Numbered from the stretch's first letter, positions 1 to 64,000 are shown. The stretch is 64,000 nucleotides of DNA from Nitrosopumilus cobalaminigenes (GCF_013407145.1 NZ_CP026993.1:1138590-1202589), one strand, 5' to 3'. The notes: generated by a model from the sequence alone, not told the origin. Made by a program: numbers and translations.

Positions 1-1
1 C

Positions 2-70
2 AGAGATGTTTCATTTGGTCAAACAGGTCACGTTGATGCCATGATCCAAAAATTATTAAATGAAAATTAG
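2..70 (+). CDS. C-terminal end of an unidentified protein (partial)
   Basis: An open frame enters from the left edge and stops with TAG at 68-70. It encodes 22 residues ending in GHVDAMIQKLLNEN. The fragment is too short to assign a family. It is read as the end of a real gene because the frame is open to the edge, codon use resembles its neighbours, and the next gene on the opposite strand begins its stop one base further on, as at other convergent junctions in this window. Confidence 0.5.
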   Translation, partial: RDVSFGQTGHVDAMIQKLLNEN

Positions 71-71
71 T

Positions 72-152
72 TTATTTAGCCAAAACTAGTACTACTGACA
101 ATACCACAACTATTACAAATCCAGTTACAAGAGCAATTTTTGCATTATCCAT
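72..152 (-). CDS. 26-residue single-membrane-span peptide
   Basis: ATG at 152-150 and TAA at 74-72 enclose 26 codons. The product has a short polar start (MDNAK) and then an almost purely aliphatic stretch that ends ALAK-like in VLVLAK, which fits a single transmembrane helix. The family is unknown. It sits tail to tail with the partial gene at the left edge, one base apart, and 35 bp downstream of the secreted-protein gene ending at 188. A gene this short could be chance, but such membrane mini-proteins are common in compact archaeal genomes. Confidence 0.4.
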   Translation of the reverse strand: MDNAKIALVTGFVIVVVLSVVLVLAK

Positions 153-187
153 ATTGCTTCCAATAATTCAAAAAATCAACAGTTCTA

Positions 188-745
188 TTATGTTCTTCTT
201 CTCTTAATTGTAAAAATAATTATCCCGATAATACCACCAACAATCAAAACTATGATGAGTATCAACACATAGATCATACTATAATCATAATCAAGGGAAG
301 GAGAAACATCAGGCTTAGGAAGTTCAGTGGAGATTTCAGTCAAGCCTGAAAGATACGTAGTCCCAACAATTTCTAATTTATTTTCACCAGAACCTGTAAA
401 ATTCAAGGTTACAAAAGAAATTTTATCATTAGAGTTTATCTCTGGAAAATATTCTTTATCATTGAGATAAAATGTAAGGTTTCCACCTAGAAGATTTTGA
501 GGTATTATAATTTCACTCAAATTATTTTCCAATCCACTACTAATGAAGAGAGTTAGTTGTTTCTCATCTTTATCAAATTTGAAATCAGATATAGCAAAAT
601 TAGAAACAGTCTTTATTTCAAAAGAATGGCCACCAGTTTGTATATCCAATCTATTTACCAATCCAGTTGCATCTGAAAGTAGACCACCATAAGCAGGAGT
701 GATAACAAATAGTAACGCTATAGAGAATAGAAATATAATTTTCAA
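188..745 (-). CDS. Secreted, C-terminally membrane-anchored protein of unknown function
   Basis: The 185-residue product starts with a signal peptide (residues 1-20, hydrophobic core ending in TPAYG). The extracellular part of about 130 residues is beta-rich. A transmembrane helix follows near residues 156-179, and the protein ends in a positively charged tail (KRRRT), so the bulk would face outside with a short cytoplasmic tail. No known domain is recognised. Its ATG lies one base after the stop of eL15, so both are probably in one transcript. The topology is seen in the sequence; the function is unknown. Confidence 0.8.
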   Translation of the reverse strand: MKIIFLFSIALLFVITPAYGGLLSDATGLVNRLDIQTGGHSFEIKTVSNFAISDFKFDKDEKQLTLFISSGLENNLSEIIIPQNLLGGNLTFYLNDKEYFPEINSNDKISFVTLNFTGSGENKLEIVGTTYLSGLTEISTELPKPDVSPSLDYDYSMIYVLILIIVLIVGGIIGIIIFTIKRRRT

Positions 746-746
746 T

Positions 747-1202
747 TTATGCAGTTCGAGGAATTCTTTTTGTTAATTCTTTATCCTGAGCAATTCTAGG
801 ATGGTCTGGATCTGCCAAAATGACTTCAAACCAATAATGTTTTCCGTCCTTGTAGACAAAATAAGAACCTAAAACTTTCATGTTTGGATATCTTTGTTGA
901 ACTCTTCTATCTGCAACAGTTTTCATATCATCATCAGCTTTGATTCTAGTGACACCAAGATGTTTTGGTCTTCTACCACCAGTTGGTCTTTGTTTTCTCA
1001 TACCACCAGTACCAACTCTCATTCTAACAACAACAATTCCTTGTTTTGCTTTGTAGCCTAATCTTCTTGCCCTTTGTAATCTACTAGGTTTATCAATTCG
1101 AGTAACTGCATTTTGTTTACGCCATCCAACTACACGTTCACGGATCTCAGGTGAGTTTTCTTTCCAGAGTCTGATCCATGTTTGGTCTTGATAACTAGGC
1201 AT
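747..1202 (-). CDS. rpl15e: Large-subunit ribosomal protein eL15
   Basis: This is a component of the archaeal 50S subunit found only in archaea and eukaryotes. Family hallmarks are visible: RLGYKAKQGIVVVR, the GG-R-RP-GRRPKHLGV segment, the YPNMKVLGSY segment, and DGKHYWFEVILADPDHP. The frame remains open up to 1259, but the extra 19 residues (MLRFVF...) are not part of the family. The ATG at 1202 (MPSYQDQTW) gives the usual N-terminus and about 151 residues. The gene has a long, GC-richer upstream region (see 1281-1350). Confidence 0.93.
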   Translation of the reverse strand: MPSYQDQTWIRLWKENSPEIRERVVGWRKQNAVTRIDKPSRLQRARRLGYKAKQGIVVVRMRVGTGGMRKQRPTGGRRPKHLGVTRIKADDDMKTVADRRVQQRYPNMKVLGSYFVYKDGKHYWFEVILADPDHPRIAQDKELTKRIPRTA

Positions 1203-1280
1203 ATCGAGATTAGAAAAATCCCCTTTAATAACTGTAAATCGAAAAACAAACCTAAGCAACGCTAATCAGTTAAAATTTCC

Positions 1281-1350
1281 TTGAGTGGGGTTTCACAAGC
1301 CACGCACCCAAAGAGTTTGCTCCCGCAGAAAACTCGATAAATCAAGTAGG
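1281..1350 (-). promoter_or_regulatory. GC-richer, foldable leader upstream of eL15 (candidate structured RNA)
   Basis: Between eL15 and the divergent gene at 1423 lies a block clearly richer in G and C than its surroundings. It can form a hairpin with arms 1313-1318 and 1330-1335 (GAGTTT/AAACTC, extended by an inner GC pair) and a second with arms 1285-1288 and 1300-1303. A TATA-like element (1355-1367 on this strand) would start transcription near 1335, so the block would be the first part of an eL15 leader of about 130 nt. It could be an autoregulatory leader or a small RNA. No known family is recognised. Confidence 0.3.
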
Positions 1351-1354
1351 CCAA

Positions 1355-1367
1355 AGTTATTAAAAAA
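1355..1367 (-). promoter_or_regulatory. TATA-like promoter element for eL15
   Basis: On the minus strand the sequence reads CTTTTTTAATAAC, a good archaeal TATA box. Its centre predicts a transcription start about 26 nt downstream, near 1335, upstream of the GC-rich leader block. This is inference from spacing only. Confidence 0.4.
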
Positions 1368-1422
1368 GATTCCTCAGTATTGCTTTGAGATTTTTATTGA
1401 ACGTTAAGAATTTGAAGGAAAG

Positions 1423-2076
1423 ATGAAAGTTTCAATTTTTTCAATTATTTTTGTAATTGGAATTACATTGTTTTTGCCCCAAGTTCAAGCTCAGCCAACA
1501 ATCTCAATAATTATGGAAAAAACCACATACAGTTATTGTGAAAAATTATTCTATACTATCGAAGTTTCCGAAGTAACAGGAGATCCAGCCATAATTCACA
1601 TCAGTGATGAATCTGGAAAAGGAAGCAGTGCAATTCCAATAGCAATAACAGAATTACAAAATCCCATTCCATCATTAATTCCATTTGATGCAGAGATTTT
1701 TCCACTAGGGAAATATTTCATTGATGTTCAATATTCAGGAGCAGAAGCGAATGCAGAATTTGAATTAATAGACTCAGATTCAATTTGTATTCCTGAATTA
1801 ATCAAACCAATTATGGCCAACTGGCTTTCAGGAAACATATCAGATGGATTTCTTTTGGATGCATTTCAAAAATATGTAGACAGTAAATTAGTTAACGTTC
1901 CATTTGAAATTAATGAAAAAAATGTTTACGATGTAGAAGTGCCTGAATGGGTAAAAAATATCGGATACTGGTGGTTAGAAGGAGTAATTTCAGATGATGA
2001 TTTATCAAATGCAATGAATAACTTGTTAGAAAGAAACATCATTGGATTTCCAATAACTGTGGATAATGAAATATGA
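1423..2076 (+). CDS. Secreted protein with C-terminal EWVKN-type Trp module
   Basis: The 217-residue product has a signal peptide (residues 1-23, ending in VQAQ) and a beta-rich domain of about 90 residues that looks Ig-like (TTYSYCEKLFYTIEVSEVTG...). The C-terminal half carries a module near residues 172-206 with EWVKNIGYWWLEGVISDD and then a helix ending NLLERNIIGF. A weaker upstream copy (NWLSGNISDGFLLDAF) lies near residues 135-160. The same module recurs at 35579, 57854 and 62117. A TATA-like TTTTTATT near 1392-1399 suggests a leaderless transcript. The gene overlaps the next by four bases, which implies an operon. Function unknown. Confidence 0.82.
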   Translation: MKVSIFSIIFVIGITLFLPQVQAQPTISIIMEKTTYSYCEKLFYTIEVSEVTGDPAIIHISDESGKGSSAIPIAITELQNPIPSLIPFDAEIFPLGKYFIDVQYSGAEANAEFELIDSDSICIPELIKPIMANWLSGNISDGFLLDAFQKYVDSKLVNVPFEINEKNVYDVEVPEWVKNIGYWWLEGVISDDDLSNAMNNLLERNIIGFPITVDNEI

Positions 2077-2588
2077 ATAAACATTCAATCATCACCATAA
2101 TTGCAATCATTGTAATCATTACACCGTTTGCATATTCAGGATTGAGCATTTTTGGAATGCAACAACTTGAATACAGATGGAATAATCCAGGGCAATTTAC
2201 TTTTTTTACAATGTCTAATCACGGAGATGTAGAATTATGTAATCCGATGCCATTTTGGATAAGTTTTGAGAATTTACAAATCATTACATTTTATGACACA
2301 AATCAAAGAGGAGTGTTTACGATAAATCCTACAACCATCAACCCACTATCCTCAACAGTACAAGAAGGAACATTTTCATCAGAAGATTTGTCTGCATCTC
2401 AGCATATTTTCATGACATTGGATTTTGAGTTTGATGGAGGAGATATCAGACTTGATCCAAACAAGCTCATAGTTGTAGTACAAGCAGATATACCAATTTT
2501 AGGAATAATTCCTTATTCTACTACAACACAAATTTCAGGATTCGACTTTGATCAAGAAATGAATTCATTAGATTTGTCTTGTGATTAG
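2073..2588 (+). CDS. Membrane-anchored extracytoplasmic protein of unknown function
   Basis: The 171-residue product has an N-terminal hydrophobic helix (residues 5-25, signal anchor or signal peptide) followed by a beta-rich domain of roughly 140 residues with two Cys (near residues 47 and 170) that could form a disulfide. The pattern of a short lipid-proximal helix followed by an Ig-like beta sandwich vaguely recalls LEA14/WHy-type proteins, but no diagnostic motif is seen. The ATG overlaps the stop of the preceding secreted-protein gene, so translation is probably coupled. The stop shares four bases with the convergent gene. Confidence 0.75.
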   Translation: MNKHSIITIIAIIVIITPFAYSGLSIFGMQQLEYRWNNPGQFTFFTMSNHGDVELCNPMPFWISFENLQIITFYDTNQRGVFTINPTTINPLSSTVQEGTFSSEDLSASQHIFMTLDFEFDGGDIRLDPNKLIVVVQADIPILGIIPYSTTTQISGFDFDQEMNSLDLSCD

Positions 2589-3427
2589 TTACTCTTGCTG
2601 GCTTTGGAGATTAGAGCGAAAACAATCCCCACAATTCCTGCACCAACAAATGCAACTATTACTCCCATCAACATGTCCTTACCCATTCCTTTGATAGAGG
2701 AACTTGATGGTTGAGGAGTCGAATCAAGAACACATGCTCCATCTTTGAGAACAGTTCCAGGTCCACATCTTTCATCTAAAACACATGCTCCATCTTGGAG
2801 AATAGTTCCAGGTCCACATTGAGTTAATGGAGTATTATCTACAGGGGTTTCTTCAACTGGTGTTTCCTCTACAGGGGTTTCTTCAACTGGTGTTTCCTCT
2901 ACAGGGGTTTCTTCAACTGGTGTTTCCTCTACAGGAGTTTCTTCAACTGGTGTTTCCTCTACAGATTGTCCAAATACAGATCCGATAATTTCAATTTCCT
3001 CAGTACCTACAGGTAACTCAATACTCAAAGTTCTATTTTGATCAGAGGTATCAATTTCTGAGAAATTTGGTTCATCACCATCTGCTAAAATAATAAAGTC
3101 ATCATCTAATCCTTCAAAGGTTGAATCAAAAAAAGAACGTTCCAATGTTATATCTAATGTACCATTAGATTCAGTCACATCTACTGTCAAAATTAAGGAA
3201 ATGAAATCAGTATCAGCTTCAATTCCTAAAACAGTCATTCCAGTGACATCATATTCAACATCATATGAAGTTCCATCAACATCAACAGACATGGTTTCTG
3301 CATATACTAGTGCAGTTGAAATCATGGTAAACAAGATTAATCCAAGTGAGATTTTCAATAAGGAATTCACACTAGGTAGTGGAGAATGTCTTTCTGAGTA
3401 TAATTCCTTTACAGCTAAATTATTCAT
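2585..3427 (-). CDS. Surface protein with VEETP repeats and C-terminal membrane anchor
   Basis: The 280-residue product has a signal peptide after a charged start (hydrophobic core near residues 25-42, cleavage after VYA), a beta-rich domain of about 110 residues, and a linker of eight tandem VEETP units. Two copies of CGPGT-(I/V)-L-x-DGACVLD follow, each with two Cys. A transmembrane helix near residues 250-272 and a short basic tail complete it. The acidic Pro/Thr linker looks like a cell-wall-spanning stalk that may be O-glycosylated. The CGPGT motif occurs in many thaumarchaeal surface proteins as I recall; its role is unknown. The gene converges with its neighbour and shares stop-codon bases. 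Confidence 0.8.
   Translation of the reverse strand: MNNLAVKELYSERHSPLPSVNSLLKISLGLILFTMISTALVYAETMSVDVDGTSYDVEYDVTGMTVLGIEADTDFISLILTVDVTESNGTLDITLERSFFDSTFEGLDDDFIILADGDEPNFSEIDTSDQNRTLSIELPVGTEEIEIIGSVFGQSVEETPVEETPVEETPVEETPVEETPVEETPVEETPVEETPVDNTPLTQCGPGTILQDGACVLDERCGPGTVLKDGACVLDSTPQPSSSSIKGMGKDMLMGVIVAFVGAGIVGIVFALISKASKSN
2839..2958. repeat. Four 30-bp tandem repeats encoding the VEETP stalk
   Basis: Four nearly identical 30-bp units lie within the surface-protein gene, each encoding two VEETP pentads. The units differ at single positions only, so copy number probably varies between strains through slippage or recombination. Confidence 0.9.
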
Positions 3428-3533
3428 TTGTATATTTTGACCTCCGAATTGACGTTAAAAATGAAGAGACGATAATAAATCACGTAAAAGTCAAGCTTTT
3501 TTACTTATTTTTAAAGTTCAGGCAGAAATTGTA

Positions 3534-4466
3534 CTAAATTACGCCACGCAATATCTGGATAATCTTTTCAGCAATCACATTTGCTGCTAGAGATTGAGCC
3601 TCTTTAGTTTGTGCACCTATATGAGGTGTTAAAATCACATTGTCTAGTTCTGCAAGTTTAGTTCCGATTGCAGGTTCTTTTTCAAATACATCCAAAGCAG
3701 CGCCACCTAAAGTACCATTTTTGAGTGCATTGTACAATGCATCCTCGTCAACAACTCCACCTCTAGATGTATTGATAATTTTTGCAGTCTTTTTCATTGT
3801 AGACATTTTTTCCGCATCTAAAAGATGATATGTAGAATCCAAAAGGGGTACGTGTATGGAGATATAATCAGAACTTTGTAACAAAGTATTCAGATCAGCT
3901 TTCATCAAACCAACTTCTTTTGCAAACTCTTCATCAATTGGTATTACATCATATCCAATAATGTTCATGTTTAATGCACGAGCAAGTCGTCCTAATCTTT
4001 TTCCGATATTACCTAAACCAATAATTCCTAAATATTTCCCACGAAGTTCAGTACCCTTTAGTTCTTTTTTGAGCCATTGTTCATTTCTAATTGCTCTATC
4101 ACCTCTTGCAGTTTGTCTTGCAAGGGACAACATCAATCCAAGAACCAATTCAGCTACAGCATTCATTGCTCCTTCAACGGCATTAATTACACGGATATCT
4201 TTTGCTTTAGCAGCATCTTGATCAACATTATCCAATCCAACTCCAACACGAGCGATGATTTTACAATTATCAGCTTTCTCAATCATTTCTTTTGTAATAG
4301 TAGTTCTACTTCGAACAATTACGATGTTAAAATTGGAAATCTTTTCAATAATTTGCTCTTTAGTAATTTCAGGTTCATATGAAACCTTTAAGCCATTATC
4401 AACTAAAATTTTATTCAAAATAGGATCGACTTCATCACAAATTAGTACAGAATCTTCAAATCCCAT
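3534..4466 (-). CDS. serA: D-3-phosphoglycerate dehydrogenase (short form)
   Basis: It oxidises 3-phosphoglycerate to phosphohydroxypyruvate with NAD, the first step of serine synthesis. The product shows the D-2-hydroxyacid dehydrogenase fold: a substrate-binding half with NFNIVIVRSRTTIT, then the Rossmann motif GLGNIGKRLGRLAR, then the NTSRGGVVDE and HIGAQTKEAQ catalytic segments, with His as general acid. At about 310 residues it lacks the C-terminal regulatory (ACT) domain of long SerA enzymes. The frame is open to 4484, but a TATA box at 4491-4497 places transcription start near 4467, so the ATG at 4466 (MGFEDSVLI) with a leaderless mRNA is preferred. A related 2-hydroxyacid dehydrogenase cannot be excluded. 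Confidence 0.85.
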   Translation of the reverse strand: MGFEDSVLICDEVDPILNKILVDNGLKVSYEPEITKEQIIEKISNFNIVIVRSRTTITKEMIEKADNCKIIARVGVGLDNVDQDAAKAKDIRVINAVEGAMNAVAELVLGLMLSLARQTARGDRAIRNEQWLKKELKGTELRGKYLGIIGLGNIGKRLGRLARALNMNIIGYDVIPIDEEFAKEVGLMKADLNTLLQSSDYISIHVPLLDSTYHLLDAEKMSTMKKTAKIINTSRGGVVDEDALYNALKNGTLGGAALDVFEKEPAIGTKLAELDNVILTPHIGAQTKEAQSLAANVIAEKIIQILRGVI

Positions 4467-4490
4467 ATCTGAAGAAAATGACATGCGGAA

Positions 4491-4497
4491 TATAATT
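4491..4497 (-). promoter_or_regulatory. TATA box of serA, deciding its start
   Basis: The element TATAATT (read on the plus strand; AATTATA on the minus) is centred about 27 nt before the ATG at 4466 but only 10 nt before the first in-frame ATG at 4484. The internal start is therefore favoured. Confidence 0.5.
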
Positions 4498-4534
4498 CAA
4501 TAAGAAAATAAAAAGAAAAAAAGATGTTAAAAGA

Positions 4535-5956
4535 TCAAGAAGTAAGGATTTCTGCTACTACAGGAATTACTTCCCATAATGCGACATAATCGCCACTTGC
4601 TTGCATTTCAGAAGCTACTTCATCAGTCATTAAACCGTGAATGTTTAGTGCAGGATGGGCAATACTGTTCATTCCCATTGGTGGGACAGCATCACTTGGA
4701 TTGCCTAAAGCATATGCATAAGATGCTACTGGTGCTGGGATAACTCCTTTCTCAACTAGAACTGGGTTCAAGCCGAATGGGTCACCTGCTACAAAGACTG
4801 TAGCTGCGCCAGTGTAAATTGCTGCATAATCATGGTTTACTGCTGCATATGCACCTGGTTCATCAAAGACCAAGTCAACAATCATGTTTTGTGAACCTCC
4901 GAGTAACCATGTTTCAGTTGCTGCGGATTGTACTCTGTTACCTTGGGTAACTCTGTCCAAAATTTCTCCAACAATGTGGAAATATAGTGGTTCATTACCG
5001 TGGTTTTCAACAAAGAGTCTCACGTGTTGATCATTTTCAACAAACAAGAGTTGTGATTGGTATTGCTTGTGTTCAAGTCCGTTCCAAGGTTGTGCAACAA
5101 AGATGTTCTTGTTTACATCGCCATTGACGAGTAAGTTATGAGCCATGTTTGGTACATAACCAAATTGCATTCCGTTAACAACTGATGCGGTATTATGATG
5201 TTTGAACATTGCTCCTGCATCATAGTTACCTTCAGGTGTTAGGTACATTTGGTTGTATTGGAGTTGGAACTCTAATGCATCTGCATCGTAGAATTGTCTA
5301 TCTAATGAAACTTCGCTACCACTAACTGAGGTTTTCTCTACCATTAGTTTCTTGTATCCATTGATTGGATCAACGATTGCAATTCCGTACATGCCGGAAA
5401 GTACGTGTTGGTCCATACCAATTAGTTTGACACCAGAACAGTGGTATTTGAAAACACCAGCAGATTCAGCAATGTAGCAGTATTGACTTGTTTCACCCGG
5501 ATTAACGGATTCAAAGTTTCCTGCTGACATTTGTGATGCATGCATGTCGTTACCGTGTCCAGTAACTTCATCATCTGGAATTGTTAGAGTCATTTTTACA
5601 ACGTCACCTTGTGTAACTCTTAATGTTGGTCCTGGGACCTGTCCATCAAAAGTCATGGCGTTGAAAGTTTTACCACCCATAATTGGGAGTTCAACACTAT
5701 AACCTTCCAAATTAAACTCAACGACAGTGCGTCCAGTTTGTTCCAGTGCACCACAATCAGTTTCTGCGAATGCTTGAGGCATTACAAGCTGTAAACCGCC
5801 CATTTGATGGATTTGTTCAATTACATCGACATCCATTTTGTTGATATCAAGTGATTGTCCAGCAATCTGGGTTTGTGTGTATGTGCTTCCGAATAAGGTT
5901 GCTCCCATTACAGCTACTGCTGCAATTGTGAAGAGCATACTAACACGCTTATTCAT
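4535..5956 (-). CDS. nirK: Archaeal copper-containing nitrite reductase (NirK), secreted multicopper protein
   Basis: NirK reduces nitrite to nitric oxide outside the membrane; in ammonia-oxidising archaea it is linked to the NO intermediate of ammonia oxidation. The 473-residue product begins with a signal peptide (residues 1-28). The first cupredoxin domain carries GHGNDMHASQ, with the Asp and His of the type 2 site, and YHCSGVKLIGMDQHVLSGM, which supplies Cys, His and Met ligands of a type 1 copper. The second domain provides LYFHIVGEILD and the NHDYAAIYTGA segment, where the third type 2 His is expected. The C-terminal extension of about 100 residues is typical of archaeal versions. It is monocistronic with a strong promoter immediately upstream. 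Confidence 0.9.
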   Translation of the reverse strand: MNKRVSMLFTIAAVAVMGATLFGSTYTQTQIAGQSLDINKMDVDVIEQIHQMGGLQLVMPQAFAETDCGALEQTGRTVVEFNLEGYSVELPIMGGKTFNAMTFDGQVPGPTLRVTQGDVVKMTLTIPDDEVTGHGNDMHASQMSAGNFESVNPGETSQYCYIAESAGVFKYHCSGVKLIGMDQHVLSGMYGIAIVDPINGYKKLMVEKTSVSGSEVSLDRQFYDADALEFQLQYNQMYLTPEGNYDAGAMFKHHNTASVVNGMQFGYVPNMAHNLLVNGDVNKNIFVAQPWNGLEHKQYQSQLLFVENDQHVRLFVENHGNEPLYFHIVGEILDRVTQGNRVQSAATETWLLGGSQNMIVDLVFDEPGAYAAVNHDYAAIYTGAATVFVAGDPFGLNPVLVEKGVIPAPVASYAYALGNPSDAVPPMGMNSIAHPALNIHGLMTDEVASEMQASGDYVALWEVIPVVAEILTS

Positions 5957-5978
5957 AAAGCAACGACCTTACAATTCC

Positions 5979-5990
5979 TATATAATAATT
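5979..5990 (-). promoter_or_regulatory. Strong TATA box of nirK
   Basis: The minus strand reads AATTATTATATA about 27 nt before the nirK ATG at 5956, which predicts a leaderless or near-leaderless mRNA. The region up to 6064 contains no gene and separates two divergent promoters. Confidence 0.55.
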
Positions 5991-6064
5991 CCCATTATTG
6001 GCACGTGATTTTTGGCTCATTTCTGAAAAAGAATGAATAATGGGGAAATTTCAGTAAAGTCATC

Positions 6065-7426
6065 ATGAAATTCAGATTAGATCAAGATTCACTTGGAAAA
6101 GTTAAGATCCCAGCCGACGCATACTATGGGGCATTTACTGGTAGAGCTATCAAACAGTATCACGTAACTGGAAACAAAAGCCATGAGAATTTGATAAAGT
6201 CATTTGTGATGATAAAACGCTCTGCTGCAGTTGCAAATATGAAGACTAAAGCAATTGACACAAAGCGAGGAAAAGCAATAGTTTCAGCATGTGATAAAAT
6301 TCTGTCAGGAAAACATGTTGACCAATTTGTAGTAGATATGATAAATTCCGGAGCAGGAACTGCATTCAACATGAATTCCAATGAAGTCATTTCAAATGTT
6401 GCATTAGAAGTACTTCATAAAAAGAAAGGACAGTACGAATTCTTACATCCAAACGACCACGTTAACATGTCACAATCAAGTAATGACACATATCCGACTG
6501 CAATGCATGTTGCAATTTTGATGAATCTTAAAGAAACAATCCCTGCAATTGATATTTTAATAAAATCACTTTCCAAAAAAGCAAAACAATTTTCATCATT
6601 TAAGAAAATCGGAAGAACTCATCTAATGGATGCATTACCAGTAACATTAGGTAGTGAATTTGAAGCATATGTTACATCAATTACTAAAGCAAAAAAAGAA
6701 ATCATAGATGCTCAAAAAGAATTACAAAATGTTGCACTGGGTGGAACCGCGGTAGGTTCTGGTGCAAACACACCAAAAGGTTATAGAAAAATTGCCATAA
6801 CAGAACTTGGAAAAATTTCAAAGTTATCATTGAAACCAGAAAAAGATATGCAACATAGTTTACAAAGTAAATTTGCAGTTGCAAATCTATCTAGTGCCTT
6901 ACGAAACTTGGCATTGGAAATTGGAAAAATTGCTAATGACATCAGATTAATGGCATCAGGTCCAATTGCAGGATTAGCAGAATTAGGAATTCCTGCAGTA
7001 CATGCAGGCTCTTCAATTATGCCTGGAAAAGTAAACCCATCTTTAGCTGAATGTATGAACATGATTTGTTTCAACATCATTGGAAATGATACATCTGTTT
7101 CTTATGCAGCACAAGGCGGGCAGTTTGAGCTAAATGTAATGCTTCCAGGAATGCTAAAGTGTATGTTAGAATCAACAGACATGCTGAAAAACTTCTTACC
7201 AATATTTTCTGCAAATCTAATTGATGGGCTAACAGCTAACAAAGACAAATTACGTGCAGACATTGAAAATAGTCCAGTAATTGTGACATTGTTAACTCCA
7301 AAAATTGGATATCTAAAATCTGCAGAACTTTTCAAAGAATCTCTAAAGACAGGAAAGACTATCAGAGAACTTGTAGTTTCAAAGAAACTAATGAGTAACA
7401 AAGAGATCGATTCTCTGTTCGGATAA
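6065..7426 (+). CDS. fumC: Class II fumarase/aspartase-family lyase, probably fumarate hydratase
   Basis: The family adds water (fumarase) or ammonia (aspartase) to fumarate. The 453-residue protein has the three conserved regions: SGAGTAFNMNSNEV and NDHVNMSQSSNDTYPT near residues 95-145, GRTHLMDALPVTLG near 185, and the signature GSSIMPGKVNPS near 318, which holds the flexible catalytic Ser loop. MPGKVNP and GRTHLMDA favour fumarase, while the LEVL-KGQYEFLHPNDHVN stretch is more like aspartase, so the substrate is not settled from sequence alone. A class II fumarase would serve the incomplete citric acid cycle and the reductive C4 steps of carbon assimilation. It lies 3 bp from the following gene, which suggests co-transcription. 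Confidence 0.8.
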   Translation: MKFRLDQDSLGKVKIPADAYYGAFTGRAIKQYHVTGNKSHENLIKSFVMIKRSAAVANMKTKAIDTKRGKAIVSACDKILSGKHVDQFVVDMINSGAGTAFNMNSNEVISNVALEVLHKKKGQYEFLHPNDHVNMSQSSNDTYPTAMHVAILMNLKETIPAIDILIKSLSKKAKQFSSFKKIGRTHLMDALPVTLGSEFEAYVTSITKAKKEIIDAQKELQNVALGGTAVGSGANTPKGYRKIAITELGKISKLSLKPEKDMQHSLQSKFAVANLSSALRNLALEIGKIANDIRLMASGPIAGLAELGIPAVHAGSSIMPGKVNPSLAECMNMICFNIIGNDTSVSYAAQGGQFELNVMLPGMLKCMLESTDMLKNFLPIFSANLIDGLTANKDKLRADIENSPVIVTLLTPKIGYLKSAELFKESLKTGKTIRELVVSKKLMSNKEIDSLFG

Positions 7427-7429
7427 GTC

Positions 7430-8698
7430 ATGGCAAAGATTTTCGTAGAAGCTTACGGATGCTCTGCGAGCTTTGCAGATTCAGAAATGATTTCGGGATT
7501 AATTCTAAACGGAGGCCATACTTTGGCTGAAAATTCTTCAGAATCAGATCTAAATATTGTAGTAACGTGTTCTGTCAAAGATTCTACTGCAAACAAAATG
7601 ATGTATAGGATAAATTCTCTGAAAACAAAACCCCTAATCGTAGCAGGTTGTCTTCCAAAAGCAGAAAAAGAAAATGTGGAAAAATTCTCTGAAAATGCTA
7701 GTCTGTTAGGACCAAATTCATTAGGAAAGACACTCCAAGTGATTAATTCCACATTAGGAGGACAAAAACAAATTGCATTAGAAGATTCAGACTTGTCAAA
7801 AGTTGGATTGCCCAAAGTCAGATTAAATCCAACTGTAGGAATCGTAGAAATTGCAAGTGGTTGTATGAGTGAATGTACCTTTTGTCAGACTAAACTATCC
7901 AAAGGAGATCTATCTAGTTACAGATTAGGAGACATTGTAAGACAAGTTCAAACTGAAATCAAAGAAGGGTGTAAGGAAGTATGGTTAACATCTACGGATA
8001 ATGGATGTTATGGATTTGACATTGGAACTGACTTACCAACGTTAGTAAACACAGTTTCAGAAATTCCAGAGGACTTTATGATAAGAGTTGGCATGATGAA
8101 CCCAATGTACATGCCAAGAATTAAGGAAAAACTAATCGATTCTTTTGATAATGACAAAGTGTTCAAATTTTTACATATTCCAGTTCAGAGTGGAAGTGAT
8201 AAAGTTCTAAACGATATGAAACGTGGACACACCTCTGGAACATATAGAGAAATTGCCAACAAGGTCAAAGAAAGATTTAGAGACTTTACAATATCTACAG
8301 ATATCATCGTAGGTTTCCCCACAGAAACTGAAGAAGAGTTTCAAAAAACAATCACATTACTTGAGGAAACAAAACCAGATACGGTGAATCTATCAAAGTA
8401 TAGTGCAAGACCTGGAACAGATGCTGCAGAGTGGGAACAAATTGATGCTGCAGAAGTAAAACGAAGAAGTAAGATAATTTTTGAACAGATCAGTAAATTA
8501 TCTATTGAAAGCAACCAAAAATGGATCGGTTGGAAAGGTAAAGTCCTTTTTGATGAAATGACAGATGAGGGAATAAAGGGCAGAAACTTTGCCTACAAGC
8601 CTATAGCTGTTGAAGATGATGTAAAATTGGGACAATCACATATTGTTGAAATCACAGATGCTACTGTAAAAAGACTGATTGGTAAGATCGCAAGCTAA
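7430..8698 (+). CDS. tRNA methylthiotransferase of the MiaB/CDKAL1 family
   Basis: These radical-SAM enzymes add a methylthio group to the modified A37 of tRNA; archaeal and eukaryotic members act on t6A. The 422-residue product shows the N-terminal UPF0004 domain with three Cys (YGCSASFAD near residue 10, TCSVKDST near 46, GCLPKAEK near 73), then the radical-SAM Cys triad (SGCMSECTFCQTKLSKGD near 143). The TIM-barrel segments HIPVQSGSDKVLNDMKRGH and DIIVGFPTETEEEF are present, and a C-terminal TRAM-like domain (residues 360-422) binds tRNA. Two Fe4S4 clusters are expected. It probably shares a transcript with the upstream lyase. Confidence 0.88.
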   Translation: MAKIFVEAYGCSASFADSEMISGLILNGGHTLAENSSESDLNIVVTCSVKDSTANKMMYRINSLKTKPLIVAGCLPKAEKENVEKFSENASLLGPNSLGKTLQVINSTLGGQKQIALEDSDLSKVGLPKVRLNPTVGIVEIASGCMSECTFCQTKLSKGDLSSYRLGDIVRQVQTEIKEGCKEVWLTSTDNGCYGFDIGTDLPTLVNTVSEIPEDFMIRVGMMNPMYMPRIKEKLIDSFDNDKVFKFLHIPVQSGSDKVLNDMKRGHTSGTYREIANKVKERFRDFTISTDIIVGFPTETEEEFQKTITLLEETKPDTVNLSKYSARPGTDAAEWEQIDAAEVKRRSKIIFEQISKLSIESNQKWIGWKGKVLFDEMTDEGIKGRNFAYKPIAVEDDVKLGQSHIVEITDATVKRLIGKIAS

Positions 8699-8771
8699 TT
8701 TTTTTCGATCTAAAATTTGATTAAAAAAACGTAAGAAGGTTTTTTATGTAAATCAGGAAATAGGATTAGAA

Positions 8772-9722
8772 ATGAGTTTTCAAGTCAAAGAACCAATTTT
8801 AGTCATAGGTCTAGGAGGTGTAGGCTCAAAATTGGCAATAGAGGCAAAAAAGTCCCTAAACTCAGATTGCCTAGTAATTAGTAATGACAAAAATGATTTC
8901 TCATCAGATAATCCATCGGTACATGTAACAACTGATTCAGTAGTTAATCCATCTGTGCAATTAATCAGAGGTTCAACTTACAATGTTGCAGAAGAAGTAA
9001 AATCAAAGGTTTCAGGCTATTCAACAGTTATCTTAATGAGTAATTTAGCAGGTAAAGCAGGCTCAGCCATGGCACCTGTAATATCAGAAATATGCAAAGA
9101 AGCAGATACAGGATTACTTTCCTTTGCCATTATGCCCTTCAAGTATGAAAAAGATAGAATTTTCAATTCAGGTGTATCTCTCAAAAGAGTAAGAAAAAAT
9201 TCTGAATGTACAGTAGTTCTCGATAACGATTCATTATTAGAAAGTAATCCAGATTTGAGTCCTAAAGCATGCTATGACATTGCAAATTCTGCAATGATGC
9301 ATGTTGTAGAATCACTAGGCACATCAGATATTACATCTGAGACAAATATTCTATCTACAAGTAAAGATGGTCAAGACATTGAAGATTCTCTAAGAGATTC
9401 TCTAAAGATGCTATATGGCAATGCACCACCAAATTCAGTTAAACGTTCAATGTTGTATGTTGTTGGAGGAAGTAATATTCCAGTAGGAGTAATTAATTCA
9501 ATCACAAATCTTTCAGCAGGAATTGTTAATGAGAGTAATTCACAAATTGATATGACTTCAAATGCTGAAGATTCCAAAGTTGTAATGCTATCATCAATTC
9601 AAGGAATGACAAAATTTGATAATTATGATCCTTTAGGAATGATTCCACAAGAAGATACACTTGACTGGTCAACACCTGATTGCAGTATTGATTGTGAATT
9701 AGATTTGTATCAATTAGAATAA
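8772..9722 (+). CDS. Divergent tubulin/FtsZ-family protein
   Basis: The 316-residue product follows the FtsZ/tubulin GTPase layout. The first nucleotide loop is kept as GLGGVGSKLA near residues 14-23. APVISEICKEADTGLLSFAIMPFKYE matches the FtsZ segment after the tubulin signature, and VVLDNDSLLE matches the FtsZ IPNDRLL strand. The signature GGGTGTG itself is replaced by LAGKAGS, and the T7 loop (NxDxxD) that completes the GTPase site at the subunit interface is not recognisable. Thaumarchaea divide with ESCRT-like Cdv proteins and keep an FtsZ homologue of unclear role; this looks like that protein. It may bind nucleotide without normal hydrolysis or polymerisation. Confidence 0.75.
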   Translation: MSFQVKEPILVIGLGGVGSKLAIEAKKSLNSDCLVISNDKNDFSSDNPSVHVTTDSVVNPSVQLIRGSTYNVAEEVKSKVSGYSTVILMSNLAGKAGSAMAPVISEICKEADTGLLSFAIMPFKYEKDRIFNSGVSLKRVRKNSECTVVLDNDSLLESNPDLSPKACYDIANSAMMHVVESLGTSDITSETNILSTSKDGQDIEDSLRDSLKMLYGNAPPNSVKRSMLYVVGGSNIPVGVINSITNLSAGIVNESNSQIDMTSNAEDSKVVMLSSIQGMTKFDNYDPLGMIPQEDTLDWSTPDCSIDCELDLYQLE

Positions 9723-9757
9723 ATCGATTTTTTAAAATTATAATTTTTTGAAAAGAA

Positions 9758-10288
9758 TTAATCTTTCTTTGGTGCTTCTTTAGCTGGTTCTTCTTTCTTT
9801 GGTGCTTCTTTAGCTGGTTCTTCTTTCTTTGGTGCTTCTTTAGCTGGTTCTTCTTTCTTTGGTGCTTCTTTAGATGGTTCTTCTTTCTTTGGTGCTTCTT
9901 TAGATGGTTCTTCTTTCTTTGGTGCTTCTTTAGATGGTTCTTCTTTCTTTGGTGCTTCTTTAGCTGGTTCTTCTACCTTATCAGAAACTTTTTTGGTTTC
10001 TTTTTCAGGAGTTACTTTAGCTTCAGCATCTTCATCATATCTTGTTACAAGAACATAACCTTCATCAGTTTTACTCATTCTAACTCTAACTTTTCTTGGA
10101 GGATTTCTGACGCCTCTAGCCCAAATTTCATGAGCTAATTCTTCTTCAATTTTGATAGTCTCAACTTTCATGTGATGTTGAGCAAATTCTCTAATCATGT
10201 TAATTGCTCTGACGGCTCTGTGTTGAGATTGTGAAATCTTTACTTTACCCAGATTAATTGTATAAACTCGTTCTAATTCTTGAGACAT
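9758..10288 (-). CDS. rpl31e: Ribosomal protein eL31 with a repetitive charged C-terminal tail
   Basis: Residues 1-85 are a complete eL31 (RVYTINLGKVKISQSQ, RAVRAINMIREF, WARGVRNPPRKVRVRM), a component near the polypeptide exit of the 50S subunit. The protein then continues for about 90 residues of Lys/Glu/Pro/Ala-rich sequence, ending in seven tandem copies of EEP(A/S)KEAPKK. Normal eL31 stops near residue 90, so the tail doubles its size. The ATG follows directly after the eL39 stop (TAGATG), and the GGAGGT inside the end of eL39 can serve as its ribosome-binding site. The two are co-transcribed. Confidence 0.92.
   Translation of the reverse strand: MSQELERVYTINLGKVKISQSQHRAVRAINMIREFAQHHMKVETIKIEEELAHEIWARGVRNPPRKVRVRMSKTDEGYVLVTRYDEDAEAKVTPEKETKKVSDKVEEPAKEAPKKEEPSKEAPKKEEPSKEAPKKEEPSKEAPKKEEPAKEAPKKEEPAKEAPKKEEPAKEAPKKD
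9761..9970. repeat. Seven 30-bp tandem repeats in the eL31 gene
   Basis: Seven consecutive 30-bp units encode the EEP(A/S)KEAPKK tail. Units differ mainly at the Ala/Ser codon and are otherwise almost identical, which indicates recent expansion and probable copy-number variation. Confidence 0.92.
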
Positions 10289-10447
10289 CTATCCTACCTC
10301 CACATCAGTTGATCTCCAAGCCCTACGCTTTGGATTAGTTCTAACACTTCTCTTAGTTCTGAGAATAATCCATGCAGGTACTGCTGATGTCTGTTTAGTC
10401 TTTTTGAGTAGACGGATTTTCCTTGGAGAGGACTTACGTGCAGCCAT
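10289..10447 (-). CDS. rpl39e: Ribosomal protein eL39
   Basis: The 52-residue, very basic protein begins MAARKSSPRKIRLLKKTKQ and ends in TNPKRRAWRSTDVEVG, matching archaeal/eukaryotic eL39, which lines the peptide exit tunnel. ATG is at 10447 and TAG at 10291-10289. Its stop abuts the eL31 ATG without a gap, the classical archaeal rpl39e-rpl31e arrangement. Confidence 0.93.
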   Translation of the reverse strand: MAARKSSPRKIRLLKKTKQTSAVPAWIILRTKRSVRTNPKRRAWRSTDVEVG

Positions 10448-10484
10448 AGATTTTCAGGCGCGCGGAGCTCTTTTTAAATGAATC

Positions 10485-11033
10485 TCAGGATTTGAGGCAA
10501 TCTCGAATCTGTTTTAATATTCTAGCAGATGCACCCCACACAATTTGGTTTTCATATTCAAAAGTATACATTTCTTGGATTAGATTATGGGATGGATCAG
10601 GATCCTTTGCCTGAGTTTTTAAAAATGATTCTAAAGGAATACGGAATATTTTTTCCACTTCAGCATTTGCAGATAGTGTTGGAATTTCTTTTACTACAGA
10701 AACAAATGGTAAAATCATAAAACCAGAATTCAGAGTTATAACAGGTTCTAGTTGACCAATCACTTGTGATGGAGCAATTGTCAATCCTATCTCCTCACTA
10801 GTTTCACGTAATGCTGTTTCCAATAGATTAGAATCATTAGAATCTAATTTTCCACCAGGGAATGAAATTTCACCAGCATGGAATGTCATGTGTTTAGGTT
10901 TTTCAGTCATTATGACAATTGGCTCATCACCATAAATCACTACAAGTATGGATGCCAGACGATATTTTCCATTTGACTTGATTGAAGGATTTAGAGAGCT
11001 AGAAAGGTGAGATTTTAATTCATCTAAGTGCAT
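10485..11033 (-). CDS. NUDIX hydrolase (CoA/nucleotide pyrophosphatase type)
   Basis: The 182-residue protein contains the Nudix box GGKLDSNDSNLLETALRE-TSEEIGL (residues 60-84), including the REtsEEIG metal-binding core. The preceding FPGGKLD and the flanking FHAGEISFPGG resemble the NudL/CoAse (CoA pyrophosphatase) subgroup, whose UPF0035 motif lies just before the box. A housekeeping role in cleaving CoA or oxidised nucleotides is likely; substrate unproven. It lies immediately upstream of the eL39-eL31 pair on the same strand, with a 37-bp gap. Confidence 0.82.
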   Translation of the reverse strand: MHLDELKSHLSSSLNPSIKSNGKYRLASILVVIYGDEPIVIMTEKPKHMTFHAGEISFPGGKLDSNDSNLLETALRETSEEIGLTIAPSQVIGQLEPVITLNSGFMILPFVSVVKEIPTLSANAEVEKIFRIPLESFLKTQAKDPDPSHNLIQEMYTFEYENQIVWGASARILKQIRDCLKS

Positions 11034-11107
11034 CGTGGTTCTTTCCTACTATTCCATATGGGTTTTGGTATTCAAAGGTTTTAACCGAGGAGAAAAGAAA
11101 ATGAATT

Positions 11108-11845
11108 ATGACCATAAGGTATGAAGCAAATCCACCTAAAATTTTACCAGAGATTGATCCAAATGAATCAATTCAAAAATTTGTAGAAAAGATAAAAATT
11201 ATTTCAAAAAAATGTGATGCAATTCATCTAACAGAAAATGTATTAGGATTTCAAAGAGTTTCACCTATTGAGGCAGGGAAAATTATTAAAAAAGAAATTC
11301 CAAATTTACCAATTACCGTTAGTCTTAGAGTTAGAGACAAAACCGAAAAAGAGATTTCAGAGTTTGTAGATAATTGTATTTCCACAGGATTTTCAGGGAT
11401 TTTGATATTAATGGGAGACCCTTCTCAAACAGGAAAAGAAGATTCAGGTCAAATTCCTAGTGCAGTAGCAAAGAGACTAAAAAAACAAGGAATTGATGCA
11501 AAAATTGATTTGTATTTGTCGATTTCAAACAAGCCAAATTTTTCAAAAATTGGAAAAAAAGTTGATGCAAAACCTAAAGGATTCATGACTCAAGTAATTC
11601 AAAATATTTCTCAAGTTCAAGATTTGTATGAAAATCTCAAGGAATTTTCAATTATCCCTATTCTTTTGTACCCATCACCAAAAAATGAAAAATCTGCAAA
11701 ATTTTTGAATTTAGATTTAGTAACATATAGTCAAGGATTTGAAGAACTGTTAAAGAAAACACATGAAATTACAGGAGATGTTTTACTTACATCTCCTAGT
11801 GATTTTAACGGATTAAATGAATTTCTAGAAAAATCAAATAATTAA
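11108..11845 (+). CDS. metF: Methylenetetrahydrofolate reductase-like protein (MetF family)
   Basis: MetF reduces methylene-tetrahydropterin to the methyl form used for methionine synthesis. The 245-residue product has the barrel start YEANPPK, CDAIHLTENVLG, and the flavin/folate-site strand ILILMGDPSQTG. It is somewhat shorter than the bacterial enzyme of about 290 residues. It converges directly on the two metH genes and shares its stop bases with them, which supports a role in delivering methyl groups to MetH. In thaumarchaea the pterin carrier may not be folate itself. The first ATG, preceded by an A-rich stretch, is taken as the start. Confidence 0.78.
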   Translation: MTIRYEANPPKILPEIDPNESIQKFVEKIKIISKKCDAIHLTENVLGFQRVSPIEAGKIIKKEIPNLPITVSLRVRDKTEKEISEFVDNCISTGFSGILILMGDPSQTGKEDSGQIPSAVAKRLKKQGIDAKIDLYLSISNKPNFSKIGKKVDAKPKGFMTQVIQNISQVQDLYENLKEFSIIPILLYPSPKNEKSAKFLNLDLVTYSQGFEELLKKTHEITGDVLLTSPSDFNGLNEFLEKSNN

Positions 11846-14340
11846 AGTACAAAATATTTTGCATCAGGGTGATGAACAACTATTGCTGCAGTAGATTGTT
11901 CAGGAATAATTTGACCAGATTCAGTTAAAGTCATACCAGATTTTTCTGGTTTTAATAATTTCCAGACCAGATGGTGCTGACTTACATCAGGACAACTTGG
12001 AAATCCCCAACTGTATCTCAAACCACCTTTTTCCAGATTCAATTCAGATTTTATTTTTTGATTTACCCATTCAGCTAATGCTTCAGCTACTTCAACTGCC
12101 AATCCATGAAGATAGTATGCATCAGTATACTTGTCTTCCTGGTTCCATTGCTCAATAATTTCAGCCACTTTATTGCCTACAGTGACAGATTGAAATGCAA
12201 CAATATCATTATCTCCAAAATAGTCTGTCAAACACAAATGTTCGGGTTTAGTAGAACGTGGAAATTCTAATTCAACGTCATCGCCATCAGGATTTTCTAC
12301 AAGTAATTTTCTATCTTTATTATGACATTTGAAATAACCATAAACGACTTCAGGTTCAAATAATTTATCACGAATAATTCGTATTTTCCACTCAGATAGT
12401 AATTGTTCATGTTCTTCTTCAGATTCAGAACCTGCCTTTCCTCTTAATCCCCAAGATAATTTGAATAGAGATTTTTTATCAATCATTGTCCAAACTTCGG
12501 CCATATTGATTTGATCGAATTTTAAGCGAATAGGTTCCCCAATACATTCAGGAGTGGGGGCAGTTACAGGTATTGTTTCACTTTTTGGAAGAGTGTCAGG
12601 ATCAATTGATGTAGTTGATTTTTCTTTCCAGTTTTCTAATTTTTCTTTCCAATCAGCTAAAAGTTTTGGTTTTTCATCTGAAATTAAAACATCCATGGTT
12701 TTTAGACCTTCAAACATAGTATTACAATAAAATACTCCTGGCTCGTAAATTCCATCTTCCTTTGCAATTCTGTTAATGTAATTACTGTTAATCGCAGCAC
12801 CCCCACAAAGAATAGGAATGTGCATATTGTTTTTTCTTGCATGTTCTACAAAGAACTTCATTTGTTTTGAAGTAGAGACCAATAATGCAGACAGACCTAT
12901 TGCGTCAGGTTTTGTTTCATCGATTTTTTCAAGGAATTTTTGTAGTGGAACTTGTTTTCCTAAATCATGTACAGTGTAACCATTGTTTTGGAAAATTGTT
13001 TTTACTAAATTCTTACCAATATCATGTACATCTCCATAAACAGTACCTAAAACAAGAATACCCTTGCTTGTTCCTTCTTCTTTGACTAAATATTTCTCTA
13101 GTTCACCGACTGCTGCCTTCATACATTCAGCAGATTTTAGAACAAATGGAAGAATTAATTCACCTGCACCAAATTTGTCACCTACTTCTTTCATTGCAGG
13201 AAGTAAATCCTCATTCAGAGTTTTAATTGCAGCATCATGAGTCACTTCCTTTGATTCATCAAGGGACAAAATTCCTTCAGTCTCTTTGACAATGTCCAAT
13301 TTTCCAAGTTTTTCCGCAATTGCAGAAACAACATCATTTTGAATTCCATCTTTGAGTCTATTTACAATTCTAAAATTTGCACGTTTTCCTGCAGGCCATG
13401 AAGGATCTACATCGACTTTCTTTGAAGCAGTACCACTCTGAGGTCCTGCATTCTCAAAATATGTAATCAAATCAGATAAAGCATTAGAATGAGTGTTAAA
13501 GATTAGATCTTCTGCAAGTTTTTTCTCTTTCTCATCTATTTCCCCATATGGAATAATCTCTTTTGCATTTACAATTGCTGAATCAAGACCAGTTTTTACA
13601 GCATGGTACAAAAATACAGAATTTAGAATTTTTCTAGCATAAGGAGCCAAGCCAAAGCTAATGTTACTTAATCCCAAAGTTGTAAAAGAGTTAGGAAATT
13701 TTTCTTTGACTAGTTTTATTCCTTCAAGAGTATTTTTCCCTGCATCAAGGAATTCATCCTCCCCGGTTGCCAAAGTAAACGTAAGAACATCAAAAATGAA
13801 TTGTTCAATTTTTAATCCATATTTTTTTCCTGTTTCATATAGTAATTCAGCAGTATCAACTTTTTGTTGAGGAGTTTTTGCCATACCCTCAGGACCTATA
13901 CATAATGCAATAGAAGGCAAGCCATACTTTGCCATGATAGGTGCCAATTTTTCAAATCTACTTCCGTCACCTTCAAGATTAATTGAATTGATTATAGGCC
14001 TTCCAGGGATTTGAGTCACAGATGATTCAATAACTTCAGGATCTGTAGAGTCAATTACTAGAGGAGCATCAATTTCTAAGCTTAATCTTTTTACTAAATT
14101 TAGCATAAACTCTTTTTCATCAGCACGTTCTGTAGTTGCAACACAAACATCAAGGCAATGGGCACCATCTTCAACTTGGATTCTTCCCAAATCAACTAGT
14201 CCTTCATAATCATCAGCAAGAACCAGTTTCTTTGCTTTACGAGAACCCTGAGTATTGATTCTCTCACCAATGATTAGAGGTGCAGGAATTTGTTTTAGAT
14301 CAACTGCTTTTAACGCGGAACTAACTCGGGGGACTGTCAA
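11842..14340 (-). CDS. metH: Methionine synthase MetH, pterin-, B12- and activation-domain half
   Basis: The 832-residue protein is the C-terminal part of cobalamin-dependent methionine synthase. In order: a pterin-binding barrel (residues 15-290; LIIGERINTQGSRK, VIDSTDPEV), a helical cap, and a B12-binding domain (about 425-540) with the cobalamin-ligand motif DVHDIGKN and GLSALLVST. The reactivation domain (about 610-832) has the S-adenosylmethionine site GLRYSWGFPSCPD. The homocysteine-binding domain is missing here and is encoded by the separate upstream gene 33 bp away, so the enzyme is split in two. The thaumarchaeal need for B12 fits this enzyme. Confidence 0.92.
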   Translation of the reverse strand: MTVPRVSSALKAVDLKQIPAPLIIGERINTQGSRKAKKLVLADDYEGLVDLGRIQVEDGAHCLDVCVATTERADEKEFMLNLVKRLSLEIDAPLVIDSTDPEVIESSVTQIPGRPIINSINLEGDGSRFEKLAPIMAKYGLPSIALCIGPEGMAKTPQQKVDTAELLYETGKKYGLKIEQFIFDVLTFTLATGEDEFLDAGKNTLEGIKLVKEKFPNSFTTLGLSNISFGLAPYARKILNSVFLYHAVKTGLDSAIVNAKEIIPYGEIDEKEKKLAEDLIFNTHSNALSDLITYFENAGPQSGTASKKVDVDPSWPAGKRANFRIVNRLKDGIQNDVVSAIAEKLGKLDIVKETEGILSLDESKEVTHDAAIKTLNEDLLPAMKEVGDKFGAGELILPFVLKSAECMKAAVGELEKYLVKEEGTSKGILVLGTVYGDVHDIGKNLVKTIFQNNGYTVHDLGKQVPLQKFLEKIDETKPDAIGLSALLVSTSKQMKFFVEHARKNNMHIPILCGGAAINSNYINRIAKEDGIYEPGVFYCNTMFEGLKTMDVLISDEKPKLLADWKEKLENWKEKSTTSIDPDTLPKSETIPVTAPTPECIGEPIRLKFDQINMAEVWTMIDKKSLFKLSWGLRGKAGSESEEEHEQLLSEWKIRIIRDKLFEPEVVYGYFKCHNKDRKLLVENPDGDDVELEFPRSTKPEHLCLTDYFGDNDIVAFQSVTVGNKVAEIIEQWNQEDKYTDAYYLHGLAVEVAEALAEWVNQKIKSELNLEKGGLRYSWGFPSCPDVSQHHLVWKLLKPEKSGMTLTESGQIIPEQSTAAIVVHHPDAKYFVL

Positions 14341-14372
14341 TGTAGAGAAGTCACATCTGTTTTTCTAAATAC

Positions 14373-15335
14373 TTAACCCTCGATAGAGTTGGCTTTTTCG
14401 TCAATTACTTTCCTTAAGGCTTTGATATGTTCAGGATTTGTCCCACAACAACCGCCAATAATTCGAACTTTTTTGTATTCATTAAGAAAATCACCTAATG
14501 CTTCACCCATTTTCTCTGGAGTCATCTTGTATACGGCTTGACCTCCATCATTTTCAGGCATACCAGCATTTGGAACTACCAACACATTATGCTCATTTTG
14601 CTCATCTAACCATCTTACACTAGGAGTCATCTCGATGGGGCCAGTAGAGCAGTTCAATCCGAACACATCAATTCCCATATCAGATACAGTTGTGTATGCA
14701 GCTTGGATATTTGTTCCAAGTAGCATCTTACCATATTGATCTAAAGTAGTATTTGCAATAATTGGGACTTTTTTCCCAGTTTTTGCAATTGCATTATGAC
14801 ATGCTTCAATTACTAATTTAACTTCCAAGATATCTTGACTGGTTTCAATTAGTAATGCATCAACACCTCCAAGGATTAATCCTTCAGCTTGTAGCTCAAA
14901 TGCTTCTCTAATTTCATCGAGAGGTTTTTGCCCCAAATCAGGATCATTAGAACTTGGAAGATATCCTGTTGGACCCATGGAGCCAATTACATATCGTGGT
15001 TTGTCGGTATACTCAGCACATACTTCAGATGCAAGTGTAGCAATTTTTTTGTTAAACTCAACTGTTTGATCACCAAATCCATATTCATCAAGTTTAATTT
15101 TATTTGAACCAAAAGAATTGGTCTCTATACAATCAGCACCAGCATCTAAATAATTTCTATGGATTTGTTTTATCCATTCAGGATGTGTTTCAACTAATCC
15201 ATCATTAAAACCATCTTGATTATTTGGAAAATCTTCAGGTTTTGGATCATGTCTTTGAATTTCAGTTCCCATTGCACCATCAAATAATAGAATTCTATTT
15301 TGCATGGCATCAAGAAATGGTTCTTTTTCTACCAA
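14373..15335 (-). CDS. metH: Methionine synthase, homocysteine S-methyltransferase half
   Basis: The 320-residue protein forms the homocysteine-binding barrel. It opens with ILLFDGAMGTEIQ. The zinc-binding Cys residues are seen in FGLNCSTGP (first ligand) and in the C-terminal IIGGCCGTNPEH pair. It precedes the pterin/B12 half in the same operon. The pair together equals a full-length MetH, so they should act as one complex that transfers the methyl group from methyl-pterin via cobalamin to homocysteine. A stand-alone betaine- or S-methylmethionine-dependent enzyme is less likely given the neighbour. Confidence 0.9.
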   Translation of the reverse strand: MVEKEPFLDAMQNRILLFDGAMGTEIQRHDPKPEDFPNNQDGFNDGLVETHPEWIKQIHRNYLDAGADCIETNSFGSNKIKLDEYGFGDQTVEFNKKIATLASEVCAEYTDKPRYVIGSMGPTGYLPSSNDPDLGQKPLDEIREAFELQAEGLILGGVDALLIETSQDILEVKLVIEACHNAIAKTGKKVPIIANTTLDQYGKMLLGTNIQAAYTTVSDMGIDVFGLNCSTGPIEMTPSVRWLDEQNEHNVLVVPNAGMPENDGGQAVYKMTPEKMGEALGDFLNEYKKVRIIGGCCGTNPEHIKALRKVIDEKANSIEG

Positions 15336-15447
15336 TTTAATTTCAAAATGTTCTAGGACAGTTTAACTCTTTTCAGAAAAAACCACAAAGATAGGTAGTA
15401 TTGATACGTATGTTGAAATTAGGTGCAAGAGAATTTTATGTACATTT

Positions 15448-16551
15448 ATGCAAAAGTCTCAAGTCAATAATCTAGTTCGTAGTGCCACATTTTTTCAACA
15501 TGCTGGAATTTCCATAATCTTTGTTTTTATGCCTATTATTGCAAAAGGAGTAACAGAATCTATTTTTGAAATTGGACTTTTAGTGGCATCATTTAGTTTT
15601 GCTCAGATTTTATCTGAAATCTATTTTGGAAGGCACTCAGATAAGAAAGGAACTAGGCTCAAATTCATTAGAATTGGCTTCATCGGGTGCGCTATAGCAT
15701 TTGGATTGCATTATTTTGCAGATGATCTTGGCATGTTTTTCTTGGTAAGAATTGCAGCAGGTGTTGCAAGTGGAATAATGATTCCAGCAATGATTGCATA
15801 TACCTATGAGGCAAATATTGATAAGAAAAGAGCAGCGACAGTAATCTCTTTTCATGCTTTAGGATGGCTTGCAGGAATTGCAGCAGCAGGAATTGCAAAT
15901 GATTTGAAATTAATTTTCATATTAAGTGCAGCATCATTTCTTATCGGATTACTTTTTACAATAAGACTTCCCAATCCCGAACAAGTAAAAGAAATAACCC
16001 CAGGAACAACTAAAAAAGTTATTTTAAAAAATAAATTCCTATTTTTATCGCTATTACTAAGACATATTGGTGCAGCAGCAGTGTGGGTCATTCTTCCCAT
16101 AATGATTGTTGAAAAGTTAGGGGGAGAACTTTATCATATTTCAATAGTATATGTGGCAAACACATTGACTGCATTTATTTTTATGAATGTGATGGCAAGT
16201 AAAATTCATCTATCAAATGTCACCAAGTTTAAAATTGGAATTGGGTGCACAACATTTGTTTTTGTTGGACTGTCTGTAGTTACAGAGTGGTGGATGGCAA
16301 TGCCATTTATGGCATTAGTAGGTGCAACATGGGCATTTTTGTTTATTGGTGGAAACTTTCACCTGATGGAAAATAATCCACGTTCAACATCAACAGGAAT
16401 TTTTAGTTCAACATTGTCTATTGCAACAGTAATCGGACCAGTTGTGGCAGGAGCCATTGCATTTGCATTTGATTATGTTGCTGTAATGTATTTTGCAATT
16501 GCAATTATCATATGTGCATTTGTAGTGTCACTAAAAATAAAAAATGGATGA
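15448..16551 (+). CDS. Major facilitator superfamily transporter
   Basis: The 367-residue protein has about twelve hydrophobic segments and the MFS loop-2 motif between helices 2 and 3 (GRHSDKKGTR near residue 62). It is short for the family with small loops, like drug or sugar-phosphate exporters. No substrate can be inferred. It diverges from metH and lies tail to tail with the histidine kinase, three bases apart. Confidence 0.8.
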   Translation: MQKSQVNNLVRSATFFQHAGISIIFVFMPIIAKGVTESIFEIGLLVASFSFAQILSEIYFGRHSDKKGTRLKFIRIGFIGCAIAFGLHYFADDLGMFFLVRIAAGVASGIMIPAMIAYTYEANIDKKRAATVISFHALGWLAGIAAAGIANDLKLIFILSAASFLIGLLFTIRLPNPEQVKEITPGTTKKVILKNKFLFLSLLLRHIGAAAVWVILPIMIVEKLGGELYHISIVYVANTLTAFIFMNVMASKIHLSNVTKFKIGIGCTTFVFVGLSVVTEWWMAMPFMALVGATWAFLFIGGNFHLMENNPRSTSTGIFSSTLSIATVIGPVVAGAIAFAFDYVAVMYFAIAIIICAFVVSLKIKNG

Positions 16552-16554
16552 AAA

Positions 16555-17799
16555 TTAAACAGTAGGCAATGTTATGGTAAAGGTTGTAGGGTTATTTTTA
16601 ACTGAAATAGTTCCACGATGTTGCTCGATAATGGATTTACAACTTGCAAGTCCCAATCCAGTTCCTTCTTGTTTTGTAGTGTATAGAGGCTCAAAAATTT
16701 TATTTAATTTGTCCTCGGGGATTCCAGGACCTGAATCTTCAATTTTGATAAGAGTATTTACGCCTATAATTTCAGATGAAATCTTAATTTTTCCTTTCTT
16801 GCCAAGGGATTGAATTGCATTATAAAATAAATTGATAAAGACCACTTTCAGCGCCTCATAGTCACAATGAATTTTTGTATTACTTACAGTAGATTCAATT
16901 TCTATTCCATCGTGTTCAGGCAGATCATGTATAGATGAATCCAAGATTTCTTTTAGAGAGTTAGTTTTTAGAATCAATGGTTGTCCTTTAATGTAATCTA
17001 AAACATTGTTTACCTGATGTGAAATTCGATATATTTGATTATCAAGTTTTTTTAGTTTTTCAAGTTCATCAGAAGACAAATTTTTATTTTTTGTTTTAAG
17101 AAGATCCAAAGTTGTTTTAATTACAGTCAAAGGATTTCTAATATCATGTGCCATACGTGAAGAAAGATTTCCTATACTTGCAAATTTTTCTTGTTCTATT
17201 GTTTTGTTAGATGAACGAATTGTGAATATTGAGAAAATAATAATTCCAGATACGATTATGGAGATGAAAATGACCGTGTTAATTATTGTGATTAATTGAG
17301 TTTCAGCTATTGTGTCATTAATTGAATCCATGTTATAGTAGAGTTCAATCACACCTAATGGAGTTGTAGAATCCAATGTAATAGGAATGTATATTTCCAT
17401 CATTTGACCATAACCCATTTCTGAAATATTTTCTGGATCAACAGGATTTTTTATTTCAGATGTAATTTCACCTGCAATTGAATGTTGAAATCTTAAATTA
17501 TCATTAAAATTCTTTCCAACAATCAATTGATCATCTGAACAAATGATTGTACCATCACTACTCCAAACTTTAATTCGTAACATTTCATCTGTTTTTATTT
17601 GTTGGAAAAAATTATCAAAAATTTGTTGTTTGTTATCTAAATCATTCAAATCAAAATCAGTGGGTACTAGTTGACGAGATGCAGATTCAGAAATTATCGT
17701 AGAATAGAAATTTTCAGTTCTTTGAATTGTGTTATTTTGGATTTCAGTCACAAGAATAGACATGAATGTGAATCCAACTACGAGAGTAATTAAAATCAA
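16555..17799 (-). CDS. Membrane sensor histidine kinase
   Basis: Layout of the 414-residue product: an N-terminal transmembrane helix, an extracellular sensor domain of about 130 residues (residues 20-155), and a second helix (about 158-182). The dimerisation domain follows, with the phospho-acceptor His in SSRMAHDIRNPLTVIK (near 213), then the ATPase domain with NLFYNAIQSLGKKG (N box), EDSGPGIP (G1) and GTGLGLA (G2). No response-regulator gene is adjacent. The TTG at 17799 is the first start codon of the usual set, but the frame is open further upstream and encodes a plausible basic start (KIHQKIILSG) without a standard start codon. The true N-terminus is therefore uncertain. Confidence 0.85.
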   Translation of the reverse strand: MILITLVVGFTFMSILVTEIQNNTIQRTENFYSTIISESASRQLVPTDFDLNDLDNKQQIFDNFFQQIKTDEMLRIKVWSSDGTIICSDDQLIVGKNFNDNLRFQHSIAGEITSEIKNPVDPENISEMGYGQMMEIYIPITLDSTTPLGVIELYYNMDSINDTIAETQLITIINTVIFISIIVSGIIIFSIFTIRSSNKTIEQEKFASIGNLSSRMAHDIRNPLTVIKTTLDLLKTKNKNLSSDELEKLKKLDNQIYRISHQVNNVLDYIKGQPLILKTNSLKEILDSSIHDLPEHDGIEIESTVSNTKIHCDYEALKVVFINLFYNAIQSLGKKGKIKISSEIIGVNTLIKIEDSGPGIPEDKLNKIFEPLYTTKQEGTGLGLASCKSIIEQHRGTISVKNNPTTFTITLPTV

Positions 17800-17937
17800 A
17801 ATACTTCCACTTAGAATAATTTTTTGGTGAATTTTCAGAATAAATTACCTTGGAGAAGAGATTGAAAAGTATTTTTTAATTAATTTTAGGAAATTACAGG
17901 AATAAATCAAATTTTGAGCGTGGATTTTGGTAAAAAT

Positions 17938-18051
17938 TCAATGCAAAAAGAATTTTCTTGAATGAACGAAGCTACAATCAGATGAGCAAAAACTAGTCTT
18001 CTTTAAAACAAAATCATCTTCACAATTTCTACATTTAGGCATATTATTCAT
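17938..18051 (-). CDS. 37-residue zinc-binding mini-protein (CxxC ... FCSxxC)
   Basis: The small frame has ATG at 18051 and TGA at 17940-17938. It encodes KCRNCEDDFVLKKTSFCSSDC near its N-terminal half, a four-Cys treble-clef-like motif, followed by a basic tail. The motif matches those of the mini-proteins at 54813 and 54957, which supports it as a real gene. It fills most of the gap between the histidine kinase and the ABC transporter; the rest of 17800-18138 shows no further gene. Confidence 0.6.
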   Translation of the reverse strand: MNNMPKCRNCEDDFVLKKTSFCSSDCSFVHSRKFFLH

Positions 18052-18138
18052 ACTTGAGTAACTTCATAAGAAATTGTATGTTCAATTTACACAACACAAC
18101 ATGTCAATAATATTCGGAGTTTGAATTATTTTCTGAGA

Positions 18139-18906
18139 TTATCTTAAGCCCCAACGAGACATTACTTTGTTTTCCAATCTCTTGAAAATTACGCCATCAA
18201 CAACAAGACCTATTGCCATAATCACAATCATAATTCCAATTACTTGTGAAACGTCATTTAGGGAACGGCCTGCATTAAGCAAGAATCCTAATCCTAGGAA
18301 CGAAAAGAGTATTTCAGCACCAATTACACCCCTCCAAGCAAAAGCCCAACCTTGTTTAAAGCCAGAAATCATGTATGGAAAAGCTGCTGGAATTAATACG
18401 GCGGTAATCAACTGACTTCCTTTTGCACCCATATTTCGAGCAGCTTCAATAAAGTGAGGATTGATATTTTTGACTCCGGTGTATGTGTTGATTGTAACTG
18501 CAAAGATTGCACCTATCGCCGTAACAAAAATTATTCCCCCATCAGTCAATCCAAACCAAAGTATTGCCAAAGGCACCCAAGCAATAGAAGGAATTGATTG
18601 CAAACCTAAAACTAGAGAACCAACAGTTTGATTGATTACTTCAACTCTTGCCATAAATATTCCAAGTACAATTCCTCCACCAATTGCAATGGCCAATCCA
18701 ATAGATAATCTCCACATACTAGTTGCTATTCCATACAACAAACTACCATCTGCTGCACCATAAGCTAAATCTTCAGCCACTTCATATGGAGAAGGGAAAA
18801 TATTGTCAGGCCAAATTCCAACCATGGCAATGATTTGCCAAACTACAACAATTCCAATGTAAAATGCAATTCTATAAGGAGTATAATTTTTTGCCAAAAT
18901 AATCAC
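18139..18906 (-). CDS. ABC importer permease (SsuC/TauC/NrtB type)
   Basis: The 255-residue integral membrane protein has about six helices. The cytoplasmic loop EAARNMGAKGSQLITAVLIPAAFPYMISG is the BPD_transp_1 EAA motif that contacts the ATPase. The family moves sulfonates, taurine, nitrate, bicarbonate or pyrimidine precursors. Its ATG overlaps the end of the ATPase gene by four bases. Together with the ATPase and binding protein it forms a complete importer operon reading leftwards. Confidence 0.88.
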   Translation of the reverse strand: MIILAKNYTPYRIAFYIGIVVVWQIIAMVGIWPDNIFPSPYEVAEDLAYGAADGSLLYGIATSMWRLSIGLAIAIGGGIVLGIFMARVEVINQTVGSLVLGLQSIPSIAWVPLAILWFGLTDGGIIFVTAIGAIFAVTINTYTGVKNINPHFIEAARNMGAKGSQLITAVLIPAAFPYMISGFKQGWAFAWRGVIGAEILFSFLGLGFLLNAGRSLNDVSQVIGIMIVIMAIGLVVDGVIFKRLENKVMSRWGLR

Positions 18907-19667
18907 TCTTTACTTTTCTTTACCTCAGGTCTTAGTTCTGCCAAAATATCTTGTTGAAATTTTAGTAGAGATTCATCTTCAGTGATTCTAGGTCGTGGGA
19001 AATCATTATCAACTTCTTTTTTAATTACAGATGGACGATTACTGAAAATTGCTACTTTGGTTCCAAGAACTGCAGCTTCAGATACACTGTGAGTAACAAA
19101 CAAAATTGTCTTTTTTGTTTTCTCCCAAATTAATTGCATTTCAACTAAAAGTAAATCACGTGTCTGCGCATCAAGTGCAGCAAAAGGTTCATCCATCAGT
19201 AACACATCAGGATCCATTACAAGAGCTCTTGCTATAGCTACACGTTGTTTCATTCCAGTAGATAATTGGTAAACATAAGAATCTGCAAATTTGGTTAATT
19301 GCATCATATCCAAATATCTATGAGATATTTTGGCTCGTTCTTCTTTTGGGATTCCAGCCATCTTTAATCCAAATTCTACATTATCTTGGACCTTTAGCCA
19401 TGGAAATAGTGCACCTTCCTGAAATACCATAATTCTTTCAGGACCAGTTTCAGTGACGTTGTGACCATCAAACAAGATTTGCCCTTCATCAGGTTTTTCC
19501 AAACCTGCAACTATACGCAAAAAGGTAGATTTTCCACATCCAGAAGGCCCCACTAGGCATACAAAATCTCCTGCTTCAACTTTGAGATTGATGCCGCCAA
19601 GAGCTTTGAGTTTGTGAGAATCATGACTGAAATATTTAACAATATTTTTAGCCTCAAGTTTTGTCAT
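18903..19667 (-). CDS. ABC importer ATPase (SsuB/TauB type)
   Basis: The 254-residue ATPase contains Walker A GPSGCGKST (near residue 40), a Q-loop (VFQEGALFPW), the signature LSTGMKQR (one change from LSGGxxQR: Thr for Gly), Walker B VLLMDEPFAALD and the switch His in FVTHSVSEA. It energises uptake by the adjacent permease. Its start and stop overlap the flanking genes by four bases each, a tightly coupled operon. Confidence 0.9.
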   Translation of the reverse strand: MTKLEAKNIVKYFSHDSHKLKALGGINLKVEAGDFVCLVGPSGCGKSTFLRIVAGLEKPDEGQILFDGHNVTETGPERIMVFQEGALFPWLKVQDNVEFGLKMAGIPKEERAKISHRYLDMMQLTKFADSYVYQLSTGMKQRVAIARALVMDPDVLLMDEPFAALDAQTRDLLLVEMQLIWEKTKKTILFVTHSVSEAAVLGTKVAIFSNRPSVIKKEVDNDFPRPRITEDESLLKFQQDILAELRPEVKKSKE

Positions 19668-20692
19668 GAGTTATTTTCTCCTTCAATGGAATTTGTATCA
19701 AAGTAGTAAAAAATACCAGACAAATCATATCCATTTCTTCCAAGATATCCTAGCGTATCTGCCTTTTCTGCAAATGAATGAATAGAATCATGTAAAGGAT
19801 CACCAGTAATTACAAGATTAGATAATGCAATATCAACAACATCATCAGATAAAGATTGACCTAAATGAGAATTTAAAAAATTATTAAAAAGAATTCTAGT
19901 ATCCACAGGGTTTTGATTAATCCAAGTTACTGTTTCATAATGAGAACTTAGAAAATTAGAAATTACATCAGGATTTTTTTTCACATAATCTGCATTTGCA
20001 ATCAAAAGAACGGATGCAAATTCTTGATTTGGCCACAACTCTTCTTCATGAAATAATCGTTTTCCATCCAATTCAGTTACCAAAATAGTAGCCCAAGGTT
20101 CTGCAATCCATGCACCATCAATATCGCCCTTAACAAATAATGTGTAAATATCAGGATTCGGAATATTGTAAACTACTACAGAACCACCTTTGTCAGCAGT
20201 TTTTAATCCATTTTCAGACAAATAATGACGTAAGGATACATCCTGAGTGTTTCCAATCTGAGGCGCTGCAATTTTTTTTCCTGCAAAATCAGATGCAATA
20301 TTGATTTCAGATTCAGGATGAACTATGAAACTTGCTCCACCACTTGCAGCTCCTGCAAGAATTTTTACATTGTTATTTTCAGAATTTAAAAATCCATTAA
20401 TTGCAGGACCTGGTCCAACATATGCCAAGTCAACAGAATTTGCAAATAGTGATTCTATAGCTTGAGGACCACTGTCAAAAACACGAGTCTCAATTTTAGT
20501 TGTATTTCCCATACTTGTTTCAAAAAATCCTTTTTCTATTCCTACAATCGGAATAGCATGACCAATATTTGGAAAATATGCAATACGGATTTTATTGTCA
20601 TGTGACTCTTCCGAAGAATTAAAGAAGAATCCTAAGACAGACAGTAAGATAATTCCTCCAATACCTGCAGAAAGCACCGATCGAGTTTTCAT
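19664..20692 (-). CDS. ABC importer substrate-binding protein (SsuA/NMT1-like)
   Basis: The 342-residue protein has an N-terminal membrane segment (residues 7-24) that would anchor it or serve as a signal peptide. A two-lobed binding domain follows, typical of nitrate/sulfonate/taurine receptors (IRIAYFPNIGHAIPIVGIEKGFF, DLAYVGPGPAINGF, GAASGGASFIVHP, DGAWIAEPWATIL). It is the first gene of the importer operon. The ligand cannot be told from sequence; organic sulfonate, a vitamin precursor or nitrite-like anion are possible. Confidence 0.87.
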   Translation of the reverse strand: MKTRSVLSAGIGGIILLSVLGFFFNSSEESHDNKIRIAYFPNIGHAIPIVGIEKGFFETSMGNTTKIETRVFDSGPQAIESLFANSVDLAYVGPGPAINGFLNSENNNVKILAGAASGGASFIVHPESEINIASDFAGKKIAAPQIGNTQDVSLRHYLSENGLKTADKGGSVVVYNIPNPDIYTLFVKGDIDGAWIAEPWATILVTELDGKRLFHEEELWPNQEFASVLLIANADYVKKNPDVISNFLSSHYETVTWINQNPVDTRILFNNFLNSHLGQSLSDDVVDIALSNLVITGDPLHDSIHSFAEKADTLGYLGRNGYDLSGIFYYFDTNSIEGENNS

Positions 20693-20824
20693 AAAACAGC
20701 GTTATATCTGGCGGTTAAATAATCATCGAATTTTAGCTCAAGCTAGTCAGAAATTTATTGAAAATAATTGATTTTGAGCCTATCACAAAAGATAAATTCC
20801 AAAATACGACGGAAAAGATGTTTT

Positions 20825-22024
20825 ATGACTCAAAAAGGAATTCTTGCATTTTCTGGAGGACTAGATACGTCAGTTGTTGTAAAGTATCTACAAGACGAAC
20901 ACGACATGGATGTCATTACAGTTACTGTAGATGTTGGACAAGGCGATGATTGGAAAAAAATTGCTGCAAAAGCAAAAAAACTTGGTGTTAAAAAACATTA
21001 CAATATTGATGCAAGAAAAGAATTTGTCAAAGATTACATTTTTCCATCAATTAAAGCAAATGCTCTTTATCAAAAAAAATATTGTCTTGCAACAGCACTA
21101 GCTAGACCATTAATTGCAGAAAAAGTGTTAGAGATTGCAAAAAAAGAAAAAGTTACATCACTAGCACATGGTTGTTCCGGAAAAGGTAATGACCAAGTAA
21201 GATTTGATATCACATTACGTTCAGGTTCTGACCTTCCAATCATAGCTCCGATAAGAGATAAAAATTTGGATAGAGATACGGAATTAAAATTTGCAAAAAA
21301 ACATGGGATTGAAATTGATACTGTAGCAAAAAAATTCAGCATTGATCAAAATTTATGGGGACGTGCAATCGAAGGAGGAGTTTTAGAAGATCCTTACAAT
21401 GAACCGCCTGATGATGCATTCATTTGGGTTAAAACTAAAAACTTGCCAGACAAACCAGCATATTTGGAAATTAAATTCAATAAAGGAATTCCAGTTGCAG
21501 TTGACGGCAAATCAATGGAACCATTAAAGCTAATTGAATACATCAACAAAAAAGCAGGCAATGCAGGTGTAGGAATAGTTGATCATATTGAAGACAGAGT
21601 TGTGGGAATCAAGTCTCGAGAAGTTTATGAAACTCCAGCAGCTACTTGTTTAATTGAAGCTCATTCAGATTTAGAAAAGATGGTCCACACCAAACATGAA
21701 AACAAGTTCAAATCAATAATTGATGACGAATGGGCATATTTGGTCTATTCAGGACTTTGGCAAGATCCTCTAAAAACAGATCTTGATGGATTTATCGAAG
21801 CTGCACAAAAACCAGTCTCTGGAACCGTGAAATTAAAGATGTACAAAGGAAGTCTAAGAGTAGTTGGAAGAAAATCAAATAATTCATTGTACAGTCACGA
21901 TATTGCAACTTATGGAGTAGAATCAACATTTGATCAAAGACTAGCCAAAGGATTTGTGGAATTGTGGGGAATGCAGTCAACAGAAGCTAATAAATTACAA
22001 AAGAAAAGGTCAACAAAAACATGA
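20825..22024 (+). CDS. argG: Argininosuccinate synthase
   Basis: It joins citrulline and aspartate using ATP. The 399-residue protein shows the N-type ATP pyrophosphatase loop AFSGGLDTSVVV, DVGQGDDWKK, and AHGCSGKGNDQVRFD, all diagnostic. The frame is open from 20768, but the ATG at 20825 (MTQKGILAFSGG) is the family start. It leads the arginine/lysine locus: its TGA overlaps the ATG of the first lysW by four bases, which ties this carrier to the arginine branch. Confidence 0.95.
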   Translation: MTQKGILAFSGGLDTSVVVKYLQDEHDMDVITVTVDVGQGDDWKKIAAKAKKLGVKKHYNIDARKEFVKDYIFPSIKANALYQKKYCLATALARPLIAEKVLEIAKKEKVTSLAHGCSGKGNDQVRFDITLRSGSDLPIIAPIRDKNLDRDTELKFAKKHGIEIDTVAKKFSIDQNLWGRAIEGGVLEDPYNEPPDDAFIWVKTKNLPDKPAYLEIKFNKGIPVAVDGKSMEPLKLIEYINKKAGNAGVGIVDHIEDRVVGIKSREVYETPAATCLIEAHSDLEKMVHTKHENKFKSIIDDEWAYLVYSGLWQDPLKTDLDGFIEAAQKPVSGTVKLKMYKGSLRVVGRKSNNSLYSHDIATYGVESTFDQRLAKGFVELWGMQSTEANKLQKKRSTKT

Positions 22025-22188
22025 ACTGCCCAGAATGTGATGCAACATTAAACATCCCAGACGATGCCTCAGTAGGAGAAATTGTCTCCTGTCCTGATTG
22101 TGGCGCTGACTTTGAAATCTCAAAAAAAGATGGATCAAATGTCGAGCTTAAACAAGCAGAAACCGTAGGCGAAGACTGGGGAGAGTAA
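22021..22188 (+). CDS. lysW: Amino-group carrier protein LysW (copy 1, C-terminus EDWGE)
   Basis: LysW is a small acidic carrier whose C-terminal Glu side chain is linked to glutamate or aminoadipate during arginine or lysine synthesis. The 55-residue product starts MNCPECDATLNIPDDAS, has a zinc ribbon (CPEC ... SCPDCG), and ends in the canonical EDWGE. It sits between argG and the first ligase, overlapping both, so this carrier-ligase pair is read as the arginine-branch one. Confidence 0.92.
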   Translation: MNCPECDATLNIPDDASVGEIVSCPDCGADFEISKKDGSNVELKQAETVGEDWGE

Positions 22189-23045
22189 TGTCAAAAGTTT
22201 GTATTGTTTTTGACCGCTTAAGAGCGGAAGAAAAGATGCTTCAAAAGGAAGCAGCTGCACTAGGACATGATGCATTGATGTTAGATGCAAAAATCACTCA
22301 AATCAATACAGATAGTAAAAAAGAAGATTTTGATTTGGGGGATGTTGTTTTAGAAAGATGTGTTAGTTATTTTAGAGGACTTCATTTTACTGCAAGTCTA
22401 GAATTCATGGATATTCCAGTATTGAATAAATTCGAAGTTGCAAATACTTGTGGGAATAAAATGTTCATGACATTACTTTTGAAAAAAAATAATATTCCAA
22501 CACCAAAAACATATTTTTCATTTTCAAGTGATAGCGCTGCTGAGAACTTGGAAAAAGTAGGATTTCCATTAGTGATTAAACCAGTTATAGGTAGTTGGGG
22601 AAGAGGAGTAATGCCATTAAAAGATAAAGATACTATGGAAGCAGTTTTTGAAATAAGAGACATTACAGATAGCCCACATGACCGTATTTACTATTTACAG
22701 GAATTAATCAAAAGACCACCAAGAGACATTAGAGTAATTACAGTAGGGGACGAGCCTATTGCAGCAATGTATAGAAAATCCTCAGGTGGATTTAAAACAA
22801 ATATCGCTTTAGGGGCAGATCCAGAACTTTGTGAGATCACAAAAGAGATGGAAGATATGGCAGTAAAAGCATCAAAAGCCATGGGTGGTGGAATTTTAGG
22901 AATTGATATGATGGAAGATGAAGAAAAAGGCCTAGTAGTCCATGAAGTCAATAATACAGTAGAATTCAAAGGATTAGCAAGAGTTGCACAACGAAATATA
23001 CCAAAAGAAATGGTAGAATTTGCGCTAAACTACGTAAGAAAATAA
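22188..23045 (+). CDS. argX: LysW ligase, glutamate-specific ArgX candidate
   Basis: The 285-residue ATP-grasp ligase belongs to the RimK/LysX family that couples an amino acid to the C-terminus of LysW. Typical segments are LERCVSYFRGLHFTASLE, VIKPVIGSWGRGVM, YLQELIKRPPRDIRVITVGD and VHEVNNTVEFKGLARVA. It is clearly paralogous to the ligase at 27977. Placement directly after argG and lysW copy 1 argues for glutamate as substrate (ArgX). The segment after EVNNT differs between the two paralogues, the region expected to influence substrate choice. Its ATG overlaps lysW by one base. Confidence 0.85.
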   Translation: MSKVCIVFDRLRAEEKMLQKEAAALGHDALMLDAKITQINTDSKKEDFDLGDVVLERCVSYFRGLHFTASLEFMDIPVLNKFEVANTCGNKMFMTLLLKKNNIPTPKTYFSFSSDSAAENLEKVGFPLVIKPVIGSWGRGVMPLKDKDTMEAVFEIRDITDSPHDRIYYLQELIKRPPRDIRVITVGDEPIAAMYRKSSGGFKTNIALGADPELCEITKEMEDMAVKASKAMGGGILGIDMMEDEEKGLVVHEVNNTVEFKGLARVAQRNIPKEMVEFALNYVRK

Positions 23046-23073
23046 ATTATACTCCTTTAGGAGGTGTCTTATC

Positions 23074-24120
23074 ATGAAAGTGGGAGTTGTAGGAGCATCA
23101 GGATATGTAGGCGGAGAGACACTTCGTCTTCTTGTAAACCATCCAGATGTAGAGATCTCAATGGTCACATCAAGACAACATGTAGGAGAATATCTGCATA
23201 GAATTCAGCCAAGTTTGAAGGGATTTACCGATCTTACTTTCTCAGAATTAGACTATGATAAATTAACAGACAAGTGTGATGTAGTTTTTACTGCAGTACC
23301 ACATGGAACAGCTACTGAAATTGTAAAAGCACTCTACGATAGAGGAGTCAAAGTAATTGATTTGAGTGCAGATTATAGATTACACAATCAAGATGCTTAT
23401 GACAAATGGTATGGTTGGGAACATCCACATCCAGATTATTTAGAAAAATCAGTTTTTGGTGTTCCAGAATTACACAGAGAAGAAATTAAAAAAGCACAAC
23501 TAGTTTCTTGCCCAGGATGCATGGCAGTTACATCAATGCTTGCACTAGCACCATTAATCAAAAATGACCTTATTGATACTGATCATATTATTGTTGATTC
23601 AAAAATTGGTTCATCAGGTGCAGGTTCTGGTTCAGGAACTGCTCATGCAATGAGAGCAGGTGTAATTAGACCATACAAACCAGCAAAACATAGACACACT
23701 GGTGAAATTGAACAAGAGTTAAGTGAAATTGCAGGAAGTAAAATTCGTGTATCAATGAGTCCACATGCAGTAGACGTAGTTCGAGGAATTTTATGTACAA
23801 ACCATACATTCTTGAAAAAAGATATTGAAGAAAAAGAATTATGGAAAATATATCGTCAAGCATATGGAGAAGAAAGATTTGTCAGACTGATCAGAGATAA
23901 AAAAGGATTGTATAAATTCCCAGATCCAAAATTCCTAGTAGGTTCAAACTTTTGTGATATTGGATTTGATTTAGATGAAGATAACAATAGATTGATTGCA
24001 TTATCAGCATCAGATAATTTGATGAAAGGTGCAGCAGGTTCTGCCATTCAAAACATGAATGTAATGTGTGGTTTTGATGAAATGGATGGACTAAGATATA
24101 CCCCATTAACTCCGGTTTAG
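23074..24120 (+). CDS. argC: LysW-glutamyl/aminoadipyl phosphate reductase
   Basis: It reduces the LysW-bound acyl phosphate to the semialdehyde with NADPH. The 348-residue enzyme has the Rossmann start VGVVGASGYVGGETLRLL, the active-site Cys in VSCPGCMAVTSM (near residue 149) and the conserved KIGSSGAGSG and HRHTGEIEQEL segments of ArgC/LysY. Only one copy exists here, so it is expected to serve both branches. A clear Shine-Dalgarno (GGAGGTG) precedes the ATG, unlike the overlapping genes upstream. Confidence 0.92.
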   Translation: MKVGVVGASGYVGGETLRLLVNHPDVEISMVTSRQHVGEYLHRIQPSLKGFTDLTFSELDYDKLTDKCDVVFTAVPHGTATEIVKALYDRGVKVIDLSADYRLHNQDAYDKWYGWEHPHPDYLEKSVFGVPELHREEIKKAQLVSCPGCMAVTSMLALAPLIKNDLIDTDHIIVDSKIGSSGAGSGSGTAHAMRAGVIRPYKPAKHRHTGEIEQELSEIAGSKIRVSMSPHAVDVVRGILCTNHTFLKKDIEEKELWKIYRQAYGEERFVRLIRDKKGLYKFPDPKFLVGSNFCDIGFDLDEDNNRLIALSASDNLMKGAAGSAIQNMNVMCGFDEMDGLRYTPLTPV

Positions 24121-24122
24121 AA

Positions 24123-24926
24123 ATGATCACAATCAAAATTGGTGGAAGTGTAGTAGATGATTTACACCCATCAACAATTTTAGATATTAAAAAAACTGCA
24201 GAAACTGAAGGGGTAATTATCGTTCACGGTGGTGGAAAAGAAGTTACCAAAGTATGCGAACAACTTGGAAAAGAACCAAAATTTGTTACATCTCCAAGTG
24301 GCATCAAAAGTAGATACACAGACAAAGAAACCGCAGAAATTTTCACCATGGTCATGTCAGGTAGAATTAACAAAACAATTGTTCAAATGCTTCAAAAAAA
24401 TGGCATTAATGCAATCGGTCTATCAGGGGTAGATGCAAAGGTTATCGAAGCTGACAGAAAAAAGAAATTACTAATTGTTAATGAAAAAGGTAGAAAACAA
24501 GCAATTGATGGCGGATATACAGGAAAAATTAGAGAAGTAAATTCTAAATTTATCAAATCACTTTTAGATCAAGGCCTAACACCGGTAATTTCACCCATAG
24601 CAATAAGTGAGGAATCAGAATTTCTTAATATTGATGGAGACAGAGCAGCAGCATATGTTGCAGGCAAAGTTGGTTGTGATAAGGTATTATTCATCACAAA
24701 CGTTGATGGATTATTAATGGATGACAAACTTGTACCAAAACTAACATTGGCAGAAGCAAAAGAAATTAGACCAAAAATAGGACCTGGAATGGAAAAGAAA
24801 ATTTTGGCATCTACTGAAGCATTAGATATGGGAGTTAAAGTGGCATTAATTGGAAATGGTCAGAGAGAAAATCCTATTTCATCAGCTATTGCACATGATA
24901 ATTGCACGGTGATTGAACATGAGTGA
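24123..24926 (+). CDS. argB: LysW-glutamate/aminoadipate kinase
   Basis: The 267-residue amino-acid kinase phosphorylates the carboxylate of LysW-bound glutamate or aminoadipate. Visible are IKIGGSVVDD (phosphate loop), VHGGGKEV, the LNIDGDRAAAYVAG and VLFITNVDGLL segments, and PGMEKKILAS. It is the LysZ/ArgB family and is two bases from argC. A single copy implies dual use in arginine and lysine synthesis. Confidence 0.92.
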   Translation: MITIKIGGSVVDDLHPSTILDIKKTAETEGVIIVHGGGKEVTKVCEQLGKEPKFVTSPSGIKSRYTDKETAEIFTMVMSGRINKTIVQMLQKNGINAIGLSGVDAKVIEADRKKKLLIVNEKGRKQAIDGGYTGKIREVNSKFIKSLLDQGLTPVISPIAISEESEFLNIDGDRAAAYVAGKVGCDKVLFITNVDGLLMDDKLVPKLTLAEAKEIRPKIGPGMEKKILASTEALDMGVKVALIGNGQRENPISSAIAHDNCTVIEHE

Positions 24927-26100
24927 AGACCAATTTATGGGAAACCTCTATCAGAGATTTCCAGTTACAATTGAAAAAGGTGTAGGGGCACATGTTTGGG
25001 ATACTGATGGAAAAGAATACATCGACTGTATGGGAGGATACGGAGTAGCTTTAGTAGGTCACAAAAATGAAAGAGTAAACAATGCAATCAAAGAACAGAT
25101 AGATAAAATCATTACAGTACATAGTTCATTATACAATAAAACAAGAGAAGAATTTTTGACTACATTAATTGGATTAGCACCAAAAGAATTGACACAAGTT
25201 CATCTAAACAACAGTGGAGCTGAAGCAATTGAAGCTGCCATGAAATTTGCAAGAAAGTTTACAGGGAAAAAAGGAATGGTTGCAATGAAAGGATCTTATC
25301 ATGGAAAATCATTTGGAGCATTATCATTAACATTTAATCCAAAATACAGAAAAGCATTTGCTCCACTAGTTGAAAAAGTATCATTTGCATCTTACGGAGA
25401 TATTGAATCATTACGTTCAGTTATTGATGAGGATACAGCATTTGTGATTTTAGAACCAATACAAGGAGAAAGCGGAATCATTGTTGCACCTGAAGGATTT
25501 TTACAGGATGTGAGAAAGCTTTGCGATGAAAAAGGAATTGTGTTAATTTTTGACGAAATACAAGCTGGTTTAGGTAGAACAGGACGATTATGGGCTTGTG
25601 ATCATTGGAATACTGCTCCAGATATTTTATGTTTAGCAAAAGGGATTGCAGGAGGAGTGCCAATGGGTGCAACTCTTGTAAGACCAGATATTCTAGCTTC
25701 AATAAGTAAGGGTGAGCATTCATCAACATTTGGAGGAAATCCAATATCTTGTGCAGCAGGAACTGCAGCCCTTAAGGCAATCACAGAAGATGGATTGATT
25801 GAAAATTCTGAGAAAATGGGGAAATTATTTAGAGAAGGATTAGAAAAACTAAAAGAAAATCATCAGATGATTAGAGAAGTTAGAGGAAAAGGCCTCATGA
25901 TAGGAATAGAGATGAAATTTGAAGTAAAAGATATTCTATTTGGTTTAATCAAAAAAGGAGTTCTAATGCTTTATTCTGGAAGGAATATTCTCAGAATTCT
26001 TCCTCCATTAGTAATATCTGAAGATGACGTAACAAAAGTTTTACATGCTCTTGATTTAGTACTTACTGAAGAGGAAGAAAAAAGAAATGTACAAGGATAA
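24919..26100 (+). CDS. argD: LysW-semialdehyde aminotransferase (class III PLP)
   Basis: It aminates the LysW-bound semialdehyde to LysW-ornithine or LysW-lysine. The 393-residue protein has the ArgD/LysJ pattern: NSGAEAIEAAMKFAR, GSYHGKSFGALS, IFDEIQAGLGRTGR and the PLP Lys in CLAKGIAGGVPMGA (near residue 245). The frame opens with TTG at 24913, but ATG at 24919 overlaps the argB stop and is preferred. The end overlaps the regulator gene by 14 bases. Confidence 0.92.
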   Translation: MSEDQFMGNLYQRFPVTIEKGVGAHVWDTDGKEYIDCMGGYGVALVGHKNERVNNAIKEQIDKIITVHSSLYNKTREEFLTTLIGLAPKELTQVHLNNSGAEAIEAAMKFARKFTGKKGMVAMKGSYHGKSFGALSLTFNPKYRKAFAPLVEKVSFASYGDIESLRSVIDEDTAFVILEPIQGESGIIVAPEGFLQDVRKLCDEKGIVLIFDEIQAGLGRTGRLWACDHWNTAPDILCLAKGIAGGVPMGATLVRPDILASISKGEHSSTFGGNPISCAAGTAALKAITEDGLIENSEKMGKLFREGLEKLKENHQMIREVRGKGLMIGIEMKFEVKDILFGLIKKGVLMLYSGRNILRILPPLVISEDDVTKVLHALDLVLTEEEEKRNVQG

Positions 26101-26506
26101 AGTAGACGAAAAAATCATTGGTTATCTAAAAGAAGATTCTAGAGAATCATTTGTAGATATAGGTAAAAAACTAAAACTATCAGAATCAGCAGTTAGAAGA
26201 CGGGTAAAAAATCTAGTTGATAGTGGAACAATCAAAAAATTTACTTTAGAATTAGGTGAAGAGAATACAACTAGTGCAATCGTTCTAGTTTCAGTAGATT
26301 CTGCAACAGATACTTCAAAAGTATCACTAAAGTTAGCAAAACTAGATGGTGTAAAAACAGTTTATGAAATTACAGGACAGTATGACATTACAACAATTAT
26401 GAGTGCCACAAGCATTACAGAAATTAACAATAGTATTGATGCATTAAGAAAGATTCCAGGTGTAGTGGATACCAACACGGTAATAATTTTAAGAAAAATA
26501 ATCTAA
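26087..26506 (+). CDS. lysM: Lrp/AsnC-family regulator (LysM-like)
   Basis: The 139-residue protein has an N-terminal winged helix-turn-helix (residues 8-55; GKKLKLSESAVRRRVKNLVDSG) and a C-terminal RAM ligand-binding domain (about 62-135; YEITGQYDITTIM). In Sulfolobus, LysM of this family controls the lysW operon in response to lysine. Its position at the end of the arg half and upstream of the lys half supports the same role here. It overlaps argD. Confidence 0.85.
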   Translation: MYKDKVDEKIIGYLKEDSRESFVDIGKKLKLSESAVRRRVKNLVDSGTIKKFTLELGEENTTSAIVLVSVDSATDTSKVSLKLAKLDGVKTVYEITGQYDITTIMSATSITEINNSIDALRKIPGVVDTNTVIILRKII

Positions 26507-26589
26507 AAACGACTTTCGTTTCAAAATTTAATTTCAAAACTAAATTAGGATCATAATCATAGTTTTTCAACGAAGATAGTACGAATATG

Positions 26590-26596
26590 TTTATAT
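26590..26596 (+). promoter_or_regulatory. TATA box of the lysine half-operon
   Basis: TTTATAT is centred about 30 nt before the ATG at 26624 and only 13 nt before the first in-frame ATG at 26606. It predicts transcription starting near 26620 and a leaderless mRNA from the second ATG. The lysine half therefore has its own promoter, separate from argG. Confidence 0.55.
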
Positions 26597-26623
26597 CATC
26601 AATTTATGGTAACGATTTCAGTA

Positions 26624-27790
26624 ATGAAAGATCCGAATCACTATGCAAACTTGTATAACGCATATGACAAAAATCCAAAAAAAATTAGGGTGTTAGATAG
26701 TACCTTAAGAGAAGGTGAACAACACCCAGGTGTTTCATTTACAAACAAACAAAGAATCCAAATCGCTTGGATGTTAGATTATTTCGGTGTTGATCAAATT
26801 GAGATTTCACCAGTAGTATCAAATGATCATAAAGAAGCAACTAAAACAATTATCAAGCAAGGATTAAATGCAGACATTGTATCTCATGGACGTGCATTAA
26901 AACAAGATATTGATACTTCGTTAGATGTTGATGCCAAATGGTGTGCAGCATATTTAGGAATTTCAGATATTCATCTCAAAGATAAATTACGAATTTCAAG
27001 AGAAGAAGCACTTGAAAGAGCAGTTGAGACGGTAGAGTATGCAAAATCCCATGGACTAAAAATTAGATTCACTGTAGAAGATGGAAGTAGAGCTGAGCCA
27101 GAATTTTTACTTAAAGTATGTAAAGCAATTGAAGAAGCTGGTGTAGACAGAATTAGTTTGCCAGATACCGTAGGAATCCTACGTCCAATTGGAATGTATA
27201 ATTTTGTTAAAAAAGTAAGAGAAGTGGTAGATGTTCCATTAGATGCACATGTTCACAATGATATCGGGTTTGCAGTTGCTAACGCATTTTCAGCATGTGA
27301 TGCAGGAGTTGATCAAATTCATACTACAATTGACGGTATCGGTGAAAGGACAGGAATTCCGCCATTAGCAGAAGTTGCAGTAGCATTAACTTACCTATAC
27401 AAATCTCCAAATGACTTCAGATTAGATATGTTACTAGATTTATCCAGATTGATTGAAGAATACACATCAATTAAACCATATGATTCAAAACCAATTGTTG
27501 GGTCTTCAGCTTACAAACACAAAGCAGGAACTCATCTTGCAGCAATTCTTCGAAATCCTGCAGCCTATGAGCCTATTCCACCTAGAACAGTAGGAAACAG
27601 AAGAAGAATAGTATTTGGAGAATTAGCTGGTAAAACAGGTGCGGCATATTTGATGTCATTATTAGGATTAGAGAAAGATGATGAAGGTGCAAAAGCTGTT
27701 GCAGCAGGACTAAAAGGCCTCAGAATGGGAGATCTAATAGAGATTCCATTAGAAGACAGACTTGAAAAAAAGATAATTAATGATAAATAA
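26624..27790 (+). CDS. lysS: Homocitrate synthase (LysS type)
   Basis: It condenses 2-oxoglutarate with acetyl-CoA, the entry step of the aminoadipate route to lysine. The protein of about 388 residues is a DRE-TIM enzyme: VLDSTLREGEQHPGVSF near the start, LPDTVGILRP, the metal-binding HVHNDIGFAVANA, and GIGERTGIPPLAEV. It lacks the C-terminal leucine-sensing domain of isopropylmalate synthase. Homocitrate synthase is preferred over a citramalate or isopropylmalate synthase because the second lysW and ligase follow directly. The start at 26624 is chosen from the TATA spacing. Confidence 0.8.
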   Translation: MKDPNHYANLYNAYDKNPKKIRVLDSTLREGEQHPGVSFTNKQRIQIAWMLDYFGVDQIEISPVVSNDHKEATKTIIKQGLNADIVSHGRALKQDIDTSLDVDAKWCAAYLGISDIHLKDKLRISREEALERAVETVEYAKSHGLKIRFTVEDGSRAEPEFLLKVCKAIEEAGVDRISLPDTVGILRPIGMYNFVKKVREVVDVPLDAHVHNDIGFAVANAFSACDAGVDQIHTTIDGIGERTGIPPLAEVAVALTYLYKSPNDFRLDMLLDLSRLIEEYTSIKPYDSKPIVGSSAYKHKAGTHLAAILRNPAAYEPIPPRTVGNRRRIVFGELAGKTGAAYLMSLLGLEKDDEGAKAVAAGLKGLRMGDLIEIPLEDRLEKKIINDK

Positions 27791-27812
27791 AGAGGAGTAA
27801 TGAAGAGAAAAT

Positions 27813-27980
27813 ATGTCAAAATGTGAAGAATGTGATGCAGATATTTCCATACCAAGTGATGCACTTGAAGGAGAAATCGTAACATGTCCGGAATGTGGCG
27901 CAAGTTTTGAATTAGCTAAAGGTTCAAACGGTTTCGATCTAAAGCCGGCCCAAACGGTTGGTGAGGATTGGGGACAGTGA
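27813..27980 (+). CDS. lysW: Second LysW carrier (copy 2, C-terminus EDWGQ)
   Basis: The 55-residue paralogue of the carrier at 22021 starts MSKCEECDADISIPSDALE, with the zinc ribbon CEEC ... CPECG. Its C-terminus is EDWGQ: the last codon is CAG (27975-27977), not a Glu codon, followed by TGA. In characterised LysW proteins the amino acid is attached to the side-chain carboxyl of the terminal Glu, so a terminal Gln is unexpected. It overlaps the following ligase by four bases. Confidence 0.92.
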   Translation: MSKCEECDADISIPSDALEGEIVTCPECGASFELAKGSNGFDLKPAQTVGEDWGQ

Positions 27981-28819
27981 ATCCTGACGTTACCATTCTT
28001 TACGATACCATCCGTTGGGAAGAAAAAGCTCTACTAGAAGCCGGTAAAAAAAAGAACATCAACATCCAGATGGTCGATTGTAAAAAATTGGCAATTGATT
28101 TAGAAAAAAAACCTGAAGATTATGGAGTAGTTATTCAAAGATGTGTGAGTTATTATAGAAATCTACATTCAACTGCAGCTCTTGAAGGAATTGGTGTCAA
28201 AGTAATCAATTGTCTCAATACAGGAGTTTTTGCTGGAAATAAATTATTTACACATATGTTATTAAAAAAATTTGGAGTTCCTACACCAGATGCAACTGTA
28301 GCATTTTCAAAAGATGCAGCTTTGGAAGCATTAGATTCCCAAGGATACCCAAAAGTGATTAAACCAACTGTTGGTAGTTGGGGAAGATTAATTTCCAAAT
28401 TAAACGATAGAGATGCAGCTGAAGGAATTATTGAGAGTAGAGAAAACATGTATCCAATTTACCAAGTTCATTACTTAGAAGAATTTGTAAAAAGACCACC
28501 AAGAGACATTAGAGCAATAATGGTGGGGGACAAAATTGTAGCAGCAATTTATCGTTCTTCTAAACATTGGAAAACCAACATGGCCTTGGGAGGAACTGCA
28601 GAACCATGCAAAGTTACACAAGAAATGGAAGAAATGTGTATTAAGGCAAAACATGCTATTGAAGGAGATATCGTAGGTGTAGATTTGATGGAAAGTAATG
28701 AGAAAGGACTTGTTGTACATGAGGTAAATAATACAACTGAATACAAAAACACAGTAAGAGTCTGTGATGTAGACATTCCTTCCTTAATGCTAGATTATGC
28801 ACTGAAGATAAAAAAGTAA
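27977..28819 (+). CDS. lysX: LysW ligase, aminoadipate-specific LysX candidate
   Basis: This is the second ATP-grasp ligase of the RimK/LysX family, about 280 residues (VIQRCVSYYRNLHSTAALEG, VIKPTVGSWGRLIS, YLEEFVKRPPRDIRAIMVGD, VHEVNNTTEYKNTVRVCDVDIP). The GTG at 27977, overlapping the lysW copy 2 stop, is preferred to the TTG at 27968. The EYKNTVRV-x-DVDIP end resembles bacterial aminoadipate ligases more than the first paralogue does. With homocitrate synthase just upstream, this is taken as the lysine-branch enzyme. Confidence 0.85.
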   Translation: MNPDVTILYDTIRWEEKALLEAGKKKNINIQMVDCKKLAIDLEKKPEDYGVVIQRCVSYYRNLHSTAALEGIGVKVINCLNTGVFAGNKLFTHMLLKKFGVPTPDATVAFSKDAALEALDSQGYPKVIKPTVGSWGRLISKLNDRDAAEGIIESRENMYPIYQVHYLEEFVKRPPRDIRAIMVGDKIVAAIYRSSKHWKTNMALGGTAEPCKVTQEMEEMCIKAKHAIEGDIVGVDLMESNEKGLVVHEVNNTTEYKNTVRVCDVDIPSLMLDYALKIKK

Positions 28820-28822
28820 GAA

Positions 28823-29950
28823 TTGGACACTCATTTTACAGTTACACCAAGATTTGCAGTGAAGATGTTAGAGAAAGCACTAAGATTGTACACTCCATCC
28901 CTCAGTGAAAAACCAATGGCAGAATTTTTAGCTGACAAATGTGATGATTTAGGGTTTGAAGATATTCAGATTGATGAAGTGGGAAACGTCATAGCCAAGA
29001 AAGGTTCAGGTTCACCAAAAATTATGCTGTGTGGACACATGGATGTTGTTCCAGGTAAAGTCAAAGTAAGAAAAGAAGGGGATGCATTGTATGGCAGAGG
29101 AGCATCAGATGCAAAAGCACCATTAATGGCAATGTTATTTGCTGCAGCATCAATCCAAAATAATAATGGAACAGTAATTTTTGTCGGAGCAGTTGATGAA
29201 GAAGGAAATGCAACAGGGATTAAGAATTTAGTTAAAAAGAAAATGGATATAGATTATGCAGTATTTGGGGAACCAAGTGGAATTAAAAAAGTTACAATAG
29301 CATACAAAGGAAGATTAGCAATTAATCTCAAAATTAGTGTTCCAGACAGTTCTCATGCTAGTGCACCATGGTTATCAAAGAATGCAATTTTAGAATCAAT
29401 GATTTTTGCAAGAGAACTAAAAGAAAAATTAGAAGCAAATCAAGAAGACAAAACTAAAGGAATGTTATTGACTGCAACCATGACAGAAGTTAAAGGAGGA
29501 ACAAGTCATAATGTTACACCAAAAGATTGTGAGACAACTTTTGATATCAGAATACCTGTAGATATGAATTGTAAATCAATTGAACAAAAAATTTCAACTT
29601 TGGTTAAAGAAATTTCTCAAGAGAGAGAAGTAGAGGCATTTTATTCAATTCTTGACGAGACTGAACCATTTGAAGCATCACATAATTCACCACTAGTTAG
29701 AGCATTTACTCTTGGAATTAGAGAAGTAGAGGAATCAGCACCAACTTTGATCAGAAAAACAGGTACAGGAGACATGAATGTTCTCGGGAATCAATGGGGA
29801 ATTCCAGTTGTAACATATGGTCCAGGTGATCCTCACGAAGCTCATACAATTGATGAGAAGGTATCAGTAGATGAGTATCTTAGAGGAATAGAAATTCTCA
29901 AGAAAACACTACAGCATTTAAAAAGACTTCACGATAGAAAAATGCAATAA
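28823..29950 (+). CDS. lysK: LysW-lysine/ornithine hydrolase (M20 peptidase family)
   Basis: It releases lysine or ornithine from LysW. The protein of up to 375 residues shows the M20 metal site: LCGHMDVVPG (His and catalytic Asp), YGRGASDAKAP, VDEEGNATG (general-base Glu pair) and GEPSG. TTG at 28823, three bases after the lysX stop, is the first start; the ATG at 28865 (MLEKALRLYTPS) matches the usual N-terminus and is equally possible. It is the last enzyme of the carrier cycle and is shared by both branches. Confidence 0.9.
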   Translation: MDTHFTVTPRFAVKMLEKALRLYTPSLSEKPMAEFLADKCDDLGFEDIQIDEVGNVIAKKGSGSPKIMLCGHMDVVPGKVKVRKEGDALYGRGASDAKAPLMAMLFAAASIQNNNGTVIFVGAVDEEGNATGIKNLVKKKMDIDYAVFGEPSGIKKVTIAYKGRLAINLKISVPDSSHASAPWLSKNAILESMIFARELKEKLEANQEDKTKGMLLTATMTEVKGGTSHNVTPKDCETTFDIRIPVDMNCKSIEQKISTLVKEISQEREVEAFYSILDETEPFEASHNSPLVRAFTLGIREVEESAPTLIRKTGTGDMNVLGNQWGIPVVTYGPGDPHEAHTIDEKVSVDEYLRGIEILKKTLQHLKRLHDRKMQ

Positions 29951-30987
29951 TGCTCTGGTTTGTAGGTCTAGGAATTTCAGGATTCAAATCAATTCCTAGT
30001 GAGGCATTGGATGTTTTATCAAAAGCAGATATTGTATATTTGGAACAATTTACAAGTCCAATTGGAAAATCAGATTTAACAAAAATCAAGAATGCTACAA
30101 AAGGAGAATTCATTCTTGCAAAAAGATGGCTTGTTGAAGATGGTAGTGAAATATTAAAAAATGCAAAGAAAAAGAAAGTTGCATTATTAGCATATGGGGA
30201 TCCATACATTGCTACTACACATATTGAATTAAGAACCAGAGCAATAGAAGAAAAAATAAAGACACATTCCATTCATGCATCTTCATCACTTACCTCAATG
30301 ATTGGAGAATGTGGTTTGCATTTTTACAAAGTTGGAAGAATTGCAACAATAATGAGTGAAATGAAATCATTAACAACACCATACTATGTAATTTACAAAA
30401 ACATCATAGAAGGAAATCACACAGTACTTCTTTTAGAATATAATCAAGACAAAGATTTTTTCTTAGATCCAAAAGATGCATTGGATGAGCTTTTGGAGAC
30501 TGAAAAAGGACAAATTAGAAATGTCATCAGTTCATCCACATATGTAATAGTTGCATCAAGAATAGGATTCAAAGATCAAAGCATTATTTCAGGAAAAATA
30601 TCAAGCTTAAAGAAAACAGATTTTGGCAAACCACCTCACACAGTAATTATTCCAGGAAGATTACATTTTACAGAATCAGATGCATTGAAAATATTGGGTC
30701 AATGTATTGATGAACCATTTGACAATTCAGAAAAAACAAAGAAAATTTCCATCCAAATGATGAAAAAATATGTTCCAATGGTCAGAGAAGCTCTTGAAGA
30801 GGTAGAGCCACTATACAAAAACCAGAAAGAATTTCATGGAATTTTAGAAAATGCAGAATTATACGTAAAGGATGCAGAAAAATTTCTAGAAGATGGTCAA
30901 GACGAAGTTGCCATCTTGAGTATCGGGTATGCGGATGGTCTTGTTGATGCATTAAGATTAGCAAAAGGCCTTGATCCAAAAATGTAA
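29950..30987 (+). CDS. dphB: Diphthine synthase DphB fused to a DUF357 domain
   Basis: Residues 1-255 are the SAM-dependent methyltransferase that builds diphthamide on translation factor aEF2 (MLWFVGLGISGFKSIPSEAL, YLEQFTSPIG, LAYGDPYIATTH, GLHFYKVGRIATIM). Residues from about 260 to 345 form an extra helical domain with YVKDAEKFLEDGQDEVAILSIGYADGLVDALR, the DUF357 pattern. DphB alone is about 260 residues, so this is a fusion. The ATG overlaps the lysK stop by one base, so it is transcribed with the lysine genes. Confidence 0.88.
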   Translation: MLWFVGLGISGFKSIPSEALDVLSKADIVYLEQFTSPIGKSDLTKIKNATKGEFILAKRWLVEDGSEILKNAKKKKVALLAYGDPYIATTHIELRTRAIEEKIKTHSIHASSSLTSMIGECGLHFYKVGRIATIMSEMKSLTTPYYVIYKNIIEGNHTVLLLEYNQDKDFFLDPKDALDELLETEKGQIRNVISSSTYVIVASRIGFKDQSIISGKISSLKKTDFGKPPHTVIIPGRLHFTESDALKILGQCIDEPFDNSEKTKKISIQMMKKYVPMVREALEEVEPLYKNQKEFHGILENAELYVKDAEKFLEDGQDEVAILSIGYADGLVDALRLAKGLDPKM

Positions 30988-31031
30988 TTTTTAGCGATGA
31001 ATTAAAGAGAGGGTCAAAAATAGAAAGAACG

Positions 31032-31646
31032 ATGGAACAAAGTGAAAAAACCATATTATCCATAATGTATGTCGCACAAATTCAAGAAAAGAATGCATTT
31101 GAGGAAATAAAGAAAAAAACTTTGCTTGAAGAAAATATTATCAAATCAAATATAGAAAATTTGATTAAAAAACAATTTGTAAATGAAGATAATACCCTAA
31201 CAGAGTCCGGTAGGAATTCATTAATTGTAGTTTTAGCTGGAGGAGTTTTTGACATTATTCATCCAGGTCATATTCATACGTTAAATGCTGCAAAAGAATT
31301 AGGAGATGTTCTCGTAGTGGTAGTTGCAACTGATAATACAGCAATGAAAATGAAGAAAAGAAGGCCACTTCACGTACAAGAGCAGAGACAAGAATTAGTA
31401 AATTCATTATCAATGGTAGACCTTTGTTTAATTGGTCAAGAAGATGATATTTTCAAAACAGTGAATCATGTCAAACCACAAATTATAGCTCTTGGATATG
31501 ACCAAGTTCATCAAGAGAAATTCATTACAGAAGGATGTAAAAAAATAGAATTAGATGCAAAGGTTGCAAGATTGCAATCACCCATTCCTGAAAGTTCTAG
31601 TTCTAAAATTCAAAAAGAATACGGTGAATCAATTCACGGAATTTAG
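31032..31646 (+). CDS. ribL: FAD synthetase RibL with N-terminal winged-helix domain
   Basis: RibL transfers AMP to FMN to make FAD. The C-terminal part (residues 66-204) is a cytidylyltransferase-like domain with GGVFDIIHPGHIHTL (the HxGH nucleotide site) and RPLHVQEQRQELV. The first 65 residues look like a winged-helix domain (EEIKKKTLLEENIIKSNIENLIKKQ). Archaeal RibL is usually about 150 residues, so the N-terminal domain is an addition. The stop shares four bases with ribK on the opposite strand, and the pair makes FMN then FAD. Confidence 0.85.
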   Translation: MEQSEKTILSIMYVAQIQEKNAFEEIKKKTLLEENIIKSNIENLIKKQFVNEDNTLTESGRNSLIVVLAGGVFDIIHPGHIHTLNAAKELGDVLVVVVATDNTAMKMKKRRPLHVQEQRQELVNSLSMVDLCLIGQEDDIFKTVNHVKPQIIALGYDQVHQEKFITEGCKKIELDAKVARLQSPIPESSSSKIQKEYGESIHGI

Positions 31647-32326
31647 GAATTTATTGGAATTTTAATTGAAACTTTTGAACCATCTTTTAATTTAGCAGTT
31701 TTTCTTAAGCAAGATTTTGAAATTAATTCTATAATTGAATCATCATGATGTGTACGCTCTAGAATAATTAATTCACAGTTTGTAGAATTGTTAAGTTTGG
31801 CACTAAAGCACTTTACCCATCCATAGGTACGCTTTCCATCTGAAAAACTCTTAATTTTAGTACCATTCAGAGTTTCAAACTGTTTAATTGCTTCTTGATG
31901 AATTTTTTGATCTAATCTGACATTTAGAGTTCCAGGGTATGGAACATAACCGATTTTTGATTGGAATTGTTTTGTGTATCCTTTTAATCCCATGTAATAT
32001 GCACCCTCACCCATTCCAGAAACCAAGGTACCTTTCAATTCAACATGAGAGGGTGAAGAATCAAGACTTTTTTGTAAAATTGCCGATAATTTTACCATTT
32101 CAGAAAATCCTTTTGATGTAATTTTTACTGAGATATTGCGTCCACTAATTATTCTCTCAATGAACTGATTTTGTTCTAATTCAAGAAGATGTTTTGAAGC
32201 AGCTTGTTGTGATTTCTTTATGTTTTTTCCAAGGGATGAAGTGGTTATAGAAACATAATTGTATTTTGCTCCTTTGGAAAGTAAATAGGAAAGAGTTAGG
32301 AGATGCTGAATCTTTAGTTCAGTCAT
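31643..32326 (-). CDS. ribK: CTP-dependent riboflavin kinase RibK with HTH domain
   Basis: The 227-residue protein has an N-terminal winged helix (residues 1-85; LGKNIKKSQQAASKHLLELEQ). The archaeal riboflavin-kinase barrel follows (about 95-227; GTLVSGMGEGAYYMGLKGY, IGYVPYPGTLNVRLD), which phosphorylates riboflavin with CTP. The HTH fusion is common in archaeal RibK and suggests autoregulation by flavin. It is convergent with ribL and six bases downstream of dnaG. Confidence 0.88.
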   Translation of the reverse strand: MTELKIQHLLTLSYLLSKGAKYNYVSITTSSLGKNIKKSQQAASKHLLELEQNQFIERIISGRNISVKITSKGFSEMVKLSAILQKSLDSSPSHVELKGTLVSGMGEGAYYMGLKGYTKQFQSKIGYVPYPGTLNVRLDQKIHQEAIKQFETLNGTKIKSFSDGKRTYGWVKCFSAKLNNSTNCELIILERTHHDDSIIELISKSCLRKTAKLKDGSKVSIKIPINS

Positions 32327-32331
32327 CTATT

Positions 32332-33474
32332 CTAAGATACGCCTAAGTCACCGAATGTTTTTAGTGTCATTCCATCAGAATTGGATAATTTTGCAACTCT
32401 GTGTCCAATTACACATTCAATACCTGCATTTTTGGCACCTTCTAAAAGTCTCTGAGTAATAATTCCGTCTAGTAGAAGGTATTTGATTCCAGATTGTGAT
32501 GATAGTTTACTAACAACTTCACTGATTGGAACTTTGAAAATTTCATTTTGATCTCCATCTAATGCTACGGCTTCAAGAGTTTCATTCAGATTTGGAAATA
32601 CTTTTGCTGCCATCTCTGCTACTGGTTTATCATCTTCACTTTTTAGTTCAGGAGCTGGTTTTCCATTTTTAATCTCATCAGCAATTGGTCTTAGAATTTC
32701 ATCAATTCTTTGAGGAGTTAACTCTTCAACTTCAACACCACTGTCTGCTTGAATTTCGTAATCTAATGGAACAAGTGATTTTAGTTCTTTGAGAATAAAT
32801 CCTCCTGCTCTATCACCATCAAGGAAAGCAACTACAGTGTCTTTAGTATTACATAGTTCTTTGATAGATTCATCAATTTTTGCACCTTCAATTGCAAGTA
32901 CATTGTCATATCCTGCTCTAAGAAGATTGATTACATCAGCTCTTCCTTCAACTAGAATTACCCAATTAGAATCAGATAGACCAGAACTACAAGTTAATTT
33001 TGATGGTCCATATGTTGTTAGTTTTCCTGCATCACCTTGGTGAACATCATTTAACATGCTTTCACCTTCACTGACGGTCTTAGTTGCCCATTTTTGTTTG
33101 ATTTCTTTAGCTCGTTTTACAATATCATCTTTCTTGGCAGCTCGTACATCATCTATGGCTTCTAATTTGAATGCACAATCAAATGGCCCTACTTTGTCGA
33201 TGCTCTCAATACCTGCAGCAATTAATGCACAAGTATCAATATCAGTACTCATTGGGATTAATGCATCACCATTAGTAGTGTTTGATGTAGATTTGGCATT
33301 GACTTCAATACGACCTACTTTAGAAACTCGTTGCAGTTCATTCAGATTCATCTCTGGGCCTAACAGTCCTTCTGTTTGGCCAAAGATTGCTCCGATTATA
33401 TCTGCTCTTTCAACAAGTCCATCGACTTCATAGGAAAGTTTAACGTGATATTTGACAATTCCTGATTGAGGCAT
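32332..33474 (-). CDS. dnaG: Archaeal DnaG-type primase / exosome subunit
   Basis: The 380-residue protein has the archaeal DnaG architecture with a central TOPRIM domain (residues about 165-260): ILVEGRADVINLLRAGY, AIEGAKI and FLDGDRAGG supply the acidic metal-binding residues. The N-terminal YHVKLSYEVDGLVERADIIGAIFGQTEGLLG is the exosome-binding domain of the family. The archaeal protein is known from the RNA exosome and can synthesise primers in vitro. It probably heads a transcript with ribK. Confidence 0.92.
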   Translation of the reverse strand: MPQSGIVKYHVKLSYEVDGLVERADIIGAIFGQTEGLLGPEMNLNELQRVSKVGRIEVNAKSTSNTTNGDALIPMSTDIDTCALIAAGIESIDKVGPFDCAFKLEAIDDVRAAKKDDIVKRAKEIKQKWATKTVSEGESMLNDVHQGDAGKLTTYGPSKLTCSSGLSDSNWVILVEGRADVINLLRAGYDNVLAIEGAKIDESIKELCNTKDTVVAFLDGDRAGGFILKELKSLVPLDYEIQADSGVEVEELTPQRIDEILRPIADEIKNGKPAPELKSEDDKPVAEMAAKVFPNLNETLEAVALDGDQNEIFKVPISEVVSKLSSQSGIKYLLLDGIITQRLLEGAKNAGIECVIGHRVAKLSNSDGMTLKTFGDLGVS

Positions 33475-33624
33475 AAACTATTCATCTCCTTTATTATCAT
33501 AATTTGAGTTTCTACCTGCAATATATGAGGGTATCGCAAAAATTTGTTAAAATTATGAATTTTTTCAAAAATTCTGAGATAGCAAACGCTAGGAGAAACT
33601 AAAAATGAAAAATAATGAATTTGT

Positions 33625-33975
33625 TTATTCTGTGCTAAATGAGTGACCGCATGAACAGGATTTTGTAACATTTGGATTGTTAATTTTAAATCCAGAACCC
33701 ATTAGGCTTTCAATATAGTCTACGTTTGCACCTTGCAGATGATCAACGCTGTAGCTGTCAACTAGGAGTTTGACTCCATTTTCTTCCAAGACAATGTCAT
33801 CTTCTTCTGGTGCTTTTTCAAAGCCCATTCCATAAGATAGACCAGAACAACCGCCACCTTGAACATATACTCTAAGGTATTCAGGGGCTTCTGCTTCTTC
33901 TTTCATAAATTCTTGGATTTTTTCAGCTGCTTTTGAGGTAACTGTGACCATCTTTTGTGTTTGCTCAGTTGCCAT
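33625..33975 (-). CDS. HesB/IscA-family iron-sulfur carrier
   Basis: The A-type carrier of about 116 residues passes Fe-S clusters to target enzymes. The three ligand Cys are present: GGGCSGLSYGM (near residue 43) and the C-terminal KSCSCGHSF pair. The frame extends to 34026, but the ATG at 33975 (MATEQTQK) gives the normal length; the extra 17 residues (MSGGKSFLYF...) are not family-like. A gap of 150 bp to dnaG contains no gene. Confidence 0.9.
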   Translation of the reverse strand: MATEQTQKMVTVTSKAAEKIQEFMKEEAEAPEYLRVYVQGGGCSGLSYGMGFEKAPEEDDIVLEENGVKLLVDSYSVDHLQGANVDYIESLMGSGFKINNPNVTKSCSCGHSFSTE

Positions 33976-34066
33976 TATGAAGAAAAATGATGATTCAAAA
34001 TATAAGAAGCTTTTCCCACCTGACACACTAGTAATTTAAGAAATGAGAGAAATCTCAACCTCAAAG

Positions 34067-34471
34067 CTAGTGATCAGCAATATGTTTGACTAAATCACTT
34101 GAAGTTAAAATGCCAACAACCTTATCGTCATCAATAACAGGTAATTTCCTAACATTTCTAGAAGACATCAAATCAGATGCAATCCACAAATCAGAATTTG
34201 AGTCAATTGAGATCAGAGGAGATGACATTATTCTTCTGACCGGAGTATCAATAGGATACGAATGTGCAGTGATTTTAATTGCAAAATCTCTATCAGTGAC
34301 AATGCCAACAGGTAAATTATTTTCTAAAACTACTACAGCTCCCACCCCAGTATCTTCCATCATTTTTGCAGCATTAGTTGCAGTAACAGATGAATCAACA
34401 GAGACTATAGAATTACTCATTATTTGCTTAACCCAAGTTTTCTTTTGGATAGAGTCAGGAGAACTCATCAA
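34067..34471 (-). CDS. Two-CBS-domain regulatory protein (copy 1)
   Basis: The 134-residue protein consists of one CBS pair (VKQIMSNSIVSVDSSVTATNAAKMM, GVGAVVVL, GIVTDRDFAIK; then RRIMSSPLISID, KLPVIDDDKVVGILTSSDLVKHI). CBS pairs bind adenosyl nucleotides and act as energy or SAM sensors. No catalytic domain is attached. A paralogue lies at 60092, and both copies have an HTH gene of the same family nearby, which suggests a functional pair. Confidence 0.85.
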   Translation of the reverse strand: MMSSPDSIQKKTWVKQIMSNSIVSVDSSVTATNAAKMMEDTGVGAVVVLENNLPVGIVTDRDFAIKITAHSYPIDTPVRRIMSSPLISIDSNSDLWIASDLMSSRNVRKLPVIDDDKVVGILTSSDLVKHIADH

Positions 34472-34513
34472 TAGATTTTATGAAAAGTGATATTTCAAAG
34501 GGTTAATTGAATT

Positions 34514-35116
34514 TCAATTATGATAATCATGTTCATTGAAGTCTGAACCCAATGATACAGATAAGATAACTGTAGTATCAGTAGTCTGAAATTTTAATTC
34601 TTTTTCAGGTAAGAAACTACGAAATACTTGAGTAAGCAATTGTTCTGTAAAGACAGACCATTTCAATCCCAAATCATGTTGAATTAAAAATATGTGCATG
34701 TCACCTTCTACTCTATGATCAGAATTCATTCCAGATGCACGCATATAGTCTTCTAATGTTTCAACACAACGTTTTAGATCATATCCACCTTTGATAAACA
34801 AAACAGTATCCTTTATCATAGGAAACATCAATGTGATAATTTCATCAATATCTTTTCCATCTAATTCTCCACCTAATGCTTCAAGTATCCCTTTAGGAAC
34901 TGGAATCATTCCAATTTTACTTGAAAAACGATCCCATTGGACATATTTTTCTAAAATCTGTCTCACCAAAACATTTTGGGAAATACCTTTCTGAGTAGAT
35001 TCTGTTTCTAATTCTGAGACCAATTTTTCTGGAAGTCTATAGGTAATACTACGAGTAGATTCCTTTTTTGAAGAATGTATTTGTCGTTTTGTAGAAGTAA
35101 GGTTATTGTCCATCAT
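34514..35116 (-). CDS. Protein with N-terminal ribbon-helix-helix-like domain
   Basis: In the 200-residue product, residues 22-62 (SITYRLPEKLVSELETESTQKGISQNVLVRQILEKY) look like a ribbon-helix-helix DNA-binding unit. The remaining 130 residues are a mixed alpha/beta domain, not recognised, with EDYMRASGMNSDHRVEGDMHIFLIQHDLGLKWS. It may be a ligand-responsive repressor. It lies between the CBS gene and the HTH gene on the same strand, so the three could form a regulatory operon. Confidence 0.7.
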   Translation of the reverse strand: MMDNNLTSTKRQIHSSKKESTRSITYRLPEKLVSELETESTQKGISQNVLVRQILEKYVQWDRFSSKIGMIPVPKGILEALGGELDGKDIDEIITLMFPMIKDTVLFIKGGYDLKRCVETLEDYMRASGMNSDHRVEGDMHIFLIQHDLGLKWSVFTEQLLTQVFRSFLPEKELKFQTTDTTVILSVSLGSDFNEHDYHN

Positions 35117-35141
35117 TTTACTCTACAAAGACCCTCAAAGA

Positions 35142-35483
35142 TTAACTTCCGCGTGAAGTATTTGGTACTAGTTCAACAGTAGTTACTTCTAAATCACATT
35201 TTAGAGAAATGGATTTTACTCTACTCTTGTATAGAAAATATTTTTTTCCATCTTGATTTATTGAACCAGAGATAGCAAGTAATTTTGCATCATATAGGGT
35301 TTGTAAACGTCGATATACAGTACTAATAGGAATTTTCTTTTCACCAGAAATTTCCATTGCAGACTTTGGTTTTTCCAGAGTATTATGGAGGATTAATTTA
35401 CAATACTTGTCAGCAAGGATTTCCAAAATTACTTGCTTTCTTTCATCATCCATTATTTTTTGAGATTGAACTAATTCTTGCAT
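35142..35483 (-). CDS. Winged-helix transcriptional regulator (copy 1)
   Basis: The 113-residue protein contains an ArsR-like winged helix (residues 15-85; KPKSAMEISGEKKIPISTVYRRLQTLYDAKLLAISG) followed by a wing ending GKKYFLYKSRVKSIS. The paralogue at 60519 shares the recognition helix pattern TVYR(R/K) and the GKKYFLYKS wing. Its target is unknown. It is divergent from the cupredoxin gene at 35579 with about 90 bp between, so it may control that promoter. Confidence 0.8.
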   Translation of the reverse strand: MQELVQSQKIMDDERKQVILEILADKYCKLILHNTLEKPKSAMEISGEKKIPISTVYRRLQTLYDAKLLAISGSINQDGKKYFLYKSRVKSISLKCDLEVTTVELVPNTSRGS

Positions 35484-35578
35484 GAAAAAATAGGTTCAAA
35501 ATTAGTTATAACAGATTTGACCGCAGTGCAAGACAATGTGTACTCATGTGATAAATCATCCAAAAGGCATTTTTGACT

Positions 35579-36103
35579 ATGAAACACAGATCAATGAAAA
35601 TATCAATAATTACAATGGTGTTTTCAATTCTATTAGTTTCAGTTACAGCTAATCAAGCAGCTGCAGAATCAGTTCCAGAATGGGTTAAAAATAATGCATT
35701 ATGGTATGGCCAGGGAGATATTTCTGAAACAGAATTTCTCAATGCAATTAAATTTTTGATCGAAAATGGAGTAATTGTGATTGAGTCTGCTGAAGAAGTT
35801 GTATCAGAAGCAATGGAAGCACAAATAATCATTCCTAATGGAAATTTTGATGTATCAGGTAGTGGGGTTTACTTGCCATTGAATCTCGAAATTACCACAA
35901 ACACCAAAGTAACATGGGTAAATGATGATTCTGTTCCACATAACATCCAAAGCCAAGATGAGCTTGGAAATGTGATTGATTTGTTCAATAGTCCTCCATT
36001 AAACACCGGAGACAGATTTGAGTTTACATTTGAAGAAGCAGGTGTATACAATTACTATTGTTCATTCCATCCTTGGAGAGTGGGAGTAGTTTCAGTAAAG
36101 TAG
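35579..36103 (+). CDS. Secreted cupredoxin (plastocyanin/halocyanin-like) with Trp module
   Basis: The product has about 174 residues. A signal peptide (hydrophobic core, cleavage after QAAA) is followed at once by the Trp module EWVKNNALWYGQGDISE ... FLIENGVIVI (residues about 34-68). A blue-copper domain (about 85-174) has a His in DSVPHNIQS and the C-terminal Cys-His cluster YNYYCSFHPWRVG, giving a type 1 copper site (His, Cys, His; the fourth ligand Met is absent). Such proteins are thought to carry electrons in the ammonia-oxidation chain. TTG at 35573 is possible; ATG at 35579 is chosen. Confidence 0.87.
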   Translation: MKHRSMKISIITMVFSILLVSVTANQAAAESVPEWVKNNALWYGQGDISETEFLNAIKFLIENGVIVIESAEEVVSEAMEAQIIIPNGNFDVSGSGVYLPLNLEITTNTKVTWVNDDSVPHNIQSQDELGNVIDLFNSPPLNTGDRFEFTFEEAGVYNYYCSFHPWRVGVVSVK

Positions 36104-36129
36104 AGTTTTAGAAACTCTAACTTTTTTTA
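36101..36129 (+). terminator. Hairpin plus T-tract after the cupredoxin gene
   Basis: An 8-bp perfect stem (arms 36101-36108 and 36112-36119, three-base loop) begins at the stop codon itself and is followed by a run of seven T. The arrangement resembles an intrinsic terminator, and the T-run alone is a typical archaeal termination signal. The gene on the other side is convergent. Confidence 0.5.
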
Positions 36130-36160
36130 ATAAATAAAATAAGAAAGAAATTAGAAATAG

Positions 36161-36958
<798 letters not shown>

Positions 36959-39076
36959 CTATTTTCCACGTACTTTGCCCCATTGAGCTAAAGCAGAAGC
37001 GGCTGCCACCCAAGTTCTAAGGTCTTGGTAAACTGGAACATTGTGTTTCTCAATTAATTTAATCATTTTTTCAGTATATGGACCTCCATTTCCACCGGCA
37101 AGAATTGGTTTCTTCTTTTTCTTTGAAAGATCAGCTAGATAACCAACGATTGTTTCTTCAAGAGGATCATCCTGGAAAACAAACCAAGGCATTGCAATAT
37201 CAATATTATTTTCATCCAAGAATTGTTGGATGACAAATCTATAGTCATCTGCAGTAGCACCACCACCAACATCTGCAGGATTACCATTATGAATTGGAAC
37301 AGTTGGTGGGAAATGATCCTTAATCTTTTTCATAATTTTTGGAGATAATTTTCCAATTGTAAGACCTAATCGTTCTAATTGATCAATACCACCAATCATC
37401 GGTCCAGCACCATTACTGGTCATAGCAACTTTGTTACCCTTTGCAGGAGGTTGCCAGGCTAGTGCCTTTAACACTCCAACTAATTCTTGATAACTGTCAA
37501 CTGAAATTATTCCTGCTTGTTTGAATGCACCCATAATCATTGCATTTGAACCTCCAAGTGAGCCTGTGTGTGATGCAGCTTGTTTTGCACCTGCAGCAGT
37601 TCTACCACTCTTCCAAATTACAATAGGTTTCTTTTTCTCTTTCATTACTCGTTTAGCAGTATTGATGAATTTTCTACCATCACCAAATCCTTCAACGTAT
37701 AATCCAATAACTTTGGTTTGAGGATCATTTGCAGCATACCATATCATATCTGCCTCATCAACATCAGAACGATTACCAAAACTAATCATCTTAGACAAAC
37801 CAAACAAATCAGCACTTTCTAACATACTAATTCCCATTGTTCCACTTTGTGAAAAGAATGCAACATTTCCTAATTTAGAACGTACCATTCTTTCTTGTCC
37901 TTGGAATGCACAATCAAGACGATTTGCTGCATTAAACATTCCAATACAATTAGGACCAACTACACGAATTTTGTGTTTTATTGATAACTCTTTTACTTCA
38001 GCTTCCATTGCGGCTCTATCACCACCAAGTTCTTTTCCTCCACCTGAAACAATTACAACATTATGGATTCCTTTCTTTGCACATGTCTTCATAATCGGTC
38101 CACATAAAGACAAGTCAATACAAACAACAACAAGATCAACCTTTGCAGGTATATCTTCTAATGAAGGATAACATTTGATTCCAAGAATTGATTTTTGTTT
38201 AGGATTAATTGGATATACTTTACCTTTGTAATCTTGTTTTCCTAGTGCATCTAATACAGAATTACCAATTTTGCCAGGGGTCGCAGATGCTCCAACTAAT
38301 GCAACAGACTTTGGAGTGAAGAAAGACTCCATTGATGTAATGTTTGGTTTTGCTTTTGAGATTGAATTTTTAGTTAATTTGTTATTTAGAATAATTTTTG
38401 CATCAACAACATAGTGGGATTTTGGATAAACGATTACTGGATTAAAGTCAATGCTGTTAATGTAATCAGCATTTTCTACACCCAATTTTCCAATTTGAAC
38501 TAACATTTTTGCCATCATATTAAGATCAATTGGTGCACTTCCTCTGAAACCTTTGAAAAGTTTGGAACCCTTGAGTTCGTTAATCATTGATTTTGCATCA
38601 GATGTTGAAATTGGTAACATTCTAAATGCAACATCTTTGAAAACTTCAGTCATTACACCACCTAATCCAGCCATAATCATTGGACCAAATTGTGGATCAT
38701 TTTGAATACCTACAATAATTTCAACGCCTTTTGGAACCATTTTTTCCAAAAGAATTCCTTTAACTTCAACACCTTTCTTTTTTGATAAACGACCATACAT
38801 GTCATTGAATGTTTTTTTAACATCATTGACATTATCAATTCCAACTTTCACTCCACCAACATCAGTCTTGTGTAAAATTTGTGGAGATACAACTTTCATT
38901 ACAAGAGGAAATCCAATTTTCTTTGCTTGTTTTGCAGCTTCTTCGGCAGAAGTAGCAAGTGCATAAGGTGGAACCTTCACTCCATAAGTTTTGAGAATAG
39001 ATTTTGATAATTCTTCAGTAATGACTTTGTGATCTGTTTGAATAGTTTCTTCAAAAATTTTCTTAACAGTGGCCAT
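36959..39076 (-). CDS. ADP-forming acyl-CoA synthetase, probable 3-hydroxypropionyl-CoA synthetase
   Basis: The 705-residue protein combines both subunits of ADP-forming acyl-CoA synthetase in beta-alpha order. The N-terminal ATP-grasp domain (residues about 10-235; [25 protein letters not shown]) comes first. Next is the CoA-binding Rossmann domain (about 250-380; [25 protein letters not shown]). The ligase domain carries the phospho-His in ASHTGSLGG. The family makes the CoA thioester of 3-hydroxypropionate or 4-hydroxybutyrate while forming only ADP, part of the energy economy of the thaumarchaeal cycle. The adjacent crotonase favours the 3-hydroxypropionate enzyme. A 4-hydroxybutyrate paralogue usually lies elsewhere in the genome. 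Confidence 0.88.
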
Positions 39077-39118
39077 CTTTCGATCGATAAAATTAGAATT
39101 AACTATATTAAACTTTGG

Positions 39119-39802
39119 TCAAAGTTGAAATGTTAATTTGAAATTATTGTAAAAATTCTTCATATTTGATTTTACAGTTGAAATATTTTCAACAATATCT
39201 GAACGGATTTTTTGTGGATCGATATATGGAATTTCTCGGAGTTTATCTTCAGTATTATCAAGCCAGAGGTTGATCATCTCTTCATTTACCTCAAGATGAA
39301 ATTGTAGACCAACTGCACTCTTGAATTGAAATGCCTGATTGGAGTAATGTTCAGACGAGGCTAATTGGATAGCCCCAGAGGGTAAATCAAAGGTATCACC
39401 ATGCCAATGAAATACAGTAAATGGATTTTTGAAGTTAGTAAAAAGTGGAGAATTTCCAGTGGTTTTCAAATCATCATAAAATCCAATTTCTTTTCGTGGT
39501 CCACGATAAACTTTGGCACCAAAGGTTTTGGCAATTAACTGCGAACCTAAACAAATACCAAGTACAGGAGTATTATTCTCAACAGATTTTTTGATTAAAT
39601 CTTGTTCTGCTTGGAGATAAGGTAAATCATCATTTGCACTTTCGGGTGCACCTAAAATTACAACTAGAGAAAAATCTTTGTCGGGAAGTTTGTCATGTTT
39701 TGCATTTACAGATGTAATATCAAATCCATCTTTTTGTAACAATTCACCCAAATATCCTGAACCTTCAATTCTTGTGTTTTGTACAAGTAATACTCTAGAC
39801 AT
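39119..39802 (-). CDS. Class I glutamine amidotransferase-like protein
   Basis: The 227-residue protein has the catalytic triad of class I GATases: the nucleophile Cys in VLGICLGSQLIAKTFGA (near residue 84) and the His-x-Glu in VGLQFHLEVNEE. It resembles the stand-alone GMP-synthase-like GATases of unknown acceptor rather than GuaA, and no ammonia-accepting partner is adjacent. It is followed upstream by a small gene four bases away. Confidence 0.82.
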   Translation of the reverse strand: MSRVLLVQNTRIEGSGYLGELLQKDGFDITSVNAKHDKLPDKDFSLVVILGAPESANDDLPYLQAEQDLIKKSVENNTPVLGICLGSQLIAKTFGAKVYRGPRKEIGFYDDLKTTGNSPLFTNFKNPFTVFHWHGDTFDLPSGAIQLASSEHYSNQAFQFKSAVGLQFHLEVNEEMINLWLDNTEDKLREIPYIDPQKIRSDIVENISTVKSNMKNFYNNFKLTFQL

Positions 39803-39806
39803 TTTT

Positions 39807-39947
39807 CTAAACGTCTTTCCCTGTAACTACCCACTCAAGACTTCGGAGAACACCTTGATAGTATTTCATGGCATCCATAGATTCAGTTTTAATCAACCTC
39901 TCTTCAATTTCTTTTCTATATTCTGCAATTTCTATTTCAGTTTTCAT
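39807..39947 (-). CDS. 46-residue helical protein of unknown function
   Basis: ATG at 39947 and TAG at 39809-39807 enclose 46 codons. The product is charged and predicted helical (AEYRKEIEERLIKTESMDAMKYYQGVLRSLEWVVTGKDV). It ends four bases before the GATase start, which suggests an operon and possibly a partner subunit. No family is recognised. Confidence 0.55.
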   Translation of the reverse strand: MKTEIEIAEYRKEIEERLIKTESMDAMKYYQGVLRSLEWVVTGKDV

Positions 39948-40031
39948 TAAACATGGTGAAAAGAAAGTACTGAATTAACTTATTGGTAAAATTCAGATTG
40001 TATTTTAATATGATTGAATGGATTCAGTATT

Positions 40032-40409
40032 ATGTTAGTTACTGAACAAGAGATTTTAGAATTAAAAAAATTTGTTTTTGAATTAAATTCTATAGAAAAA
40101 AGTGCGGTCATAGTAGAAGGGAAACGAGATTCTAATGCTTTAAGAAAATTAGGTTTTTCAGGCAAAGTTTTAGAATATCATAGATTTGGAGGGATGAATA
40201 ATTTTGCAGATTCTGTTGCAAAATACGATAGACTGATTATTCTTTTTGATAGAGACAAAAAGGGTAGAACCTTAACTGGAAAAACAATTCAATTGTTACA
40301 AAGAAGAACTAGAGTGGATCTTTCTTTCAAAAGAAAACTACGAATTATCACAAAAGGGAAAATTATGTTTATAGAACAACTAGTGAGTTACGAATCTTTT
40401 CTAGCCTAA
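40032..40409 (+). CDS. Stand-alone TOPRIM domain protein
   Basis: The protein of about 125 residues consists of little more than a TOPRIM fold: SAVIVEGKRDSNALRKLGF with the conserved Glu, then LIILFDRDKKGRTLTG with the DxD pair. This resembles RNase M5-type and archaeal small TOPRIM proteins. The C-terminus (RRTRVDLSFKRKLRIITKGK) is basic and could bind RNA or DNA. The frame starts with TTG at 40014, but a TATA-like TATTTTAATAT at 40001-40011 favours the ATG at 40032 with a leaderless transcript. It is convergent with gdhA, two bases apart. Confidence 0.75.
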   Translation: MLVTEQEILELKKFVFELNSIEKSAVIVEGKRDSNALRKLGFSGKVLEYHRFGGMNNFADSVAKYDRLIILFDRDKKGRTLTGKTIQLLQRRTRVDLSFKRKLRIITKGKIMFIEQLVSYESFLA

Positions 40410-40411
40410 GA

Positions 40412-41686
40412 TTATGGCCAGATGCCTTTTTGGTTAAAGGCCTCAAGAACTCTTTCTACTGCCAAAACCATGGTTGCTTTTCTCATGTCAATTTTGTGCT
40501 TTTTAGATAAAGCGTAAGCATCTTTGAAGCCCTTTGTGATATTTTTCTCCATCTTATTTGCAACCTCATCAAATGACCAATAGTATCCAGTGTTATTTTG
40601 AACCCATTCCAAGTATGAAATACATACACCACCAGAGTTTGCCAAGATATCAGGAATTACTAAAATTTTCTTTTTGAGGATAATTGGATCTGCTTCAGGT
40701 AAAGTTGGACCATTAGCAGCTTCTGCAATAATCTTACATTGAAGTTTATTTGCAATTTTTGCATTGATTTGATTTTCTAATGCACCTGGAACTAGAACAT
40801 CACATTTCGTTGTAAGTAGTTCTTCAGTTGAGATTTTTTTGCTTCCAGGAAATCCTACTACAGAGCCTTTCTTTTCTTTGTGTTCAAGGATTTTGCTGAC
40901 CTTTGCACCTTTTGGAATTGAAATAGAGCCTTTAGAATCACTAACTGCAATAACCTTTGCGCCCATTTTTTCAAGATATTCTCCTGCAAACGTTGATGCA
41001 TTACCAAATCCTTGTAAGACGACTTTGGCACCTTTAAGATTTAGTTTAATTGCTTTTGCAGCTTCTCTTACTGTATATGCTGCTCCTAATCCAGTTGCAA
41101 CATTTCTTGCAAGTGAGCCTCCCATAGAAATGGGCTTGCCAGTAATTACACCTGGAGAATATTTGTTGCCGTTTAGTTTGCTAAATGTATCCATAATTTG
41201 TGTCATCTCTCTACCTGTTGTGTAAACATCTGGTGCTGGGATATCTTTTTCAGGTCCAATAATTTCAGAAATTTTGTATGCAAATTGTCTTGTTAGTCTC
41301 TCCATTTCACCATCACTGAGTTTCTCAGTTTTTGGATTAACATAGATTGCACCTTTACCTCCGCCAAGAGGAATATCTACAATTGCACATTTCCAAGTCA
41401 TCCATGAAGAAAGTGCCATGACTTCGCGTTCCATATATTCAACACCACCTTCTGGGTTAAAGTAACGAATACCTCCTTTGTATGGACCTCTGTCATTGTT
41501 ATGTTGACTTCTAAAACCTGTGAAAACTCTAATTTTTCCATTATCCATTTTTACTGGAATTTTTACTCTCATCATTTTATTTGGCATTGCCAAATATTCA
41601 CGTAATTCTTTGTCTTTGATTCCTAAAATATCACATGCATCATTAACTTGTTTTGTTGCATTTGCAAATGGATCGTGTTTGACCAA
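40412..41686 (-). CDS. gdhA: Glutamate dehydrogenase
   Basis: The 424-residue protein interconverts glutamate with 2-oxoglutarate and ammonium and is a main entry of ammonium into biomass. Segments: RVFTGFRSQHNNDRGPYKGGIRYF and WKCAIVDIPLGGGKGAI (catalytic Lys residues), GKPISMGGSLARNVATG, a Rossmann motif in VVLQGFGNASTFAGEYL, and ANSGGVCISYLEWVQN. Length fits the archaeal hexameric family. Cofactor preference is not determined. The neighbouring HTH gene upstream may regulate it. Confidence 0.93.
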   Translation of the reverse strand: MVKHDPFANATKQVNDACDILGIKDKELREYLAMPNKMMRVKIPVKMDNGKIRVFTGFRSQHNNDRGPYKGGIRYFNPEGGVEYMEREVMALSSWMTWKCAIVDIPLGGGKGAIYVNPKTEKLSDGEMERLTRQFAYKISEIIGPEKDIPAPDVYTTGREMTQIMDTFSKLNGNKYSPGVITGKPISMGGSLARNVATGLGAAYTVREAAKAIKLNLKGAKVVLQGFGNASTFAGEYLEKMGAKVIAVSDSKGSISIPKGAKVSKILEHKEKKGSVVGFPGSKKISTEELLTTKCDVLVPGALENQINAKIANKLQCKIIAEAANGPTLPEADPIILKKKILVIPDILANSGGVCISYLEWVQNNTGYYWSFDEVANKMEKNITKGFKDAYALSKKHKIDMRKATMVLAVERVLEAFNQKGIWP

Positions 41687-41755
41687 GATGATTTTGAAAA
41701 CGGTGTATATTATATTAAGTTTAGTTCAAAATTTCAGATCGCAAATCCTGAATTG

Positions 41756-42139
41756 TCACAGATAGACTTTGGTATGATTCATCTTTCTATCAAGTTTGTC
41801 AATTGCTTCATCAAGTGCACCAATATTCATCTCAAGGAAATTTGAAAGATGGAAGATTGCACCGTATTTCTCTCCAATTTTTGAAACCATGTTATTTTTC
41901 TCGAGGACTTTCATGTGATGTTGAACTGCCTTGTAGTCAAGATCAAGTTCTTTTGCCAACTGATGAGTATTGTATGGTTGATCCAGAAGATGAATGATTA
42001 TTCGTAATCGTGTAAATCCACCCCTAGTACTAGTAAACAAATACAACAAAAGCTTTCTAGTCTGCTTGTCAGTCTTTCTTTGATCTGGATTTTGTTTAGA
42101 CTTTATGATTTCTTTGAATTCTAGGAGTTGGTTAGGCAT
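41756..42139 (-). CDS. ArsR-like winged-helix regulator
   Basis: The 127-residue protein has a helix-turn-helix domain (residues about 35-100; GGFTRLRIIIHLLDQPYNTHQLAKELDLDYKAVQHHMKVLEKN) and a C-terminal helix with DEAIDKLDRK that could dimerise. It resembles archaeal winged-helix regulators of the DUF2582/ArsR group. It lies 70 bp upstream of gdhA on the same strand and diverges from psmA; either could be a target. Inference only. Confidence 0.78.
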   Translation of the reverse strand: MPNQLLEFKEIIKSKQNPDQRKTDKQTRKLLLYLFTSTRGGFTRLRIIIHLLDQPYNTHQLAKELDLDYKAVQHHMKVLEKNNMVSKIGEKYGAIFHLSNFLEMNIGALDEAIDKLDRKMNHTKVYL

Positions 42140-42249
42140 ATTTCTTGAATTGGTTTTGTCATTTTTACTTAAAACCCTATTTCCAGATCTTTTCCATATT
42201 CAGGCAAGACAATTACCCTTAAATTGACTGAGGATGAACTCGTGATATT

Positions 42250-42975
42250 ATGATGGCATCAAGAGGTTACGATATGACCCCTACCATGTATTCTCCAGAC
42301 GGTAGAATTTACCAAGTCGAATATGCCATTGAGACAGTGAAAAGAGGAACTTTAGCAATAGGTATTGCAACCAAACAAGGAGTAATCATGGCAGTTGAAG
42401 AAAAGCCTCGTACTTTACAAACTAGTAATATTACACAGAAAATTTTTCAAGTAGATTACCACATTGGTGTAGCAGCAGCAGGATACATTCCAGATGCACG
42501 TGTTCAAGTAGATGGTGCAAGATTTTTCTCACAAGGAAATAGAATGACATATGATGAATCTGTTGAAGTTGCAACAGTTGCTAAACATCTAGCAGACCAA
42601 GCCCATCAATTTACACAATATGGTGGAGTACGACCAAATGGTGTCTCTATGATAATTGCAGGAATTGATCAAAAAGGTGAATCAATCTATGTCACTGATC
42701 CAAGTGGAACATATGTTCAATTTGCAGCAATTGCAATTGGAGCAGGTTCTGATGACGTAAATGCATTTTTGGAAAAACATTACAAAGATGATTTGAGTTT
42801 AGACGATGCAGCATCATTAGCTATTGCAGCAATTAATCTAAAAGCAGAAGCAAAAGATGGAGTCAATAATATCAAAATGGCCAAAGTTACATCTGAAGCA
42901 AAAATCTTTGAAAAAGTTTCAGAATCTGATTTACAAAATTATTCTCAAAACGCATCAAAGTTTGCTGCACAGTAA
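42250..42975 (+). CDS. psmA: Proteasome alpha subunit
   Basis: The 241-residue protein forms the outer ring of the 20S proteasome. It carries the alpha-type N-terminal signature GYDMTPTMYSPDGRIYQVEYAIE and the following GTLAIGIATKQGVIMAVEEK. Unlike beta subunits it has no propeptide or N-terminal Thr. Two ATGs are adjacent (42250 and 42253); the first is used. Confidence 0.95.
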   Translation: MMASRGYDMTPTMYSPDGRIYQVEYAIETVKRGTLAIGIATKQGVIMAVEEKPRTLQTSNITQKIFQVDYHIGVAAAGYIPDARVQVDGARFFSQGNRMTYDESVEVATVAKHLADQAHQFTQYGGVRPNGVSMIIAGIDQKGESIYVTDPSGTYVQFAAIAIGAGSDDVNAFLEKHYKDDLSLDDAASLAIAAINLKAEAKDGVNNIKMAKVTSEAKIFEKVSESDLQNYSQNASKFAAQ

Positions 42976-43024
42976 ACTCTTTGATTTGAAAACTATTCAA
43001 ACAAGTATACAGAGACGATAGATT

Positions 43025-43714
43025 ATGGGTTTAGGAAGTTATTGGGGAGAAGTAATGGAAGTACTTCGAGAAATTATTCCAATTTACGATAAAGTCAATT
43101 CAATTATTTCATTAGGCAAAGATAAGGAACATCGAATTCGCGGAATTTCAAAAAGAGTGCTCCCAGGAAACAAAATTCTTGATGCAGGCTCTGGTTTTGG
43201 AAACATGTCAAAGACTGCAATGAAATTAACTGATGGAAAAATCTCAATCACACTCTATGATCCACTTGTTCCAATGTTAAAAAATACAGGGACTTTTTTT
43301 GAAGAAACTCCAGATATGGCAAATGGTGTTTTTGAGCACATACCATTCAAAGATGAAGAGTTTGATGCAGTATTATGCGGATATTCCCTACGAGATGCAA
43401 TTAATCTAAGAATAGCAATTTCTGAAATACACAGAGTGCTAAAAAAAGATGGAAGATTTGTAATCGTAGATTTAGGGAAACCTGATGAAGCATTTTTCAG
43501 AGCAGGAGTTTCGTTTTATTTGAGATGTATTCTACCCATTTTGGCATTTGCTGCAGGAGGCAGATTGGGATTAAAATTTGGAACATTATATGGAACTTAC
43601 AAAAGATGGCCACAAAACAAAAAACTAGAAGGATTAATTCTAGAAAAATTTTCCAGAGTAGAGTTTGAGAAAGATCTTATGGGCGGAGCAATAATGGTTG
43701 CCGCATACAAATGA
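43025..43714 (+). CDS. SAM-dependent methyltransferase (UbiE/MenG-like)
   Basis: The 229-residue class I methyltransferase has the SAM-binding motif ILDAGSGFGNMSK (near residue 54), FDAVLCGYSLRDAINL and EIHRVLKKDGRFVIVDLGKPD, the order seen in quinone C-methyltransferases of the UbiE group. A hydrophobic stretch near residues 160-180 could contact the membrane. It may act on the respiratory quinone, but other lipophilic acceptors are possible. Its stop overlaps the MFS gene by four bases. Confidence 0.75.
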   Translation: MGLGSYWGEVMEVLREIIPIYDKVNSIISLGKDKEHRIRGISKRVLPGNKILDAGSGFGNMSKTAMKLTDGKISITLYDPLVPMLKNTGTFFEETPDMANGVFEHIPFKDEEFDAVLCGYSLRDAINLRIAISEIHRVLKKDGRFVIVDLGKPDEAFFRAGVSFYLRCILPILAFAAGGRLGLKFGTLYGTYKRWPQNKKLEGLILEKFSRVEFEKDLMGGAIMVAAYK

Positions 43715-44865
43715 ATAGAGTTCTCATACTAGTCAACATCACTGGTTTAATCATAGGTATTTCATATGGATTACACGGTCCAATCTTACCAGTATTTGCA
43801 AAAAACATCATTGGTGCATCATATTCTGAATTGGGATTAATCGGATTAACAAATTTCATCCCTTACATGTTCATCCCTCTTTTTGTAGGAATTTTACTTG
43901 ACAGAATTAACAATGGCTATTTGTTATCATTAGGTGCTGCGATAAATTCTGCATCAGTCTATCTATTATCCATTGCACAATCCGTTCCAGAAATAATGGG
44001 TTTTAGAATAATGACGGGCGTTGCACATGCATTTTTCTGGCCCCCATGTGAAGCAATTATTTCAAATGAAAGTTCAGAGAAAAACAGAGTAAAACACATT
44101 TCATGGTTTACAATGTTTTTTGTAATTGGGTTCATGGTAGGACCATTGCTGGGAACAGCATTACTAGAAGGCCTTGATGTTACATACAGAATATTATTCC
44201 AAATTGCAGCATTTATTCTGGCAGCTGCCATAATTACTTCACTTTTAGCCTCAAGAAAGAGTGTCAAAAAGCATCATGAACGATTTTCATTTTCATCAAT
44301 AAAGGAAATGAAAAGATTTCCTGAAGTTATCATATTATTGATTTTTTGTACATCTTCGTTTGGAATAATCCTCACAATTTATCCAGCATTTCTAAACGAT
44401 AATGGAATGTCTGCTACAGACATTTTGTTATTGTTCTTTGTTTTTGGAATATCTAGAGTTGTATCTCTTGCATTAGCAGGAAAGTTTGCAAGAAAAACAA
44501 GTCAGACGTTGATTGCAGGAACTATTGCAGTATCAGCAGGATTGGCAATATCTGTTGTTGCAGATTCAATCATTACTTTTGGAATTGCCTTAGTTCTGAT
44601 GGGGTTTGGATTTAGTATATTTTTCCCACTAACATTGGAGATTATTTTAAGTAAAACTCGAAAAGGAATTTCAGGTAAAATTATTGGCGCATATGAAACA
44701 GTTTTCGGTATGGGATGGGCAATAGGACCAACAATAGGAGGTCCAATTACTCAGTCATTTGGAAACGAAACACCATACATAGTATTTTGTATAATAGGAA
44801 TTGGAGTTGCGCTATTTGCAATTAGTGCTAGAAAGAAACTAGAACCGCAGAGATTTTCCAATTAG
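43711..44865 (+). CDS. Major facilitator superfamily transporter
   Basis: The 384-residue protein has twelve predicted membrane helices. Typical MFS features are GILLDRINNGYLLSLGA at loop 2-3 and a gate region GFMVGPLLGTALL. It overlaps the upstream methyltransferase gene (ATGA), so the two are translated together. The substrate is not apparent. The stop shares four bases with the convergent PII-like gene. Confidence 0.8.
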   Translation: MNRVLILVNITGLIIGISYGLHGPILPVFAKNIIGASYSELGLIGLTNFIPYMFIPLFVGILLDRINNGYLLSLGAAINSASVYLLSIAQSVPEIMGFRIMTGVAHAFFWPPCEAIISNESSEKNRVKHISWFTMFFVIGFMVGPLLGTALLEGLDVTYRILFQIAAFILAAAIITSLLASRKSVKKHHERFSFSSIKEMKRFPEVIILLIFCTSSFGIILTIYPAFLNDNGMSATDILLLFFVFGISRVVSLALAGKFARKTSQTLIAGTIAVSAGLAISVVADSIITFGIALVLMGFGFSIFFPLTLEIILSKTRKGISGKIIGAYETVFGMGWAIGPTIGGPITQSFGNETPYIVFCIIGIGVALFAISARKKLEPQRFSN

Positions 44866-45176
44866 ATGTCCATTGTTCCACGTTTTTTGGTGCAGATATC
44901 AAGTGCATCAACTATTTCAGTTACAAAGACCTTACCATCACCTTTCGTTCCAGTACAAGCAACATGTGCAATTGCATCAATAACCTCATCTAGTTTAGGA
45001 TCATCTACAACACAAATGATCATATCTCTACTGAAATATTGTCCAACTAACGGAGGATCTTGTGATCCTTGTCCTTGAACTTGATGAGTAGTTACGCCGC
45101 CAACGCCAATCTTTTTGATTGCAGCAATTACTGCATCTTTTGCTCCAGATTGAACGATTGCTTCAATTTTTTTCAT
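44862..45176 (-). CDS. PII-like signalling protein with shortened T-loop
   Basis: The 104-residue protein matches the GlnB/GlnK fold: MKKIEAIVQSGAKDAVIAAIKKIGVGGVTTHQVQGQG at the start and the B-loop TGTKGDGKVFV, which binds ATP/ADP, followed by VDALDICTKKRG. The T-loop that carries the modifiable Tyr and contacts targets is about eight residues shorter than in GlnK and lacks ELYRG. It can probably sense nucleotides but should interact differently. No ammonium transporter gene is adjacent, unlike typical GlnK. Confidence 0.82.
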   Translation of the reverse strand: MKKIEAIVQSGAKDAVIAAIKKIGVGGVTTHQVQGQGSQDPPLVGQYFSRDMIICVVDDPKLDEVIDAIAHVACTGTKGDGKVFVTEIVDALDICTKKRGTMDI

Positions 45177-45306
45177 AAATTTTCTCTATTTTGAATTTCT
45201 TTAAATCAATACGTGCATTCTCATATGTGATATTCAATGATGAAATTGATAATTCACGCATAAATCAAGACATTAGGTTTAATTTTAAACTAAAAAATAC
45301 CAAGAC

Positions 45307-45654
45307 ATGTTTGGGGATTTGCTAAATATTGGTGGCAGTGAATGGATGATAATTATTTTTGTAGCACTAGTATTGATTTTAGGAACTGGAAAACTTCCAG
45401 GAGCTGCAAAGAAAATGGGAAAAGCAGTCAACGAATACAATAAAGCTAAAAATGAAATTCAAGAACAGATGAAAGAAGTTACTGAAGAAGTGCCAAAAAT
45501 TTCAGGGCCTGTTGAAACAGAACGAGAAAAATTAGAAATGATTGCAAAATCAGCAGGAGTCAAAATTGAAGGGAAAACAGATGACGAATTAAGAGAAAGT
45601 ATTGCTTCAAAAATGGGTCAAAAAAGAACAGACGTAACTGAAAAAAACGAATAA
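45307..45654 (+). CDS. tatA: Twin-arginine translocation pore protein TatA
   Basis: The 115-residue protein has a short N-terminal transmembrane helix (EWMIIIFVALVLIL), the conserved hinge GTGKLPGAAKKMGKAVNEY with an amphipathic helix, and a charged tail. TatA forms the channel for folded cofactor-containing proteins such as secreted metalloproteins. tatC is not in the window. A TATA-like region at 45278-45290 suggests a leaderless transcript. Confidence 0.9.
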   Translation: MFGDLLNIGGSEWMIIIFVALVLILGTGKLPGAAKKMGKAVNEYNKAKNEIQEQMKEVTEEVPKISGPVETEREKLEMIAKSAGVKIEGKTDDELRESIASKMGQKRTDVTEKNE

Positions 45655-45655
45655 A

Positions 45656-46444
45656 TTATTTTGATTTTTTTATTCGATAAGTATCAGTGTCAAGTCGTTT
45701 TTTAGCAAATTTGTAATAATCTGGAACAATCTCAAATCCCAAGTATTTTCTTTTAAGCGATTTACTAACTACAGCAACTTGGCCAGAACCAAGAAATGGA
45801 TCAAATACAGTATCATTTTTTTCACTTGAATATTCTAATAATTTTTTAATAATTTCAGAAGGAAGTTTAGTAGGAGTTTTTTCATCCCCCGTCCAATATT
45901 CTCTTTTGATATCCCATACATCTTCCTTGTCTTTGTAATGAAGACTTCGACCATCTTCATTTTTATCATCTTTTTTGAACCTAGAGAAGGGGAAAAATTT
46001 TCTTTTCTTATCGTCCTTACAAACGTAAAGACAATGATAATGAGAAGTGACAAATTTTCTTTTAGTTACTACTCCAAATTGATATTTCCAAATCACATGA
46101 TTTACAGTAGTAAATCCAATATCATCTAATGCACGTAAAATATCTTTTAGGTTATTCCATCCTGAAAAAATATACATGCTTCCAGAGTCTTTTAAAATTC
46201 TGTAAACTTCACTCATCCAAGCAAATGTAAAATCATAATAATCTTCAGGTTTTATCTCATTATAGCCAGATAATACTCTTGATGATGTTCTGTTATAATT
46301 TGCCTTTTTTGCCTTAAAATTTATGGCAAATGGAGGATCAGTTATGACAAGATCAATTTTGTTTTTAGGAATTAATTTCATTCCTTCAATACAGTTTTGA
46401 TTGTAAATTTTGTTAATTTCTATTTTTTTCATTTTTAAATTCAA
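45656..46444 (-). CDS. Beta-class DNA N4-cytosine/N6-adenine methyltransferase, orphan
   Basis: The 262-residue protein has motif IV DLVITDPPFAINF near residue 36 and motif I DPFLGSGQVAVVSKSLKRKYLGFEI near residue 215. This IV-before-I order defines beta-class methyltransferases. DPPF instead of SPPY points to adenine N6 rather than cytosine N4, though not decisively. No restriction endonuclease gene is adjacent, so it looks like an orphan enzyme with a regulatory or protective role. An internal ATG at 46432 (MKKIEINKIY) is an equally good start. It ends one base from tatA on the opposite strand. Confidence 0.85.
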   Translation of the reverse strand: MNLKMKKIEINKIYNQNCIEGMKLIPKNKIDLVITDPPFAINFKAKKANYNRTSSRVLSGYNEIKPEDYYDFTFAWMSEVYRILKDSGSMYIFSGWNNLKDILRALDDIGFTTVNHVIWKYQFGVVTKRKFVTSHYHCLYVCKDDKKRKFFPFSRFKKDDKNEDGRSLHYKDKEDVWDIKREYWTGDEKTPTKLPSEIIKKLLEYSSEKNDTVFDPFLGSGQVAVVSKSLKRKYLGFEIVPDYYKFAKKRLDTDTYRIKKSK

Positions 46445-46526
46445 GACTCTGTTCTATCTTAATAATGTCATGGGTCAAAACACCTATCAAACAATAAATC
46501 ATCAATAGTTTCTAAGATAACAGATC

Positions 46527-49037
46527 TTGAAGTTTTCATGTCCTAAATGCAAGTCAAAAATTGAAATTCAAAAAACATTCAACAAAAAAATGCATGTTTC
46601 TTGTGAAAAATGTGGAATTGAGGATCTATTAGAATTCTCAAAGAATGTTGATGAGGTATTTTTAGAATTTTTATCCAGATTTGATAAAGGTCTAGTTACA
46701 GAAAGGGGGTTATCTGAAGGTCTCAAAGATGAGGGAATAGTCAGGGGAGAAAACGAAATCAAAGAGATGATTGGAAATAACAAGCCAGATAAAATCACAG
46801 AAGAGATACTATATTCAAAAAAAGATTACGTTTCTCAATACAAGGTTTTGAGCAATCCCGAGCCTAAAATGGGCTGTAAAGTAGAAGATTTGGGACTAGA
46901 TGAATCAATCACAGCACATCTCAAAGAATTAAAAATTGAACAATTTTACAAATTTCAAGAAGAGGCAATTGGAGAAATTACCTTTGGAGAAAATGTAGTA
47001 ATTGAGGCACCAACTGCCTCAGGAAAAACTGAAGCATTTTTAATTCCAGTAATTCAAAGAATAAAAAAAGATGCAAATGACGGAAATGTTTTTGCTATTT
47101 TTGTTTATCCTACCAAAGCATTATCTAGAGATCAGTATCCAAAAATCCAAAAATTCGCAGAAAAGATTGGTGTTAAAGTAAAGGTCTTTGATGGAGATAC
47201 AAAATTAGATGAGAGAAGGGAAATTATAGATAATCCACCTCAAATTCTAATTACAAACTTTGATGTTTTACATTATCACATGTGGCACCAAACAAAATTT
47301 TCATCATTACTATCATCAACTAGGATTCTTGTAACAGATGAGGCCCACGTATATTCAGGAATTTTTGGAACTAATGTTCATTACATTATCAAGAGATTAA
47401 AGAGAATTTGTACTAACAAATTGCAATTTGTTGCAGCATCAGCTACACTTGATGATGCAAAAGAATTCTGCCAAAAATTGTTTGGGGAAGAGATGCAAAA
47501 AATTCGAGGTTCAGGTAAAAAAGGACAAACAGATTTTGCAATGTTATTTCCATCACTTCGAACACAAAGAGCCCTAATGGTGGAATTGACAAAAAAACTA
47601 ACTCAAAAAAATCATAAAACAATGGTGTTTAATAATTCTCATCTAAATTCAGAATTACTAGCAATTCAGGCAAAAAAACAAAAGGTGAATATCAAAGTTC
47701 ACAGAGCAGGATTGATGGCAAATTATCGAGCATCAGTTGAGAGACAATTCAAGGAAGATAGTCTACAGGCCATTTCATGTACTCCCACGCTTGAATTAGG
47801 CATAGATGTGGGTAATGTTGATTGTGTCATATCATCTACAATACCAGTCAATAGATTAATTCAAAGAATAGGAAGGGCTGCTCGAAAAGGTCAGCGAGGA
47901 TACGCATTTTTAGCTTTAGGAAATGATCCCATTTCGCAGTATTACAAAAATCACCCTGATGATTATTTTGAAGACATTGAAAAAACATACATCGATCCAA
48001 AAAATCCGTTTGTAGAAGAATTTCAAGTTTTAGCAATGGCATGTGATAGACCAATTTCAAAACATGAATTAAAGGAACATCAAGAAATTATTGAACATCA
48101 TATTAGTAATGAAAATCTAAAAGAATTCAATAATAGAATCATTCCAAATTTTGATAAAATCAATTCCATGCTAAGTGAATATAGCATCAGAGGAATTGGT
48201 AATTCAGTTGATATTTTTTTGGATGGAAAAAAAGCAGGAGACAGAGTATTGCCAATTGCACTAGAAGAACTGCATAAAGATGCAATCTATTTTCTAGCAG
48301 GTATTCGTTACAAGGTAAAGGAATTTGATTATCCAAAAAATAATTATGCAAAATTGGAAAGAATTCCAAGAGATTATCCATATTATACAAAATCATTAAC
48401 AGAAGAATGGCCAACAATAGAAACAGTTTACGAAAGGCGAAAAGCAAATGGCATTGAAATTGCATTTTGTAAATTGCATATTGAAAAAAAGGTGTATGGT
48501 TATGTCAATATTGAATTAGGACAAGAAATAACACAAGGAGAAAAAGTTGAGCTGGATACACCATTAGAGTATGATTTTGTCACAAAAGGGATTGTATTTC
48601 ATGCACCACGACCACTGAAAATAATTGATGAATCTGAAGATGAAGAATATGCAGAAGCAAGTGGATACCATGCAACAGAGCATGTTGTGATTGAAGGGAG
48701 TAATATGATCACAGGAGGAGTTTCTCAGGATTTAGGAGGCATATCACTAGGCACATCAGGCTTGATTTTCATCTATGATGGGGCCATAGGTGGAAGTGGT
48801 GCAAGTAAAGCCCTCTATGACAGATTTGAAAAAGCACTTGAAAGGAGCATGTTCATAGTAAAAGAATGCCCGTGCAAAAATGAATCTGGGTGTCCCAGAT
48901 GTACTTTCTCATATAGATGTGGAAACAACAATGAATATCTCCACAAACATTCAGCATTGGAGATTCTTGAGAGAATCAATGATGGGGAGGAGACTGAGCT
49001 AATTGATCCTACTGAAGGTGATAGACCACTAGTATAA
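46527..49037 (+). CDS. DEAD/DEAH helicase with C-terminal DUF1998 zinc domain (MrfA/Hrq1-like)
   Basis: The protein has 836 residues. An N-terminal zinc ribbon (Cys 5, 8, 26, 29) precedes two RecA-like helicase domains: motif I APTASGKTE (161-169), LVTDEAHVYSG (DEAH), VAASATLD (III), and the arginine-finger segment QRIGRAARKGQ (VI). The C-terminal DUF1998 region has HATEHVV and a four-Cys cluster CPCKNESGCPRC near residue 795. Relatives such as bacterial MrfA and yeast Hrq1 unwind DNA 3' to 5' in repair of cross-links. The start codon is TTG at 46527, since the first Cys pair begins four codons later. It probably acts in repair. Confidence 0.88.
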   Translation: MKFSCPKCKSKIEIQKTFNKKMHVSCEKCGIEDLLEFSKNVDEVFLEFLSRFDKGLVTERGLSEGLKDEGIVRGENEIKEMIGNNKPDKITEEILYSKKDYVSQYKVLSNPEPKMGCKVEDLGLDESITAHLKELKIEQFYKFQEEAIGEITFGENVVIEAPTASGKTEAFLIPVIQRIKKDANDGNVFAIFVYPTKALSRDQYPKIQKFAEKIGVKVKVFDGDTKLDERREIIDNPPQILITNFDVLHYHMWHQTKFSSLLSSTRILVTDEAHVYSGIFGTNVHYIIKRLKRICTNKLQFVAASATLDDAKEFCQKLFGEEMQKIRGSGKKGQTDFAMLFPSLRTQRALMVELTKKLTQKNHKTMVFNNSHLNSELLAIQAKKQKVNIKVHRAGLMANYRASVERQFKEDSLQAISCTPTLELGIDVGNVDCVISSTIPVNRLIQRIGRAARKGQRGYAFLALGNDPISQYYKNHPDDYFEDIEKTYIDPKNPFVEEFQVLAMACDRPISKHELKEHQEIIEHHISNENLKEFNNRIIPNFDKINSMLSEYSIRGIGNSVDIFLDGKKAGDRVLPIALEELHKDAIYFLAGIRYKVKEFDYPKNNYAKLERIPRDYPYYTKSLTEEWPTIETVYERRKANGIEIAFCKLHIEKKVYGYVNIELGQEITQGEKVELDTPLEYDFVTKGIVFHAPRPLKIIDESEDEEYAEASGYHATEHVVIEGSNMITGGVSQDLGGISLGTSGLIFIYDGAIGGSGASKALYDRFEKALERSMFIVKECPCKNESGCPRCTFSYRCGNNNEYLHKHSALEILERINDGEETELIDPTEGDRPLV

Positions 49038-49079
49038 CTAATCAAAATGGGATAAATATAACAAGAATTTAGAATCATC

Positions 49080-49910
49080 ATGGAAAAAATAGCTCTTGTT
49101 ACAGGTAGTTCATCAGGAATAGGGTTGGAGACTGCCTTGTCATTAGCACGAGATGGATATCATACATTTGCCAGTATGCGAAATCTTGGAAAAGCAGGAG
49201 AATTAGAACATGCTGTAAAAAAAGAGAATCTTCCAATTGAAATTATAGAATTGAATGTGGATAAAGAAGAATCAATCATTTCTGCAATCAAAAAAGTTGT
49301 TACAAAAAATGGAAGACTAGATGTACTAGTAAATAATGCAGGATATGGTCAATTTGGATGTACAGAGGATGTATCAGTTGAAGAGTTTAGAAAACAATTT
49401 GAGACAAATTTTTTCAGTGTGGTAAGAATTATTCAAGAAGTAGCACCGATAATGAGAAAACAAAATTCTGGAAATATTATCAATATTAGTTCAGTTGCAG
49501 GACGAATCGGATTTCCGGGTTCTCCAGCTTACATTAGTTCAAAGTTTGCATTGGAAGGATTAGGAGAATGTCTAAGATATGAGCTTGGCCAATTTGGAAT
49601 TAAAACAACATTGATAGAACCAGGAGTTATCAAAACAGATTTTTTTAATTCAATGAAAGTTTCTGAATCAAAATCAGACCCCAAATACAAAGCATTAACT
49701 GAAAATATTTTGGCAGGTCTAAAAATGATGGTTGAAATGGGAACCGCACCATCTCAAGTTGCAGAGGTAGTAATGAAGGCAATTCATGATGACGAAATGC
49801 AGCCTCGATATGTTGTAGGTACAGATGCTGCCATGTTCATGGAGGCTAAAAAGATGAAAACGGACCTAGAATTTGAGAAATACATGAGTAAAGAGCTATT
49901 TTCAAGCTGA
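49080..49910 (+). CDS. Short-chain dehydrogenase/reductase
   Basis: The 276-residue classical SDR has the cofactor loop TGSSSGIGLETALSLA, NNAGYGQFG, the catalytic Ser in NISSVAGRIG and the YISSK (YxxxK) pair. The sequence SMRN after the second strand suggests NADP preference. It resembles the 17-beta-hydroxysteroid-like group, but the substrate is unknown. A TATA-like GATAAATATA at 49052-49061 predicts a leaderless mRNA. Confidence 0.87.
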   Translation: MEKIALVTGSSSGIGLETALSLARDGYHTFASMRNLGKAGELEHAVKKENLPIEIIELNVDKEESIISAIKKVVTKNGRLDVLVNNAGYGQFGCTEDVSVEEFRKQFETNFFSVVRIIQEVAPIMRKQNSGNIINISSVAGRIGFPGSPAYISSKFALEGLGECLRYELGQFGIKTTLIEPGVIKTDFFNSMKVSESKSDPKYKALTENILAGLKMMVEMGTAPSQVAEVVMKAIHDDEMQPRYVVGTDAAMFMEAKKMKTDLEFEKYMSKELFSS

Positions 49911-49987
49911 CATCGTACTTGTACGCTAAATTGATATACAGATAAAGTAGAATTTTATCAAAGTCCACAATTTTATGGTGAAATGAT

Positions 49988-51640
49988 ATGAAATGGAAAA
50001 CTCTACAACACAATGGAATCTTGTTCCCACCTGCATATGAGGCTCAGGGAATTAAAATAAAGATCAAAGGAGAAACAGTAAATCTCAATCTCAATCAGGA
50101 AGAAATGGTGTATCAATGGGCAAAAAAGAAAGATACCCCATATGCTCAAGACAAAGTTTTTCAGAAAAATTTTACTGCGGATTTAGCTAAAGAACTAAAA
50201 ATTAAAAAATTATCTTATGATGATATTGATTTTTCAAATGCTTACAAAATAGTTGACAAGGAAAAAGATCTCAAAGAGATGATGAGTAAAGAAGAAAAGA
50301 AATCTCTTGCTACTAAAAGAAAAGAACTACGAGAAAAGCTGAAAGCAAAATACGGAATTGCAATCATGGATGGAAAGGAAGTTGAAGTTGGAAACTATAT
50401 GGCAGAACCCCCAGGAATATTCATTGGAAGAGGAGAACACCCACTCAGAGGAAAATGGAAACCTCCAGTTACTGCAAAAGATGTCACATTAAACCTTGGA
50501 AAAAATGCAAAAGTACCAGATGGGAAATGGGGAAAAATAATTCATGATCAAGATTCGATGTGGCTTGCAAGTTGGATGGATTTTCTTACTCAGAAAAGAA
50601 AATATGTGTGGCTTTCAGACAGTTCTGACCTAAAACAAGGTAGAGATAAAGAAAAGTATGAAAAAGCTGTAAAGCTTGAAAAAGAAATTGAAAAAATCAG
50701 AAAAGCAATGGTCAAAGATATGAAGGATTCAAAAAAGAGTAATGTTGCTACTGCATGTTATTTGATTTACAAAACAGCAATGAGGGTAGGGGACGAAAAG
50801 GATGAAGATGAAGCTGATACTGTAGGTGCTACAACCCTAAGAAAAGAACATATCAAGATTACTGCAGATGCAATAGAGTTTGACTTTTTAGGAAAAGATA
50901 GTGTAAGATGGCAAGAAACTCTAAAGATAGTTGGAGACGATAAACAATTTCAAGAAAATCTTAAAAAATTAATTGAAAAGAAAAAACCAAAAGATGAAAT
51001 TTTCCACAACATCACATCAAGAGATGTGAACAAATATTTTTCAGGAATTGTAAAAGGATTAACTGCCAAGGTGTTCAGAACATTCCAAGCAACAACAGTC
51101 GTCAAAGACTATCTTGTAAAACACGATAATATGAAGGGAAAATCTGCAACTGAAAAACTATACCATGCAAAATTGGCAAATCTCGAAGCTGCAATTATGT
51201 GTAATCACAAAAGAACCATTCCCAAAACATTTGAACAATCACTACAAAAGAAGAGAGAGACTCTCAAAAAGGTAGAAAAAGAGAAGGCATGGAAAAAAAC
51301 CCAAGAGACTCTCAAAAAGGTAGAAGATAAAGAACCAAAGACAGACATCCAAAAGAAAGCCAAAGTAAAAAGGATCAAGACATTAAATGAACAAATTAAA
51401 AAACAAAAAGTCAAACAAAAAGAAAGAGTTGAAAAACTAGAATTACAGATTGATTTATCTGAAAAAACTAAAGACTACAACATTGGAACATCATTAAGAA
51501 ATTATATCGATCCACGTGTTTTCAAGGCCTGGACTGACGAAGTGGGTGCAGAATGGGAAAAATTGTACACATCAGCACTACAAAAGAAATTCCTCTGGGT
51601 CAAAAATGAAAACACATCTTGGAAGGATATAAAAAATTAG
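49988..51640 (+). CDS. DNA topoisomerase IB (eukaryote-like)
   Basis: The 550-residue protein relaxes supercoils by transient 3'-phosphotyrosyl linkage. It has the eukaryotic core layout: an N-terminal segment (HNGILFPPAYEAQG, FRGRGEHP-like IGRGEHPLRGKWK), active-site Arg and Lys regions (KTAMRVGDEKDEDEADTVG), and a coiled-coil linker rich in Lys/Glu (residues about 405-490). The catalytic Tyr is in LRNYIDPRVFKAW (Tyr near 506). A eukaryote-like TopIB is a known thaumarchaeal hallmark. The stop shares four bases with the convergent secreted-protein gene. Confidence 0.95.
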   Translation: MKWKTLQHNGILFPPAYEAQGIKIKIKGETVNLNLNQEEMVYQWAKKKDTPYAQDKVFQKNFTADLAKELKIKKLSYDDIDFSNAYKIVDKEKDLKEMMSKEEKKSLATKRKELREKLKAKYGIAIMDGKEVEVGNYMAEPPGIFIGRGEHPLRGKWKPPVTAKDVTLNLGKNAKVPDGKWGKIIHDQDSMWLASWMDFLTQKRKYVWLSDSSDLKQGRDKEKYEKAVKLEKEIEKIRKAMVKDMKDSKKSNVATACYLIYKTAMRVGDEKDEDEADTVGATTLRKEHIKITADAIEFDFLGKDSVRWQETLKIVGDDKQFQENLKKLIEKKKPKDEIFHNITSRDVNKYFSGIVKGLTAKVFRTFQATTVVKDYLVKHDNMKGKSATEKLYHAKLANLEAAIMCNHKRTIPKTFEQSLQKKRETLKKVEKEKAWKKTQETLKKVEDKEPKTDIQKKAKVKRIKTLNEQIKKQKVKQKERVEKLELQIDLSEKTKDYNIGTSLRNYIDPRVFKAWTDEVGAEWEKLYTSALQKKFLWVKNENTSWKDIKN

Positions 51641-53244
51641 GACACTCTAAAGTTAGGTCCCCAAGAAGATCTTTGTTTTGAATCATAATCGTTGGTTGAT
51701 TCAGTCCCAGAACTTTGTGGAATACTAAACATTTCAGAATAGTGTGCGTTAACTGGAGCATATCCTAGACACTCAAAGTGGAATTCATTGGTTAATGCAA
51801 ACCCTTTGTAAAAACTCTCTTCAAGATCATGCTCGGTTTTTAACACATAGTCAACAATACGGCATTTTGTATAATCGAAACTTCGTACAGTATGCTCACC
51901 ATTTATCATAGTGATATTAACATCAAACAAATCCCTTAGTGAATTGACACCAGTAATTTTTGATTGGCTTTGTTTAGCCTTATCTACTGCATTATACAAC
52001 AAAGGAGTCACACCGGGAACTCCTACGAGATCAAATGTTGGATTTGCCCTTGAAATCAAATTACCTTGATTGAATTCAGGGAAATCAATCACTTCTGTTT
52101 GACCATCAAAATCAAAAGTAGCAATGACATGTGGACCAGTTCCCATATTGTAAGAATGTAGTACAGGAGTTTTTGAAGATTCTTTGCTATGTGATAATTT
52201 ATCAAAATTAGGATTAATTGGTGTTAAACCAGAGCAATCAACATCAAGTATTTCAGCAGTTGCAAACCCTCGCTTTCCAGTATAACCTTCTTCTTTATCT
52301 CTCAGAGTAAGTACGTCATATCCACTTACAATACAGTCATTAAAATCAAGAGCACGTAATGTTTCATCAGGATTTACAATTTCTACATAGACGTTAAAAT
52401 CTTCATTATAGCTAGATTGCATTCCAGAGAGTTTTTGAGATTTTGATATTGCATTGTCTATCAACGGATGAGGCAACACGGCTGTGATAATCTGAAAGCC
52501 TGCACCGGCATTATCGGTTTCATCAAATCCTGAAGTTAATGTAAATATTACAGATTCTATTTTTTCTGCCCCATGATCAAAGTCAAAAGTTAGAAAAGTG
52601 CGAACATCTTCAGCAAGAGGAAAAGGTAATGGACCATAATCAGTCAATTCCATTTCCATATGGATTGGAATAGAAGAATTATTTTCTAAATTAATATGAA
52701 CACCACTACATCTAAACTCTATAGAGTTAACAACAGCAAATCCAGTATTGGATGCTAAATAAGACTCATAATCATCTGTGAGAGTGGATACGCTATTTGA
52801 TGATATTTCACAATTATTGTATTCAAATGATTTTAGAATAGTTTCATTTTGAACGACATTAACATCTACATCAAAATATCTATGTTCATAATCAAAAACA
52901 CCAGTTCCAGATAAAACAGCTATTCTATAGAGATATGCGTCATCTAGTGCCTTGTGTAGATGGGGACTATTTCCAATTACTCCTTCAACTTCAAAACTAG
53001 TTCCAACGTTAGCCACAATATCAGAAGTTGTTGAAAATACAGGGAAATTCACAGTTTCAATACCATTTCTAAATTCAAAAGTAACTTCATTATGTATTCC
53101 TGCTACAAAATCATATTCTTCTGTAAAACCTTTGATTGCATCATGAGCACCATATGCAGGGGTCAACATGCCTTGAGAAGCAAAAATTACTGTAAACATT
53201 ACAATGAATGTAAAGATAGAAAATTGTTGAAAACTTTGTTTCAT
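51637..53244 (-). CDS. Secreted protein with three repeats of an unknown beta-rich domain
   Basis: ATG at 53244 (MKQSFQQFS) starts a good signal peptide; the frame is open to 53292 but the extra 16 residues do not fit. The mature part of about 500 residues contains three copies of a domain of roughly 150 residues. Each has a (T/L)F(E/D)F motif, a V-x-F-P-x-F-like strand, a G-x-x-P-x-L-(H/I/Y) helix start, an SF(E/D)Y or ALDFNDC strand with a conserved Cys, and a second Cys in a FxCxG or VDCSG segment. Each repeat probably contains one disulfide. No membrane anchor or known family is seen. Confidence 0.8.
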   Translation of the reverse strand: MKQSFQQFSIFTFIVMFTVIFASQGMLTPAYGAHDAIKGFTEEYDFVAGIHNEVTFEFRNGIETVNFPVFSTTSDIVANVGTSFEVEGVIGNSPHLHKALDDAYLYRIAVLSGTGVFDYEHRYFDVDVNVVQNETILKSFEYNNCEISSNSVSTLTDDYESYLASNTGFAVVNSIEFRCSGVHINLENNSSIPIHMEMELTDYGPLPFPLAEDVRTFLTFDFDHGAEKIESVIFTLTSGFDETDNAGAGFQIITAVLPHPLIDNAISKSQKLSGMQSSYNEDFNVYVEIVNPDETLRALDFNDCIVSGYDVLTLRDKEEGYTGKRGFATAEILDVDCSGLTPINPNFDKLSHSKESSKTPVLHSYNMGTGPHVIATFDFDGQTEVIDFPEFNQGNLISRANPTFDLVGVPGVTPLLYNAVDKAKQSQSKITGVNSLRDLFDVNITMINGEHTVRSFDYTKCRIVDYVLKTEHDLEESFYKGFALTNEFHFECLGYAPVNAHYSEMFSIPQSSGTESTNDYDSKQRSSWGPNFRVS

Positions 53245-53394
53245 GTACTTGCAATCAGAAAAAGAGGGATAAGCAGTGAGTATGCACTGCAATGCAATGA
53301 AGCAATCATGCTCAATAAGATGCCAAATTATCTAAAAAAAGGCAAAATGTACTTTAGAATCATTTAATTTCCCAAATTTTTGACATTATATCAT

Positions 53395-53509
53395 GCCGGG
53401 GTAGCTCAGCCTGGTTAGAGTGCCAGTTAATTTGGTAAACTCTAACGGTTCTCCAACTAAGGCAATACTCATAATCTGGAGGTCGCGAGTTCGAAACTCG
53501 CCCCCGGCA
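53395..53509 (+). tRNA. Elongator tRNA-Met (anticodon CAT) with a 40-nt intron
   Basis: The acceptor stem is GCCGGGG (53395-53401) with CCCCGGC (53502-53508) and discriminator A at 53509. The D-arm is at 53404-53420 and the T-arm GCGAG-TTCGAAA-CTCGC at 53485-53501. After removing 53427-53466, the anticodon arm becomes CCAGA-CTCATAA-TCTGG with anticodon CAT, exactly the archaeal elongator-Met arrangement. CCA is not encoded. A tRNA-Ile with modified CAT is less likely because the sequence matches archaeal elongator Met closely. Confidence 0.93.
53427..53466 (+). other. tRNA intron at non-canonical position 30/31
   Basis: A bulge-helix-bulge motif surrounds the intron. The helix TGCC (53421-53424) pairs with GGCA (53461-53464). 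The 5' bulge AGT (53425-53427) would be cut after its second base and the 3' bulge ATA (53465-53467) after its second base, and GAG/CTC closes the outer side. The splice points fall in the anticodon stem between positions 30 and 31, not at the usual 37/38. Confidence 0.85.
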
Positions 53510-53556
53510 CACATTATTCTACAACATAAAGTGCAGGATCCCACATTACAGGTTCA

Positions 53557-53640
53557 AAACTATGCCAAACTATGCCATTTTTGAAAAAGATATAGTGTGA
53601 AACCCAATCATTAGAACTATGCAGAACTAGGCAATTTTTT
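53557..53640. repeat. Two degenerate direct repeats downstream of tRNA-Met
   Basis: Segments 53557-53582 and 53614-53640 both consist of a doubled ten-base AACTATGCC-like unit followed by a short A/T run, so four AACTA(T/G)GC cores in all. No gene lies between 53510 and 53698. They could be binding sites for a regulator or decayed repeats. Confidence 0.45.
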
Positions 53641-53698
53641 ACAATATCACACAGTTTGATTCCACAGCGGAGTTACAATTTGAAGAGGGTTTGTAATG

Positions 53699-53893
53699 TT
53701 AAATTTTTTCTTTACAGTCTTTTTTATGTTTTCTCAAATCCTCAGTAGAATGAAATTCAGAACCACATGCTCTACATGTCTCCTTTTTCTTATTATGTGC
53801 AATTTCTTTATGTTTTTTTAGTCTTTCAGGATACTTGAATCTTGATCCACATTTATCACATTTTAAATTCCTGCCAAAATCTGTTGATGACAT
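53699..53893 (-). CDS. Two-finger C2H2 zinc-finger protein
   Basis: The 64-residue basic protein contains two classical C2H2 fingers: CDKCGSRFKYPERLKKHKEIAH (residues 12-33) and CRACGSEFHSTEDLRKHKKDC (about 40-60), the second with Cys in place of the last His. The spacing is eukaryote-like. It probably binds nucleic acid. It is the first of a set of very small zinc proteins in the 3.5 kb after tRNA-Met. Confidence 0.85.
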   Translation of the reverse strand: MSSTDFGRNLKCDKCGSRFKYPERLKKHKEIAHNKKKETCRACGSEFHSTEDLRKHKKDCKEKI

Positions 53894-54025
53894 ACTTTGC
53901 TTGATATCTCATAGTACTAAAATCAATTTTTTAACAAATGTTAATATCTGAAATGCAGTTACGGTCTTATCAAAATTAATCAATAATAGTTGAATTTGTA
54001 GAGATTTGTATTTCTGAGGGGTTAT

Positions 54026-54142
54026 CTAAATACTAGGTGGTTTCACTTTATCCCAACAAACAACACAAAGATACCCATAACAAATAATCTGACCTTTGCT
54101 CAAATCATCCCCACATGTTTTACATGTAATTTGACAAGTCAT
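54026..54142 (-). CDS. 38-residue zinc-ribbon mini-protein
   Basis: ATG at 54142 and TAG at 54028-54026 enclose 38 codons. The product has CKTCGDDLSKG and then CYGYLCVVCW, together a likely four-Cys zinc site. Its ATG overlaps the stop of the mini-gene at 54139-54249 (ATGA), which argues for translational coupling and against chance. Confidence 0.6.
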   Translation of the reverse strand: MTCQITCKTCGDDLSKGQIICYGYLCVVCWDKVKPPSI

Positions 54143-54249
54143 TCTAGAATTTTATGACATATTACGCATTCTCGTTTGCCATTCAAATTATCCATCACAA
54201 TTGATGGGAAATGAACGCAGTTTTTTTGTTTTAGTATTTGAAATGTCAA
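54139..54249 (-). CDS. 36-residue zinc-binding mini-protein, TTG start
   Basis: A frame from TTG at 54249 to TGA at 54141-54139 encodes a product with NCVHFPSIVMDNLNGKREC and then VICHKILE. It matches the product at 55568 in pattern: NC-x-H, about 14 residues, (R)-x-EC-x2-CHK-x-LE. This repeated pattern supports the gene despite its TTG start. An internal ATG gives only 18 residues and would lose the first Cys/His pair. Confidence 0.5.
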   Translation of the reverse strand: MTFQILKQKNCVHFPSIVMDNLNGKRECVICHKILE

Positions 54250-54383
54250 TTTTACCTATAGATGTATTTTCAAATCCATAATTAAATAAGACAAGAATTG
54301 TGTCCATTCTGAATGAAAACAACTAGACTTGTGATCAAAATAGAAAATACTATATTTTTATTCTAGGAAAAAAACAGTAATTC

Positions 54384-54539
54384 ATGCAAGTTGAAACAAT
54401 TCAAACTGAAGAACTATCAGAATTAGATTCATTAGTTAATGAAATTGTAAAACAAAGACGAATCATAGATGTGAAACTAACAACCACAGTAGTTCAAGAA
54501 AGGATCATTTACACAGCTCTTGTAATTCTTGATGATTGA
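54384..54539 (+). CDS. 51-residue protein of unknown function
   Basis: The product is acidic at its start (QVETIQTEELSELDSLVNEI) and ends in a strand-like VQERIIYTALVILDD. A TATA-like TATATTTTTATT at 54350-54361 is centred about 28 nt before the ATG, consistent with a leaderless transcript. No family is recognised; it has no Cys, unlike its neighbours. Confidence 0.55.
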   Translation: MQVETIQTEELSELDSLVNEIVKQRRIIDVKLTTTVVQERIIYTALVILDD

Positions 54540-54591
54540 TTATTTATTCATCTATTCCTGAAAGACCTGAAACAGCCCCAAACTGAAAACC

Positions 54592-54744
54592 ATGGCTGCT
54601 AAAGATTTGGGACATGTCTCTAGGTCTTATTGGTATTTGGGCTTTGAATTCATCTACCAATATTTTTCACTAAATATCTCAATATCAAATCATATTTCAG
54701 ATGTAAAAAAATTGTTCTCAGCCAATACAAAGTCAACTAGATGA
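54592..54744 (+). CDS. Possible 50-residue protein
   Basis: An ATG-initiated frame ends in TGA at 54742-54744. The product has an aromatic-rich middle (SRSYWYLGFEFIYQYFSLNI), unlike random translation of AT-rich DNA, but no recognised motif. No clear promoter is seen. Otherwise the 270 bp between 54540 and 54812 hold nothing recognisable. Confidence 0.3.
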   Translation: MAAKDLGHVSRSYWYLGFEFIYQYFSLNISISNHISDVKKLFSANTKSTR

Positions 54745-54812
54745 CTTGGTAGTGAATTTAATCAAATGAGGTATTTGTTAAATTTCCCTATTCAAAATAA
54801 TATTTGCAAATA

Positions 54813-54947
54813 TTGAAGATTCGTAAACCATTATTTTCATCAGATAAAGAAATAATCAAAACATGTTCTATATGTGGTAATAAATTCAAAGATCAAGATA
54901 GTGATTTTTGTTCATCAAAATGTGCTTCACAACATCAAGGGATTTAA
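54813..54947 (+). CDS. 44-residue zinc mini-protein (CxxCG ... FCSxxC), TTG start
   Basis: TTG at 54813 starts a product with TCSICGNKFKDQDSDFCSSKC, a four-Cys treble-clef-like knuckle, ending ASQHQGI. The spacing and the FCSSKC core match the mini-proteins at 17938 and 54957. It is nine bases upstream of the next mini-gene on the same strand. Confidence 0.6.
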   Translation: MKIRKPLFSSDKEIIKTCSICGNKFKDQDSDFCSSKCASQHQGI

Positions 54948-54956
54948 AAAGTTAGA

Positions 54957-55088
54957 ATGAAAAATCAAAAATGCCTTTGTTGTGGAAGACAGTCAATGAC
55001 AGATATGGGATTTTATTGTTCTTATCAATGTGAATTTATTGCATCAATCACTAGAAAGAAATTTTATAATAAAAAAGAACTACAGTAA
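54957..55088 (+). CDS. 43-residue zinc mini-protein (CxCCG ... YCSYQC)
   Basis: ATG at 54957 and TAA at 55086-55088. The product has CLCCGRQSMTDMGFYCSYQC and then a basic helix (TRKKFYNKKELQ). The Cys pattern is the same as in the gene just upstream. The pair looks like a tandem duplication that diverged. Confidence 0.6.
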   Translation: MKNQKCLCCGRQSMTDMGFYCSYQCEFIASITRKKFYNKKELQ

Positions 55089-55287
55089 AATTGTGATTGA
55101 AGGTTTTTCTTTCCGTATGGGTTTTACCAACTAGGTTTTGCCTACAAACCTTGTGACGGCAAATCAGAATTAAAATTCATTAATTTAAACTTGATGAACA
55201 ATTTACATTCAAAATAACAAGTTGACTTTATTCTAAATGAAATCAAAATGATATATCTTTAATATCAAAATCAACAATACCTATCTC

Positions 55288-55354
55288 GTGCGACATTGAC
55301 ATAGCATGTCAGAGAGATGCCTTCGTATCCAGACAGCATAGTCATTTGACGCAC
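55288..55354 (+). ncRNA. Candidate structured RNA with closing stem and three hairpins
   Basis: In the gene-free stretch 55089-55448 lies a GC-richer block. GTGCG (55288-55292) pairs with CGCAC (55350-55354). Inside are hairpins 55297-55302/55306-55311 (TGACAT/ATGTCA), 55316-55320/55325-55329 (GATGC/GTATC) and a weak 55332-55334/55341-55343. The overall shape is a four-way junction of 67 nt. It lacks the conserved tRNA positions and T-arm. The strand is uncertain. The rest of the stretch shows no gene. Confidence 0.4.
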
Positions 55355-55448
55355 TAATAATTTCATTAATCTAGTTGATATCATTGAGATTGAAGTCAAC
55401 TTCTCCATCATTTATTATTAAAAATAATCTTAGCATGTTGGATAAAAA

Positions 55449-55547
55449 ATGAAATATAATTGTCGAGAATGCAAATTCAAATGGGAAGGAAATTCTGACA
55501 CATTTTATACAGTGTTAGAACATGAAAAAATTCACGTGACAGAATAA
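55449..55547 (+). CDS. 32-residue single-C2H2-finger protein
   Basis: The product is essentially one finger: CRECKFKWEGNSDTFYTVLE then HEKIH, with C-x2-C and H-x4-H spacing. ATG at 55449, TAA at 55545-55547. It resembles single C2H2 fingers of archaea and lies 20 bp upstream of another mini-gene on the same strand. Confidence 0.6.
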   Translation: MKYNCRECKFKWEGNSDTFYTVLEHEKIHVTE

Positions 55548-55567
55548 AACCACATTAAGGAAATACG

Positions 55568-55687
55568 ATGTCATCTAAAATACCAACACAAGCAAATTGC
55601 TCACATGAAGCCAAAGTAATGATGCCTGGTCACAAGAGTCGATACGAGTGTACCACGTGTCATAAATTTTTAGAAATATCCACATAG
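55568..55687 (+). CDS. 39-residue zinc-binding mini-protein
   Basis: ATG at 55568 and TAG at 55685-55687. The product contains NCSHEAKVMMPGHKSRYEC and TTCHKFLEIST. The NC-x-H ... YEC-x2-CHK-x-LE pattern is shared with the mini-protein at 54139-54249 on the other strand, so the two are paralogues. Confidence 0.6.
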   Translation: MSSKIPTQANCSHEAKVMMPGHKSRYECTTCHKFLEIST

Positions 55688-55752
55688 ATTCAGAAAAATG
55701 AACCTAGACCTAGCAATAATGCAAGAAAAACAGTTATTCAACAATCACATTT

Positions 55753-56529
55753 TTAGATAATTTTTCCAGTTACAGCATCCACTCGGGCAACTACAACCTT
55801 GTTTTTCTCATCATAACATTTTGTCTCATAAATTGGAACAAAAATCTCCTGAAATTTAGTCACAACGTATTCCTCATGATTGATTATCAAATCATGTTTT
55901 AGACTTTCTTTTAATTTATGAAATAGTTTTGAAAAAAGCTCATTGTTAGTCATCTTGATTTTTCGAGTATGGCTTTTGTTTACATCAAGTACATTTTGGA
56001 CGAAATTTTCTACTGCATCAGAATCAGTACTATAATCAAAAGTAGTTTCCAATCCATTATGATCAAAATACATAGAATCAGTCATACTTTTGACTGCATT
56101 TTCAGTTACATTGAGTTCCAAATCTTGTTTAGTAATTCCAACACCTTGTTTCATTTTTTTACCAAATTTCTTCCACACGCCTGATTCATTTAAGACAGGA
56201 AATTTTTTAGTTCCAATTGCAACTTCGACAACATCAGGGTCAACCTTAATCATGTATGAAGCATTCCTATCAAAATCAATTTCATAGTGACCTAAAATGA
56301 AAACATATTGTTCCAAATACAATTGTGGAGTTTCAACTGTTATCTCATCTGATTTTGGACGTCTTAATGCAGAACCAAAAAACGATGTTTTCTTTTTATC
56401 TAAAATTTCAATAATGTCTTGAGGTAATAGTTTAGTCCTAAGCACAATAGTTTCTTTTGTTGGAATATTACTAGGTTTTAGATTTCTTTCATCTGTCAAT
56501 TTTATTTCAAATCCTTTCTGTCCATTCAA
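55753..56529 (-). CDS. Protein of unknown function in a SHOCT-gene operon
   Basis: The 258-residue product is soluble, without signal peptide or membrane span, and rich in charged beta-strand-like segments. Its end, FVPIYETKCYDEKNKVVVARVDAVTGKII, resembles a beta-hairpin domain of the PepSY/archaeal DUF type but is not assigned. The ATG overlaps the stop of the upstream SHOCT gene by four bases, so the two products probably work together. The last 60 bp lie close to the mini zinc-protein cluster. Confidence 0.7.
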   Translation of the reverse strand: MNGQKGFEIKLTDERNLKPSNIPTKETIVLRTKLLPQDIIEILDKKKTSFFGSALRRPKSDEITVETPQLYLEQYVFILGHYEIDFDRNASYMIKVDPDVVEVAIGTKKFPVLNESGVWKKFGKKMKQGVGITKQDLELNVTENAVKSMTDSMYFDHNGLETTFDYSTDSDAVENFVQNVLDVNKSHTRKIKMTNNELFSKLFHKLKESLKHDLIINHEEYVVTKFQEIFVPIYETKCYDEKNKVVVARVDAVTGKII

Positions 56530-57002
56530 ATTCTATCTAAGATCTTTTTCTTTTTCTCATTGAATTCTTTCTCAGTAATGATTCCTAATTCTTTGAGTTT
56601 AGCTAATTTTTCTAGAATTTCAAGACTTGAAGCACCATATTGTGTACCAAGTTTGATCCTACCCACAATTAATTCAAAAAAGTAAAAAAAAGCATTGGAA
56701 ATTTTTTTATAAAATTTAGGGCTTTTCTTTATGAACATACTTTTTTGCTCTAAACCTTTTTCTCTAATTTTTAATGAATTGATTTTTAATGATTTTAGAT
56801 ATTCTTGGGATTTTAGAAAATCCGTAGTATTGTTAGTGATTTGGTTTATTTTTTCTAGGGATTCTTTACCTATCTGCTTTCCTTGTTCAACAGTTTGAGC
56901 ATAATTCTTTGTAACATCTTCTATAATGTGCTCTTGTTTTTTCTTGAGGTTTTTTCCAAAATTCTGCGATTTTTCTTTTTTATTGACCATGCATTCTACC
57001 AT
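56526..57002 (-). CDS. Coiled-coil protein with C-terminal SHOCT domain
   Basis: The 158-residue product is helical and highly charged in its first 95 residues (KKKQEHIIEDVTKNYAQ ...), with a hydrophobic patch near 100-112 (ISNAFFYFFELIVG) that may touch the membrane. It ends in LAKLKELGIITEKEFNEKKKKIL, the SHOCT motif that mediates oligomerisation in many surface or phage-related proteins. An ATG at residue 6 is also possible. It is the first gene of a two-gene operon. Confidence 0.75.
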   Translation of the reverse strand: MVECMVNKKEKSQNFGKNLKKKQEHIIEDVTKNYAQTVEQGKQIGKESLEKINQITNNTTDFLKSQEYLKSLKINSLKIREKGLEQKSMFIKKSPKFYKKISNAFFYFFELIVGRIKLGTQYGASSLEILEKLAKLKELGIITEKEFNEKKKKILDRI

Positions 57003-57096
57003 ATGCCTGAATTATTAATCCGAATACAAGTTGATTCCATTATGAATCAAGTCAATTATCCCCTATCTTAATAGTTTGAAAGTGATATACTATCCA

Positions 57097-57162
57097 AGTG
57101 AATTCGTGATAAGACAGCTGTACACTCCCTTCGGTACAGGTCTGCCTTCACGTAAATTCACT
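57097..57162 (+). ncRNA. Candidate structured RNA: long four-segment hairpin
   Basis: A nested hairpin is formed by AGTGAATT/AATTCACT (57097-57104 with 57155-57162), CGTG/CACG (57105-57108 with 57149-57152), AGAC/GTCT (57112-57115 with 57140-57143) and CTGTAC/GTACAG (57118-57123 with 57134-57139), capped by a ten-base loop. In total 22 base pairs are within 66 nt, much richer in GC than the flanks. It lies in the 289-bp gap between divergent genes and is followed by a TATA-like TATAAAAG. The direction of transcription is not known. Confidence 0.5.
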
Positions 57163-57291
57163 ATAAAAGAATGAAAATTAAATTGAAACTTGAAAATAAA
57201 CATAAGCAAATGCCTCAATTACTGTACAATAGAGTGGAGAAGTGTTGATGACTCTAAATCTTAATTATTTGGGAACAGTGGTATAGATATT

Positions 57292-57750
57292 ATGTATAAA
57301 ACGATACTTGTACCTCATGCAGGAACTGCTGCTGGAGATGAGGCATTAAAGCATGCAATACACATAGCAAAAATGAGTTCATCAAAAATTATTATTCTTA
57401 ATGTGATCAAGCCTTGGTCAAACCCATTATTTGAAGAAATTGGCGATGATGATGCCACAACTCATGTACAAATAGAATCAATTATGACAAATATGCAAGA
57501 TCATGTTAGGAAGTTTTTAGCCAAACGAGTAGCGCAGTGTAGAGAAAGCGGTATAGAATGTGACGGTATTTTCAGAACAGGTAATCCAGCCAATTCCATA
57601 GTCAAATATGCAAATGACGAAAAAATAAATCTCATAGTTATGGCCAAAATGAAAAAATCTGAAGAGTATAAATCATTTTTTAAAATTGGAGGGACTGCAA
57701 AAAAAGTCCAAGACAAATCAGACTGTTCAATTTTGCTAGTTGAAACATAA
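57292..57750 (+). CDS. Universal stress protein (UspA family)
   Basis: The 152-residue protein has the UspA alpha/beta fold: KTILVPHAGTAAGDEALKHAIHIA at the start, and near the C-terminus VMAKMKKSEEYKSFFKIGGTAKKVQDKSDCSILLV. The ATP-binding G-x2-G-x9-G-S pattern is modified (MAKMKK in place of MGxxG), so nucleotide binding is doubtful. Function is stress-related by family only. Confidence 0.85.
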   Translation: MYKTILVPHAGTAAGDEALKHAIHIAKMSSSKIIILNVIKPWSNPLFEEIGDDDATTHVQIESIMTNMQDHVRKFLAKRVAQCRESGIECDGIFRTGNPANSIVKYANDEKINLIVMAKMKKSEEYKSFFKIGGTAKKVQDKSDCSILLVET

Positions 57751-57853
57751 CGTGTACTGAAAATTTTCTTTTTACACTTTAACTAGACTTTGTCTCAAAA
57801 AAATAAAACTTGTATTTTTGAAGGTGTGGCTAGTTTTATGATAAAATATGTGA

Positions 57854-58582
57854 TTAGTTTGTTAGGACTTGCTCTAAAATTGTAATTTGAATATTTGCGA
57901 CATTGTTAGCATGAATTTGTGTTACATATGTTCTGCATACATTTGAAGGAATGTCCTTGTCGGAGCCTACTTGAATAGATTCAATTTTAGATTTTACCAA
58001 TACTTTGGCTTTGTCAATTTTCTGGTCTCCTGCACATATGTTAAATTTCACATCAAACTTGTCTTTTCCAATATTTGTAGTTGATAAAATTTTCACAGTA
58101 GGTTCAAAAGATAGTTTAGGAGCCTCGTTTTTGGCTTTTTGATTAAACTCTAAGAACTTTTCATTTAATTTTTCTAATCTGTCATCCCCTTGATATTTCC
58201 AAACAGGATCTTGGTAAAGTTTCACACAAATATTGATGAAATTGACATGATCATATTTAGCGACGAATTGAGGTTTTCCGATATTCTTGTAGGATTGATA
58301 CAATATTGAACATTGATTAATTCTAGGTTTTGTAACAGTTACATCTGTTGATGTGATTGTAGGATCAAGAAGAGCATTTTTTTCCTGCTCATCTAGAAAT
58401 ATTATTTTATTATTTATCAAATATTTGAGGGATTCAAGATATTCTTGTTCCGTAATTATTCCCTGACCATACCAAAGTGCAGTATTTTTTACCCAATCTG
58501 GAATAAGGGATTCTGCATAAGTAAATGATACTCCAAAGAACAAAATCAAAACAAATGGAATTAGTAAAAATACTTTATTCAA
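57854..58582 (-). CDS. Secreted protein with N-terminal Trp module
   Basis: The 242-residue product has a signal peptide (residues 1-23, ending in TYA). The module DWVKNTALWYGQGIITEQEYLESLKYLINN follows directly (residues about 29-60), as in the cupredoxin at 35579. The remaining 170 residues are unassigned and contain four Cys. Part of the C-terminal region (KTNIGKDKFDVKFNICAGDQ, IDKAKVLVKSKIESIQVG) recalls the two paralogues downstream, which also have CAGDK/CAKD and a -V-SD-S-x-V-(R/K)-xV-like strand. It may therefore share their fold. Confidence 0.78.
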   Translation of the reverse strand: MNKVFLLIPFVLILFFGVSFTYAESLIPDWVKNTALWYGQGIITEQEYLESLKYLINNKIIFLDEQEKNALLDPTITSTDVTVTKPRINQCSILYQSYKNIGKPQFVAKYDHVNFINICVKLYQDPVWKYQGDDRLEKLNEKFLEFNQKAKNEAPKLSFEPTVKILSTTNIGKDKFDVKFNICAGDQKIDKAKVLVKSKIESIQVGSDKDIPSNVCRTYVTQIHANNVANIQITILEQVLTN

Positions 58583-58647
58583 TAATTATTGAAATACAAA
58601 CTTCAATAAATCATTTGACTTTTAATAAAAAAGAAAAAAATAGAAAA

Positions 58648-59235
58648 TTATCCATGAATTATGAACAATAGTCTATAATATTCTGCTCTTGCATCTTTGA
58701 GTTCCTTTCGTAATTCAACGATTTCACTAGATAGTTTAACCAGTTTTGAAGTGTTTTCTGGACTATCAGGTGATTTTACAAGTTTTTGTAGTGCAGTGTT
58801 TCTTTCACTAAGCAATACCTTGATGTCACCTAATCGCTTTTCAGCGGTGTTTGCCATTTTGGTCACTGTATCTTTTGTGAAGAGTTTTCCTTTGATGGTG
58901 TCAGGGCTTGCTGCTTTGATTTGAGTAGCAGAAACTTGACATGCATTTGGACTCAAGTCTATTGCAAGTTTTACAGATCTTACTTCGCTGTCAGAGCTAA
59001 CTACAACTTCTGGAGAGCGAATTGGTTTATCACCAGCACATGCTTCAAAGACATAGGTATAGGCGATAGTTCTACTCTCTGATTGGAATATTGGTGCTTG
59101 GCCTGCAACGTTTGCAATTTTTACTTTTTTGACTGTCGGATTTAGTTGGGCATCTACTGCAGGTAAATTAAAACCTGAAATTAGCAAAATCGAAGCCAAT
59201 GCAATAGCAGCAAACATGATTGTTTGGTTATTCAT
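58648..59235 (-). CDS. Secreted protein with C-terminal coiled coil (tandem paralogue 1)
   Basis: ATG at 59235 gives 195 residues (TTG at 59244 is also in frame). A signal peptide (FAAIALASILLISGF, cleavage after VDA) is followed by a beta-rich domain with VFEACAGDKPIRSPEVVVSSDSEV and a second Cys near 100. A long helical C-terminus follows (RLGDIKVLLSERNTALQKL ... ELRKELKDARAEYYRLLF). It is clearly paralogous to the gene at 59420, with the same signal peptide and a conserved promoter, so it arose by tandem duplication. Function unknown. Confidence 0.8.
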   Translation of the reverse strand: MNNQTIMFAAIALASILLISGFNLPAVDAQLNPTVKKVKIANVAGQAPIFQSESRTIAYTYVFEACAGDKPIRSPEVVVSSDSEVRSVKLAIDLSPNACQVSATQIKAASPDTIKGKLFTKDTVTKMANTAEKRLGDIKVLLSERNTALQKLVKSPDSPENTSKLVKLSSEIVELRKELKDARAEYYRLLFIIHG

Positions 59236-59277
59236 TAATGTCAATCTAAAGAATCATGCATATCAATAAAGTAGACA

Positions 59278-59295
59278 TTTGCCACCAGTGACAAT
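59278..59295. promoter_or_regulatory. Operator-like palindrome, copy 1 (degenerate)
   Basis: TTTGCCACCAGTGACAAT is the counterpart of the perfect palindrome at 60032, at the same distance (43-60 nt) upstream of the ATG of paralogue 1 and just upstream of its TATA-like region. It differs at two positions from perfect symmetry. Confidence 0.35.
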
Positions 59296-59309
59296 TTATC
59301 GAATATCAA

Positions 59310-59362
59310 AATCAAGTTAAACAACAGTTTGATACAAAGTAAAATAATCAGAGCAAAAGACA
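59310..59362. repeat. 53-bp exact direct repeat, copy A
   Basis: This segment is identical to 60073-60125, 763 bp away. It contains the former start region of the CBS gene and marks one edge of a tandem duplication. Confidence 0.95.
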
Positions 59363-59403
59363 AAAAATATTTCAACACACATAGTTACACTAGAGAATAT
59401 TAA
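59329..59403 (+). pseudogene. Truncated 5' fragment of a CBS-domain gene
   Basis: A frame from TTG at 59329 repeats the first 11 codons of the intact CBS gene at 60092 exactly (IQSKIIRAKD), then diverges and stops at 59403. It lies at the same position relative to paralogue 1 as the intact CBS gene does to paralogue 2. It is best read as the remnant left by the duplication. Confidence 0.65.
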
Positions 59404-59419
59404 AAAAGAAAAGAAAAGA

Positions 59420-59989
59420 CTAGTTTCTAAGTACAAATAATAGATTATAGTATTCGTTTCTTGAATCTTTAAGGTCTTTTCTTAATTCAGTCAATTTTTC
59501 ACTAAGATCATTGATCTTTGCAATATTTTCTCTCTTTGTAGGATCATTACCTTCTATAGATGAAATTATTTTTTCAAGTTCGGTATTTGTATTAGAGATT
59601 TCAGATTTTATTTTAATCAGCCTCTTTTCAGCCTCATTAATCATTGAGTTGATCTTTGATTTGTCAACTTTCTTTAGTTGAATTGTATCTTTATCAAATG
59701 CTTTGATTGTAGATGAAGTAATTTTGCATGTATTAGAATATAGTGCCTTGTTCAGTTTGACTGTTTTTACTTGACTGTCAGAGGTGATTATAACTTCAGG
59801 GGATCTCATAATGATGTCCTTTGCACATACTTGGAAAACTACACTATGAGTTCCTAGTGAAGACGAAGTAATCAATTTGATCTCGGTATTTTTGCTTGTT
59901 TGAGCACTAGCTGAAGATAATCCAAATCCAGATATTAGTAGAATTGATGCCATAGCTATTGCAGCAAACATGATTGTCTTATTATTCAT
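59420..59989 (-). CDS. Secreted protein with C-terminal coiled coil (tandem paralogue 2)
   Basis: ATG at 59989 gives 189 residues (TTG at 59998 also in frame). It has the same layout as the gene at 58648: signal peptide (FAAIAMASILLISGF, cleavage after ASA), a beta-rich domain with VVFQVCAKDIIMRSPEVIITSDSQV and two Cys, then a helical C-terminus (RLIKIKSEISNTNTELEKI ... ELRKDLKDSRNEYYNLLF). Signal peptide and C-terminal helix are the best conserved parts between the copies. Function unknown. Confidence 0.8.
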   Translation of the reverse strand: MNNKTIMFAAIAMASILLISGFGLSSASAQTSKNTEIKLITSSSLGTHSVVFQVCAKDIIMRSPEVIITSDSQVKTVKLNKALYSNTCKITSSTIKAFDKDTIQLKKVDKSKINSMINEAEKRLIKIKSEISNTNTELEKIISSIEGNDPTKRENIAKINDLSEKLTELRKDLKDSRNEYYNLLFVLRN

Positions 59990-60031
59990 TATTATCAATC
60001 CAAGGAATCATGCATATCAATAAAACAGATA

Positions 60032-60049
60032 TTTGTCACCAGTGACAAA
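60032..60049. promoter_or_regulatory. Operator-like perfect palindrome, copy 2
   Basis: TTTGTCAC-CA-GTGACAAA is an 18-bp element with 8-bp arms. It lies between the divergent paralogue 2 and CBS genes, just upstream of the paralogue's TATA-like region (about 60018-60029 on the minus strand). It is a likely binding site for a dimeric regulator. Confidence 0.5.
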
Positions 60050-60060
60050 ATCTATCTACC

Positions 60061-60070
60061 ATAAAATATC
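60061..60070 (+). promoter_or_regulatory. TATA box of the CBS gene at 60092
   Basis: ATAAAATATC is centred about 27 nt before the TTG at 60092, which predicts a leaderless mRNA beginning at that TTG and supports it as the true start. The equivalent position in the duplicated copy has decayed. Confidence 0.5.
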
Positions 60071-60072
60071 AG

Positions 60073-60125
60073 AATCAAGTTAAACAACAGTTTGATACAA
60101 AGTAAAATAATCAGAGCAAAAGACA
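60073..60125. repeat. 53-bp exact direct repeat, copy B
   Basis: This segment is identical to 59310-59362. It spans the start of the intact CBS gene. Confidence 0.95.
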
Positions 60126-60490
60126 TCATGGATATCGATTCATTATGTGTTGAGTCTCAGTTATCAAACAAAGAAGTTGCAAGAAAAATGATAGAGTTGA
60201 ACAAAAGTGCAGTCATAGTCATTAAAAAAGACACACCTGTTGGAATTATAACATACAAAGATTTAGTCATGAACAATGTTGTTTCAGAAAATTCAGTAAA
60301 TAGACCTATTTTAGAAACTATGTCATCCCCACTAATTCATTGTGGTCCAGAACAATCAATTTGGGAAGTAATGGATTTAATGTATAGTAGAAACCTTAAA
60401 AAAATTGCAATAATTGATGAGTATGATAAATTATTAGGAATAGTAAATTCAACAGATATAGTAAAAGTATTCTCAAATTTAAAAAACTAA
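60092..60490 (+). CDS. Two-CBS-domain regulatory protein (copy 2), TTG start
   Basis: The 132-residue protein has one CBS pair: RAKDIMDIDSLCVESQLSNKEVARKM, SAVIVIKKDTPVGIITYKDLVM, then ETMSSPLIHCGPEQSIWEVMDLM and KKIAIIDEYDKLLGIVNSTDIVKVF. It is paralogous to the gene at 34067. TTG at 60092 keeps the RAKDIM strand that starts the first CBS domain; the ATG at 60128 would remove it. It converges with an HTH gene, 28 bp apart. Confidence 0.83.
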   Translation: MIQSKIIRAKDIMDIDSLCVESQLSNKEVARKMIELNKSAVIVIKKDTPVGIITYKDLVMNNVVSENSVNRPILETMSSPLIHCGPEQSIWEVMDLMYSRNLKKIAIIDEYDKLLGIVNSTDIVKVFSNLKN

Positions 60491-60518
60491 TTATGAGAAA
60501 AAATTTAAAAAAATCCAA

Positions 60519-60890
60519 CTAATTTTTGATTATATTCACTATCAATTCTTTTGGATGATATGATATACTGATACTTCTAACTTTGCTTTTATACAAAAAG
60601 TATTTTTTTCCACTATCTGTAACAGTTCCAGAAATTTTTAGCAATTTTGAATCATGGAATAATTGGATTTTTCTATATACTGTGCGCAATGGTACTTGAG
60701 TTTCATCACTAATTTCCAAAATAGATTTTGCTGTATCTATTATACTATCTAATATCATCCTAGATGAATTATCAGATATTATGTTCAAGAATGTTTGTCT
60801 TATTTCTTCATCATCAATACCCGGACTAAAAGACGTTATTGCGGATTCATCATTTCCAGTGTATTTTTCATTTTTCACTTTATTTTCCAT
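60519..60890 (-). CDS. Winged-helix transcriptional regulator (copy 2)
   Basis: The 123-residue protein contains a winged helix (residues about 45-100; AKSILEISDETQVPLRTVYRKIQLFHDSKLLKISG) and the wing GKKYFLYKSKVRSIS. It is paralogous to the regulator at 35142, with an additional N-terminal stretch of about 20 charged residues. Each copy is near a CBS gene. The palindrome at 60032 is a possible target. The 128 bp up to 61018 contain no gene. Confidence 0.8.
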   Translation of the reverse strand: MENKVKNEKYTGNDESAITSFSPGIDDEEIRQTFLNIISDNSSRMILDSIIDTAKSILEISDETQVPLRTVYRKIQLFHDSKLLKISGTVTDSGKKYFLYKSKVRSISISYHPKELIVNIIKN

Positions 60891-61018
60891 AAATGTATAA
60901 TGTGGATTATGCTATTAAGACATGAAATCTACAACTAATTTCAATCTTAAGTTATCTAGTTGTGTTAATCTACGGTTAAAGTCAACTGGATGTCAAAGAA
61001 TATTATGTTAATTTGAGT

Positions 61019-62110
61019 TTATTGTCCTGTTGCTACAGAATAACTTACAGTGAAAGGCGTATCTTTCATAGTGTGAAGGGCAACTGCATTTCCAGTAAAC
61101 TGCCAAGTGCCCATTGCAGATTCTTTATCTACAAAAGTTAATGCATAGAAGGTTTTGCCATCAGGAGACCAGATTGCTTGTCCATGTGCACTCTGTCCTG
61201 GTTGCAATGGACCATGTAGTGCTACAAGTTGAACATCTTCAGATGCTGAAAATCCCAAAGTTCCAAAATATGCATAAGGTCTTGGGGGTAAAATAATTGC
61301 TAGTTGATGATTCTCATGTCCTTGTCCAGGATCTTGTACAGATGTAATAGTTTCACTTTTTACAGTGTCAGTTAGAGTTCTTTCTCTATATGCAACAGAA
61401 TATGAAACAGAAAATGGTTCTTCGTTCATTGAATGTACTGCTAAAGCATTACCTGCAAATTGCCAAGTTCCTGCCTGAGCATCTCGTGGAACAAATGTTA
61501 AAGCATATTTTGTTTTGCCATCAGGGGACCAGATTGCTTGTCCCTTATCTTCACCTTGTTTTAATGGTCCATGTAATGCTACAAGTTGGACATTCTCAGA
61601 TGCAACGTATGTAAACATTCCACGATATACTTTTTCAGAAGGAGGCAAAATGATAGCTAGTTGATGACTCTCATGTCCTTGTCCAGGATCTTGTACAGAT
61701 GTAATAGTTCCAGTCTTTATTGTTCTTGGAGGTAAGGATAATTCATCATATCTTGCTTTTTCAGATGATGCTTTATCATCTAATTTCTTTTTTTCAGATT
61801 CTTTCTTTTCTGTTTTGACTTGTTCCTTTTTTTCTATCTTTTTTGCTTCTTTCTTTTCTGGTTGTTCTACTTCAGAACATAATTTATCACCACATACAAT
61901 TCCTTTGGTATCAGAACCATATTGTGATGATGGCACCCCTTGTCCCTTTAATGCATCAGCTGATTGAATTAAATCAAATGAACCAGATATTGCTCCAAGT
62001 AATAACAAAGATGCAGAGAAAAATATAGTAAAATTATATTTGTTAATCATACAAGGTCTGATAAATTTTATCATACTTAAAGAAATTGATGATGAGATAG
62101 ACTGAGTCAT
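61019..62110 (-). CDS. Secreted protein with two copies of a His-containing beta domain
   Basis: The product has up to 363 residues. An ATG at 62050 (MINKYNFTIFF) gives a better signal peptide than the first ATG at 62110, and a TATA-like ATAAAAT lies about 20-27 nt upstream of it. A Lys/Glu-rich linker (residues about 85-125) precedes two repeats of about 105 residues. Each repeat has ITSVQDPGQGHE-(S/N)-HQLAIILPP, VQLVALHGPL, GQAIWSPDGKT-x-YALTFV and GTWQF-(A/T)-GNA-(L/V)-A-(V/L)-H. The three conserved His per repeat could bind a metal. Family unknown. It follows the fibronectin-type gene by a few bases. Confidence 0.8.
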   Translation of the reverse strand: MTQSISSSISLSMIKFIRPCMINKYNFTIFFSASLLLLGAISGSFDLIQSADALKGQGVPSSQYGSDTKGIVCGDKLCSEVEQPEKKEAKKIEKKEQVKTEKKESEKKKLDDKASSEKARYDELSLPPRTIKTGTITSVQDPGQGHESHQLAIILPPSEKVYRGMFTYVASENVQLVALHGPLKQGEDKGQAIWSPDGKTKYALTFVPRDAQAGTWQFAGNALAVHSMNEEPFSVSYSVAYRERTLTDTVKSETITSVQDPGQGHENHQLAIILPPRPYAYFGTLGFSASEDVQLVALHGPLQPGQSAHGQAIWSPDGKTFYALTFVDKESAMGTWQFTGNAVALHTMKDTPFTVSYSVATGQ

Positions 62111-62116
62111 GATTTA

Positions 62117-63823
62117 TTATTTAATTTTTACAATTCCTTGATTAATCAAATATTCAATTCCCTGAACATATTCTACATCAGATATTTTACCTTCAGCCCA
62201 CCATCCAGCATTAGTTTTTACCCATTTAGGAATACTAAATTTTGGAGCATCTGGTGATTTTGGAATTACAGATACGGCACTTGATTCTTTTCCAGTTCCT
62301 TCAGAATTAACAGCAGATACTTTGAAATTATAAGATGCATCATTTACCAATCCAGTAATTATCGCATTAGGAACTGTATCATATTTTTGAATAGTTGTAA
62401 ATGAATTAGAGCCAGTCTTAGATTGAATGATTTTGTATCCAGTGATAGGGAATCCATTATCAAAAGGAGCACTCCATTCAAGTTTAATTTGGTTATTTCC
62501 AGTAGTTGCTCTCAAATCACCAATCTGTGCAGGTATTTTTCCAACAGCAGATAATTGTGACATTGGAGTTACATATACTATGTTTGATTCAGGTCCAACT
62601 CCTTGGGCATTAACTCCCAATACTCTAAATCCATAAGGAATACCATTAGTTAATCCATCAATAGTTATCCTTGTATCCTTTCCAACAATTGAATGAGATA
62701 TAAAAGATGTAGAACCAGTTTGGAATTCTCTTACTCTATATCCAGTAATATCTTCTAACGAAGTAGATGATACAGACCAAGTTAATGTAACTTGGCCGTT
62801 ACCAGGAGATGCTTTGAGATTAGTTATAGCTATTGGGACTTTATTAGTAGGAGTTACAGAAATTGCTGAAGAATCTTTTCCAACCCCAATTGAATTTACA
62901 GCAGAGACTTTGAATTGATAAGAGACATTATTTTTTAAACCAAGAATAGTAGTTTTTGTCACATCTCCAATGTTAGGATAAGTTGTAGATACAGTAGAGT
63001 CTTTTTCATTTACTGTAACTCTATAGCTTGTGATTGCAGCTCCATTATCAGAAGGTTCAATCCAAGATAAAAATACCTGCCCATTACTTGGGATACCAAC
63101 TACTCCGCGTACTTGGTTTGGAACTGTAGCAATAGAAGATTTTGATGGAGTTGCAGAATCAACATTGGAATCAGGACTCTGTCCTAATGCATTGACGGCG
63201 TTAATTTTAAAAGCATAAGATGCATCATTTGTCAACCCAGTAATTTGACCAGAAGTAGCTTTTGCTTCAAGGGTTTTTTTCTTAAAATCATCTGTTCCAA
63301 TTTGCCAATATGTTATTTTATAACTTGTAATCGGAGAACCATTTTCATTAGGTTTTGTCCAAGTCATAGTTACTTTAGAGTCTCCTCTAGTTGCAATGAA
63401 ATCAGTTATAGCGTTTGGAACGTCAGTTAAAGGAGCAGTGCTTAATGGTTTTGCAGATGCAATATTCGAATCATTACTAGAACCAATAGAGTTTATCGCA
63501 ATCACCTTAAAACTATATGAAACATTATTTTTCAGACCCGTTGCTACAGCGGTGGTAGTAGTACTTAGATTAGGAAAGGTTGTAAAAACATCAGAGCCAG
63601 TTTCCCATCTAATGATCTTATAGGAAATTATTGGCGAACCATTATTATCAGGGGCACTCCAAGAAAGATGAATTTCCCCATTACCAGGAATTGCAATAAG
63701 ATCAGTAATAGTTTCAGGGACAGAGGGTGTTTGGGCAAATGCAAAATTATCATGTGAAACAATTAGTGAAAATGAAAATATAGTTAGGGAAATTGCAAGG
63801 AAATAAAATTTGTTAATAGTCAT
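62117..63823 (-). CDS. Secreted five-fibronectin-type-III protein with C-terminal Trp module
   Basis: The 568-residue product has a signal peptide (residues 1-30, ending in AFAQ) and five tandem fibronectin type III domains of about 95 residues. Each starts with a P-x-x-(I/V)-x-(D/N/G)-L-like strand and has W at the B strand (LSWSAPDNNGSPI, MTWTKPNENGSPI, LSWIEPSDNGAAI, LTWSVSSTSLEDI, LEWSAPFDNGFPI) and a Y-x-F/I-(K/R)-V strand. The C-terminal 38 residues are the Trp module KWVKTNAGWWAEGKISDVEYVQGIEYLINQ. It is probably cell-surface associated and may bind glycans or other surface proteins. The two genes downstream on this strand may share its transcript. Confidence 0.88.
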   Translation of the reverse strand: MTINKFYFLAISLTIFSFSLIVSHDNFAFAQTPSVPETITDLIAIPGNGEIHLSWSAPDNNGSPIISYKIIRWETGSDVFTTFPNLSTTTTAVATGLKNNVSYSFKVIAINSIGSSNDSNIASAKPLSTAPLTDVPNAITDFIATRGDSKVTMTWTKPNENGSPITSYKITYWQIGTDDFKKKTLEAKATSGQITGLTNDASYAFKINAVNALGQSPDSNVDSATPSKSSIATVPNQVRGVVGIPSNGQVFLSWIEPSDNGAAITSYRVTVNEKDSTVSTTYPNIGDVTKTTILGLKNNVSYQFKVSAVNSIGVGKDSSAISVTPTNKVPIAITNLKASPGNGQVTLTWSVSSTSLEDITGYRVREFQTGSTSFISHSIVGKDTRITIDGLTNGIPYGFRVLGVNAQGVGPESNIVYVTPMSQLSAVGKIPAQIGDLRATTGNNQIKLEWSAPFDNGFPITGYKIIQSKTGSNSFTTIQKYDTVPNAIITGLVNDASYNFKVSAVNSEGTGKESSAVSVIPKSPDAPKFSIPKWVKTNAGWWAEGKISDVEYVQGIEYLINQGIVKIK

Positions 63824-63909
63824 ATTTTTTTAATCCGTACATATGGTTTAACAATTGTGAAGGAATCGTATTAGTTGCAAACATCTAAGAATTTTATTTA
63901 TTAAAATAA

Positions 63910-63919
63910 CATATTAAAA
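63910..63919 (+). promoter_or_regulatory. TATA-like promoter near the right edge
   Basis: CATATTAAAA is centred about 27 nt before a GTG at 63941, a spacing that fits a leaderless start. No gene lies between 63824 and this element. Confidence 0.35.
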
Positions 63920-63940
63920 CACAGATAGTTTTTGTCATTT

Positions 63941-64000
63941 GTGGCATCAGCAAACCTAAATTCCAAATATTTCAGAACTGCAACAAATGTAGTTATTATA
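63941..64000 (+). CDS. Possible start of a gene running off the right edge
   Basis: From GTG at 63941 the frame stays open to the edge for 20 codons (MASANLNSKYFRT, then ATNVVII). The end of the stretch is hydrophobic. Support is only the TATA spacing and the open frame; the product cannot be identified. Confidence 0.35.
   Translation, partial: MASANLNSKYFRTATNVVII

Follow-up and report, generated by a model that had tools for sequence, protein, structure and literature searches.

A dense cluster of miniature genes in Nitrosopumilus cobalaminigenes probably belongs to a lineage-specific regulon in which mini-proteins and small RNAs would be switched by one regulator binding a 29 bp palindrome. 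The window analysed is a stretch of 64,000 nucleotides, bases 1138590-1202589 of the 1.56-Mb single-contig genome (G000), and its relevant features are collected in Table 1. The initial annotation of this stretch had described a series of tiny zinc-binding proteins downstream of a tRNA; it contained neither the palindromes nor the structured RNAs, both of which are present in the stretch.

Table 1. Mini-genes, palindromes and RNAs of the cluster and its surroundings, in window coordinates
Feature	Position	Strand	Remarks
H, 37-aa CxxC...FCSSDC frame	17938-18051	-	outside the 2-kb cluster
tRNA, CAU anticodon loop, intron	53395-53509	+	Rfam RF00005, 48.2 bits; left boundary of the region
A, 64 aa, two C2H2-type fingers	53699-53893	-	no palindrome in front; genus-wide family
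B, 38-aa four-Cys ribbon	54026-54142	-	gene 2 of predicted operon C-B
C, 36-aa NC-x-H...EC-x2-CHK protein	54139-54249	-	TTG start; paralogue of G
Palindrome 1	54296-54324		26.7 bits; between operon C-B (-) and 51-aa gene (+)
51-aa non-zinc mini-protein (MQVETIQTEEL...ALVILDD)	54384-54539	+	dN 0.13-0.22 against near-saturated dS
Palindromes 2 and 3, tandem, 29-bp pitch	54710-54767 (starts 54710, 54739)		21.5 and 21.8 bits; upstream of D-E
D, 47-aa CxxC...FCSSKC protein	54804-54947	+	TTG start 36 nt from palindrome 3
E, 43-aa CxxCG...YCSYQC protein	54957-55088	+	second of the D-E pair
RNA1, conserved structured RNA	55098-55163	-	strand deduced from a G-U pair and from a TATA-like box some 20-30 nt upstream
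Palindrome 4	55220-55248		35.8 bits; between RNA1 (-) and RNA2 (+)
RNA2, long imperfect hairpin	55288-55354	+	eight aligned copies, one partial; two covarying pairs
Palindrome 5	55373-55401		29.0 bits; upstream of F-G
F, 32-aa one-finger C2H2-like protein	55449-55547	+	ATG 47 nt from palindrome 5
G, 39-aa paralogue of C	55568-55687	+	gene 2 of predicted operon F-G
158-aa protein, C-terminal SHOCT-like domain	56526-57002	-	led by palindrome 6
Palindrome 6	57029-57057		29.5 bits; between 158-aa gene (-) and RNA3 (+)
RNA3, structured RNA	57097-57162	+	39 nt from palindrome 6
UspA-like gene	57292		

Cys/His mini-protein genes

All of the tiny frames named in the initial annotation are present where it had placed them, including the seven Cys/His frames A to G of the cluster and the overlap of the C and B genes as ATGA. 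The seven proteins are below 70 aa in length, in the range 32–64 aa, with D being 44 aa if read from the next TTG. B, D and E carry two Cys pairs, which in D and E are one CxxCG and one FCSxxC or YCSxxC, and A, C, F and G carry Cys/His arrangements. The claim of an unusual density of mini zinc-type genes was borne out, and none of the mini-protein frames tested reached the curated cut-off of a named family in Pfam or NCBIfam. A is the only one that resembles the known C2H2 zinc fingers (Pfam zf-C2H2, ZNF568), with two tandem fingers matching zinc finger protein 568 (ZNF568) in the PDB at E = 4.7e-15, but it scores just below the Pfam cut-offs (25.1 bits against 27 for zf-C2H2_4 and 21.9 bits against 25.2 for zf-C2H2). 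F has a single atypical finger.

Across 79 Nitrosopumilus genomes, nearly all matches to the B–G families were free of stop codons. E was found in 12 of these genomes, B in 4–5, the C/G family in 21 and F in 50 with up to seven copies per genome, while the D query matched 55 genomes at E ≤ 0.01, mostly as distant relatives. The D–E tandem pair is conserved in five other Nitrosopumilus genomes, and relatives of A are present in the majority of the genus. Two more copies of A occur in the source genome (G000:C1:396019 and 1514143). For H, a single relative with 68% identity was found among the collected loci, in G006, inside a 3-kb locus (L101) that had been fetched for its copy of F.

Differences between relatives were most frequent at the third codon position for F (425/405/803 at positions 1/2/3), G (281/274/532), E (140/160/278), B (22/19/49) and A (40/17/68), with a weaker third-position excess for C (204/143/228) and D (167/145/206). 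Likewise, dN was 0.04–0.19 compared to a dS of about 0.8–1.1 for A and 0.07–0.16 compared to a much larger dS in most comparisons for F, with a similar picture for B, E, G and the 51-aa gene and a weaker one for C and D. Three further frames of the stretch served as controls; they yielded 0, 1 and 2 relatives, without any third-position excess.

Very short ORFs in AT-rich DNA would suit a reading of A–G as chance open frames, a doubt that the initial annotation had itself raised in case conservation and purifying selection should be missing. This reading was rejected, and its probability is negligible, because relatives keep the frames open with dN below dS, third-position differences are in excess, the control frames behave differently and the D–E pair is kept elsewhere. 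The tiny Cys/His proteins A–G are almost certainly real, selected genes, the pattern being less pronounced for C and D.

A conserved 29 bp palindrome

The gaps between the genes were compared using blast, which revealed conserved non-coding DNA, one piece of which also fronts other mini-genes. In this way a 29 bp element with dyad symmetry was spotted, with the consensus AGTTGAyTTnATTCwGAATnAArTCAACT. Six matches with at most three mismatches occur in the window, compared with a mean of 0.04 in shuffled sequence, and palindromes 1–3 of the window are weak. Scored with a PWM, the collected loci (about 1 Mb) contained 117 sites exceeding 16 bits and shuffled sequence contained 0, an enrichment that is partly selected as these loci were chosen for zinc genes and RNAs. 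Both the genus-wide search and the RNA3 test described below are free of this locus-selection bias.

Among the 79 Nitrosopumilus genomes, the three-mismatch pattern was found in 31, with many matches per carrier and almost none for the reversed control. A sequence model placed the palindrome in 29 genomes, with up to 17 hits per genome (both strands counted), and found none in the other 50. Within a 300-genome sample of the order, several sites were present in one other genus (g12), and the hits elsewhere were scattered, single and near the three-mismatch limit. The palindrome was absent as an exact pattern from IMG/VR. Five of seven exact hits in a scan of named genomes were dismissed as chance because they fell in unrelated bacteria. 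No report of this palindrome, these RNAs or zinc mini-proteins in Nitrosopumilus was found in the literature searched.

Promoter geometry and palindrome-led genes

Each side of the palindrome is flanked at a distance of about 9 nt by a TATA-like box, the offset being 9 in 81 flanks. Starts peak at 38–40 or at 67–68 nt from the palindrome edge (ATG peaks at 38 and 67–68), so that the second class is displaced outwards by one 29-bp pitch. Of 12 close palindrome pairs in tandem, 11 have a pitch of precisely 29 bp. The starts in the window are 36–60 nt beyond the palindromes. This spacing of palindrome, TATA-like box and start indicates promoter geometry, and the palindrome is very likely to be a functional promoter element. 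As an independent check, the covariance model of RNA3 was used to find copies outside the palindrome-seeded loci, and 10 of 13 such copies had a palindrome 37–40 nt upstream.

Copy 1 of the window fronts C–B together with the 51-aa gene, copies 2 and 3 front D–E, copy 4 fronts RNA1 and RNA2, copy 5 fronts F–G, and copy 6 fronts the 158-aa SHOCT-domain gene and RNA3. By this arrangement B–G are read as three short operons (C–B, D–E and F–G) behind one palindromic element. The earlier statement that no standard operon explains the cluster is revised accordingly.

Among palindrome-led ORFs, which have a median length of 51 aa, 46 of 130 (35%) were Cys/His-rich compared with 41 of 564 (7%) at random positions. 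Outside the window the palindrome fronts dozens of other mini-protein genes, and the products led by it there were the 27-aa MKCQC..CMFHY family, MRCPNCGNQASW, and the MNIYDTK..C..CG, HCDYCG..YCS and CEDC.RMHC proteins, as well as proteins of ~126 aa without assigned function, membrane mini-proteins and RNAs. An additional 33 palindrome flanks lead RNA1, RNA2 or RNA3, and 66 of 232 flanks had neither a qualifying ORF nor a known RNA.

Looked at from the side of the zinc genes, a palindrome was present within 320 nt upstream of 7/29 copies of F (many of which are downstream genes of longer operons), 4/29 of C/G, 4/30 of D (a list that includes distant relatives), 7/16 of E and 1/5 of B. As most F and C/G copies elsewhere are without a palindrome, the zinc families are wider than the regulon. 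The same numbers, the lack of a palindrome for most D relatives and for A, and the weakness of window palindromes 1–3 would fit an alternative in which these are ordinary accessory mini-genes of a gene-poor region, each with its own control, the palindrome being incidental to the zinc proteins and mainly an element of the RNAs or other genes. This is unlikely, given that all three B–G operons in the window follow a palindrome and that Cys/His ORFs are about five-fold enriched behind palindromes. The nearest homologues of D–E also keep the tandem palindrome, at a similar distance in loci L116, L120 and L123 and more weakly in L118 and L119.

Structured RNAs

RNA1 was found in 36 of 167 Nitrosopumilaceae genomes, covering three genera, and is nearly invariant, with covariation at one pair only. 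For RNA3, the covariance model detected 35 copies in 21 of the 167 genomes, and four pairs showed compensatory change above both shuffled and slid controls. In Rfam 15 the tRNA was the only match of the window at or above the gathering score, and RNA1–3 had no credible match even among the weak ones.

The genes downstream of the RNA copies vary, and for this reason RNA1–3 look like free-standing RNAs. The possibility that RNA3 is a uspA leader was rejected on the same grounds, as such an arrangement is confined to the window copy and a small number of others. RNA2 and RNA3 both contain the words GUGAU, GCCUUC and AGACAGC, in differing order, as if one binding motif had been circularly permuted. 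These shared words could point to a common partner for the two RNAs.

tRNA and the downstream island

The tRNA at the left boundary of the region is probably a tRNA-Met, its loop CUCAUAA reading as CAU. It was not reported by ARAGORN, apparently because of its intron. A specific synteny of the cluster with tRNA-Met, as first proposed, was rejected as a rule because the families lie elsewhere in most genomes; what remains is a regional tendency, with the wider downstream region being a recurrent home. The mini-zinc families recur, reshuffled, in about 5 to 55 of the 79 Nitrosopumilus genomes. Palindromes occur within 35 kb downstream of the tRNA in the source genome G000 and in G051, G049, G009, G077 and G006, and are absent from that interval in G007, G001, G005 and G078.

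For the source genome, all listed palindrome sites fall within 35 kb downstream of the tRNA. Along a 121-kb contiguous stretch around the window, the first 54 kb are free of palindromes above 16 bits; 11 such sites follow from 54.3 to 88.4 kb, and past that point there is a single weak one. On the best reading, the cluster would be the first part of an accessory island carrying a regulon of miniature genes. The island also encodes a stand-alone Lrp/AsnC ligand-binding domain protein (L325:1228-1482) followed by a DUF6659 protein (L325:1485-1901), and both of these families recur near palindromes.

Gene combinations that differ between genomes, the clustering of sites in an accessory island, and an element that is palindromic and sporadic could also be taken to mean that the palindromes are boundaries of mobile or recombining cassettes, integron- or MITE-like, which shuffle tiny genes through the island. 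The two contigs C7 and C8 of G056, each of which stops roughly 100 bases or less from a copy of one and the same palindrome sequence, are in keeping with this, although they may reflect an assembly break at a repeat. Against this, the palindrome keeps a constant distance to the TATA box and start codon of either flank, and the copies diverge and sit between divergent starts rather than at cassette ends. A repeat of the tRNA 3' end was not found within 67 kb downstream, and inspection of the island's ORFs by eye, with ten of the proteins run against Pfam, revealed no integrase or recombinase. We therefore regard cassettes as quite improbable and retain the promoter-element reading of the palindrome.

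Tiny C2H2 proteins are known in archaeal viruses. The cluster might accordingly be what is left of archaeal viruses or integrated elements, or genes carried by them, with the zinc proteins serving as viral regulators or anti-element factors. C2H2 motifs have been described in archaea and their viruses (PMC3541406), and UspA is carried by integrated mobile elements of Thaumarchaeota (PMC6563490), which resemble the present region in their accessory islands, UspA genes (one UspA-like gene lies in the window) and tRNA-adjacent location but differ from it in the tRNA-derived repeat and the integrase, neither of which was seen here in the searches just described. Searches of IMG/VR for A, F and the 27-aa MKCQC family turned up no relatives. 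A viral origin was rejected on this basis and is very unlikely, and the anti-mobile-element role suggested in the initial annotation likewise found no backing in these comparisons.

Candidate regulator and proposed mechanism

The best candidate for the regulator of the palindrome is a protein of about 435 aa encoded in the island (L325:5652-6959, minus strand, corresponding to G000:C1:1208241-1209548). It has a weak winged-helix match, with a sub-threshold match to a Pfam HTH family and no relative in the PDB, and contains a conserved CxNCPFGxxxxSC cluster. A degenerate palindrome is located 73 nt ahead of its start. Relatives of this protein recur near palindromes in about ten palindrome-bearing genomes, several of them with the degenerate palindrome at this distance. 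In loci L167, L171 and L182, genes resembling that of transcription factor B (TFB) are found within 2.5 kb of palindromes.

Control by a single dimeric regulator is fairly likely. In the proposed mechanism, the dimer would bind the palindrome upstream of the TATA box, and recruitment of polymerase is likelier than blocking, given that the site does not cover the TATA box itself. The promoters flanking one palindrome on both sides would be switched together, giving mRNAs that should be nearly leaderless. The mini-proteins, many of which are probably zinc-stabilized, would fold around zinc and may serve as adaptors or bind nucleic acids, while a function in trans, in a conditional response, is proposed for the hairpin RNAs. 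The weakest step concerns the nature of that response; the neighbouring UspA genes make stress or starvation plausible, but such a role is less likely than not.

Comparison with known systems and significance

The small zinc-finger u-proteins of Haloferax volcanii (PMC6562870, PMC10716476, PMC11241148) and Brz of Halobacterium (PMC2253796) are below 70 aa, contain CxxC knuckles, number many per genome and give mutant phenotypes under particular conditions. The families described here are similar to the u-proteins in being archaeal, shorter than 70 aa and numerous per genome, and some of them have CxxC pairs. They differ in having no sequence match above a curated cut-off, in that several are of CxxC...HxxxxH or mixed Cys/His type, and in that their genes are clustered and would partly share one driving palindrome with structured RNAs. 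The mini-proteins would work in the manner of the u-proteins but are not assignable to them by sequence.

Shared upstream motifs have also been described for the copper response of another ammonia-oxidizing archaeon, Nitrososphaera viennensis, where TTCSGSMTTTGWACYANT and RATTTAAABATAGATTTAAATAATAAS are located mostly before hypothetical genes (PMC7785015). Those motifs have another consensus and belong to another organism, and small RNAs or zinc mini-genes are not reported in that paper's account of them.

Nitrosopumilus and its relatives are abundant marine ammonia oxidizers whose regulation is very little known. A palindrome with fixed promoter geometry would give access, by sequence, to a regulon whose small genes are probably missed by automatic annotation, and genus-wide comparison can turn frames of 30–40 aa into testable genes. 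The analysis supplies three RNA families, two of them built as covariance models, and one candidate regulator. It is possible, though doubtful at present, that one regulator co-expresses sets of zinc mini-proteins and three small-RNA families from bidirectional promoters, with RNA2 and RNA3 sharing a common partner, perhaps a zinc mini-protein; this would be a previously undescribed network in marine ammonia-oxidizing archaea.
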